This document shows positions 1 through 36,061 of a stretch of DNA of 36,061 bases, piece by piece. Every line of letters starts with the position of its first letter. Within the stretch, counting starts at the first letter, position 1. The DNA is from Oscillospiraceae bacterium (GTDB taxonomy: Bacteria > Bacillota > Clostridia > Oscillospirales > Oscillospiraceae), in NCBI GenBank assembly GCA_017428565.1, contig JAFRQP010000005.1, positions 1 to 36,061 of the forward strand, read 5' to 3'. A program made the position numbers and the translations under genes. The notes under the pieces were generated by a model. It was given only the letters and a program-made list of their open reading frames with translations. It ran no database searches and was not told where the DNA came from.

Positions 1-460
1 GGGCGATGGTGTGCCGGTAGAGGTCATTCTGCTTGCCGCCGTGCAGGCGGGTATCGGCGGCGAACATGCGCTGGAACTGGCGGATGGTGGTGGAAACCAT
101 GGCGCGGTAGTGCCAGGCGGAGGCCTTCATCGCCTCACCGCGCATACCCTCCAGGCCGCGGTCAAACCAGTGCAGCACGGGCAGATAGGTCTGGCCGACC
201 CAGCGGTAGCGCCAGAGGCCCTTGGCAAAGGTGATGGGCCCGTGCATGACCATGATGTCCTTGACCATGAAGATGTAGTTATACAGCCAGATGTTGTAGA
301 AATAGTACATGGTGTCCGGGACGCCGCGCCACTCTCTGTGCTTGTAGAGGTGGGTCTTGTCCTCGTGCAGCTCGCCCAGGCGGCGGCCGCCCTCCTTGGC
401 GGTATGCGGCTTGCCGTACCAGAAATCTTTCAGTACTCTGCTGAAGGTCTTTTTAGCCAT
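1..460 (-). CDS. 2-hydroxyacyl-CoA dehydratase-like subunit (HgdA-like), partial at window edge
   Basis: Only the first 153 codons are present; the gene runs off the left edge. It begins with ATG at 460, one base after the stop codon of the HgdB-like gene, so the two are probably translationally coupled. The N-terminus (MAKKTFSRVLKDFWYGK) leads into a block containing REWRGVPDTMYYFYNIWLY, which matches REWRGIKDTFYDYTRWLY in the full-length protein at 19222-20820, and both continue with a similar RYRW segment. I therefore call it a paralogue of that large subunit. The family is the oxygen-sensitive iron-sulfur 2-hydroxyacyl-CoA dehydratase/benzoyl-CoA reductase group, which removes water from 2-hydroxyacyl-CoA in amino-acid fermentation. 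The cysteine-bearing part is outside the window, so catalytic competence cannot be judged. The aromatic-rich N-terminal region is unlike classical HgdA and may dock on a membrane. Confidence 0.75.
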   Translation of the reverse strand, partial: MAKKTFSRVLKDFWYGKPHTAKEGGRRLGELHEDKTHLYKHREWRGVPDTMYYFYNIWLYNYIFMVKDIMVMHGPITFAKGLWRYRWVGQTYLPVLHWFDRGLEGMRGEAMKASAWHYRAMVSTTIRQFQRMFAADTRLHGGKQNDLYRHTIA

Positions 461-461
461 T

Positions 462-1673
462 TTACTTGCCCTCCTGGATCTTCTTGATCTCAACACTCTC
501 TACGAAGGCCTGGAAACGGGTGCGCAGCTGGCCGGAGGCCGTGTTGATGTACTCCTTCTCGATCGAGCACACCGGCAGGCCGAAGTCGCGCTTGAGGATG
601 ACGGTGTCGATGACGCGCTCATAGCTCCAGTACTCGCAGAACTTGTTGGAGGCGATGATGACGCCGTCGGCATGATACTCCTTGGCCAGGTCGGCCAGTC
701 TCTTTTTGCGGGCGCGCATCTCGTCCTGGGGCATGAAGCGCGGGCAGTTGGAGGTCTTGAGGTAATGCTCGGCAATGCAGCGCAGGGGGCTCTTGCCCTC
801 CTGGAGCTCGATGGGCACGCGGGACTCCACAGCGCCGTAGCAGAAGCGGTCGCACACCACGAGGGCGCCGCAGCCCTCGATCAGCTTGGTGAAGTCGGGG
901 TCGTCGTTCTCGGAGCCGGCCAGAAGCACCTTGCAGCGGAAGTTCTTCTTGTCGTCGGGCTCGCGGGTCTTCATTTCCTCGGCGGTCTCCCGCAGGTAGG
1001 GCAGGATCAGCTCCTTGGGGCAGACCAGGCTCACCAGCTGGATCACGTGGAACTCATAGCCGGTGATGGTGGGATTGTCCAGCTTGCGGTAATCGCCGAT
1101 CTCGTTGATGAGGCGGCAGACCTCGTTGTGCCGCTCGATGGTCTGGATCAGGGTCTCGTCGGAGACGTCGATGCCGAACTTCTCATGCAGGGGCTCCAGC
1201 ACGTGGGCGCGCAGCTGGGTCTCGAAGTGCTGATAGCTGTTCTCGCTGTTTTTGAAGGGGATGTCGGTGAAGGTGACAAAGAAATCGTCGTTGTCGATGA
1301 TGCGCATGTCCTCCACGGAGTCCAGATGCTTCTGCTGCAGGTGCTCCTGGAAGCGGCAGGTGGCGGTGCAGGTCTCGGTGCCCATCTGGGCGTCGAGGAA
1401 GTTGTATCCGCCCTCCAGCGCGCGCTCCAGCAGGGAGCGGGCATAGTGGCAGACACGGCCGGAGAGGTAGTAGGTCGCGATGTCGGGGGAAGTGCAGCGG
1501 GGCGCTCTCAGACGGACGGAGAAGCAGCCGGGCAGGTCGAGAAGTACTTCAGGCATGAAGTAGCAGGTGTAGCCGATTGCGCGCTTGCCCTCGGCTTTCG
1601 CCTGCTTGACAAGGTCGTTGTTGGCTTCCTGAAGCAGATTCTCAAAGTAGATCAGATGTTTGAGATCTCTCAC
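462..1673 (-). CDS. 2-hydroxyacyl-CoA dehydratase-like subunit (HgdB-like)
   Basis: A 403-residue protein of the HgdB/FldC/BcrC-type iron-sulfur dehydratase family. It starts with GTG at 1673 behind a GGAGG ribosome binding site; the start is supported by alignment with its paralogue at 20817-22016, which shares the N-terminus MRDLKHL-YFENLLQEAN. Family hallmarks are the C-terminal block GQLRTRFQAFVES and cysteines that are also present in the paralogue, notably Cys75, Cys274/Cys278 (CDRFC), Cys310 (NCPR) and Cys346 (KFCEYW). Three such cysteines normally hold a [4Fe-4S] cluster; which three here is inferred, not shown. It is the first gene of an operon with the HgdA-like gene at 1-460. No CoA-transferase or ATP-dependent activator (HgdC type) is seen nearby, so the substrate cannot be named. 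It could also be a reductase-like relative. Confidence 0.85.
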   Translation of the reverse strand: MRDLKHLIYFENLLQEANNDLVKQAKAEGKRAIGYTCYFMPEVLLDLPGCFSVRLRAPRCTSPDIATYYLSGRVCHYARSLLERALEGGYNFLDAQMGTETCTATCRFQEHLQQKHLDSVEDMRIIDNDDFFVTFTDIPFKNSENSYQHFETQLRAHVLEPLHEKFGIDVSDETLIQTIERHNEVCRLINEIGDYRKLDNPTITGYEFHVIQLVSLVCPKELILPYLRETAEEMKTREPDDKKNFRCKVLLAGSENDDPDFTKLIEGCGALVVCDRFCYGAVESRVPIELQEGKSPLRCIAEHYLKTSNCPRFMPQDEMRARKKRLADLAKEYHADGVIIASNKFCEYWSYERVIDTVILKRDFGLPVCSIEKEYINTASGQLRTRFQAFVESVEIKKIQEGK

Positions 1674-1700
1674 AGATAACCCTCCAAATATTCTTTCCTT

Positions 1701-1863
1701 ATACTGATACCCAACAAAAACAAGACAATCTTTGCGGCCAGAATTGTGCCATACTGCGTTGGGCTCCTTGGAAATATATCTCCATTATTCCCTGCGGAGC
1801 CCGCCTTGTCTGGCGCAATTCTGTCTTGCAAATCTATGTCTGCTTTCTATTGGGTATCAGTAT
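1701..1863. repeat. Long imperfect palindrome, MITE-like, in the leader of the dehydratase operon
   Basis: ATACTGATACCCAA at 1701-1714 is exactly inverted at 1850-1863 (TTGGGTATCAGTAT). Inside, CAGAATTG/CAATTCTG-type arms (near 1739-1746 and 1815-1823) and GGGCTCC (1761-1767) / GGAGCCC (1796-1802) continue the symmetry, so the whole segment can fold into one long hairpin. If the ends are taken as CTGATACCCAA (1704-1714 and 1850-1860), each is flanked by TA, the target duplication typical of IS630/mariner-type elements. The element lies downstream of the promoter at 1909-1937 and so would be transcribed into the 5' leader. Origin (MITE) and function (RNA structure) are inference. Confidence 0.7.
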
Positions 1864-1908
1864 GTTTTTGGGCGCAGAAAGTCCACTGTGCCCACTATCA
1901 CGCTTCGT

Positions 1909-1937
1909 ATTATACCGAAACGTCAGAATCTTGTCAA
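1909..1937 (-). promoter_or_regulatory. Consensus sigma-70/sigma-A promoter of the first dehydratase operon
   Basis: On the minus strand TTGACA (1937-1932) is followed after exactly 17 bases by TATAAT (1914-1909), a perfect consensus promoter. Transcription would start near 1902, leaving a leader of about 230 nt before the GTG at 1673. This long leader contains the palindrome at 1701-1863. Confidence 0.85.
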
Positions 1938-1952
1938 ATTTTTTATTTTTCG

Positions 1953-1986
1953 AAAAGCCCGGAAATGCTTGCAATTCCGGGCTTTT
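1953..1986. terminator. Hairpin just upstream of the dehydratase promoter
   Basis: AAAAGCCCGGAA (1953-1964) pairs perfectly with TTCCGGGCTTTT (1975-1986). On the minus strand the stem ends in TTTTCG and then a T-poor stretch, so it is at best a back-up terminator for the gene ending at 2153. It may also insulate the promoter at 1909-1937. Confidence 0.5.
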
Positions 1987-2081
1987 ATGTTATACAGTCT
2001 TTTTTGGTTTGTATAAGAAATGTTGATTGTGCACAAAAAGAGCGCGAAGATTTTGGAGAGCCCGTGCAGAGGCCGAAAGCG

Positions 2082-2124
2082 GAAAAAAAGCACAGGGAAA
2101 GGAGAAAAGCTCCCCTTTCCCTGT
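2082..2124 (-). terminator. Rho-independent terminator after the alanyl-tRNA editing gene
   Basis: ACAGGGAAAGG (2092-2102) pairs with CCTTTCCCTGT (2114-2124). On the minus strand the stem is followed by GC and then a run of seven T (2089-2083), the standard intrinsic terminator layout, 29 bases past the stop codon at 2153. Confidence 0.85.
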
Positions 2125-2152
2125 ACTCTCTGGGGCGATTTTCGCATCGCCC

Positions 2153-3313
2153 TTACGCTTCCCCTCTCCAGTCCCGGAAGAAGGCGCGGATCGTTTCGCT
2201 GTCCGCCGCGGCCCGGCCCTGGATCATCCGGGGGCTGCCGCCGCCGCGGCCCTGGATCCCGGCGTTGACGGCCCGGCCGTTCTTCCGCAGGTCCGTCTCC
2301 CGGCTGCCGATGACGTAGCGCCAGCCCTCGGCGTCGCTGCCGGAGAAGACCGCCGCCACCGCGCACTTTTCCATCAGGAGGTTTACCAGCTCCCGCTGGG
2401 CCACCTCGTCCAGCACGCGGTCGAAGAGCACCAGGTTCCCCTCGGTTTTTTCCGCGCTCTCCGCCCGCAGACGGGCAAGCTCCAGACTCAGGGCGGCGAT
2501 GCGCTCCTTCTGCGCCGTCTGGGTCTCCAGCAGGCGCTCCACCCCGGAGACGATCTGCTCCCGGGGCACGCTCAAAAGCCCCGAGATCGCCGTGACGCTC
2601 TCCTGCTGCCGGGCGGCCAGCTCCACGGCGTCCATGCCGCAGACGGCCGTGATGCGCACGCCGCCCCGGTGCCGCTCGGCGGTGAGGATCTTGACGAGGC
2701 CCACCTCTCCCGTACGCTCCACGTGGGGCGCGCAGCAGGCGCAGCGGTCGATGCCCGGGATCTCCACGATGCGCACGTTCTCCGTGAGATCCAGCTTGCT
2801 GCGGTAGAAGAGGCTTGCCAGCTCCTCCTCGGGCGGGAACCAGATCTTCAGCGGCAGGTCGGCGCGGACGGCCTCGTTGGCCAGGCGCTCGATGCGCATG
2901 AGCTGCTCCCAGCTCAGTTCGCCCGAGTAGTCCATGGTCATGCAGTCGGCCCCCATGTGAAAGCCCACGTTGTCAAAGCCGTGCTCCCGGTAGACAAGGC
3001 CCGAGACGATGTGCTCGCCGCTGTGGTTCTGCATGCGGCGCCGGCGCTGCTCGGCGTCCACTGCGCAAGCAAAGCGCTCCTCCACAGGCAGGGGCCGATC
3101 GGTATAGTGGAGGATGCGCCCCTCCTTTTCGTGCACGTCCAGCACCCGGGCGGGGCCGATGCTGCCGGTATCGGCCAGCTGGCCGCCCCCCTCGGGGAAG
3201 AAGGCCGTCCGGTCCAGCTCCACGGCAAAGCCGCGCTTCGTCTCCTCGCAGGACGTTACCACCGCCTCAAAGGCAAAGAGGTGGCTGTCGATATAGTAGA
3301 GTTTTTCGGTCAT
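2153..3313 (-). CDS. Alanyl-tRNA editing protein (AlaX-like, with DHHA1 domain)
   Basis: A 386-residue protein that matches the editing half of alanyl-tRNA synthetase: an N-terminal substrate region (FFPEGGGQLADTG), a zinc site made of HSGEH and CACCAPH, and a C-terminal DHHA1 domain with the glycine-rich GRGGGSPRMIQG motif. Such proteins hydrolyse tRNA(Ala) mischarged with serine or glycine. The length and C-terminal domain fit the long AlaX class. I chose the ATG at 3313 (MTEKLYY); an in-frame TTG at 3334 would add seven residues, and neither has a strong ribosome binding site. It lies 45 bases after mtnN in the same direction and is probably the last gene of the mtaB-mtnN-alaX unit, closed by the terminator at 2082-2124. 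Confidence 0.88.
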   Translation of the reverse strand: MTEKLYYIDSHLFAFEAVVTSCEETKRGFAVELDRTAFFPEGGGQLADTGSIGPARVLDVHEKEGRILHYTDRPLPVEERFACAVDAEQRRRRMQNHSGEHIVSGLVYREHGFDNVGFHMGADCMTMDYSGELSWEQLMRIERLANEAVRADLPLKIWFPPEEELASLFYRSKLDLTENVRIVEIPGIDRCACCAPHVERTGEVGLVKILTAERHRGGVRITAVCGMDAVELAARQQESVTAISGLLSVPREQIVSGVERLLETQTAQKERIAALSLELARLRAESAEKTEGNLVLFDRVLDEVAQRELVNLLMEKCAVAAVFSGSDAEGWRYVIGSRETDLRKNGRAVNAGIQGRGGGSPRMIQGRAAADSETIRAFFRDWRGEA

Positions 3314-3357
3314 TTTCTCATGCTTCTTTCTCAAAACTCAAATCTCAAAACTGCGCC

Positions 3358-4035
3358 TCACAGCTCCCGGATGATCCTGTCCGCCACCTCCAGGCAGAGG
3401 GCGGAGGTATGGGCCAGGGCGGTGCCGAAGTCCTCGCCCCCCTGGGTCAGCCCGTCGGACACGGTCTTGATGAGCAGGCAGGGCACGCCCGCCCGGTCGC
3501 AGGTCAGCACCACGGCGGCGGCCTCCATCTCGCAGATGTCGGCGCCCCAGCGCGTATGCAGGGCGCTCTTGGCGGCCTCTCCCGCCACAAATTTGTCGCC
3601 GGAGGCGCAGGTGACCCGCTTGAGCTCGGGGCAGAGCGCCGTGGCCTTGTCGATCAGGGCGGGGCTGGGGCGCAAAAACTCGTCCGGATAGCCCATGTAC
3701 TGCCCGGGCAGGCAGTGGTCGTAGGCCACGGTGTCAAAGTCGTAGTGCACCACCTTTTCCACCACGCAGGTTTTGGTCTGGGCCATCTCCTCCGTGAGGC
3801 CTCCCACCACGCCGAAGTTCACGATCAGCTCCACCTCATAGCGGTCCAGCAGCATCTGGGCGGCCGCGGCGGCGGCGATCTCCCCGGCGCCGGAGCGCAG
3901 CACGTAGAGCTCATAGGCGCCCATGTCGTACAGGTGCATCTCAAAGCCGCTGCGCGTCTCCACCCGCTCCGCTTTTCCGTAGCGGCGCAGCACCGCGTCC
4001 ATCTCCACCGCAACCAGCATCCCGATCTTTTTCAT
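3358..4035 (-). CDS. mtnN: 5'-methylthioadenosine/S-adenosylhomocysteine nucleosidase
   Basis: A 225-residue phosphorylase-fold hydrolase that splits adenine from methylthioadenosine, S-adenosylhomocysteine and 5'-deoxyadenosine. The three catalytic positions of the family are visible: Glu11 (VAVEMDAV), Glu171 (CEMEAAAV) and Asp194 (KTVSDG). Length agrees with the family. The ATG at 4035 follows AAAGGAG. It sits directly downstream of mtaB; MtaB is a radical-SAM methylthiotransferase whose by-products (SAH and 5'-deoxyadenosine) are substrates of this enzyme, so the pairing is metabolically sensible. Confidence 0.92.
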   Translation of the reverse strand: MKKIGMLVAVEMDAVLRRYGKAERVETRSGFEMHLYDMGAYELYVLRSGAGEIAAAAAAQMLLDRYEVELIVNFGVVGGLTEEMAQTKTCVVEKVVHYDFDTVAYDHCLPGQYMGYPDEFLRPSPALIDKATALCPELKRVTCASGDKFVAGEAAKSALHTRWGADICEMEAAAVVLTCDRAGVPCLLIKTVSDGLTQGGEDFGTALAHTSALCLEVADRIIREL

Positions 4036-4057
4036 TACAATAACTCCTTTTATCTAT

Positions 4058-4094
4058 CTTCACTCTTCACTTTTCACTCTTCACTTTTCACTTC
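4058..4094. repeat. Short TTCACTCTTCACTTTTCACT repeats
   Basis: Several near-identical copies of TTCACTCT/TTCACTTT lie end to end between mtnN and mtaB and run into the last codons of mtaB, so the MtaB C-terminus (VKSEE) is encoded by the repeat. The same motif recurs at 24711-24779, also between co-transcribed genes. Confidence 0.7.
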
Positions 4095-5366
4095 TCCCAC
4101 GAGTCTCTCCCCGTCCACGCCGGTGATGGTCACGTCCAGGAGCTGCCCCTGCAGGCCCTGCTGCGGCACCTTCACCAGCAGATAGGTGTCGCTGTGGCCC
4201 AGGCTTCCCTCCTCGCCGGTCTCGAAGAGCACGGGCAGGGTCTGCCCCACGCTCGCCTCCAGATAGGCCCGGTGCATCCGCTCGGCAACCTGCTGCGCCT
4301 CATGGGCGCGCTTGGCCTTCACGGCCCGGGTGCACTGGCCGGGCATGGCGTCCGCCGGGGTGCCGGGGCGCCGGGAATAGGGGAAGATGTGCATGGCCGA
4401 AAAGGCGCATTGCTCGATAAAGGCCAGGGTCTCGGCCTGGTCGGCCTCCGTCTCCCCGGGAAAGCCGGTGATGAGGTCGCAGGTCAGCGCGCAGCCGGGG
4501 AAATACTGCCGCAGCAGCGCGCAGCGCTCCAGGAAGAAGGCCGTGTCGTACTTGCGGTTCATGGCCTTCAAAGTCCGGTCACAGCCGGACTGGAGGGACA
4601 GGTGAAAGTGCCGACAGAGCTTTCCCGTGGCGGCCAGGCGGCGGCAGAAATCCTCCGTAATCACCGTGGGCTCCAGGGAGCCAAGGCGGATGCGCATGTC
4701 CCCGGCCTCGACCGCCACGGCCTCGATACAGTCGGCAAGATTGGGCTTTCCCGGCAGATCCACCCCGTAGGAGGCCACCTCGATTCCGGTGAGCACCAGC
4801 TCCCGGTAGCCCTCTGCGCGGATGCGGGCGGTCTCCGCCGCGGCGTCGGCCAGGGGGAGAGAGCGCAGCCGCCCCCGGGTGTAGGGGATGATGCAGTAGG
4901 TGCAGAAGTTCACGCAGCCGTCCTGGATCTTCAGCATGGCCCGGGTGCGGCCCTCCAGGGCACCGGCGGGCAGCTTTTCCAGCGTGCGGCGCCGGAAGGG
5001 CTCGTCGATGCTGCGGGCGCTCTCCCCCGCCGCCACCGCCCTTTCCACCGCGGCCACGAATTCCATCCGGTCCGCCGCGCCGAAGATCACCCCGGCGCCG
5101 ATCTCCTCCGCCTCCTTGGGCTCCAGCTGGGAGTAGCAGCCGCAGACGGCCAGCACCGCGCCGGGGTTCTCGTCCCGCAGGCGGCGCAGGAGCTGCCGGG
5201 ACTTGCGCCCGCTCTCGGCGGTGACGGCGCAGGTGTTCACGATCACCGCGTCGGCCAGCTCCCCGGGGGCGCAGGGCAGGTGCCCGTGCTCCTGGAGCCG
5301 GGCCTCCATGGCCTGGGTCTCAAACTGGTTGACCTTGCAGCCCAAAGTCGATATAATATATTTCAT
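4074..5366 (-). CDS. mtaB: tRNA (t6A37) methylthiotransferase MtaB
   Basis: A 430-residue MiaB/MtaB-family enzyme that adds a methylthio group to t6A37 (making ms2t6A) in tRNAs that read ANN codons. The N-terminal MTTase domain carries Cys10 (TLGCKVNQFE), Cys46 (NTCAVT) and Cys77 (CGCYSQ), ligands of the auxiliary cluster. The radical-SAM CxxxCxxC motif is Cys151, Cys155 and Cys158 (CVNFCTYC). A TRAM-like C-terminus closes the protein. The sequence TLGCKVNQFET is typical of MtaB rather than MiaB. The ATG at 5366 is preceded by GGAGAAT. It is the first gene of the mtaB-mtnN-alaX group and is divergent from a cysteine desulfurase that could supply sulfur. Confidence 0.92.
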   Translation of the reverse strand: MKYIISTLGCKVNQFETQAMEARLQEHGHLPCAPGELADAVIVNTCAVTAESGRKSRQLLRRLRDENPGAVLAVCGCYSQLEPKEAEEIGAGVIFGAADRMEFVAAVERAVAAGESARSIDEPFRRRTLEKLPAGALEGRTRAMLKIQDGCVNFCTYCIIPYTRGRLRSLPLADAAAETARIRAEGYRELVLTGIEVASYGVDLPGKPNLADCIEAVAVEAGDMRIRLGSLEPTVITEDFCRRLAATGKLCRHFHLSLQSGCDRTLKAMNRKYDTAFFLERCALLRQYFPGCALTCDLITGFPGETEADQAETLAFIEQCAFSAMHIFPYSRRPGTPADAMPGQCTRAVKAKRAHEAQQVAERMHRAYLEASVGQTLPVLFETGEEGSLGHSDTYLLVKVPQQGLQGQLLDVTITGVDGERLVGEVKSEE

Positions 5367-5384
5367 CTATCATTCTCCTTGTTT

Positions 5385-5433
5385 CCTCCCCTGCGCAAGG
5401 GGAGGTGCTGAGCGAAGCGAAGCGGAGGGGTCG
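5385..5433. repeat. GC-rich intergenic repeat, short copy
   Basis: CCTCCCC (5385-5391) pairs with GGGGAGG (5399-5405), followed by GCTGAGCGAAGCGAAGCGGA and GGGGTCG. The GAGCGAAGCGA core and the CCTCCCC arms recur at 9478-9600, 27932-28070 and 30546-30653. This copy lies between the divergent mtaB and cysteine desulfurase genes. Confidence 0.65.
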
Positions 5434-5488
5434 TCGCTGCGGCCCGGTTCGCTGCTGTTTTGCTCTCTCTGCAGAGAGGAAGGTTCTT

Positions 5489-6616
5489 ATGCATTATTTG
5501 GACAATTCCGCCACCACGCAGGTCTGCCCCGAGGCGGCGCAGGCCGCGCTCCGGGCGATGACGGAGGTTTACGGCAACCCCAGCTCCACCCACACCCTGG
5601 GGCGGGAGGCGAAGAAGCTGCTGGATCTGAGCCGGAAGCAGGCAGCGGAGGCCCTGGGCTGTGCGCCCGGGGAGCTGGTCTTTACCTCCTGCGGCTCCGA
5701 GAGTGACAACTGGGCCATCCTGAGCGGGGCGGAGGCCATGAAGCGGAAGGGCCGGCACGTGATCTCCTCCCTGGTGGAGCACGACGCCGTGCGCAGGAGC
5801 CTTGACGAGCTGGAAAGTCGGGGCTTCGAGGTCACCCGCCTCAAGCCGGAAAAGGACGGCTCCGTCTCTGTGCAGTCCGTGCTGGACGCTCTGCGGGAGG
5901 ACACGGTGCTGGTGTCGCTGATGCTGGTGAACAACGAGACCGGCGGCGTCACGGACATCGCCGGCGTCTCCCGCGCTCTGAAGGCGGCGGGCTCCCAGGC
6001 TCTGCTGCACAGCGACGCGGTGCAGGGCTTTCTGAAGGTCCCCTTCTCCGCCAAAACGCTGGGGGCGGACCTGATCTCGGTCAGCGGGCACAAGATCCAC
6101 GCGCCCAAGGGTGTGGGGGCCCTGTACATCCGCAGCGGCCTGCGCCTCAAGCCCTTCATCCTGGGCGGAGGGCAGGAGGAGGGCCGCCGGGCCGGCACCG
6201 AGGCTCTGCCCCAGATCGCGGCCTTCGGCGAGGCCTGCCGGGTGGGCAAGGCGGGCATGGCGGAGAATATCGCGCGCATGGCGGCCCTGAAGGCCGAGAC
6301 CCTTGCCCGGCTGCAGCGGGAGATCCCGGAGCTGCGCTGGGTGGATTCCGCGGCGCCCCACATCCTGTCCGTCTCGCTGCCCGGCTGGCGCAGCGAGGTG
6401 CTGATGAACTTCCTGGAGGCCCGGGAGGTCTGCGTATCAAAAAGCTCCGCCTGCAAAAAAGGCGGGCGGAGTCATGTGCTGGAGGCCATCGGGCTGGACG
6501 CCCGGAGCATCGACGGGGCGATCCGCATCGGCCTCTCCCGTCTGACGACGGAGGAGGACGTCGACGCGCTGTGCACCGGGCTCAAGGACGCCCGGGACCG
6601 CCTGGCCCATCGCTGA
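5489..6616 (+). CDS. Cysteine desulfurase (NifS/IscS-like)
   Basis: A 375-residue PLP enzyme that takes sulfur from cysteine for iron-sulfur clusters and tRNA thiolation. Seen in the sequence: N-terminal YLDNSATT, the PLP lysine Lys202 in SGHKIHAPKG, His98 in VEHDAV, the AGTE motif near 235-238 and the active-site Cys322 in SKSSACKKGG. The frame is open further upstream, but ATG at 5489 has AGAGGAAGG in front of it and gives the usual family N-terminus. The position opposite mtaB suggests sulfur supply to methylthiolation, but that link is inference. No IscU scaffold or thiI follows, and the gene ends in a terminator at 6653-6690. Confidence 0.9.
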   Translation: MHYLDNSATTQVCPEAAQAALRAMTEVYGNPSSTHTLGREAKKLLDLSRKQAAEALGCAPGELVFTSCGSESDNWAILSGAEAMKRKGRHVISSLVEHDAVRRSLDELESRGFEVTRLKPEKDGSVSVQSVLDALREDTVLVSLMLVNNETGGVTDIAGVSRALKAAGSQALLHSDAVQGFLKVPFSAKTLGADLISVSGHKIHAPKGVGALYIRSGLRLKPFILGGGQEEGRRAGTEALPQIAAFGEACRVGKAGMAENIARMAALKAETLARLQREIPELRWVDSAAPHILSVSLPGWRSEVLMNFLEAREVCVSKSSACKKGGRSHVLEAIGLDARSIDGAIRIGLSRLTTEEDVDALCTGLKDARDRLAHR

Positions 6617-6652
6617 AACAGCTTGGGGGAGGGCTTCCCTCCCCCGCGGGAT

Positions 6653-6690
6653 CGGAAGAGACTCAACTCTGGGTCTCTTCCGGTTTTTCT
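6653..6690 (+). terminator. Terminator of the cysteine desulfurase gene, overlapping the end of the convergent gene
   Basis: CGGAAGAGAC (6653-6662) pairs with GTCTCTTCCG (6673-6682), followed by GTTTTTCTTT. A second GC-rich hairpin (GGGGGAGGG/CCCTCCCCC, 6625-6645) precedes it. The stem contains the stop codon and last codons of the convergent AI-2E transporter gene. Confidence 0.8.
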
Positions 6691-7964
6691 TTATCGTTTT
6701 CCTTCTTCTCTTCCTGCGGCTTCTTCACCGGCTCCCGGGTCACGGGATCGATATGGTCCAGATCCTGGTACTGCTCGACCTCCCAGGGGAGGTCGTTTTT
6801 GACGAGCCTGGATTTCACCCGGTAGTTCAGGAAGGTGTAGATCACCACGAAGACCGGCACGCCCAGCAGCATGCCGCCGAAGCCGAAGAGGCCGGTGCCC
6901 ACCACGATGGAGAAGAGCACCCAGAAGCCGGTGATGCCGATAGAGCTGCCCAGGATCTTGGGGCCGATGACGTTGCCGTCGATCTGCTGGAGGACGATCA
7001 CGAAGATGATGAAGATCAGGCACTTGCCGGGGTCCGCCATCAGGATGATGAAGGCGCTGGGCACGGCGCCGATAAAGGGGCCGAAGAAGGGGATCACGTT
7101 GGTGATGCCCACGATGGCGCTGACCAGCAGCGCGTAGGGGATGCGCAGGATGGCGCAGACGATGTAGCAGATCAGGCCGATGATGGCCGAGTCCAGAAGC
7201 TTTCCGGTGATGAAGCCCATGAAGGTGCGGTCGGTAAAGGCGATGGCCTCCCGCACCCGCTCGGCATTCTCCACGGAAAAGACGCTGTAGATCCAGCGGC
7301 GGGCCGCCGCGGTGAACTTCTCCAGATCAAAGAGGACATAGATGGACACGATGATGCCGATGATCAGATTGTAGACCCCCAACAGCACGCCCCAGGTGCC
7401 CTCGAGAAAGCTGGTGAGATATTCAACCGCCTTGGGCAGCAGGGATTCGCCCCAGGAATTGATGTCCCCGGTGATCTTGTTGAGCGTCTGTCCCACGACC
7501 TCATACACGTCGGGGTGCTTCACCTGGAACTGGGCGATATAGCCGGTGACAGTCTGGTAATACAGATCCCAGTTCTGGATGATGGTCCGAATGCTGTCGA
7601 TCAGAGAGGGGAGCATCATATAGATGATGCCCACCAGGATCGCCACCAGAATCAGCACGGAAAAGGTGACGGACAGGGCACGGGCCAGCTTGCGTCCGTC
7701 CTTTGTCTTGCTCTTGCGGAACAGCCGGGCGGACAGCGGGCCGAAGACCCGACGCTCCAGCAGCTTCATCAGCGGGGCGATCAGATAGGTGATCACAAAG
7801 CCCCAGATGAAGGGGCTGAGGATCTTGCCGATGCCGGAGAGGGTCGCCCGGACCCAGGGCAGGTTCAGCAGCGTCATCAGGAACAGGATCGCCGCTGCGA
7901 TCACCAGAAAGGCCGTGACGCCCCAGTACAGATATTTCTTATCCCAACGAAAATGCCGTCTCAT
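6663..7964 (-). CDS. AI-2E family (PerM/YdbI-like) membrane transporter
   Basis: A 433-residue polytopic membrane protein of the AI-2E/UPF0118 family. Two helices near the N-terminus (from WGVTAFLVIAAAILFL and ILSPFIWGFVITYL) are followed by an extracytoplasmic stretch and a C-terminal block of helices with the family segment IGITNVIPFFGPFIGAVPS. A charged tail rich in Lys and Glu ends the protein. Members have been linked to autoinducer-2 export, sodium/proton antiport or general permease roles; the substrate cannot be told from sequence. The ATG at 7964 has AAAGGAG upstream, and the gene has its own promoter at 8006-8035. Its last codons are part of the convergent terminator. Confidence 0.88.
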   Translation of the reverse strand: MRRHFRWDKKYLYWGVTAFLVIAAAILFLMTLLNLPWVRATLSGIGKILSPFIWGFVITYLIAPLMKLLERRVFGPLSARLFRKSKTKDGRKLARALSVTFSVLILVAILVGIIYMMLPSLIDSIRTIIQNWDLYYQTVTGYIAQFQVKHPDVYEVVGQTLNKITGDINSWGESLLPKAVEYLTSFLEGTWGVLLGVYNLIIGIIVSIYVLFDLEKFTAAARRWIYSVFSVENAERVREAIAFTDRTFMGFITGKLLDSAIIGLICYIVCAILRIPYALLVSAIVGITNVIPFFGPFIGAVPSAFIILMADPGKCLIFIIFVIVLQQIDGNVIGPKILGSSIGITGFWVLFSIVVGTGLFGFGGMLLGVPVFVVIYTFLNYRVKSRLVKNDLPWEVEQYQDLDHIDPVTREPVKKPQEEKKENDKEKPEETQS

Positions 7965-8005
7965 GACAAGACTCCTTTCGAAAGAGCTGATATTCCATTC
8001 ATGTT

Positions 8006-8035
8006 ATTATATTATCCCCCCGGGGGATGCGTCAA
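8006..8035 (-). promoter_or_regulatory. Promoter of the AI-2E transporter gene
   Basis: On the minus strand TTGACG (8035-8030) and TATAAT (8011-8006) are 18 bases apart. The spacer contains a CCCCCGGGGG palindrome that could bind a regulator. Confidence 0.7.
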
Positions 8036-8299
8036 GCCGCTTTTTCAGCTTTTTTCACTTCCGTTATGGTAACCGATTTGCTGGATTCGTTCCGAAAAAC
8101 GCAAAACGCGGCTGTGGAAAACTCTGTGCAAAATGTTCAAAACCCTTGTGCCGTCTGCATTTTCTGCCGCCCCCCTTCCGGTCGCATTTCCGCGAAGCCT
8201 GTCGTTTTTCGCATAATTGTGTAAACCGGTGGGGGCCGCCCGTATCATTCCGCCCCGGGGCGCATAGGCTTGGGGCAGTAACGATACCGGGAGGAGAAC
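8036..8299. other. Intergenic stretch with no recognised gene
   Basis: Between the divergent transporter and carboxypeptidase genes. I see no open frame with a ribosome binding site and no convincing promoter; the AGGAG at the right end serves the gene at 8300. Confidence 0.5.
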
Positions 8300-9442
8300 A
8301 TGAAACAAATCCTTTCTATGCTGCTGATCTGCGCCCTGCTGCTGCCGGGGCGGGCCGCCGCGCCGGAGACGCTGCGGGACGGCGCCATCCCCATCCAGGC
8401 CCCCTCTGCCATCCTGATGGAGCAGGAGACCGGCACGGTGCTCTACGAAAAAAACGCGGACGAGCGCATGGCCCCCGCCAGCGTCACCAAGGTGATGACC
8501 CTGCTGCTGATCGTGGAGGATCTGGAGGCGGGAAAGATCCGCCTGGACGAGGTGGTCACCGCCAGCGCCAGAGCTGCCTCCTTCGGCGGCAGCTGCGTCT
8601 TTCTGGAGGAGGGCGAGCGCATGAGCGTGGACGAGATGCTCAAGTGCATCGCGGTGGTCTCCGCCAACGACTGCGCCGTGGCCATGGCGGAGCATCTGAG
8701 CGGCACGGAGGCCCTCTTCGTGGAGCGGATGAACCGCAGGGCTGCGGAGCTGGGGCTGACGAACACCCACTTCACCAACTGCACCGGGCTCTTTGACGAT
8801 GAGGAGCACTACACCAGCGCCCGGGACGTGGCCATTCTCTCCCGGGAGCTGATGCGCCACGAGCTGATCCGAAACTACAGCACCATCTGGATGGACAGCA
8901 TCCGGGGCGGCAGCTTCGAGCTGGCCAATACCAACAAGCTGGTCTACTGGTACGAGGGCTGCACCGGGCTCAAAACCGGCTTCACCTCCAAGGCCCTCTA
9001 CTGCCTCTCCGCCACGGCGGAGAGGGACGGGGTTGGCTTCATCGCCGTCATCATGCGGGGGGAGAGCGCCGAGAGCCGCAACGCCGACGCCACGACTCTG
9101 CTGAACTACGCCTTCGCCAACTTCTCCCTCTGCTCCCTGCGGCCGGAGACGCCTCTGCCCGCCCTGCCGGTGGAGATGGGGCGCCGGGGCAGCGTCTCCC
9201 TGCGCTGCGAGGGGGCGGAATGGGCGCTGGCGCCCAAGGGCAGCGCCGCCGCGGAGTACGCCCTCTCCCTGCCGGAGCTGCTGGCCGCCCCGGTGCGGGA
9301 GGGGCAGCAGGTGGGCAGCCTCACCGTGCGTCTGGCGGGCGAGACCATCGCGGAGCTCCCCATCCTTGCCGCAGGAGAGGTGCCGCGGATCGGCTTCTGG
9401 GGCATCTTCAAAAAGCTGGCCGGCAGCCTGATAGGACTGTGA
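8300..9442 (+). CDS. D-alanyl-D-alanine carboxypeptidase (DacF/PBP5-like)
   Basis: A 380-residue serine peptidase of the S11 (low-molecular-weight penicillin-binding protein) family that trims the terminal D-alanine of peptidoglycan stem peptides outside the membrane. A signal peptide occupies residues 1 to about 21. The catalytic motifs are Ser61-x-x-Lys64 (SVTK), Ser121-Ala-Asn123 and Lys225-Thr-Gly227. A beta-rich C-terminal domain follows, and the last 15 residues (FKKLAGSLIGL) look like a short amphipathic membrane anchor, as in PBP5. The ATG at 8300 follows GGGAGGAGAAC. It stands alone, so nothing in the context separates a vegetative from a sporulation role. Confidence 0.92.
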   Translation: MKQILSMLLICALLLPGRAAAPETLRDGAIPIQAPSAILMEQETGTVLYEKNADERMAPASVTKVMTLLLIVEDLEAGKIRLDEVVTASARAASFGGSCVFLEEGERMSVDEMLKCIAVVSANDCAVAMAEHLSGTEALFVERMNRRAAELGLTNTHFTNCTGLFDDEEHYTSARDVAILSRELMRHELIRNYSTIWMDSIRGGSFELANTNKLVYWYEGCTGLKTGFTSKALYCLSATAERDGVGFIAVIMRGESAESRNADATTLLNYAFANFSLCSLRPETPLPALPVEMGRRGSVSLRCEGAEWALAPKGSAAAEYALSLPELLAAPVREGQQVGSLTVRLAGETIAELPILAAGEVPRIGFWGIFKKLAGSLIGL

Positions 9443-9477
9443 GGAGGAATGAAGGAATGAAGGAACGCACCCCCTTC

Positions 9478-9600
9478 CGGCCTCGCCGCCCCCACCGTCT
9501 CGCTCGCTTCGCTCCCCCGCCACCTCCCCGAAAGGGGGAGGCAAGATGAGCCCTCTTGCTTCCCCCTATGGGGGAAGTGGCCGTAGGCCGATAGGGGAGA
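9478..9600. repeat. GC-rich intergenic repeat, compound copy
   Basis: Two half-elements lie side by side. The first has CTCGCTCGCTTCGCTC followed by CACCTCCCCGAAAGGGGGAGG. The second is a TTCCCCCTATGGGGGAA hairpin followed by GTGGCCGTAGGCCGATAGGG. They share the CCTCCCC arms and the TCGCTTCGCTC core with the other intergenic repeats in this window. Confidence 0.65.
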
Positions 9601-9669
9601 ACATAAAAGCAAAGCACTGTCGTAGGCGAGGGCCTTGTGCCCTCCGGCGCAAAAGAATGAGAATGAATG

Positions 9670-9725
9670 AAAATGTGAGGCGAATTCGCAGCTTGTCCGA
9701 ATTCACCTCACATTTTTTGCTTTTT
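9670..9725. terminator. Bidirectional terminator between carboxypeptidase and XRE genes
   Basis: AAAATGTGAGG (9670-9680) pairs with CCTCACATTTT (9706-9716), with GAATTCG/CGAATTC pairing further in. T-rich sequence follows on the plus strand (TTTTTTGCTTTTT). The two genes converge here, so it probably serves both. Confidence 0.75.
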
Positions 9726-9819
9726 AATGGTTGTCGCAAGAGCGTAATTCTCCCCTACAGCGACTTCACCGCTTTCGGCAGCAAAATATATCTCTGCATC
9801 CTTCCCGTCGGAGCTATTA

Positions 9820-10110
9820 TCATAATTTCCGGTTTTTCCTGCGCAGATGGCGAACCAAGCTTGTCACCAGCTCCGTGTCATCCTCAGTCAAGCCCGAAAC
9901 GTCTATTGCCGCTGACCGATCGACACAAAGAAGATAATCCGTAGATACCTTAAACAGCGCAGCCAACTCGACAATGTATTGGGTGGAAGGAACCGAAATC
10001 CCCAACTCCCACGCGTTCACGCTTGACCGGGTAATTCCCAACTGCTTTGCCAGCGCCGTCTGAGTCATTCCCACTTGCTCCCGAAGCGTTTTAATGCGAT
10101 CAGCTACCAT
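9820..10110 (-). CDS. XRE-family helix-turn-helix regulator
   Basis: A 96-residue protein with a Cro/CI-type helix-turn-helix at residues 5-60 (IKTLREQVGMTQTALAKQLG, then ITRSSVNAWELGISVPS) and the typical FKVSTDYLL end of the domain. The remaining 30 residues form a short charged tail with no sensor domain. The ATG at 10110 overlaps a candidate operator (10105-10134), so it may repress itself and the divergent lipoprotein gene at 10244. Base composition is less GC-rich than in the flanking genes, hinting that this two-gene unit was acquired. Confidence 0.85.
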   Translation of the reverse strand: MVADRIKTLREQVGMTQTALAKQLGITRSSVNAWELGISVPSTQYIVELAALFKVSTDYLLCVDRSAAIDVSGLTEDDTELVTSLVRHLRRKNRKL

Positions 10111-10134
10111 ACCATCACCCCAAGTAGTATGGTA
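10105..10134. promoter_or_regulatory. Candidate operator of the XRE regulator
   Basis: TACCATAC (10105-10112) and GTATGGTA (10127-10134) are perfect inverted arms 14 bases apart. They overlap the start codon of the XRE gene and lie upstream of the divergent lipoprotein promoter. Binding is inference. Confidence 0.55.
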
Positions 10135-10177
10135 AAATAATCGTAAGGATATTGCATTATCATAGAGATGTTTTAAC

Positions 10178-10206
10178 TTGACAGATGCTGCGGGGACTGC
10201 TATACT
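10178..10206 (+). promoter_or_regulatory. Promoter of the lipoprotein gene
   Basis: TTGACA (10178-10183) and TATACT (10201-10206) are 17 bases apart, 37 bases before the ATG at 10244; an AGGAGG ribosome binding site lies in between. Confidence 0.8.
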
Positions 10207-10243
10207 GGCTTTACGCTACTCCATGATGAACAGGAGGTAAAAC

Positions 10244-10960
10244 ATGAAAAAACAGATCCTTTCCTTTGCCCTTGCCGTTCTTCTTGCTTGCTCCGCATTC
10301 TCGCTCTCCGCCTGCGGAGGGAGCAGCTTCCAGGTTCCCGATGGAGAGTTGCAGCTGTATGTCGAAAATACTCTCCGGAAGGAATCGGCAAATCGTTCGT
10401 CCTTTCATTGGGACGCCGTACACCAGCCGGACTCGGAACTCCACAGAGATATCGTGACCTTGACTGTGGATTTGGAGAGCACCTATGTGACGCGCTCCTT
10501 CGCCGCCATCGTCACGTATCAGTATGATCGCACTACGGATCTCTGGTCTCTTGTCGATGAATCCAAGTGGCACCTGACGGGATTTGCATTGAAGGACAGC
10601 TTGTTGGGCCGATGGGAATATGATGGTGACGGGACGGGCTATATAAACGTTACCGAGGTTTCCGGAACCCGTCTGACCCTTGATTATGAGCTTTCGTTTG
10701 CTCCCGCAAGCGTGGGCTTTACCGCGCCGCCTGACGCGGTCCTGCATTTCAACGGCTCCGCCACCGTAGGGGACGATCACGCTCCTTCTGGACTTGGCAA
10801 CAAAAGAGACATGTTTACCTTTTATGTCGACCTTCCTCAAGGATATAGATACAGTACTTCTTCCGGAGGTGGCGATTCCCCAATGCCGATCAGCTTCTTT
10901 CTTGATTTCGGGGAAGGCATATCCACCTTTTTGGGTGTACGTGTCATATACGATCCTTGA
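10244..10960 (+). CDS. Secreted lipoprotein of unknown function
   Basis: A 238-residue protein with a lipoprotein signal peptide: MKKQ, a hydrophobic core and the lipobox LSAC near residues 21-24. The mature part is rich in beta-strand-like sequence (for example IVTLTVDLESTYVTRSFAAI and YELSFAPASVGFTAPP) and ends without further hydrophobic segments. I do not recognise the family. The ATG at 10244 follows AGGAGG at the proper distance. It is divergent from the XRE gene and shares its less GC-rich composition; a regulator-plus-surface-protein pair is likely, but the signal is unknown. Confidence 0.75.
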   Translation: MKKQILSFALAVLLACSAFSLSACGGSSFQVPDGELQLYVENTLRKESANRSSFHWDAVHQPDSELHRDIVTLTVDLESTYVTRSFAAIVTYQYDRTTDLWSLVDESKWHLTGFALKDSLLGRWEYDGDGTGYINVTEVSGTRLTLDYELSFAPASVGFTAPPDAVLHFNGSATVGDDHAPSGLGNKRDMFTFYVDLPQGYRYSTSSGGGDSPMPISFFLDFGEGISTFLGVRVIYDP

Positions 10961-10986
10961 TTTTGCCTCCTTTGCGCCTCTCTCTC

Positions 10987-11150
10987 CGCGCCGGCTCGCA
11001 TTTTAAGATCCTTCGCTGCGTGCAGGATGACGGGGCGGCCCTTTGGCGACAGCTTGAAATGCCTTCCTTCACAGGGGAGGCATTTATTGCGGCGGGAGCC
11101 GTCCCACGCGAAGGCGCAGGCGTGGCTCTGCGGAGCCTGCCTTTCCGCAC
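10987..11150. repeat. Intergenic repeat-like sequence upstream of pgi
   Basis: It contains TTTTAAGATCCTTCGCTGCG followed by CAGGATGAC, similar to the CTTTGCTTCGCTCAGAATGAC end of the element at 18833-18972. It also has an AAATGCC...GGCATTT hairpin around CCTTCCTTCACAGGGGAGG. No gene is seen here. Confidence 0.45.
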
Positions 11151-11183
11151 CCCGCTTCATTCCTGCATTTCCAACGCTTTTTC

Positions 11184-11211
11184 TTGCAATCGCCGGAAAA
11201 TAGGGTATAAT
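11184..11211 (+). promoter_or_regulatory. Promoter of pgi
   Basis: TTGCAA (11184-11189) and TATAAT (11206-11211) are 16 bases apart, about 38 bases before the pgi start codon. Confidence 0.75.
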
Positions 11212-11248
11212 GTAGCCATAAGTTTTGACTTTTCAAGGAGGCTCTCTT

Positions 11249-12526
11249 ATGGTAAAGGTAGATCTCTCCGGCGCGCAGAAGTTTTTCACCGCCGCCGGCC
11301 CCGATTACAAGCTGGCCGCGCTGGCCCACGAGACTCTGAGCGCCGGCACCGGCCTGGGCGCCGATTTCATCGGCTGGCAGCAGCTCCCCCAGCGCATCAA
11401 GGACACGGAGCTGGACCGCATCGCGGCGGCAGCGGAGAAGATCCGTGCCCGCTCCAAGGCCCTGGTGGTGGTGGGTATCGGCGGCTCCTACCTGGGCGCC
11501 CGGGGCGCCATCGAACTGCTGAAGCCCTTCCCCGGCAAGGACGATCCCAAGGTCTTTTTCGTGGGCAACACCCTCTCCGCCGACGCGCTGTGGGACACGC
11601 TGGAACAGCTGGGCGACCTGGACTTTGACGTGAACGTGATCTCCAAGTCCGGCACCACCCTGGAGCCCGCCGCCGCCTTCCGCATCTTCCGGGAGCTGCT
11701 GGCCAAAAAGTACGGCAACCAGGCCGACGAGCACATCTTCGCCACCACCGACGCAAAGCGCGGCGCTCTCAAGTCCCTGGCCAACGACCGCGGCTGGGAG
11801 AGCTTTGTGGTGCCCGATGACGTGGGCGGCCGCTTCAGCGTGCTGTCCGCCGTGGGTCTGCTGCCTATGGCCGTGGCCGGCATCGACGTGCGAAAGGTCA
11901 TCGACGCCGCCATCGAGGAGCTGAAGGCCCTGGATCTGCGCACGCCGGAAAATCCCGCCTGGCAGTACGCCGCCGCCCGGCAGCACCTGTACGGCAAGGG
12001 CTACGGCATCGAGATCCTGGGCTGCTACGAGCCCACCTTCCGCTTCATGGGCGAGTGGTGGAAGCAGCTCTACGGCGAGAGCGAGGGCAAGGACGGCAAG
12101 GGCATCTTCCCCGCCAGCGTGGAGTTCACCGCGGATCTGCACTCCATGGGCCAGTTCATCCAGGCCGGCCCCCGGCACCTGATGGAGAGCATCGTGCGCT
12201 TCACCAAGAGCCGCCGGAGCTTCCCCTTCCCCTTTGACGAGGGCAATGCCGACGGGCTCAACTACCTCTGCGGCAAGGACATGGCGGACATTAACCGCAT
12301 CGCCGCCGACGCCGTGCGGGAGGCCCACATCAGCGGCGGCGTGCCCAACCTGGTGATCGAGGTCCCCGCCCGGGACGAGGAGGGCTTTGCCGCTCTGGTC
12401 TGCTTCTTCGAGATCGCCTGCGCCATCTCCGGCTACATGTCCGGGGTCAACCCCTTTGACCAGCCGGGCGTGGAGGCCTACAAGAAGAACATGTTCCGCA
12501 TGCTTGGCAAGCCCGGCGCGGTCTGA
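11249..12526 (+). CDS. pgi: Glucose-6-phosphate isomerase
   Basis: A 425-residue phosphoglucose isomerase that interconverts glucose 6-phosphate and fructose 6-phosphate in glycolysis. It shows the SIS-fold sugar-phosphate sites VVGIGGSYLGARGAIE and SKSGTTLEPAAAFR and the conserved blocks DDVGGRFSVLSAVGLLP and FNPFDQPGVE-like VNPFDQPGVEAYK. Length fits the shorter bacterial/Bacillus-type enzymes. The frame is open to 11225, but the ATG at 11249 has AAGGAGG in front and is the better start. It is a single gene with its own promoter and a strong terminator at 12582-12628. Confidence 0.96.
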   Translation: MVKVDLSGAQKFFTAAGPDYKLAALAHETLSAGTGLGADFIGWQQLPQRIKDTELDRIAAAAEKIRARSKALVVVGIGGSYLGARGAIELLKPFPGKDDPKVFFVGNTLSADALWDTLEQLGDLDFDVNVISKSGTTLEPAAAFRIFRELLAKKYGNQADEHIFATTDAKRGALKSLANDRGWESFVVPDDVGGRFSVLSAVGLLPMAVAGIDVRKVIDAAIEELKALDLRTPENPAWQYAAARQHLYGKGYGIEILGCYEPTFRFMGEWWKQLYGESEGKDGKGIFPASVEFTADLHSMGQFIQAGPRHLMESIVRFTKSRRSFPFPFDEGNADGLNYLCGKDMADINRIAADAVREAHISGGVPNLVIEVPARDEEGFAALVCFFEIACAISGYMSGVNPFDQPGVEAYKKNMFRMLGKPGAV

Positions 12527-12581
12527 GCCGGACGGAAGCCTTGCCCCCTTCCCTTTCTGAAAGACAACAGGAAACCCCTTT

Positions 12582-12628
12582 CCCCTTCCGCGGAGCTGTG
12601 CTTCGCGGAAGGGGATAATTTTTTCTTT
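12582..12628 (+). terminator. Terminator of pgi
   Basis: CCCCTTCCGCG (12582-12592) pairs with CGCGGAAGGGG (12604-12614), followed by ATAATTTTTTCTTT. Confidence 0.9.
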
Positions 12629-12685
12629 ACCGATGAAACCTTTTCCCCCTCTCATCCGTTTTACAGGCAGAGGAGGGGGAAAAGC

Positions 12686-14065
12686 ATGGTTTTCAGCTCG
12701 GCGATCTTTCTGTTCGCCTTTTTTCCGGCAATCCTCGGGGCGGAGCGGCTCTGCCGGAGCCTGCGGGCGAAGAATCTCCTGCTGGCCCTGGGGAGTCTGG
12801 TCTTTTACGCCTTCGGGCAGCTGAGCTGTCTGCCCCTCTTCCTTGGCTCAGCCCTGCTGAACTTCCTGGCGGGGCTGGCGCTGCAGCGCGCCGGGGCGGG
12901 GCGAAAGCAGATCCTGGCTCTGGCGCTGCTGCTGAACCTGGCGCTGCTGGGGACTTTCAAATACGCGGACTTCGTTCTGGCCGAGCTGGGACTGCCGCCG
13001 AAGGGCATCCTGCTGCCCATCGGCATCTCCTTTTACAGTTTTCAGGGCATGAGCTACGTCGTCGACGTCTACCGGGAGCCCTCCCTCGGCACGGCGGACT
13101 TCGGCAAGCTCCTGCTGTATCTGGCCTTTTTCCCTCAGCTCATCGCCGGCCCCATCGTGAAATACCGGGACTTTGCGCCCCAGGTCGAGGCGCGGAGCAC
13201 GGATCTCCCCTCCACGGAGCAGGGTCTGCGCCGCTTCATCCGGGGTCTGGGCAAGAAGCTGCTGATCGCGGACGCGGTGGGGCGGATCGCCGACACGGTT
13301 TTCTCCGCCGGGACGGGAGACTTCCGGCTGGCCTGGCTGGGCGCGGTCTGCTACACGCTGCAGATCTACTACGACTTCAGCGCCTACAGCGACATGGCGC
13401 TGGGCCTGGGGCTGATCTTCGGCTTCCGCCTCCCGGAAAACTTCCGCCAGCCCTACGCCGCCCTCTCCCTCCGGGATTTCTGGCGGCGCTGGCACCTGTC
13501 TCTGTCCGCCTGGTTTCGGGACTATCTCTACATCCCTCTGGGCGGGAACCGGAAGGGGCGGCTGCGCACGGCTCTGAACCGGCTGCTGGTCTTCCTCTGC
13601 ACCGGGCTCTGGCACGGGGCCAACTGGACCTTCCTGGTCTGGGGCCTGGGGCACGGGCTTTTGACCGGCCTGGAGGGTGCCCTGCCGACGGAGAGGCTCC
13701 AAAAGAGCCGCCTCGGGCGGTTCGTTGGAAGGGCCTACACCCTGCTTGCCGTCACGCTGCTCTTTGTAATCTTCCGGGCGGAGAGCCTCCCCGCCGCGGG
13801 GCGGATGATTGCCGCCATGTTCGCCGGCTCCGCAACGCAGGCGGGCGGCGTGATGCTCGTCTCCCTGCTGCAGCCGGCGGCCCTGCTGACGCTGGCGCTG
13901 GCGATCCTCTTCGCCGGCGGCCTGCGGGAGCGGCTGTACGCCCGGCGGGTCACAGCCCCGGTCTTTGCCCATCTGGCCCGGCTGGGGAGCCTGGCGCTGC
14001 TGGCGCTCTGCATCCTGTCCCTCTCCGCCGGGGGCTTCCGCCCCTTCCTGTATTTTCAGTTCTGA
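12686..14065 (+). CDS. MBOAT-family O-acyltransferase (AlgI/DltB-like)
   Basis: A 459-residue polytopic membrane protein with about ten hydrophobic segments. The MBOAT signature is clear: the FWRRWHLSLSAWFRDYLYIP block and the catalytic histidine in TGLWHGANWTFLVWG. IGISFYSFQGMSYVVDVYR is the AlgI-type N-terminal motif. Such proteins pass acetyl or other acyl groups across the membrane to surface polysaccharides. The ATG at 12686 follows GAGGAGGGGG. It begins an operon: the next gene starts one base after its stop and encodes the AlgJ/AlgX-like partner normally found with it. DltB for teichoic acid D-alanylation is a less likely reading because DltA, C and D are absent. Confidence 0.92.
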   Translation: MVFSSAIFLFAFFPAILGAERLCRSLRAKNLLLALGSLVFYAFGQLSCLPLFLGSALLNFLAGLALQRAGAGRKQILALALLLNLALLGTFKYADFVLAELGLPPKGILLPIGISFYSFQGMSYVVDVYREPSLGTADFGKLLLYLAFFPQLIAGPIVKYRDFAPQVEARSTDLPSTEQGLRRFIRGLGKKLLIADAVGRIADTVFSAGTGDFRLAWLGAVCYTLQIYYDFSAYSDMALGLGLIFGFRLPENFRQPYAALSLRDFWRRWHLSLSAWFRDYLYIPLGGNRKGRLRTALNRLLVFLCTGLWHGANWTFLVWGLGHGLLTGLEGALPTERLQKSRLGRFVGRAYTLLAVTLLFVIFRAESLPAAGRMIAAMFAGSATQAGGVMLVSLLQPAALLTLALAILFAGGLRERLYARRVTAPVFAHLARLGSLALLALCILSLSAGGFRPFLYFQF

Positions 14066-14066
14066 T

Positions 14067-15086
14067 ATGAAAACGCTGTGGTCAAAATGCTATATCGCTC
14101 TGGCGCTGCTGCTGCTCCTGACGCCCGGCCTGGGCATGGCCGTCTTCGGGGGCTCCGGCGCCGCCGCCAACGAGCGGCTGAGCCCGCCCCCCGCTCTGCG
14201 CGCGAGGGACGGCGGTCTCAACCCCCGGGTGCTGAACGAGAGCGCCGACTGGCTGGCGGAGCACTTCGCCCTGCGGCGGGAGATGGTGACGCTCTGGGCG
14301 GAGCTGAACGCCGCCCTGGGCTCCTCGGCGCAGGAGCAGGTGATCCTGGGGCGGGAGGGCTGGCTCTACTACGCCCCCAGCCTGCCGGACTACTGCGGTC
14401 TGGCTCTCTCCGACCAGGAGCTGGAGGCCATTGCCCGGCGGCTTGCGGCGCTGCAGGCCGAGGCGGAGCGCCGGGGCGCGGTCTTCCTCTTCACCGTGGC
14501 GCCCAACAAGAGCAGCCTCTATCCCCGGTATATGCCCGCCGCTTATCCGAGTCGGCACGAAGAGGGCAATCTGGCCCGGCTGCTGCCCTGGCTGGAGGCT
14601 TACGGAGTACGCTATGCGGATCTCTCTGCCCTGCCCCTCCCCTACTACCGCACGGACAGCCACTGGACGGCGGAGGGTGCGGCCCTGGCTGCGGACGCGC
14701 TGCTGGCCGCCCTGGGGCGGGAGAGCCGCTTCGGAGAGGGGCCCTTCCTCTCCGGCGAGCCGCGGCGGGGGGACCTGTACGAAATGCTCTACCCCGCCCG
14801 GGAGGGGGCGGAGCCGGAGATCCGCTTCGGGGGGACGCTCCGCTTCCGCCATCTGAACGATCCCAAAGGCGGCGACGCCATCACAATCCGCACCGAAGGC
14901 CCGGGGGCCGGGCGGCTCTACTGCTGGCGGGACTCCTTCGGCGTCGCCCTCTACCCCTATCTGGCGGAGGCCTTTGCCGAGGCGGTCTTCACCCGCTCCG
15001 CGGACTACGCTCTGCCCGAAAGGGACTACGAGGTGTTCATTCTGGAAATCGCCGAGCGCAATCTGCCCAGTCTGCTGGGCGAATAG
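14067..15086 (+). CDS. AlgJ/AlgX-like SGNH acetyltransferase, polysaccharide O-acetylation
   Basis: A 339-residue secreted or anchored protein with one N-terminal membrane segment (residues 5-26). It has the GREGWLYY motif after a coil, the catalytic Asp-x-His pair in RTDSHWTAEG and the C-terminal serine motif WRDSFGVAL, the arrangement of AlgJ/AlgX/DltD-type SGNH proteins. It likely completes acyl transfer from the MBOAT partner to an extracellular glycan. The open frame extends back into the MBOAT gene, but the ATG at 14067, one base after the preceding stop, gives a sensible signal anchor. The glycan is unknown. Confidence 0.85.
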   Translation: MKTLWSKCYIALALLLLLTPGLGMAVFGGSGAAANERLSPPPALRARDGGLNPRVLNESADWLAEHFALRREMVTLWAELNAALGSSAQEQVILGREGWLYYAPSLPDYCGLALSDQELEAIARRLAALQAEAERRGAVFLFTVAPNKSSLYPRYMPAAYPSRHEEGNLARLLPWLEAYGVRYADLSALPLPYYRTDSHWTAEGAALAADALLAALGRESRFGEGPFLSGEPRRGDLYEMLYPAREGAEPEIRFGGTLRFRHLNDPKGGDAITIRTEGPGAGRLYCWRDSFGVALYPYLAEAFAEAVFTRSADYALPERDYEVFILEIAERNLPSLLGE

Positions 15087-15098
15087 GAGGAAACAAGC

Positions 15099-15524
15099 AT
15101 GAGAAAACAGATCCGGATCCTGGTCCTTTGTCTGCTGCTGCCGGCGCTCTGCGCCTGCGGCGGCGACCCCGCCGCCCCGGCGGCGGAGGCGCGGCCGGCC
15201 GAAGCGGAGGCTCGCGACGCTTCCGCCACGGAAGCGGCGGCGGACCGCCCGGAGATCGGCGCGCCCACCCTGCCGGACGCCGGGCTCCATCCCGCGGAGG
15301 AGAAGCCCGGGGAGGAACCGGAGATCGCCGCCCGCCGGGAGCTGGCCCGGGAATATCTGGACCGGGACGCGGCGGAGCTGATCGAGGCCCTGGGCGAGCC
15401 CCTGGAGCGCAATTACGCCCCCAGCTGTCTGGGCAGCGGCGAGGACGGGGAGCTCGTCTACGAGGGCTTCACCGTCTACACCTATCGGGAGGGCGACCGG
15501 GAGACGGTCACGGACGTATCATGA
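15099..15524 (+). CDS. Small lipoprotein in the O-acetylation operon
   Basis: A 141-residue lipoprotein: signal peptide with lipobox LCAC near residues 16-19, then an Ala/Glu/Pro-rich linker (to about residue 80) and a compact C-terminal part (residues 83-141) containing GEPLERNYAPSCLG and YEGFTVYTYREG. The C-terminal part looks like a small folded domain, but I cannot assign it. The ATG at 15099 follows AGGAGG; the gene starts 12 bases after the AlgJ-like gene and its stop overlaps the next start (ATGA at 15521-15524), so it is translationally coupled on its downstream side. Confidence 0.8.
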   Translation: MRKQIRILVLCLLLPALCACGGDPAAPAAEARPAEAEARDASATEAAADRPEIGAPTLPDAGLHPAEEKPGEEPEIAARRELAREYLDRDAAELIEALGEPLERNYAPSCLGSGEDGELVYEGFTVYTYREGDRETVTDVS

Positions 15525-17185
15525 GCAGGCCGGAGGCAAAACACAGCCGCCGGGCGCCCGCCCGCAGGCGGCCCTGGCGGCTTGTTCTGGAGCTGCTCAT
15601 GGCGGCGGCGCTGCTCTGTCTTGGCGCGCTGCTGCTCCTCCGCCCGGCGCCGGAGCCCACGGTCCCCGCTCCGACCGTCGCTCCGCCGGAGACGCCCGTT
15701 CCGGAGCCTGCAGATCTCACGCTGCGCTTCCACTACCCGGAGGAGACGCGGGAGCTGCGCCTTGCCGCCGGAGCGCTGCTGCAGCCGGAGGAGGCGCCCC
15801 TGGAGGGCTACACCTTCCTGCGCTGGGAGGACGCCCAAGGGGAGGCGCTGCCCGCCGGGGGCCTGCGGGTCTGGGAGGATGGGGATTACTACCCGGTCTA
15901 CGCCATGCGCCTGGGCCGGGCGGACCACGCCCCCTACCTGTCTCTGGATGAGAACGGGGCCTTCCACCCCGCCGGACCCGTGACCCGGCGGGAGGCGGTC
16001 TGCATCCTCTACGCCCTGCTGGACACCGAGCTGGTGGGCGACGGGCGCTTTCTGGATCTGGCCGAGGACGACCCGGCCTTTGCCGCCGGGGCCACGCTCA
16101 AGGATCTGGGAGTGCTCTCCGGCAGCCGCCTGCACCCGGACGAGACCGTCACCCGGCGGGAGTTTCTGGCCATGCTCTGCTGCTTTTTCCCTGAAGGACG
16201 GGAGGACTTCGCCTTCCCGGATCTGGACGCATCCGACCCGGATTACCTCATTTTCTGCACCGCCGCGGAGCGGGGCTGGATCGAGAGCGGCGCGGGCGTA
16301 CCCGCCCGGCCAGACGAGGAGCTGACCCGGCTGGAGCTGGTGGCCTGTCTCAGCGCCGCCACCGACCGCCACGGGGACAGCGATCACCGCGTCGAGCTGA
16401 CGGGCACCATCCTGGACATGGACCGGAACGACCCCCATTACTGGGAGGTGGCGGAGGCCACGCTGCCGCACCGGCACAGAGGCGAGGGCGCCCGGGAGCG
16501 CTGGACCTGGAGCGAGCATCCCCCGCTTCGGGAGGAGGGTCTGTTCTTCCTGGGCTGCGAGCTGCACGCCGTCGGGCCGGACGGCAACCCCGTCGTCAAC
16601 GGGGAATACGCCGGGCTCCGCTTTGACGAAAACGGGATCGAGACCAGCGGGGATCCGGAGCTGGACCGGCGGATCCGGGAGCTGCTGCCCACGCTGGTGG
16701 ATCCGGCGAGCATGGAGCCGGAGGAGATGCTGCGCGTCCTCTTTGAGCACACGGTGCGCCAATACCGCTACCGCCCGGGGAACATCTACCCCGTGGGCGA
16801 GCCCAGCGGCTGGGAGGCCGGCGAGGCGCTGGCCATGCTGACGGAGGGCCGGGGCAACTGCTACGGCTTCGCGGCCCTCTACTATGAGCTGGCCCGGGCC
16901 GTGGGCTTCGACGCCAGAGCCTATACCGGCGGCATCATCGGCGGAGAATACGTGCTCTCCCAGTCCTACACGGACGTCCACGGCGATCCCCTGGAGCTGC
17001 CGGCCAATCACAGCCCCCACGGCTGGGTGGAGATCGAGTTTGACGGCGTGCCCTACATCTTCGACCCGGAATACGGCTACCGGATCCACAACCGGGGCTA
17101 CAAGGATTTCGGCTTTTTCAAGCTGGACGACCACGCCCGCCAGCAGTACGGCTATCTGTACACTCTGGAGGAGCCGGAAACATGA
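15521..17185 (+). CDS. Surface protein with SLH-like repeats and a transglutaminase-like domain
   Basis: A 554-residue protein. A basic N-terminus and one membrane segment (about residues 19-42) are followed by a Pro/Thr-rich linker. Next is a small InlB-type module (EGYTFLRWEDAQGE) and three SLH-like repeats (PVTRREAVCILYALL, ETVTRREFLAMLCCFF, ELTRLELVACLSAA), which in other proteins hold surface proteins on cell-wall polymers. The C-terminus is a transglutaminase-like domain with Cys447 (GNCYGFAALYYEL), His500 (SPHGWVEIE) and Asp515 (YIFDPEY), so the catalytic triad is intact. The start is the ATG overlapping the previous stop. The same frame is open far upstream, but that part shadows the AlgJ-like gene. 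Role in wall modification is inference. Confidence 0.85.
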   Translation: MSRPEAKHSRRAPARRRPWRLVLELLMAAALLCLGALLLLRPAPEPTVPAPTVAPPETPVPEPADLTLRFHYPEETRELRLAAGALLQPEEAPLEGYTFLRWEDAQGEALPAGGLRVWEDGDYYPVYAMRLGRADHAPYLSLDENGAFHPAGPVTRREAVCILYALLDTELVGDGRFLDLAEDDPAFAAGATLKDLGVLSGSRLHPDETVTRREFLAMLCCFFPEGREDFAFPDLDASDPDYLIFCTAAERGWIESGAGVPARPDEELTRLELVACLSAATDRHGDSDHRVELTGTILDMDRNDPHYWEVAEATLPHRHRGEGARERWTWSEHPPLREEGLFFLGCELHAVGPDGNPVVNGEYAGLRFDENGIETSGDPELDRRIRELLPTLVDPASMEPEEMLRVLFEHTVRQYRYRPGNIYPVGEPSGWEAGEALAMLTEGRGNCYGFAALYYELARAVGFDARAYTGGIIGGEYVLSQSYTDVHGDPLELPANHSPHGWVEIEFDGVPYIFDPEYGYRIHNRGYKDFGFFKLDDHARQQYGYLYTLEEPET

Positions 17186-17197
17186 ACCGGAACGCAG

Positions 17198-17238
17198 CAA
17201 GGTCCTCAACGCGAAAACGCGCCGAGGACCTTGTTTTT
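17198..17238 (+). terminator. Terminator of the O-acetylation operon
   Basis: CAAGGTCCTC (17198-17207) pairs with GAGGACCTTG (17224-17233), followed by TTTTT. A second palindrome, GCGGAGCTGCTCCGC (about 17265-17279), lies just beyond the end of the minus-strand unit and may serve that side. Confidence 0.88.
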
Positions 17239-17285
17239 AACTTTCGCACATCCTGCTCTTTTCGGCGGAGCTGCTCCGCGGAAGA

Positions 17286-17573
17286 CTATTTCTCCTTGAA
17301 AACGCCGATTCCCGCCAGGAAGGAATAGCCGAACGAAAGGACGCAGAACAGTCCAAAGAGCGCAAACACAAGGGTAAACCAGGTAAACGGCAGGGGAAAC
17401 ACGCGAATCGCGGCCCAGATCCACACCGCCAAGGCCACCGCGCTGCCCACCGTCGGCAGAAATGCGATCACCAGGACGCCTGAGAGCATGACGACATAAG
17501 ACCAGGGAGAGGGAATGGGAAGAAAATAGAAGGGGAAAGCCGCCCCCAGATAAAAAAGATTTTTTTGAAACAT
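17286..17573 (-). CDS. Small membrane protein downstream of the alpha-CTD gene
   Basis: A 95-residue protein that is almost entirely hydrophobic, with three predicted membrane helices (about residues 4-20, 24-52 and 58-90) and a short FKEK tail. The ATG at 17573 has a very strong AGGAGG site six bases upstream. The frame is open much further, but upstream sequence shadows the alpha-CTD gene. It lies 80 bases after that gene in the same direction with no terminator seen between them, so both are probably under the same SAM-type riboswitch. I do not recognise the family. Confidence 0.75.
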   Translation of the reverse strand: MFQKNLFYLGAAFPFYFLPIPSPWSYVVMLSGVLVIAFLPTVGSAVALAVWIWAAIRVFPLPFTWFTLVFALFGLFCVLSFGYSFLAGIGVFKEK

Positions 17574-17653
17574 CGTACCTCCTGTGCCTCCTTTTGCACT
17601 TATCTTCATTTTTAGTTTTGCAGGATACATTTGGGTCGTCCGGGCCTTCCGTC

Positions 17654-18202
17654 TCACGCGTTTCGATCCATCACCTCCTGCCAGTACCGGGCTTTTTCGT
17701 TGGGCGTCAGCAGATAGTAGCAGGCGCTGAAAAAGCAGTGGCGGATCTCCTCTTCGCTCTTGCTGCCCAGATTGCGGACCGCGCGCAGGCCGGTCTCGCT
17801 GCGGATCAGATCCCGGAGCGCCCCGAAGGTATCGGCGCCGGCGCGCATCAGGCAGTTGGACGAGCGGACGGACAGGGACAGCTCGCTGATGGAAAGCCTG
17901 CTCATCCTGGCTTTGCAGGGGATCTCCGCCTGCACGCCGGGAAAACGCTCCCGGAGGAACAGGTAGGCGTCCCGTCTGGCCGCCTCGTCCCGCAGCCGCA
18001 GGGCCTCCTCGCTGACATTCGGCGGGGCCGGCGGCTCGGGAAGGGGCCCGCTCTCCTCCTGCGCCCGGCGCAGGCCCCGCGGTTTCCAGCAGATCCAGAG
18101 CTTCCCCGCCAGATAGTCCCGGTAGGCCCCCTCGTCCAGCCGGAACCAACCCCAATTCGTGCGGACTTCAAAGCTTTCTTCGCGAATAAAAATGCACCTC
18201 AT
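17654..18202 (-). CDS. Free-standing RNA polymerase alpha C-terminal-domain-like protein
   Basis: A 182-residue protein. Residues 102-160 match the DNA-binding C-terminal domain of RNA polymerase alpha (ISELSLSVRSSNCLMRAG, then AVRNLGSKSEEEI). Aligned with Escherichia coli RpoA, its UP-element contact residues are kept: Arg113 (R265), Asn116 (N268), Cys117 (C269), Gly146 (G296), Lys148 (K298), Ser149 (S299) and Glu152 (E302). The N-terminal 40 residues (Trp-rich, NWGWFRLDEGAY) and a charged Pro-rich linker are not part of RpoA, and the assembly domains are absent. The ATG at 18202 follows GGGAG; the longer frame back to 18370 only crosses the riboswitch. It is the first gene behind that riboswitch. 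Likely a DNA-binding regulator; targets unknown. Confidence 0.82.
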   Translation of the reverse strand: MRCIFIREESFEVRTNWGWFRLDEGAYRDYLAGKLWICWKPRGLRRAQEESGPLPEPPAPPNVSEEALRLRDEAARRDAYLFLRERFPGVQAEIPCKARMSRLSISELSLSVRSSNCLMRAGADTFGALRDLIRSETGLRAVRNLGSKSEEEIRHCFFSACYYLLTPNEKARYWQEVMDRNA

Positions 18203-18218
18203 TTCTCTGTACTCCCAG

Positions 18219-18254
18219 AAAAAAAGGCGCAAAAATACCAGTCGCGGGACTGGT
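18219..18254 (-). terminator. Riboswitch expression-platform terminator
   Basis: On the minus strand ACCAGTC, a four-base loop and GACTGGT form a seven-pair stem (18254-18237), followed by ATTTTTGCGCCTTTTTTT. It lies between the SAM-type aptamer and the ribosome binding site of the alpha-CTD gene, as expected for ligand-controlled premature termination. Confidence 0.8.
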
Positions 18255-18259
18255 ATAAA

Positions 18260-18343
18260 CCTATCGTACAAGCTTTGGCACCTTTCTCTCCGGGAGGTTG
18301 CCGTGCGGTCATCGGGCTTGTCCCTCGCGCAACTCTTATAGGG
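18260..18343 (-). ncRNA. SAM-clan riboswitch aptamer (SAM-I or SAM-I/IV variant)
   Basis: The minus strand shows the conserved SAM-clan core in order: AAGAG after helix P1, GAGGGAC, GCCCGATGA, CGGCAACC and AGGTGCCAA. P1 pairs CCTAT (18342-18338) with ATAGG (18264-18260). P2 pairs TGCG with CGCA around the GAGGGA...GCCC part. P3 pairs GGC-ACCT with AGGT-GCC. The usual P4 hairpin of SAM-I after GGTGCCAA appears to be missing, which points to a SAM-IV-like or SAM-I/IV variant. A terminator follows at once. Family identity is from consensus recognition; subclass is uncertain. Confidence 0.85.
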
Positions 18344-18383
18344 TTTTGTTTGGTTGTAAGATTCGTGCACTAATCTTGCTTAG

Positions 18384-18412
18384 ACTATAGCATAAGGCCG
18401 CCGATTTGTCAA
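18384..18412 (-). promoter_or_regulatory. Promoter of the riboswitch-controlled operon
   Basis: On the minus strand TTGACA (18412-18407) and TATAGT (18389-18384) are 17 bases apart. Transcription would start near 18377, just before the aptamer, giving a leader of about 175 nt. Confidence 0.85.
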
Positions 18413-18428
18413 ATTTCGGCCCGATTTC

Positions 18429-18463
18429 GGCAGGAGCCCCGGCGCGGAAACGCGCCGGGCTCC
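18429..18463 (-). terminator. Strong hairpin after the DUF4298 gene
   Basis: CAGGAGCCC-CGGCGCG and CGCGCCGGGCTCCTG form a very GC-rich stem with a GAAA-type loop just past the stop codon at 18504. It lacks a clear T-run on the minus strand, so termination efficiency is uncertain. Confidence 0.6.
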
Positions 18464-18503
18464 TGTGAGAAGGGAAAACCACCTTCGGCTTCCGGTCTCC
18501 CCC

Positions 18504-18797
18504 TTATTCCTCCGTCCAGAGGCGCTCGTTCAGCGCCCGGACCTGATCCAGCAGATTCCAGAGCCCGTCCTCGGAGAGGACGCCGCGCTTGAGCTCCGCG
18601 GGCAGCTCCCCCGCCTCGTCGGCCGCAAAGTCCTCCCGCCAGAGGGGGCTTGCATAGTAGCGGGCCAGGGGCTCCAGGTCCGGCTGGGCCGCCTCCCAGG
18701 CGTCCATCGCCTGCTCCAGCGCCGCCGCCGCGGCCTGCAGGCGATCCATCCGCGCCTCCATCTCCGTAATGCGCTCGATACGATCTTCGTTTTCCAT
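18504..18797 (-). CDS. DUF4298 family protein
   Basis: A 97-residue acidic protein. Residues 1-35 form a coiled-coil-like helix (RIERITEMEARMDRLQAA), followed by RYYASPLWREDFAADEAGEL and KRGVLSEDGLWNLLDQVRAL. This pattern, including the DEAG-LP and L-RGVLSED motifs, is that of the DUF4298 family of small Firmicutes proteins, for which I know no function. The ATG at 18797 follows AGAGGAGGAAC. It is a single gene, with the riboswitch operon downstream in the same direction beyond a hairpin. Confidence 0.8.
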   Translation of the reverse strand: MENEDRIERITEMEARMDRLQAAAAALEQAMDAWEAAQPDLEPLARYYASPLWREDFAADEAGELPAELKRGVLSEDGLWNLLDQVRALNERLWTEE

Positions 18798-18832
18798 GTC
18801 TGTTCCTCCTCTTTGGTCTGATTGCCGCGCAC

Positions 18833-18972
18833 GTCATTCTAAGGGCTTTGCTTTGCGGACGACCAACGGCCCTATCTACGGGTCGGGGCGGATCTGTATC
18901 CCCCCGCCCCAGTGTGCGCACTGGGGCACCCCCCTTTAGGCAAGGGAGCTTTGCTTCGCTCAGAATGACAGA
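18833..18972. repeat. Intergenic repeat with inverted ends
   Basis: It is bounded by GTCATTCT at the left and AGAATGAC at the right, with CTTTGCTT-type sequence inside both ends. It contains CCCCAGTGTGCGCACTGGGG, a perfect palindrome, and CACCCCCCTTTAGGCAAGGG, which also occurs in the repeat at 27932-28070. No gene is seen between the DUF4298 gene and 19035. Confidence 0.6.
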
Positions 18973-18991
18973 CTTTCGTCTTCCTTACAGG

Positions 18992-19025
18992 CAAACGCAA
19001 CTCTCCCGCGGGAGAGTTGCGTTTG
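18992..19025 (-). terminator. Perfect 34-base palindrome ending the second dehydratase operon
   Basis: CAAACGCAACTCTCCCG and its exact inverse CGGGAGAGTTGCGTTTG form a loop-poor stem ten bases past the stop codon of the 56-residue membrane protein. The TTTG on the minus-strand side is short for a T-run, but position and strength fit a terminator. Confidence 0.7.
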
Positions 19026-19034
19026 GCGAAAAAT

Positions 19035-19205
19035 TTATAGATAGTTGTCGTGCTCCCGGCTGTCGTACCACTTGGCCAGCAGGGGCTCGATAAAGGTCAT
19101 CAGCTTCATGTCCAGATTGAAGATATAGACCGTGAAGGTGACCACAAAGAAGCCCAGCACGATCCCCAGCAGGATCAGGGGGAGTTTCAAGAGTTTTTTC
19201 ATCAT
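19035..19205 (-). CDS. 56-residue single-pass membrane protein in the dehydratase operon
   Basis: A very small gene: MMKKLLK, one hydrophobic helix (residues 8-30, with LILLGIVLGFFVV) and a polar tail ending KWYDSREHDNYL. It starts 16 bases after the stop of the large dehydratase-like subunit, behind an AGGAG site, and is followed by the palindromic terminator at 18992-19025, so it is the last gene of this operon. The second ATG (19202) is an alternative start. I do not recognise the family. Linkage suggests that it anchors or organises the dehydratase-like complex at the membrane, but that is inference. Confidence 0.7.
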   Translation of the reverse strand: MMKKLLKLPLILLGIVLGFFVVTFTVYIFNLDMKLMTFIEPLLAKWYDSREHDNYL

Positions 19206-19221
19206 TCGCTGCTCCTCTTCC

Positions 19222-20820
19222 TTAGTATGCCTCGTCGTCGGGAATATGCTCCAGCGAGGGATCCAGCGGCTCCTCGCGCATGACGGTGCGCATGTAGTTG
19301 CTCACCTGGTCGCGGATGGCGTTGCGGGTGAAGACGCGGGGGTCGCAGAGGTCGTGGCTGACCCACATGATGTGGATGCCGCGCTCGCGGGCCTGCTCCT
19401 CGAACATGCCGTGCATGCCGGTCAGGGCCTTGCAGGACATGTGCTCCCACATCATGACGATGTCGGCGTTCATCTTCTCGCACAGCTCCCACAGATCGTC
19501 CAGCAGGACCTTGTAGCCGCCGTGGGTGTGGTTGCGCATGATCATCTCCATGTTCAGCATGGCCATGTCGCGGTAGGCCTGCTCCCGGTTGGCGGGGGTG
19601 TCCTCCTCCACGATCATGTCGGTGTTGATGATGGAGAGCATGTCGGCCAGCGGCATCACGCCCCAGCACTGCACCATCCAGTACAGCATGTCGATGACAT
19701 ACTGGGGCTGCACGCCCCAGACGATGGCCCGGTGGCGGTACTCCTTGGCGTACATGCGCTTGGCCTCGTAGCCCTTCTGCGCCAGCTCCAGCAGCTTCTT
19801 GTCGATCTTCAGGAACTGGGGATCGCGGCCGGAGTTGCCCATGTAGTTGGTGTCGTTATACAGGGAGAAGGCCGCGCCGAAGAACTGGGGATAGGGGGTG
19901 GAGTTGATCTCCAGCTGGGCGATGCGGCACTTGGTGGCGTAGTTGACGCGCTTGGCAGCGGCAAAGTAGCGGTCCCAGTCCCACTTCTCGCCGGTGTGCT
20001 TCTCCACGAATTCGATGGCCTGCTTGATCTGGTCGGCGGCGTACTCCAGCACGTCCGGCTCCTTGTGGCGCAGAGGGGTGGCCAGCTGGAAGGTGGGGAT
20101 GCCGTACTGCCGCTCCAGCCGCTTGGCGATGATGCCGTTGCCCATCAGGGAGCCGTCGCAGGTGGTATTGTTTTGCACCGCGCAGCAGCCCAGGACGCAG
20201 AAATCGTCCTCGATGGAGATGCCGGCCTCGGCCTCGGGCATGGGGCAGACGTCGCCGGAGATGCCGTTGAGCTGGGCCACGTCCAGATAGTGCATGACGT
20301 TGAACTGGTGGAAGATGTTGGAGGCGAACATGGTGGGCACTTCGCGCAGGATGGTGTGGACCTTCTCCTTGTCGAAGCCCATCATGAAGGTGACCATGGA
20401 GTTCTCGTCGGTGATGACGCACTTGTCGGAATAGGCCTTGTCGTTGCCCACCCGGCGGTCGCCGCGGAAGCAGTTGGCGATGGCCTGGGTCACGTCGGCA
20501 ATGACGAAGTTGAAGCTGGTGTGGGCGATGCGCAGCGCCTCGTCCCGCAGACCCACGGTGAACTTGTCCATGCCGTGGGGCACGAAGAGGTAACTCATCA
20601 TCCAGCGATAGCGGAAGAAGCCCTTGATGTTGCGGGGCACCATGATAAAGCGGCCCAGCACACTCATCAGATAGAGCCAGCGGGTGTAGTCATAGAAGGT
20701 GTCCTTGATGCCGCGCCATTCCCGGCGGGCGCGGACCTTCAGCTTGTCGCTGTAGATCTTGCCGGGGGATTGCTCGCCGGCGCGCTTGCGGGTATTGATG
20801 ACTTTCTCGACGGTCTTCAT
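19222..20820 (-). CDS. 2-hydroxyacyl-CoA dehydratase-like large subunit (HgdA-like)
   Basis: A 532-residue protein, longer than classical dehydratase alpha subunits. The family pattern is visible in two cysteine-bearing blocks, around Cys208-Cys221 (CVLGCC and NNTTCDGSLMGNG) and around Cys463 and Cys492 (HMSCKALTG and HDLCDPRVFTRN), the latter leading into a C-terminal R-x-x-x-Y segment like the TR-x-x-AF end of the partner. A tryptophan- and tyrosine-rich N-terminal extension (residues 30-80, WRGIKDTFYDYTRWLY) is shared with the truncated gene at 1-460. The ATG at 20820 overlaps the stop of the HgdB-like gene (ATGA). Substrate unknown; it could be a dehydratase, a reductase or a subfamily with another job. 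Confidence 0.82.
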   Translation of the reverse strand: MKTVEKVINTRKRAGEQSPGKIYSDKLKVRARREWRGIKDTFYDYTRWLYLMSVLGRFIMVPRNIKGFFRYRWMMSYLFVPHGMDKFTVGLRDEALRIAHTSFNFVIADVTQAIANCFRGDRRVGNDKAYSDKCVITDENSMVTFMMGFDKEKVHTILREVPTMFASNIFHQFNVMHYLDVAQLNGISGDVCPMPEAEAGISIEDDFCVLGCCAVQNNTTCDGSLMGNGIIAKRLERQYGIPTFQLATPLRHKEPDVLEYAADQIKQAIEFVEKHTGEKWDWDRYFAAAKRVNYATKCRIAQLEINSTPYPQFFGAAFSLYNDTNYMGNSGRDPQFLKIDKKLLELAQKGYEAKRMYAKEYRHRAIVWGVQPQYVIDMLYWMVQCWGVMPLADMLSIINTDMIVEEDTPANREQAYRDMAMLNMEMIMRNHTHGGYKVLLDDLWELCEKMNADIVMMWEHMSCKALTGMHGMFEEQARERGIHIMWVSHDLCDPRVFTRNAIRDQVSNYMRTVMREEPLDPSLEHIPDDEAY

Positions 20821-22016
20821 GCTTTCCCACCTTTCTGGATCTTCTTGATCTCGATGCTTTCCACGAAGGCCTGGACGCGGGTGCGCATCTGGCCGCCGGC
20901 GGAGGCGATGTTGTAAGGCCGGTCAACGGACAGCACGGGGTAGCCGTAATCGTGCTGCAGCATGGAGGAGCCCAGCACCCTCTCATAGGCCCAGGGGTCG
21001 CAGAACTTGACCTGCTGGTAGAGGATGCCGTCGGCGCCGTACTCTTTGGCCAGATCCGCCACATACTGCTTGCGGCCGTAGACCTTGTCCATGCTCATCA
21101 TGCGCGGGCACTGGCAATTCTGGATGTAGTGGCGGCAGACCTGGGTCAGCGCGTCCTCGTCGTCCGTGAGCGCGATCTCCGTCCGCCCGGGCAGGGAGCC
21201 GAAGCAGAAGCGGTCGGCGCAGACGAAGGCGCCGCACTCCTCGATGAGCTTCACGAAGCCGGAGTCGTCCACCTCGGAGCCCACCAGCAGCACCCGGGCG
21301 CGCCAGGGCTTGTCGTCGGGCTCGCGGGTCTTCAGCTCCTCCAGGGTCTCCTCCAGCTTGTCCAGCACCAGGTAGCCGGGGCAGGCATAGGTGGCAAGGC
21401 AGAGGATGTGGAACTCATAGCCGGTGATGCGGGGCTTGTCGCCCTTGCGGAAGTCGCCGATGGCGCGGATCAGGCGGCAGAGCTTGTTGTGCTCCGCCAC
21501 GGCCTGGCGGATGGCGGCGTCGGACACGTCGATGCCGTATTTCTCGTGGAGGGGCTTGAGCACATGGTTGGTGCACTGCAGCACCGCCAGCTTCACATCG
21601 GTCTCGCTGTTCTTGAAGGCGATCTCCATGTACTCGTGGAAGAACTTGGGATTGTCCTTGCCCATGGTGTGCAGCAGCTCCATGTTTTCCACGCAGCGGT
21701 TCATCATGGTGCAGCCGTCGGGGGTGATGACGCAGTCGGAGAAGTTGAAGCCGCCCTCAACGGCTCTCTCCAGCAGGGCGCGGCTGGGCTCGCAGAGGAG
21801 GTTGGTCATGTAATAGGTGGCGATGTCCATGGAGCCGGTGTGGGGCGCGTGGAGGCGGACGGAGAAGCAGCCCGGCAGGTTCAGCAGGGGCTCGGGCACG
21901 TTCTCGCAGGTGTAGGCGACGCAGACCTTGCCCTCGGCCTTGGCCTTGGCGATCAGTTCATTGTTCGCCTCCTGCAGCAGGTTCTCAAAATAGAGCAGAT
22001 GCTTTAAGTCTCTCAT
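20817..22016 (-). CDS. 2-hydroxyacyl-CoA dehydratase-like small subunit (HgdB-like)
   Basis: A 399-residue paralogue of the protein at 462-1673. Shared features are the N-terminus MRDLKHLLYFENLLQEAN, LPGCFSVRL, REPDDK, ADRFCFG and the C-terminal GQMRTRVQAFVES. Candidate [4Fe-4S] ligands are Cys75, the cysteines of NFSDCVITPDGC (Cys95, Cys102), Cys303 (CPRM) and Cys339 (VKFCDPW). I use the ATG at 22016 with GAGGG upstream; a TTG one codon earlier is less likely. It is the first gene of a three-gene operon with the large subunit and a 56-residue membrane protein. No activator ATPase is nearby, so one must act in trans if it is a true dehydratase. Confidence 0.87.
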   Translation of the reverse strand: MRDLKHLLYFENLLQEANNELIAKAKAEGKVCVAYTCENVPEPLLNLPGCFSVRLHAPHTGSMDIATYYMTNLLCEPSRALLERAVEGGFNFSDCVITPDGCTMMNRCVENMELLHTMGKDNPKFFHEYMEIAFKNSETDVKLAVLQCTNHVLKPLHEKYGIDVSDAAIRQAVAEHNKLCRLIRAIGDFRKGDKPRITGYEFHILCLATYACPGYLVLDKLEETLEELKTREPDDKPWRARVLLVGSEVDDSGFVKLIEECGAFVCADRFCFGSLPGRTEIALTDDEDALTQVCRHYIQNCQCPRMMSMDKVYGRKQYVADLAKEYGADGILYQQVKFCDPWAYERVLGSSMLQHDYGYPVLSVDRPYNIASAGGQMRTRVQAFVESIEIKKIQKGGKA

Positions 22017-22068
22017 CAAATCCCTCTTTTCACTGTTTTCGGTCTTTTGGGCATAAGATTACTTTATA

Positions 22069-22097
22069 ATTTTAGCAATTTGAACCCGAAAAAGCAA
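22069..22097 (-). promoter_or_regulatory. Probable promoter of the second dehydratase operon
   Basis: On the minus strand TTGCTT (22097-22092) and TAAAAT (22074-22069) are 17 bases apart in an otherwise AT-rich patch. The leader is only about 45 nt, in contrast to the long structured leader of the first operon. Confidence 0.6.
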
Positions 22098-22261
22098 GTT
22101 TCCGTCCGCGTTTTGTGGGGGCCGGCCTGATTTTTATAATAACTGTAAAATTGCTTTCTCCGCTTTTGTACAGAACGCCGAAGGGACGCTTTGGATCGTC
22201 CAGACACCCGCGCGGCACGTGTTTGGTTTTGCGTTCGTCGTTTTGAGAAGAGGGGCGGCGC

Positions 22262-22410
22262 AGATCAGCCGCAGCTGCGTCCCCCTCGCCGTAGGGGCGA
22301 TTGACGAATCGCCCGCCCGTTCGGCATCCCGCGCGTCAGCGGGCGCATCGTGATGCGCCCCTTCGACGCAGGCGAAAACATCCCCGCAGGGGCGGTCTCC
22401 CCAGCCAGTC
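22262..22410. repeat. Intergenic repeat-like sequence with short hairpins
   Basis: It contains GTAGGGGCGATTGACGAATC followed by GCC, and the perfect palindrome GGGCGCATCGTGATGCGCCC. The rest of the 500-base gap before the P-loop gene holds only the promoter at 22069-22097; I see no gene in it. Confidence 0.5.
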
Positions 22411-22516
22411 GCCAAAAGAATTTACCGATGGTTCAATTCTTCCCCCTTGCTTCCGCGCTCGTTTCATGGTAAGCTATAACCAACAAAGGAAATACGATGA
22501 AGGAGAGTGATCCCCC

Positions 22517-22930
22517 ATGGTTCAGCTCATTACGGGTCTCAAAGGCTCCGGCAAAACGAAGAAGCTGGTGGACATGGTCCGCGACGCGGTCAACAAAGAG
22601 AGCGGCGACGTGGTATGCATTGAGAAGGAGCGCAAGCTCACCTTCGATATCCCCTACCAGGCCCGGCTCATCGACGCGGGCGTCTACGACATCGGCAGCT
22701 ATGAATTCCTGCGCGGTCTCATCTGCGGCGTCCACGCCGGCAATTACGACATTACCCATTTCTTTATCGACAACTTCTACAAGCTGGTCAATGACAAGTC
22801 GCCGGACGCGCTGGTGGACTTCCTGGCCTGGCTGGACAAGTTCTCCAATCAGGAGAAGATCAGCTTTGTCATCAGCCTCTCCGTGGACCCCGCCACCCTG
22901 CCCGAGAGCGTGCTGCAATATCAGATCTGA
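22517..22930 (+). CDS. Small P-loop NTPase of unknown role
   Basis: A 137-residue protein with a Walker A motif at residues 7-14 (GLKGSGKT) immediately after the first strand, and a probable Walker B-like strand ending in aspartate (YDITHFFIDNFYKL). The C-terminal part (KISFVISLSVDPATLP) looks like a further core strand. The protein is too short for a motor or helicase domain. The ATG at 22517 follows AAGGAGAGTG. It stands alone with a terminator at 22958-22990. Similar small Clostridia proteins are often loosely named after PilT, but no pilus gene is near; function unknown. Confidence 0.8.
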   Translation: MVQLITGLKGSGKTKKLVDMVRDAVNKESGDVVCIEKERKLTFDIPYQARLIDAGVYDIGSYEFLRGLICGVHAGNYDITHFFIDNFYKLVNDKSPDALVDFLAWLDKFSNQEKISFVISLSVDPATLPESVLQYQI

Positions 22931-22957
22931 GCGCGAAAGCTCCTTGAACATGAAATT

Positions 22958-22990
22958 GCCCGCCCCCTAAGTGAAAGGGGGCGGGCTTTC
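22958..22990. terminator. Bidirectional terminator between convergent genes
   Basis: GCCCGCCCCC (22958-22967) pairs with GGGGGCGGGC (22977-22986), followed on the plus strand by TTTCGCTCTTCTTT. It lies between the P-loop gene and the zinc-ribbon gene. Confidence 0.85.
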
Positions 22991-23014
22991 GCTCTTCTTT
23001 GTCTGAAATACTGA

Positions 23015-23593
23015 TTATCCAATGCTGTCAATATCCAAATAATAGCCCATTACTTCTCCGACGTCAGTAATCAATCCGCGCACTACAATGGGTTCGCCTT
23101 TGTTCAGTTCCATGATGATTTCTCTCTGTTCGTCTGTTGTAATGGAACAATGCACCGATTGGAACAGATAATCATAATTCTCGGGATCCGCTTCCAAAGA
23201 AATGTATTTCCCATCGCTGTCGATCGTGCCGAGATAGCCTTCCAGTTCTACGTATTGTCCTTTAAATGTGTTCTGTGCTTTCATCGCGTTGCCTTCCAAC
23301 GCATCAAACAACTCCGTAACATCATAATGCGTATATTCTACAGGCGGCTCTTCCGGTTTTGCTGTATCTACGCTGGCATCAGATGGATTTGCAGACCCAT
23401 TCACCGTTAGTTTGTCAGCTCCCTTCTTTCCCGCTCCCGCAAATATACAGATGATGACGATAATAACCAACAAGCCTGCCAGACCCTTTACCGAAACTGC
23501 CGACTTGTTTTTCGCTCCGCACTTTGGACAGGTTTTTGCTGTTTTGGCAATCTCTGCGCCGCAGCATTTACATACGGTGATCTTTTTACTCAT
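23015..23593 (-). CDS. Zinc-ribbon membrane protein with an OB-fold (tRNA_anti-like) domain
   Basis: A 192-residue protein. A zinc ribbon with Cys8/Cys11 and Cys22/Cys25 (CKCCG and CPKCG) is followed by one membrane helix (residues 34-53, LAGLLVIIVIICIFAGAG) and a low-complexity linker. The last 110 residues resemble the tRNA_anti-like OB-fold family (FKGQYVELEGYLGTIDSDG, VVRGLITDVGEVMGYYLDID). Orientation would put the ribbon inside and the OB domain outside. The ATG at 23593 is well placed after AAAGGAGG; an in-frame TTG two codons upstream is too close to it. Composition is less GC-rich than its surroundings. It has its own promoter and is divergent from a ribbon-helix-helix gene. Ligand unknown. 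Confidence 0.8.
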   Translation of the reverse strand: MSKKITVCKCCGAEIAKTAKTCPKCGAKNKSAVSVKGLAGLLVIIVIICIFAGAGKKGADKLTVNGSANPSDASVDTAKPEEPPVEYTHYDVTELFDALEGNAMKAQNTFKGQYVELEGYLGTIDSDGKYISLEADPENYDYLFQSVHCSITTDEQREIIMELNKGEPIVVRGLITDVGEVMGYYLDIDSIG

Positions 23594-23625
23594 GATCAAT
23601 GCCTCCTTTTTTGTATTATGTAATC

Positions 23626-23655
23626 ATTGTAATCTATGTAACTATTTGTTGTCAA
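23626..23655 (-). promoter_or_regulatory. Promoter with TTACA repeats ahead of the zinc-ribbon gene
   Basis: On the minus strand TTGACA (23655-23650) and TACAAT (23631-23626) are 18 bases apart. Three TTACA motifs at nine-base steps (TTACATAGATTACAATGATTACA) cover the -10 region and could be an operator for the neighbouring ribbon-helix-helix protein. Confidence 0.7.
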
Positions 23656-23697
23656 CCAAAAAATGGTTACAATGTAAGCGAATGGAGGTGCTGAATC

Positions 23698-23859
23698 TTG
23701 AAGGAGAAGAAAACCGAGGTCATTACCATACGCATTCCTCCCAAGACAAGGCGCGCCATTGAACGGGAAGCCGAACGCAGAGAGTGGACGCCTTCTAAGA
23801 TGGCGGAAAAGATTCTGAGCACCTGGGCGGAACAGCAGAATCCTCCCCCCGACGAATGA
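23698..23859 (+). CDS. 53-residue ribbon-helix-helix protein
   Basis: A gene below usual length cut-offs. It starts with TTG at 23698, ten bases after GGAGG. The protein has the ribbon-helix-helix layout: a strand (TEVITIRIPP), a helix (KTRRAIEREAERR), a turn (EWTPS) and a second helix (KMAEKILSTWAEQ), ending in a Pro-rich tail. Such proteins are small dimeric DNA-binding repressors, often antitoxins. It is divergent from the zinc-ribbon/OB-fold gene and no toxin gene is adjacent, so autoregulation or control of the divergent gene is more likely. The non-ATG start and small size lower certainty. Confidence 0.65.
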   Translation: MKEKKTEVITIRIPPKTRRAIEREAERREWTPSKMAEKILSTWAEQQNPPPDE

Positions 23860-23941
23860 TTTGTTTCTCATTGTTCGAGTTTTTTCTCTTCCTATATAGA
23901 TAACAACGCCCCCGCCGGTAACATCCTGTAGGGGGTTGGTA

Positions 23942-23979
23942 TTGTGGAATGTCTCTCGCTATGCGAGCGGTATTCACAA
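23942..23979. repeat. Inverted repeat beside the V-ATPase terminator
   Basis: TTGTGGAAT (23942-23950) is inverted as ATTCACAA (23972-23979) with one bulge, and CTCGC/GCGAG (23955-23959/23963-23967) pairs inside around TAT. It immediately precedes the terminator at 23983-24028. Confidence 0.5.
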
Positions 23980-23982
23980 CTG

Positions 23983-24028
23983 AAAAAGGCTGTGAAAGCT
24001 TTCGCCTTCACAGCCTTTTTGCGCTTTT
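23983..24028. terminator. Bidirectional terminator at the end of the V-ATPase operon
   Basis: AAAAAGGCTGTGAA (23983-23996) pairs exactly with TTCACAGCCTTTTT (24007-24020). T-runs exist on both strands, so it closes the V-ATPase operon (minus) and the ribbon-helix-helix gene (plus). Confidence 0.9.
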
Positions 24029-24035
24029 ATCGTCC

Positions 24036-24689
24036 TTACTGCTGATAATGGTGCGCGTTTTGCAGGACCATTTCCTTGACCTTCAGCAGCCGCACCTTGG
24101 TGGCGTTCTCATTCTCCTCCAGCTTCATGGAAATATACTTGATATTTTTCTCCAGATCCGGGATCATGACGTACTCCAGGGCGTTGACGCGGCGGCGGGT
24201 CTTTTCGATCTCCTCGGCCAGCAGCTGCATGGTCTTTTCCACCTCGGCCAGCTCCAGCATGTCGTGGAAGACCTTCTCCAGCTTTTCCAGCGCGTCGTCC
24301 AGCTCGCCGCTGGTCTGGGCAAAGCCGTAGGGGAAAATCTCCGAGGGGTCGTTGTTCTTTGTCTGGAAGCTGTAGCGCGGTACGTTGACGCTCATGATGT
24401 TCTTGTACGCAATGTCCAGCTCCACGCTCTGCCGGGGATAGAGCAGCGCCTGCTCCATCATCTCCGGCGACATGATGGCGCTGGCCACCTGCTGAGAGGC
24501 GAAGGCCTCGGTCAGGCCCTTCTCCACCCGGATGCGCAGCTCCTTGTTGCGGCGGACCACGTCCATGAACTGACGCATCAGCTCGTCCCGCTTGTCCTTG
24601 AGGAGCTTATGGCCCCGGCGCGCCGTTTTCAGACGCCCCTTCAGCTGGTTGAGCACCATTCTTGTGGGGGTTATCGCGGTATTGGCCAA
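24036..24689 (-). CDS. ntpD: V-type ATP synthase subunit D
   Basis: A 217-residue central-stalk subunit. Family features are the N-terminal ITPTRMVLNQLKGRLKTARR followed by GHKLLKDKRDELM, then long coiled-coil helices at both ends that form the rotor shaft inside the A3B3 head. The start is TTG at 24689, nine bases after GGAGG; no ATG gives the conserved N-terminus. It is the last gene of the operon, separated from ntpB by a repeat-rich spacer at 24711-24779. Confidence 0.93.
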   Translation of the reverse strand: MANTAITPTRMVLNQLKGRLKTARRGHKLLKDKRDELMRQFMDVVRRNKELRIRVEKGLTEAFASQQVASAIMSPEMMEQALLYPRQSVELDIAYKNIMSVNVPRYSFQTKNNDPSEIFPYGFAQTSGELDDALEKLEKVFHDMLELAEVEKTMQLLAEEIEKTRRRVNALEYVMIPDLEKNIKYISMKLEENENATKVRLLKVKEMVLQNAHHYQQ

Positions 24690-24710
24690 ACAGTTTCACC
24701 TCCATACGGA

Positions 24711-24779
24711 AGTGAAGAGTGAAGAGTGAAGGGTGAAAAGAGAATTCTCTCTTCACTTTTCACTGTTCTCTTTTCACTT
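24711..24779. repeat. GTGAAGAG-type repeats between ntpB and ntpD
   Basis: Tandem GTGAAGA units on the plus strand meet inverted TTCACTTTTCACT units around AGAGAATTCTCT, so the spacer can fold into a hairpin of about 40 bases. The same motif lies at 4058-4094. Confidence 0.65.
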
Positions 24780-26145
24780 ACTTCATGTACTTCTCGATCA
24801 TCTCGGGCTTGATGCGCTTCAGCTCGCGGCGGGGCAGGATCTTCAGCAGCTCCCAGCCCAGATCCAGGGTCTCCTGGATGGAGCGGTTGGTGCTGTTGCC
24901 CTGGCTGACGTAGCGGCGCTCAAACTCATCGGCAAACTTGGCGAAGAGCTTGTCGTCCTCGCTCAGCGCAGCCTCACCCAGGATGGTCATGAGCTCCTTG
25001 GCGTCCTTGCCGCGGGAGTAGGCGGCGAAGAGCTGGTTCATGGTGCCGGCGTGATCCTCGCGGGTCTTGCCCACGCCGATGCCCTTGTCCTTCAGACGGC
25101 TCAGAGAGGGCAGCACGTCCACCGGCGGCACGATGCCCTTGCGGTGCAGGTCGCGGCTGAGGATGATCTGGCCCTCGGTGATGTAGCCGGTCAGGTCGGG
25201 GATGGGGTGGGTCTTGTCGTCCTCGGGCATGGTCAGAATGGGGATCATGGTGATGGAGCCTTTCTTGCCCTGGCGGCGGCCGGCGCGCTCGTACATGGTG
25301 GCAAGGTCGGTGTACAGGTAGCCGGGATAGCCGCGGCGGCCCGGGACCTCCTTCTTGGCGGCGGAGACCTCGCGCAGAGCCTCGGCGTAGTTGGTGATGT
25401 CGGTCAGGATGACCAGGACCTGCATGTCCTTCTCAAAGGCCAGGTACTCGGCGGCGGTCAGCGCCATTCGCGGGGTGGCGATGCGCTCCACCGCGGGGTC
25501 GTTGGCCAGGTTCGAGAAGACCACGGTGCGGTCGATGGCGCCGGTGCGGCGGAAGTCGTTGATGAAGTACTCCGACTCCTCAAAGGTGATGCCGATGGCG
25601 GCAAAGACCACGGCGAAGGTCTCGTTGTCGCCCAGGACCTTGGCCTGGCGGGCGATCTGGGCGGCCAGGGCCGCGTGAGGCAGGCCGGAGCCGGAGAAGA
25701 TGGGCAGCTTCTGGCCGCGGACCAGGGTGTTCAGGCCGTCGATGGTGCTGACGCCGGTCTGGATGAACTCGGCGGGATAGGCGCGGGCGGCGGGGTTCAT
25801 GGGCAGGCCGTTGATGTCCTTGTGGGCCTCGGCCAGGATGGCGGGGCCGCCGTCGATGGGCTGGCCCATGCCGTTGAAGACGCGGCCCAGCATGTCCTCG
25901 CTGACGGCCAGCTGCTGGGGGTGGCCCAGGAAGCGGACCTTGGACTCCGCCAGATTGATGCCCTGGGCGGACTCGAAGAGCTGAACGACCGCGCGGTCGC
26001 CCTCCACCTCCAGCACCTTGCAGCGGCGGATCTGGCCGTTGGGCAGCTCGATCTCGCCCAGCTCGTCGTAGGTCACGCCTTCCACGTGCTCCACGATCAT
26101 CAGAGGGCTTGCGATCTCGCGGATGGTTTTATACTCTTTGATCAT
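24778..26145 (-). CDS. ntpB: V-type ATP synthase subunit B
   Basis: A 455-residue regulatory, non-catalytic head subunit. It has the ATPase fold, but the Walker A site is replaced by [10 protein letters not shown] as usual for subunit [15 protein letters not shown] and [20 protein letters not shown] are family blocks, and the C-terminus ends in MIEKYMK. The ATG at 26145 overlaps the stop of ntpA (ATGA), so A and B are translationally coupled, as fits their equal stoichiometry. Confidence 0.96.
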
Positions 26146-27911
26146 TCGTCCTCACCTCCGGCAATGACTTCTTCGATCTCGCGCTTCATCTGCTCCTCGA
26201 TCTCGGTATACTCCTGCTCGAAGACCTTCACGTCCGCCATCTTGGCGCGGCCGATCCGCTCCCGGGCGGGAATGACGAAGAGCTTCTCCATGTCGGCGCC
26301 CTTCTGCAGCGCCTCGCGGCACAGCTCGTCGAAGCGGAGCACCAGGTCCATCAGGCGGTACTGCTTGCGGTAGGAGGAATAGGCGTCCTCGTCCACAAAG
26401 GCGTTCTGCTGCAGGAAGTCCTCGCGGATGCTCTTGGCGGTCTCCATGGTGAGACGGTCGGCGGGGCTCAGGGCGTCCTGGCCCACCAGACGGACGATCT
26501 CCTGCAGCTCGCTCTCCTCCTGCAGGATGTGCATGGCCTTGGTGCGGTTCTTCATGTAGCCCTCGCCGAACTCCTTGGTGTACCAGGGCGTCAGCATGTC
26601 CAGATACAGGGAGTAGGAGGTCAGCCAGTTGATGGCCGGGAAGTGGCGGGCGTAGGCCAGGGAGGAGTCCAGCGCCCAGAACACCTTGACGATGCGCATG
26701 GTGGCCTGGGAGACGGGCTCGGAGATATCGCCGCCCGGAGGCGACACGGCGCCGATGGCGGTGACGGAGCCCTGGCGGTCGTCGCTGCCCAGGCACTCCA
26801 CCACGCCGGCGCGCTCGTAGAACTGGGCCAGGCGGGAGGCCAGGTAGGCGGGATAGCCCTCTTCACCGGGCATCTCCTCCAGACGGCCGGACATCTCGCG
26901 CAGAGCCTCGGCCCAGCGGGAGGTGGAGTCGGCCAGCACGGCCACGTCGTAGCCCATGTCGCGGAAGTACTCGGCGATGGTGATGCCGGTGTAGATGGAG
27001 GCCTCGCGGGCCGCCACCGGCATGTCGGAGGTGTTGGCGATCAGCACGGTGCGCTTCATCAGAGGTTCGCCGTTGCGGGGGTCTTTCAGCTCGGGGAACT
27101 CCATCAGCACGTCGGTCATCTCGTTGCCGCGCTCGCCGCAGCCGATGTAGATGACGATGTCCACGTCGGACCACTTGGCCAGCTGGTGCTGCACCACGGT
27201 CTTGCCGGAGCCGAAGGGGCCGGGGACGGCGGCGGTGCCGCCCTTGGCGATGGGGAACAGGGTGTCGATGATGCGCTGGCCGCTGTTCATGGGACGGCTG
27301 GGCACATACTTGCGGGTGTAGGGCCGGGCGATACGCACGGGCCAGCGCTGGATCATGGTCAGCTCATGGGTCTTGCCCTTCTCGTCCCGGACGGTGGCGA
27401 TGACCTCGTCCACGGTGTGCAGACCGCCGTTCAGGGAGAGGACCTGGCCCTTGACGCCGTAGGGCACCATGATCTTGTGCAGGATGGCCGTGGTCTCCTG
27501 GACGGTGCCCAGCACGTCGCCGGGCGCCAACAGGTCGCCCACCTTGGCCACGGGCACGAAGTCCCACTTCTTCTCCCGGTTCAGCGCCTTCACATCGGTG
27601 CCGCGGGTGATGCAGTCGCCGGTGAGGGCCTTCATCTCGGGCAGGGGGCGCTGGATGCCGTCATAAATGTTGTCCAGCATGCCGGGGCCCAGCTCCACGG
27701 AGAGGGGCATCCCGGTGGTCTCCACCACGGCGCCGGGGCCCAGGCCGGAGGTCTCCTCATAGACCTGGATGGAGGCCTTGTCGCCGGTCATATTCAGAAT
27801 CTCGCCGATCAGGCGCTGAGAGCCCACGCGCACCACATCGGAGACGTTGGCGTCCGCCAGGCCCTCGGCCACCACCAGCGGGCCGGAAACTTTGGTAATG
27901 GTTCCGCTCAT
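26142..27911 (-). CDS. ntpA: V-type ATP synthase catalytic subunit A
   Basis: A 589-residue catalytic subunit. The Walker A motif GPFGSGKT is at residues 231-238, preceded by the V-type non-homologous insert (about residues 110-195). [15 protein letters not shown], the Walker B region ([17 protein letters not shown]) and [17 protein letters not shown] are all present. It forms the A3B3 ring that hydrolyses or makes ATP. The spacer upstream, after ntpG, is interrupted by a 139-base inverted-repeat element. Confidence 0.97.
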
Positions 27912-27931
27912 TTTATCATCCTTTCCATATT

Positions 27932-28070
27932 GGCCCCCTTGCCTAAAGGGGGCTGTCAGCCGCCAGGCTGACTGGGGGATTCCGTCGGTCGAAGTACGAT
28001 GTGATTTCGGGGCTTTTTATATCCCCCCGACCTCGCTTCGCTCGGCCACCCCCCTTTAGGCAAGGGGGGC
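27932..28070. repeat. 139-base repeat with 20-base terminal inverted arms inside the V-ATPase operon
   Basis: GCCCCCTTGCCTAAAGGGGG (27933-27952) is inverted at 28050-28070 as CCCCCTTTAGGCAAGGGGGG followed by C. Each arm is also a hairpin itself. Inside is CGACCTCGCTTCGCTCGGCC, identical to the copy at 30546-30653. It fills the spacer between ntpG and ntpA and must be transcribed with the operon. Confidence 0.8.
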
Positions 28071-28089
28071 TTTACGCAAATGGAGGCTT

Positions 28090-28410
28090 TCAGTCTCCCA
28101 ATATATTGGTGCCGACGGCCCGTTCCACCGCGGAGCGCAGGGCGTTCAGCCCCATGCCCTGAGAGCCCTCCCGCCCGGGGATCAGGATGATCGCCGGGGT
28201 GGGGCTGTCCTTGAAGCGGTCGATCTCATGCTTCAGGGCAGGCGCCAGGGTCTCCTCCACGTAGATGATGGCCACATCGTCCCGCTCCCGGGTGAGCTTG
28301 CGCAGGATCTTCAGCGCGTCCTCGCTCCGGTCCGCGGCGTAGGCCTCCAGGCCCAGGGCCTTGAAGCAGCCGACGGTCTCCCGGCCTCCGATTACTGCAA
28401 TCTTAAGCAT
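28090..28410 (-). CDS. ntpG: V-type ATP synthase subunit F
   Basis: A 106-residue subunit that binds the central stalk with subunit D. It has the typical start MLKIAVIGGRETVGCFKALG and the Rossmann-like pattern with VAIIYVEETLA and PAIILIPGREGS. The ATG at 28410 overlaps the last codons of ntpC by eight bases; a GTG three codons earlier is the alternative. In Enterococcus hirae this gene is called ntpG. It lies just before the inverted-repeat element that separates it from ntpA. Confidence 0.93.
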   Translation of the reverse strand: MLKIAVIGGRETVGCFKALGLEAYAADRSEDALKILRKLTRERDDVAIIYVEETLAPALKHEIDRFKDSPTPAIILIPGREGSQGMGLNALRSAVERAVGTNILGD

Positions 28411-29395
28411 AAAATTCACGCAGCCTTTCCCGGATGGTCTCCGGCGCGATGCCGGAGAGCTTTCCCGTCAGGATCATGCGCACGGCGGTGATCTCGCTCT
28501 CCACCGCGGCCAGATAGGCGGCCACGGCCTCCGGGCCGTAGCTCACCAGCTTGGCCGAGCGCAGGAAGCTCGTCACCCCGTTGTCGCAGGCGCGCTCAAA
28601 GGCAGTCAGGCTCCCCCCGTCCAGCGCCTCCGCGCCGCGGGCGGCCGCCTGCTCCAGCGGCGAATGGGCAAAGAGGGCCGTCAGCCCCTCGCCGTCCCCC
28701 GCCGCGGAGAGCCGATCCGCGTCCACGTTGCCGCCGGGAAGCAGGACCTCCTTCAAAAAGTCCGCGTCCTTGTGCATCCGGGCGGTGCGCACCAGGCTCT
28801 TCAGATTGGCGCTGTCGATGAGCAGGCGGACGTAGCTGCAGAGGAAGGGATTCTCCGTTTCCTTTGCGGCGGCCTCCATCTCCTCGAACATGGCCCGATC
28901 CAGCACGAAGTCGGAAAGCTGGGGATTCGCCGTGCGGGCCAGGATGCTCCCGGCCTCCTGCAGGGCCTTGCCGAAGCGCGGGGGCAGCTCGCTGAGGCGT
29001 CCCTCGTGCCAGAGCTCCTGCAGCTTTTCCGGCGCGATGCGGCCGGAGCGGCTGTAGAGCGCGGCGCCGTCTGTGCCCATGGCCTCGCTTTTCAGCAGGA
29101 CCTTGGCGTTGTGAGTATCGTACTTGATGCGGAACAGATCCGCGATCGCCCGCTCGGGCGAGAGCTGCACCAGCTCGTCCAGGATCTGCTCCCGGCGCTG
29201 GGTCAGCGCAGCCTCGATCTCCCCGGCCTTGGCCTGGGAGAGATCCGGGTAGCCGCAGTCGGTCAGGAGCTTGGCCGCTTCCTCGAAGGAGGCGGCGTCC
29301 AGCATCCGTCCCGCCCGCTCGGCATTGAGAAGCCTGGGCTCCCGGGCGCGCAGCATGGCGGACAGGCTCAGATACGCTTCTTTTTTCTTAGCCAA
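28403..29395 (-). CDS. ntpC: V-type ATP synthase subunit C
   Basis: A 330-residue V-type C (AtpC/VMA6-like, d-type) subunit that joins the central stalk to the membrane ring. The protein is largely helical, with the repeated three-lobed pattern; YLSLSAMLRAREPRLL and LFRIKYDTHNAKVLLKSEAM are family-like blocks. I chose TTG at 29395, which follows GGGAGGGAAGACA and gives MAKKKEAYLSL; the longer frame from GTG at 29422 would overlap ntpE. The stop overlaps the start of the next gene. Confidence 0.9.
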   Translation of the reverse strand: MAKKKEAYLSLSAMLRAREPRLLNAERAGRMLDAASFEEAAKLLTDCGYPDLSQAKAGEIEAALTQRREQILDELVQLSPERAIADLFRIKYDTHNAKVLLKSEAMGTDGAALYSRSGRIAPEKLQELWHEGRLSELPPRFGKALQEAGSILARTANPQLSDFVLDRAMFEEMEAAAKETENPFLCSYVRLLIDSANLKSLVRTARMHKDADFLKEVLLPGGNVDADRLSAAGDGEGLTALFAHSPLEQAAARGAEALDGGSLTAFERACDNGVTSFLRSAKLVSYGPEAVAAYLAAVESEITAVRMILTGKLSGIAPETIRERLREFYA

Positions 29396-29418
29396 TGTCT
29401 TCCCTCCCGTTCCTGGGA

Positions 29419-30006
29419 TCACTGAAACAGGATCTCCGCCACCTTGGCAGAGAGCTCGCTCTGGCTCAGCTCCACCAGGAGCTCCACGGTGCAGTTGGCC
29501 TCGATGCTGCCGCGGCGCAGGATCAGCCCGCCGGCAAAGTCACGGGTCTCCTCCGCCAGACGCAGCCGGCCGTTTTTCAGCCGGGCGTTGACCGCCTTCA
29601 CCAGCTTCTCGCCGATGGCCTTGCGGTCCCGGGGATTGAGGATGATCTCCTCCTCGCCGGTGACGGAGGCCTGGGCGGCAAGCTTGGCCAGGAAGTCCAC
29701 ATAGCGCTCCTCCGGCAGATCGACGATCTGCTTCTGGGCCATGCGGAAGCACTCACCCACCAGCTTCTGCTTTTCGGCCAGCAGGTTCTTGCGGCCTTCC
29801 ATGCGGGCGATGTGCTCCGCGCCGTCCACCTTGTCCTGGGTATCCTTCACGCCGGCGCGCAGCCGCTCGGCATAGAGCGCCGCGGCCTGCTTGTCAAAGT
29901 CGCCCCGGATCCCCGCGCACTGCTGCTCGGCCTGAGCAAGGATCGCGTTGACCTGCGCGTCAGCGTCGGCCTTGATATGCGCGATGATTTTTTCAGTGCC
30001 TTTCAT
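29419..30006 (-). CDS. ntpE: V-type ATP synthase subunit E
   Basis: A 195-residue peripheral-stalk subunit. Residues 1-90 form a long Ala/Gln/Glu-rich helix (IIAHIKADADAQVNAILAQA), and the C-terminal half is the globular domain that caps the head (DFAGGLILRRGSIEANCTVE is the family signature). It pairs with the small coiled-coil subunit encoded at 32650-32964. The ATG at 30006 follows AGGAGCAAG. Confidence 0.93.
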   Translation of the reverse strand: MKGTEKIIAHIKADADAQVNAILAQAEQQCAGIRGDFDKQAAALYAERLRAGVKDTQDKVDGAEHIARMEGRKNLLAEKQKLVGECFRMAQKQIVDLPEERYVDFLAKLAAQASVTGEEEIILNPRDRKAIGEKLVKAVNARLKNGRLRLAEETRDFAGGLILRRGSIEANCTVELLVELSQSELSAKVAEILFQ

Positions 30007-30032
30007 AGCTTGCTCCTATCTGCGCGCCGCGC

Positions 30033-30659
<627 letters not shown>

Positions 30660-32648
30660 TTATTCTTCCTTGGGCACCGCGTACTTGCTGCGGATCTCCA
30701 GAGGCTGGAAGGGCTTGCCGCCGTCCTGATAGAACTTGCCGAAGAACTCCAGACACTGCAGTCTCAGATCATGCACGAAGCAGCCCAGCAGGTTCAGGCC
30801 GAAGTTCAGCGCGTGGCCGATCAGGAAGATGATCAGGAAGATGATGCCGGAGAAGACCGTCACCCCGCCCTCGGAGGGCATGGCGGCAATCTTGTTGAAG
30901 ACCTGGGCCACCACGCCGCCGGCCAGCATCAGAGCCATGATACGCGAATAGCTCAGCACGTCGCCGAACCAGCCGGTGAGGGTATTGTAGATAACGCCGA
31001 AGGCGGCCGTCACCTTGCCGAAGCCCTTGGCATGCCGTCCCGCGCCGTAGAGCAGCAGCACGCCGCCCACGGTCATGATGCCGATCCCAGCGCCGCGCAG
31101 GGCGGTGGATTTCACCACGCCGGCCATGTCCAGGGCGAAGAGGATGATGCCCAGCAGGATCACCCACAGGGGACCTTCCTCAAAAAGCCCGTCGGCCAGG
31201 TTCCCCTTCCGCTTCTTTTCCAGGAAGGAGACCAGCATGCCGGTGTTCAGGTGCAGCACGCCCAGGACCATGGCCCCCACCAGCACCATCACCGTGTCGT
31301 CCACGGGATTGAAGAGCGAGGGCAGCCCCTTCCAGGTGGAGCCGAACATGCCGGCGATCACCTTGGGCGCGTCGCCGAAGAAGCCGCCGGTGAGAGCACC
31401 CATGACCAGGGTGCTGATGCCGCCGTAGAGCATCAGCTGGCTGAAGGCCAGGGTGCCGCCCCGGGGTTTCATCTTCTTCATGATCAGCAGCGCCGCAACG
31501 ATCATCAGGATGCCGTAGCCGATGTCCGCCATCATCAGCCCGTAGAACAGGATGAAGAAGGGGGCCATGACGGGGTTGGGGTCCACCGTGCCGTAGGCCG
31601 GCAGGCTGTACATGTTGGTGACCATGTTCAGCGCATTGGAAAATTTGTTGTTTTTCAGCTTGACGGGCACCTGGGGGTACTCGTCCTCACCGGGCTCGCT
31701 GGTCTCCCAGGCGCAGGTGAAGCCCTCCAGCAGCCGCGTGAGCTCCTCCTCCCGTTCGGCCGGGAACCAGCCGCCCAGGACCACGGAGGCCTCGGTCCCG
31801 CAGAGGCGGTCCTCCGCCTCTGCCATGGCGATGCGGGTGGAGACCTGGTCGGCCGCCAGCTTCAGCTCCTGCCGGCGGGGCGCCTCGGCGGCGATCTCGC
31901 CGGCAAGGCCCTCCTTCTCCGCGGCAAGCTCCTGCAGCGAGCGCTCCGCCGCGGCGATGCCCTCCCTGGCGGTGCCGGTGCAGCCGCCGAGAGAGGCGGC
32001 GCTGAAGCCGAAGCCCCGCAGGCACTCCTGGGCAGCGGGCAGCTGTTCCTTGGAAGCCAGCAGCAGCACATAGCGCTGGCTCTTGTCCTGGCTCACGGGG
32101 AAGAGCTCCGCCTCCTCGGCGGCCTCGCCCAAAGCCTGCTCCACCTGGTCCAGGGGGATGCGGGCGCTGAAAGAGCCCAGCACCAGCGCGCTGCGCTCGG
32201 TGCCCTCGGTCTCCAGCGGCAGATCCAGACTCTCCCAGGGCCGCAGGCTCTCGATGACGCTGCGCTGCCGGCTCTCCTCGGCGCTGATGCGGCGGATCCG
32301 ATCCTCCCGCTCGCCGATGGCGGAGGCCAGCTCCAGGGCGCTCTCGATCCCCTGGGTGCTGAGAAAGCTGTCGCTGCTCTGCTCGGGCTTGGCGCTGAGC
32401 AGGGGCTTGTTTTCGGGAGCATAGCTGTTCAGCAGCTGAACCGCCCGCTCCAGCGTGGTCTGCTTCGTCTTCAGGGCAGTGATCTCGCTGCTCTCCCGGT
32501 GCACGAGACCCTGGCTTTCCTGCGCCTGCAGTTCCTCCTCGATCTCCGTCACCTGGACGCAGCCCAGCCGCGTCAGCTCCCGCAGGAGCTCCTCCTTCTG
32601 GGAACGAACCAGCATCAGCCGCAGCCGTTTCATTTTCAAAATGGCCAT
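30660..32648 (-). CDS. ntpI: V-type ATP synthase subunit I
   Basis: A 662-residue a-type stator subunit. The first 340 residues are a cytoplasmic coiled-coil arm (starting MAILKMKRLRLMLVRSQKEE). The C-terminal half has about seven membrane helices, with APFFILFYGLMMADIGYGIL and LSYSRIMALMLAGGVVAQVF as family blocks and a conserved arginine in SYSRI. It carries the ion half-channels against the K ring. The ATG at 32648 is one base past the stop of the preceding gene. Confidence 0.95.
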   Translation of the reverse strand: MAILKMKRLRLMLVRSQKEELLRELTRLGCVQVTEIEEELQAQESQGLVHRESSEITALKTKQTTLERAVQLLNSYAPENKPLLSAKPEQSSDSFLSTQGIESALELASAIGEREDRIRRISAEESRQRSVIESLRPWESLDLPLETEGTERSALVLGSFSARIPLDQVEQALGEAAEEAELFPVSQDKSQRYVLLLASKEQLPAAQECLRGFGFSAASLGGCTGTAREGIAAAERSLQELAAEKEGLAGEIAAEAPRRQELKLAADQVSTRIAMAEAEDRLCGTEASVVLGGWFPAEREEELTRLLEGFTCAWETSEPGEDEYPQVPVKLKNNKFSNALNMVTNMYSLPAYGTVDPNPVMAPFFILFYGLMMADIGYGILMIVAALLIMKKMKPRGGTLAFSQLMLYGGISTLVMGALTGGFFGDAPKVIAGMFGSTWKGLPSLFNPVDDTVMVLVGAMVLGVLHLNTGMLVSFLEKKRKGNLADGLFEEGPLWVILLGIILFALDMAGVVKSTALRGAGIGIMTVGGVLLLYGAGRHAKGFGKVTAAFGVIYNTLTGWFGDVLSYSRIMALMLAGGVVAQVFNKIAAMPSEGGVTVFSGIIFLIIFLIGHALNFGLNLLGCFVHDLRLQCLEFFGKFYQDGGKPFQPLEIRSKYAVPKEE

Positions 32649-32649
32649 G

Positions 32650-32964
32650 TCAGTCGTTCACTATCCTTTCCACTATGAGCGCTGCCGCTTCCGCCAGACG
32701 GCCTTCCGCCTTCCGGCGCAGCGCCTCCCGTTCCTTTTCCTGTTGACGGGTCAGCGCATCGCCGTCGGTCTTGCTCTTTTCCTCCGCTTTGGTCTGCAGG
32801 ACCTCCAGCTCGCTGTCCGCCTTGGCGCGGGCCGCCTCCAGCGAGGCCTTCCCGGCCGCCTCCGCGTCCGCCAGCAGCTGTCTGGCCTTGGCCTGGGCGG
32901 CGGCGACGGCTTCCTTCGCCTTCAGCTCGGCATTGGTTACGCTCGTGATCGCTTCCAGTGACAT
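32650..32964 (-). CDS. ntpF: V-type ATP synthase small peripheral-stalk subunit (G/H type)
   Basis: A 104-residue, almost wholly helical protein rich in Ala, Glu and Lys (NAELKAKEAVAAAQAKARQL), the coiled coil that pairs with subunit E in the peripheral stalk. I use the ATG at 32964, seven bases after AGGGGG; a GTG two codons upstream is the alternative. It is the first gene of the operon, in the position of ntpF in Enterococcus hirae, and assignment rests on composition plus position. Confidence 0.85.
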   Translation of the reverse strand: MSLEAITSVTNAELKAKEAVAAAQAKARQLLADAEAAGKASLEAARAKADSELEVLQTKAEEKSKTDGDALTRQQEKEREALRRKAEGRLAEAAALIVERIVND

Positions 32965-33036
32965 TGGCACACCCCCTTTGTGTTTCAGCTATACAGCGCC
33001 GCCAAAGCCGGCGCCGTACTCAAAATGTTACAGTTA

Positions 33037-33065
33037 ATCATACCGTAAAACGGCTTTTCTTTCAA
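33037..33065 (-). promoter_or_regulatory. Promoter of the V-ATPase operon
   Basis: On the minus strand TTGAAA (33065-33060) and TATGAT (33042-33037) are 17 bases apart, about 70 bases before the first start codon. Confidence 0.75.
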
Positions 33066-33224
33066 GTAAAAACTGCACAAAACTCTGACAAAAAACCCGC
33101 GAGCCCGACAGCGGCATTCGACCATTTCACCAAAAAGGGCCAAAAGCGCCATCGACAGCCCGCGGCGGCAGGCAGAAAAACGCTCCTGTCGAAGGGAAAA
33201 GAAAAACTTTACCTCCGCAGGACC
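33066..33224. other. Intergenic stretch with no recognised gene
   Basis: It lies between the divergent V-ATPase and M3 peptidase promoters. I see no open frame with a ribosome binding site, and no strong hairpin. Confidence 0.5.
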
Positions 33225-33253
33225 TTTTCAGAAGCAGATTCCTGTGATATATT
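33225..33253 (+). promoter_or_regulatory. Probable promoter of the M3-like peptidase gene
   Basis: TTTTCA (33225-33230) and TATATT (33248-33253) are 17 bases apart, 36 bases before the ATG at 33290. Confidence 0.55.
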
Positions 33254-33289
33254 GTATTGTTGTAAAAACAGAAAAACGGAGGAACAACC

Positions 33290-35101
33290 ATGAAAAAATC
33301 CCTGTCTCTGCTTCTGGCGCTGCTGCTGTGCCTGTCTCTGCTGGCCGGCTGCGCGAAGGACGGCGCCCCCGTCCAGACCCCGGCCCCCTCTGAGGAGCCC
33401 GCCGCCACGCCGGAGCCCACCCCGGAGCCCACGCCCAAGCCCCATGTGGAGCCCACCGGCGAGCGCGAGGGCATGTGGGACCTGATCCCCTTCGACGAAA
33501 TGCCCTATGAGCGCCCCGATCCGGAGGATCTGCATGTCGCCGTGGAGGCGGTTGGCGAGGCGCTGGACGCCGGCGCGGATTACGAGACTCTGGAGCCCCT
33601 GCTGGACGCCTGTGAGGACGCCTACGACGTGTTCTACACCATGTACTCCATCGCTTTCATCCGCTCCTGCCAGGATATGACGGACGAGTATTACTCCGAC
33701 GAGTACGCCTGGCTCGACGAAAAGAGCTCCGAGATCGACCAGATGATGGAGAAGCTGTACTACCGCTGCGGCATGTCCGACATGGCCCTGGAGCTGGAAG
33801 AAAAGTACTTCTGGCCCGGCTTTGCCGAGGAGTACGCGGACGATTCCAACGCCTTCTACAGCGACGAGATGGTGGCCCTGCTCCAGGAGGAGAGCAACCT
33901 GATCGCCGAGTACCGCGCCATCGTGGCCAGCCCCACGGTCGTCCTGCCGGACGGCACCGAGGTGGACTATTTCACCGCCCTGGAGGAGCGCACCGGCATG
34001 GCCTATCTGGAGCTGATCACCTGCTTCTACGAGCAGTACAACCCCCAGCTTGCCGAGATCTATATCAAGCTGGTGAAAAACCGCCAGCAGCAGGCCGTGG
34101 TGGGCGGCTACGACAGCTATGAGGCGCTGGCCTTTGACCACGTCTTCGAGCGCGACTATACCCCCGAGCAGGCCGAAGGCTATCTGAACGACATCAAGAC
34201 GATCATCGTCCCCCTGTACATCGAGGTGGATGACTCCGGCCGCTACTGGTATCTGGACGAGGGCAGCGTGGACGCCGCCCGTCTGGAGGAGATCCTGCGC
34301 TACGGCGTGACCAGCATGGGCCAGGAGGTGCTGGACACCTATGAGTTCATGGTGAAGTACCGCCTCTGCGACCTGGAGCACAGCCCGCTGAAGGCCGAGA
34401 TGTCCTTCAAAACCTATCTGAGCGCCTATGAGGTGCCCTTCCTCTTTATGGACGCCGGCGGCAACCTGGGCGACATCACCACCTTCTCCCATGAGTTCGG
34501 CCACTATCTGGACGGCTTTTTGAACTTTGAGGAGGACGAGACCATCGACCTGGCGGAGGTCTATTCCCAGGCCATGGAGCTGCTGATGCTCACCCGCCTG
34601 GACGCTGTTCTGAGCGACCACGAGCTGGAGACCCTGTACCAGATGAAGATGCTGGACATTCTGAACATGTATGTGCAGCAGGGCGCCTTCGCCGAGTTTG
34701 AGCACATCATCTACAGCACCGATCCGGACAAGCTGACGCCGGAGTACGTCAACGGCGTGTTCCTGGATATGTGCGGGGACTACGGCTTCCTGGTGCCGGG
34801 CTATGAGGGCGTCTATTCCATGATGTGGATCGACATCACCCACTTCTTCGAGCAGCCCTTCTACGTCATCACCTATCCTGTGTCCAACGACATCGCCATG
34901 CAGATCTTCCAGCTGGAGCGGGAGAATCCCGGCGCCGGTCTGGACAAGTTCATGGAGATGCTGCCGAGAGTTTCCCCCAATCTGTTGGAGAGCGCCCTGG
35001 GCGCCGGGCTGGAGAGCCCCTTCGCTCCCGGCCGTCTGCAGCAGGTGGCGGAGATCATGCACGAGATCCTGATGGAGGACAAGCTGTCCGACGCCGCCTG
35101 A
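33290..35101 (+). CDS. M3-like zinc metallopeptidase lipoprotein
   Basis: A 603-residue protein. A lipoprotein signal ends in the lipobox LAGC with Cys21, followed by a Pro/Glu/Thr-rich spacer (about residues 25-58). The zinc motif HEFGH is at 401-405 and a downstream glutamate (Glu423, LAEVYSQAMEL) is the likely third ligand, as in oligoendopeptidase-type M3 enzymes. The helical body and the Tyr-rich C-terminal region (GFLVPGYEGVYSMMW) fit the family, whose members trim short peptides. Most M3 enzymes are cytoplasmic, so an outer-face lipoprotein is a notable variation and suggests extracellular peptide processing. The ATG at 33290 follows GGAGG. Confidence 0.85.
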   Translation: MKKSLSLLLALLLCLSLLAGCAKDGAPVQTPAPSEEPAATPEPTPEPTPKPHVEPTGEREGMWDLIPFDEMPYERPDPEDLHVAVEAVGEALDAGADYETLEPLLDACEDAYDVFYTMYSIAFIRSCQDMTDEYYSDEYAWLDEKSSEIDQMMEKLYYRCGMSDMALELEEKYFWPGFAEEYADDSNAFYSDEMVALLQEESNLIAEYRAIVASPTVVLPDGTEVDYFTALEERTGMAYLELITCFYEQYNPQLAEIYIKLVKNRQQQAVVGGYDSYEALAFDHVFERDYTPEQAEGYLNDIKTIIVPLYIEVDDSGRYWYLDEGSVDAARLEEILRYGVTSMGQEVLDTYEFMVKYRLCDLEHSPLKAEMSFKTYLSAYEVPFLFMDAGGNLGDITTFSHEFGHYLDGFLNFEEDETIDLAEVYSQAMELLMLTRLDAVLSDHELETLYQMKMLDILNMYVQQGAFAEFEHIIYSTDPDKLTPEYVNGVFLDMCGDYGFLVPGYEGVYSMMWIDITHFFEQPFYVITYPVSNDIAMQIFQLERENPGAGLDKFMEMLPRVSPNLLESALGAGLESPFAPGRLQQVAEIMHEILMEDKLSDAA

Positions 35102-35127
35102 CCCGCGGCCTCCCCTGCCGCATCCCC

Positions 35128-35163
35128 ACCGGGGCGGGAATCCGGATTCCCGCCCCGGTTTTT
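35128..35163 (+). terminator. Terminator of the M3-like peptidase gene
   Basis: ACCGGGGCGGGAATCC and GGATTCCCGCCCCGGT form a perfect 32-base palindrome (35128-35159), followed by TTTT. Confidence 0.9.
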
Positions 35164-35250
35164 CGCGCCCTCCGGCGGGGGCTCCCTTGTTTTTCGGCGG
35201 GATCTGTGGTAGTTTCACTGCAGAAGACCACGCAAGGGAGGAATTGCCTC

Positions 35251-35907
35251 ATGAAGATCCAAAGCTCCGCGGAAGCCTGCCCGGGCGCCGCGCTGAACCG
35301 CGCCTTTTTTGAGACCGGCGCCGCGGAGCTGGCGCCGCGGCTTTTGGGCAAGCTCCTCTGCCATCGGACGCCCGAAGGTCTCGCTGCCGGGATGATCGTG
35401 GAGGCGGAGGCCTACTGCGGCCCGGCGGACGACGCGGCCCACTCCTTCGGCGGGCGGCGCACGGCACGGACGGAGGCCATGTTCGGTCCGGCGGGCCGGG
35501 CCTACGTCTTCCGCATCTACGGGATGCACTGCTGCTTCAACGTAGTCGCCGCCCGGGAGGGCGAGCCCCAGGCGGTGCTGATCCGGGCGCTGGAGCCGGC
35601 GGCGGGTCTGGCGCTGATGGCGGCGCGGCGGGGCACGGAGGAGCCCCTGCAGCTCTGCAGCGGGCCGGGAAAGCTCTGCCGGGCCCTGGATATCGGCATG
35701 GCGCAGTACGGCCTGGCTCTCTGCGGAAGCGAACTGTTTCTCGCAGATTTCCGGGACTTCTCCCCGGCGGAGATCTGCGTCTCTCCCCGGGTGAACGTGG
35801 ACTACGCCGAAGCCTGGCGGGACACGCCCCTGCGCTTTTTCCTGAAGGACAGCCCCTATGTCTCCCGTGTCCCCCGGCGCTATGGGGCCCTGGGAACCCT
35901 GGGCTGA
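35251..35907 (+). CDS. 3-methyladenine DNA glycosylase (AAG/MPG family)
   Basis: A 218-residue alkyladenine glycosylase that removes alkylated and deaminated purines in base-excision repair. Recognised by LAPRLLGKLLCHRTPEG near the N-terminus, the active-site block IVEAEAYCGPADDAAHSFGG containing the catalytic glutamate, the GRAYVFRIYGMHCCFNVV segment that inserts into DNA, AVLIRALEP and SGPGKLCRALDI. Length is in the family range. The ATG at 35251 follows AAGGGAGG; the upstream open frame shadows the peptidase gene. It is monocistronic between two terminators. Confidence 0.93.
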   Translation: MKIQSSAEACPGAALNRAFFETGAAELAPRLLGKLLCHRTPEGLAAGMIVEAEAYCGPADDAAHSFGGRRTARTEAMFGPAGRAYVFRIYGMHCCFNVVAAREGEPQAVLIRALEPAAGLALMAARRGTEEPLQLCSGPGKLCRALDIGMAQYGLALCGSELFLADFRDFSPAEICVSPRVNVDYAEAWRDTPLRFFLKDSPYVSRVPRRYGALGTLG

Positions 35908-35964
35908 GGCAGACAGGCAGCAAAAAACCTCGCTGAAATGTCAACGGACAGAGCAGCAGGGGAG

Positions 35965-35990
35965 CTCGAGGGGGCAAGGCCCGCCTCGAG
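35965..35990. repeat. Short palindrome downstream of the glycosylase gene
   Basis: CTCGAGGGGGC and GCCTCGAG-type arms (35965-35970 and 35985-35990 exact) can pair with imperfect GC-rich pairs inside. It lies just before a second, stronger hairpin. Confidence 0.4.
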
Positions 35991-36007
35991 TACAATAGCC
36001 CGCCGCT

Positions 36008-36036
36008 CGAAAAGCCTTGAAAACCAAGGCTTTTCG
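36008..36036. terminator. Hairpin terminator near the right edge
   Basis: CGAAAAGCCTTG (36008-36019) pairs exactly with CAAGGCTTTTCG (36025-36036). It probably ends the glycosylase transcript; the T-run is weak, so it may also serve a gene beyond the window. Confidence 0.6.
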
Positions 36037-36061
36037 AAAACAGCATTTTGTGTTCGGCCAA

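Follow-up and report, generated by a model that had tools for sequence, protein, structure and literature searches.

The window analysed here, a stretch of 36,061 nt from an Oscillospiraceae bacterium, carries on its minus strand an RNA leader followed by the gene of a 182-aa protein. The leader belongs to a group of 13 distinct leaders with the common P3 sequence CUCCC(G/A)GAGAGAAAGG, termed subgroup A. A DUF4298 protein gene (18504-18797, minus strand) lies directly upstream of the riboswitch promoter. The features of the locus are the following (SD, Shine-Dalgarno):

18384..18412, minus strand: sigma-70-type promoter TTGACA-17-TATAGT (sequence; 11/12 matches in a promoter scan)
18358..18377, minus strand: 5' hairpin AAGATTAGTGCACGAATCTT in the promoter-to-aptamer interval (similar, by eye, in several subgroup A leaders)
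18258..18344, minus strand: compact SAM-I aptamer of 87 nt with P1, P2, P3 and pseudoknot, without P4 (RF00162, 50.7 bits; own model R1, 103.4 bits; covariation)
18278..18296, minus strand: P3 strand CTCCCGGAGAGAAAGGTGC, predicted ON-state partner of the anti-SD (unconstrained fold; duplex -32.2)
18235..18256, minus strand: hairpin ATACCAGTC-CCGC-GACTGGTAT, then a T-run to 18231, predicted in both states (folding; sequence)
18212..18230, minus strand: anti-SD or switching strand GCGCCTTTTTTTCTGGGAG (folding, duplex energies, pairing counts)
18185..18231, minus strand: predicted OFF hairpin 18231-18193, then TTTTTATT (-20.4 kcal/mol; consensus fold)
17654..18202, minus strand: gene of the 182-aa protein with an RNA polymerase alpha-CTD (PF03118 match)
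17286..17573, minus strand: next ORF, 95-aa protein, membrane-type by eye (ORF list)

All motifs quoted in an earlier note on this DNA lie on the minus strand between 18412 and 18184, each where that note had placed it. The promoter it proposed (TTGACA at 18412-18407, TATAGT at 18389-18384, 17-nt spacer) was borne out as the single find, at 11/12, of a scan of 17600-18600 in which shuffled sequences average 0.2. At the other end of the leader, the likely SD sequence GAGGTG (18200-18195) is overlapped by ATG 18202. Several relatives start about 15 nt further downstream (L032 with TTG; L047, L147 and L151 with ATG; and, by eye, L148), and ATT stands at that place in L033 and in the window, at 18187-18185, 7 nt past GAGGTG. 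The alpha-CTD gene may start at this ATT or at ATG 18202. No Pfam match was obtained for the 95-aa protein of the next ORF.

The leader had been described as a SAM-clan riboswitch with its own promoter, and it is one of the SAM-I type. The Rfam SAM-I (S-box) model RF00162 matched 18344-18258 on the minus strand with 50.7 bits (gathering threshold 44.4; E 6.1e-9; model positions 1-108), the sole match in the whole 36-kb window at the gathering threshold of Rfam 15. The earlier note had proposed searching with the SAM-I, SAM-IV and SAM-I/IV models, of which only the first matched: in a permissive scan of 18150-18450 (301 bases) up to E 10, RF00162 was the only SAM-clan match, and a SAM-IV or SAM-I/IV identity was rejected. 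The P2-loop/J3-4 pseudoknot pairs ACAAG 18321-18317 with CTTGT 18272-18268. To follow the pairing in relatives, 17 compact copies, the window included, were aligned (A1) from 21 candidates, leaving out the truncated L034 and L047 as well as L042 and L043, which nearly duplicate L040 and L041. In A1 94.4% of the 425 cells were paired and 13/25 pairs carried double changes, with 0/500 shuffles as high (here and throughout, permutation and shuffle tests ignore relatedness). The covariation that the earlier note wanted tested in homologous leaders is thus present; it spans P1, P2, P3 and the pseudoknot, is destroyed by sliding the partners, and leaves the pseudoknot 100% paired with double changes in 2/4 pairs. 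Our own model, R1, scores the window at 103.4 bits, the window being one of its 17 building sequences.

What distinguishes these copies is the lack of P4, whose place holds three letters or fewer in 154 of the 156 branch copies, the window included, and 15-18 letters in L051 and L138. Subgroup A has, in addition, a J1/2 shorter by one nt and an extra base before P2 (Rfam alignment; 12/15 subgroup rows counted, the other three not being parsed). The binding site was compared with the T. tengcongensis SAM-I structure, where we take A6, U7, C44, A45, A46, G55, G56, U57, G58, A87 and U88 to be the SAM-contact positions. These 11 positions are kept in 138-142 of 142 distinct aptamers (156 aptamer matches, of which 145 were distinct, and 142 after dropping three gap-rich ones). 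The place of G11 holds a G in 127/142, a place not readable from one column because J1/2 differs in length. This retention of the pocket makes SAM the likeliest ligand of the compact branch aptamer. SAM synthetase itself is found behind branch copies in a few places (L234, metK above the NCBIfam cutoff; L040, S-AdoMet_synt_N above the Pfam cutoff).

Alternatively, the fold may have stayed unchanged while subgroup A, with its altered J1/2, came to sense a SAM relative or something else, like the spermidine class. The shortened J1/2 and the extra base before P2 could alter ligand choice, the genes downstream are not SAM genes, and there is a precedent in the SAM-I variants of PMC10853860, which bind spermidine and not SAM. 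We nevertheless hold another ligand to be unlikely: the P3 internal-loop and P1 contact positions, at which the spermidine class differs, are kept; the scanned first-ORF representatives, a set outside which most singletons fell, included no recognisable polyamine gene; and metK lies behind sister copies.

The compact copies form a branch of their own. RF00162 matched in 113/149 related genomes. Of 13 genus copies of 78-82 bits that were inspected, seven stand before metK and two before an ECF transporter (the remaining four, on the minus strand of their loci, were read in the wrong orientation), and a second set, of about 38-68 bits, stands mostly before other genes. R1 tells one kind from the other: across 102 genomes of the genus, at least 70.7 bits was reached by 26 copies from 21 genomes and at most 64.2 by all other matches, and the same gap (at least 76.7 versus at most 60.8 bits) was seen among the matches listed for 300 family genomes. 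In the window's assembly (83.66% complete, 105 contigs) the only RF00162 match is that at 18344-18258. The S-AdoMet synthetase N-terminal domain was likewise not found in this assembly, so the missing ordinary metK S-box is probably due to its incompleteness.

A degenerate core pattern retrieved at least 120 stretches from GTDB genomes and 21 from IMG/VR; R1 matched 80/80 GTDB loci examined (of the at least 120) and 21/21 IMG/VR loci, matches that are near-guaranteed since the pattern was derived from the branch itself. By their titles most of the records come from uncultured Clostridia, many of them of rumen or gut origin, and the few named strains with a compact switch include Ruminococcus bromii YE282, Butyrivibrio sp. 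AC2005 and Succiniclasticum ruminis DSM 9236. Copies also occur on contigs of MAGs titled Synergistes, Bacteroidales and Chloroflexi (L196, L230, L248), perhaps through binning errors or transfer. The branch extends to phages. One copy shares its contig with terminase and portal genes (L170), and another lies among tail and lysis genes (L155); Ruminococcus phage NatCom_28274 (complete genome, PV036439.1) has a copy of 101.4 bits immediately ahead of a hypothetical gene, and the human faecal phage record MT835503.1 one of 85.8 bits. A C5 DNA methyltransferase (dcm over cutoff) adjoins the switch and its small gene in L157 and L163; the coordinates on these IMG/VR contigs are 4347-6581 for L157 and 1336-2115 and 3359-5383 for L163. 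The latter also encodes a ParB/DNA methyltransferase, a terminase small subunit and a protein with a weak likeness to MetK (phrog_1569, function unknown), which at 44 bits stays far under the metK cutoff. Plasmids gave no match to 18180-18420. Paired compact aptamers about 0.2-1 kb apart were observed at three loci (L179, 4118-4206 and 4712-4800; L195, 3370-3457 and 4323-4409; L225, 1213-1299 and 1439-1530).

The genes behind the switch were surveyed by calling the first downstream ORF of 153 leaders, of which 142 had one and 11 had none, and grouping the products by single linkage (counting identical sequences once, 144 leaders and 133 first proteins; L205, L249 and L251, genome-contig copies cut by contig ends, are omitted). 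The largest cluster, 58 of the 142, consists of proteins of about 100 aa and their relatives from bacteria and phages (L170 6348-6647, L157 6574-6867, L328 3001-3297 and others). N-formylglutamate amidohydrolase-like proteins follow with 17/142 (PF05013 tested on L035 only), then alpha-CTD proteins with 10, small proteins of 75-99 aa with seven, proteins of about 140 aa with six, and MetK-like (L040, L042, L234, L240) and weakly MORN-like proteins with four each; three unassigned proteins, six pairs and 21 singletons make up the remainder. Representatives of the 100-aa, 75-aa and 140-aa groups had no Pfam or NCBIfam match (for the 100-aa group, one representative), and an unnamed PHROG was touched by 1/25 members of the group of about 100 aa. 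The ORF calls of L129 and L250 are probably wrong because their leaders resemble that of L127. SAM synthetase is thus a minority target of the compact branch, but it is present. With so many non-SAM genes behind the branch, the locus in the window is not a one-off.

How the window's leader might switch was examined by folding. The free fold of the transcript (-67.1 kcal/mol) pairs the P3 strand with GCGCCUUUUUUUCUGGGAG over 19 bp. When the aptamer pairs are enforced (-64.0 kcal/mol), strand 18230-18212 folds onto the SD region; the two folds are 3 kcal/mol apart, the pseudoknot and ligand energies being in neither. A strand exchange at 18230-18212 is thereby predicted. When SAM is scarce, this strand would pair with P3 strand 18296-18278, the SAM pocket would be lost and the SD sequence would be free (ON). 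When SAM is bound, P3 would form and the strand would instead fold onto the SD region, giving a stable hairpin with U5 behind it (OFF) and hiding GAGGTG 18200-18195 and ATG 18202, so that translation would be blocked and transcription possibly ended too. As it is followed by U5, the modelled OFF hairpin may be an intrinsic terminator besides hiding the SD sequence.

Both states were compared across subgroup A. The ON duplex, -32.2 in the window, ranges from -23.2 to -32.2 in 11/13 leaders and is weaker in L044 (-15.1) and L133 (-17.6). In 12 leaders it averages -25.84, versus -11.07 for shuffled partners; it varies little among leaders, since permuted partners give -25.54 and 50/2000 permutations were as low. 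A hand-anchored count in 11 leaders (L044 and L133 left out) found 141/143 cells paired at 13 end positions, the middle six being excluded, with one pair double-changed (A-U versus G-C) and one-sided changes at two others. The OFF hairpin (-20.4 kcal/mol in the window) ranges from -18.3 to -20.9 in 8/12 leaders and is weak in the other four (L038, -7.6; L044, -6.5; L162, -8.7; L133, -11.6). A consensus fold of nine leaders, selected for having this hairpin, showed double changes in 3/14 pairs and four pairs broken in some rows.

The stem-loop with a T-run that the earlier note placed just before the ribosome binding site does exist, at 18256-18235, but the anti-SD stretch separates it from the SD sequence. 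It was implied there to be the switching element, which it probably is not because it is predicted with and without the aptamer, in the free and in the enforced fold. Classic S-box attenuation, in which SAM would make this hairpin terminate transcription as that note implied, fits a stem and T-run directly after P1. It also fits the branch members outside subgroup A, in which pairing between the P1 3' strand and the sequence after it reaches -14.43 versus -11.07 for permuted partners (0/5000; 108 leaders). Within subgroup A, however, the P1 3' strand is unspecific there and was rejected as an antiterminator (-7.96 versus -7.83 permuted, 750/2000, 12 leaders). The hairpin forms whether or not the aptamer does, and it is absent from the output of a simple terminator scan of 17600-18600, which reported no terminator, neither this hairpin nor the OFF hairpin. 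For the window we therefore consider attenuation at 18256-18235 decidedly unlikely.

In many leaders of the wider branch a motif like GCGCUCUUUAUGG follows the first hairpin and shows complementarity to the aptamer 5' strand (P1, J1/2 and P2), with -16.44 versus -14.26 kcal/mol for permuted partners (0/5000; 119 leaders) and -10.83 for a control with an unrelated aptamer stretch. This pairing reflects largely common sequence, not covariation: the fractions at -10 or lower are 0.88, 0.84 and 0.55 for own, swapped and shuffled combinations, respectively (144 leaders), and only 34% of 119 leaders have their own partner among the best tenth. The same anti-SD motif pairs with the SD region at -12.93, versus -6.50 for shuffled targets (117 leaders). 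Combined with the pairing of the P1 3' strand, these complementarities suggest that transcription and translation are both controlled in the wider branch. Exceptions among the 60 leaders listed are L038, L044, L134, L193, L200 and L238, whose SD pairing is no better than that of shuffles; L129 and L250 pair weakly with the aptamer 5' strand. The P3 region was rejected as switching partner in the rest of the branch (-13.47 versus -13.69 permuted, 1741/2000).

The first gene had been called alpha-CTD-like, and residues 102-155 of the 182-aa protein do match PF03118 (2.8e-13; 49.8 bits, cutoff 23.8); NCBIfam gave rpoA models only, far under their cutoffs. R113, N116, G146, K148, S149 and E152, which we take to be the DNA-contact residues of the E. 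coli-type alpha-CTD, are invariant in the eight sequences of alignment A5 (window included), and the N-terminal region of about 95 aa is also conserved among these relatives. By eye this region had seemed homologous to the family of about 100 aa, an idea rejected by hhalign (probability 0.4%).

Among the 13 distinct leaders of subgroup A, 10 are followed by an alpha-CTD gene. The arrangement occurs in four genera (g1, g123, g127 and g145), and the link between switch and gene is therefore not the accident of one genome. Of the remaining leaders, L038 and L044 precede other genes and L045 has no called ORF; the first protein of L038 is, by eye, presumably 2'-5' RNA ligase-like, and that of L044 is unassigned. 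Starting from the protein, 85/102 genus genomes gave a match, mostly via the CTD alone as rpoA would, and in seven of the 102 the match reached query residue 77 or lower. The switch is present in five of these seven (G000, G028, G002, G052 and G151, the copy of G052 being cut by a contig end); it is absent at the alpha-CTD gene of G051, and G060, whose gene is broken, is also without it. Among 400 family genomes, 32 matched the protein at 1e-12, and all four full-length matches (G000, the window's own, G311, G313 and G326) carry the switch, as does the shorter G242; G310 is not included in this count. At L140, about 2200-2410, the gene of G051 is preceded by a different leader, which begins after a promoter-like site and may contain a terminator; in Rfam this leader gave only a sub-threshold match to L31-Firmicutes (21.5 bits, cutoff 33.3). 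IMG/VR, when scanned, yielded a single alpha-CTD relative; it is flanked to one side by genes for an S24-peptidase protein, a UmuC-type polymerase and helicase/AAA proteins and to the other by an ADP-ribosylglycohydrolase gene. That the leader is a relic, once in front of a met gene and stranded by rearrangement before an unrelated one with its function lost, would suit the leaders before other genes or no called ORF (L038, L044, L045) but is very improbable, as aptamer, anti-SD and gene are conserved together across four genera and pocket positions and pairing are kept.

Combined, these results identify the element of the window as a member of a compact, P4-less branch of SAM-I, most likely one that responds to SAM by switching off a stand-alone RNA polymerase alpha-CTD protein, a reading to which we give a probability of about 0.68. 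The protein, made at low SAM, would contact promoter DNA or RNA polymerase, and might, as the earlier note proposed, spread the SAM signal to other genes. Of that note, the SAM-clan riboswitch in front of an alpha-CTD gene thus stands, and its stem-loop is probably not the switch. If the reading is true, a large branch controls orphan, RNA polymerase-like DNA-binding and phage genes, making SAM a more general signal, and the compact switch offers a way into the study of several small, functionally uncharacterised protein families. More speculatively, and in its entirety improbable, the branch might be a SAM-sensing regulon apart from methionine supply, common to gut Clostridia and their phages, in which low SAM, drained for instance by phage DNA methylation, turns on small accessory proteins, among them an alpha-CTD retuning host transcription; in the alpha-CTD subgroup, the SAM-pocket strand P3 would be both antiterminator and anti-anti-SD strand. 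A literature search covering mostly titles and abstract openings, with few subscription journals, yielded no description of the compact branch.

SAM-I is among the best-studied riboswitches, and to our knowledge the targets described for it serve almost exclusively the synthesis or uptake of SAM, methionine or cysteine. With the SAM-I of RF00162 the window and its branch share P1, P2, P3, the P2-loop/J3-4 pseudoknot, the pocket positions and a score above gathering. They differ in the 87-nt length of the window aptamer, in the lack of the P4 stem of the four-way junction in 154/156 copies and in standing before non-SAM genes. The competing strand also differs, being predicted in subgroup A to pair with P3 and not with P1; the pairing data favour a P1 3'-strand antiterminator in the rest of the branch and not in subgroup A. 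SAM-IV also lacks P4, and SAM-IV and SAM-I/IV have the SAM-clan core in common with the window, but it matches neither model at E<=10. According to PMC7270179, the SAM-I riboswitch of the Xanthomonas met operon acts on translation through an anti-SD hairpin, with no Rho-independent terminator reported; the aptamer type and, by prediction, the anti-SD hairpin are in common with the window, whereas the Xanthomonas element controls a methionine operon and that of the window precedes an alpha-CTD gene. The spermidine riboswitch is a SAM-I variant reported in PMC10853860 from 13 copies before polyamine genes, which rejects SAM and has changes in J1/2 and the P3 internal loop. Like the compact branch it places a SAM-I fold before genes outside SAM synthesis; it alters the SAM-contact bases of the P3 internal loop, and the compact branch keeps them.
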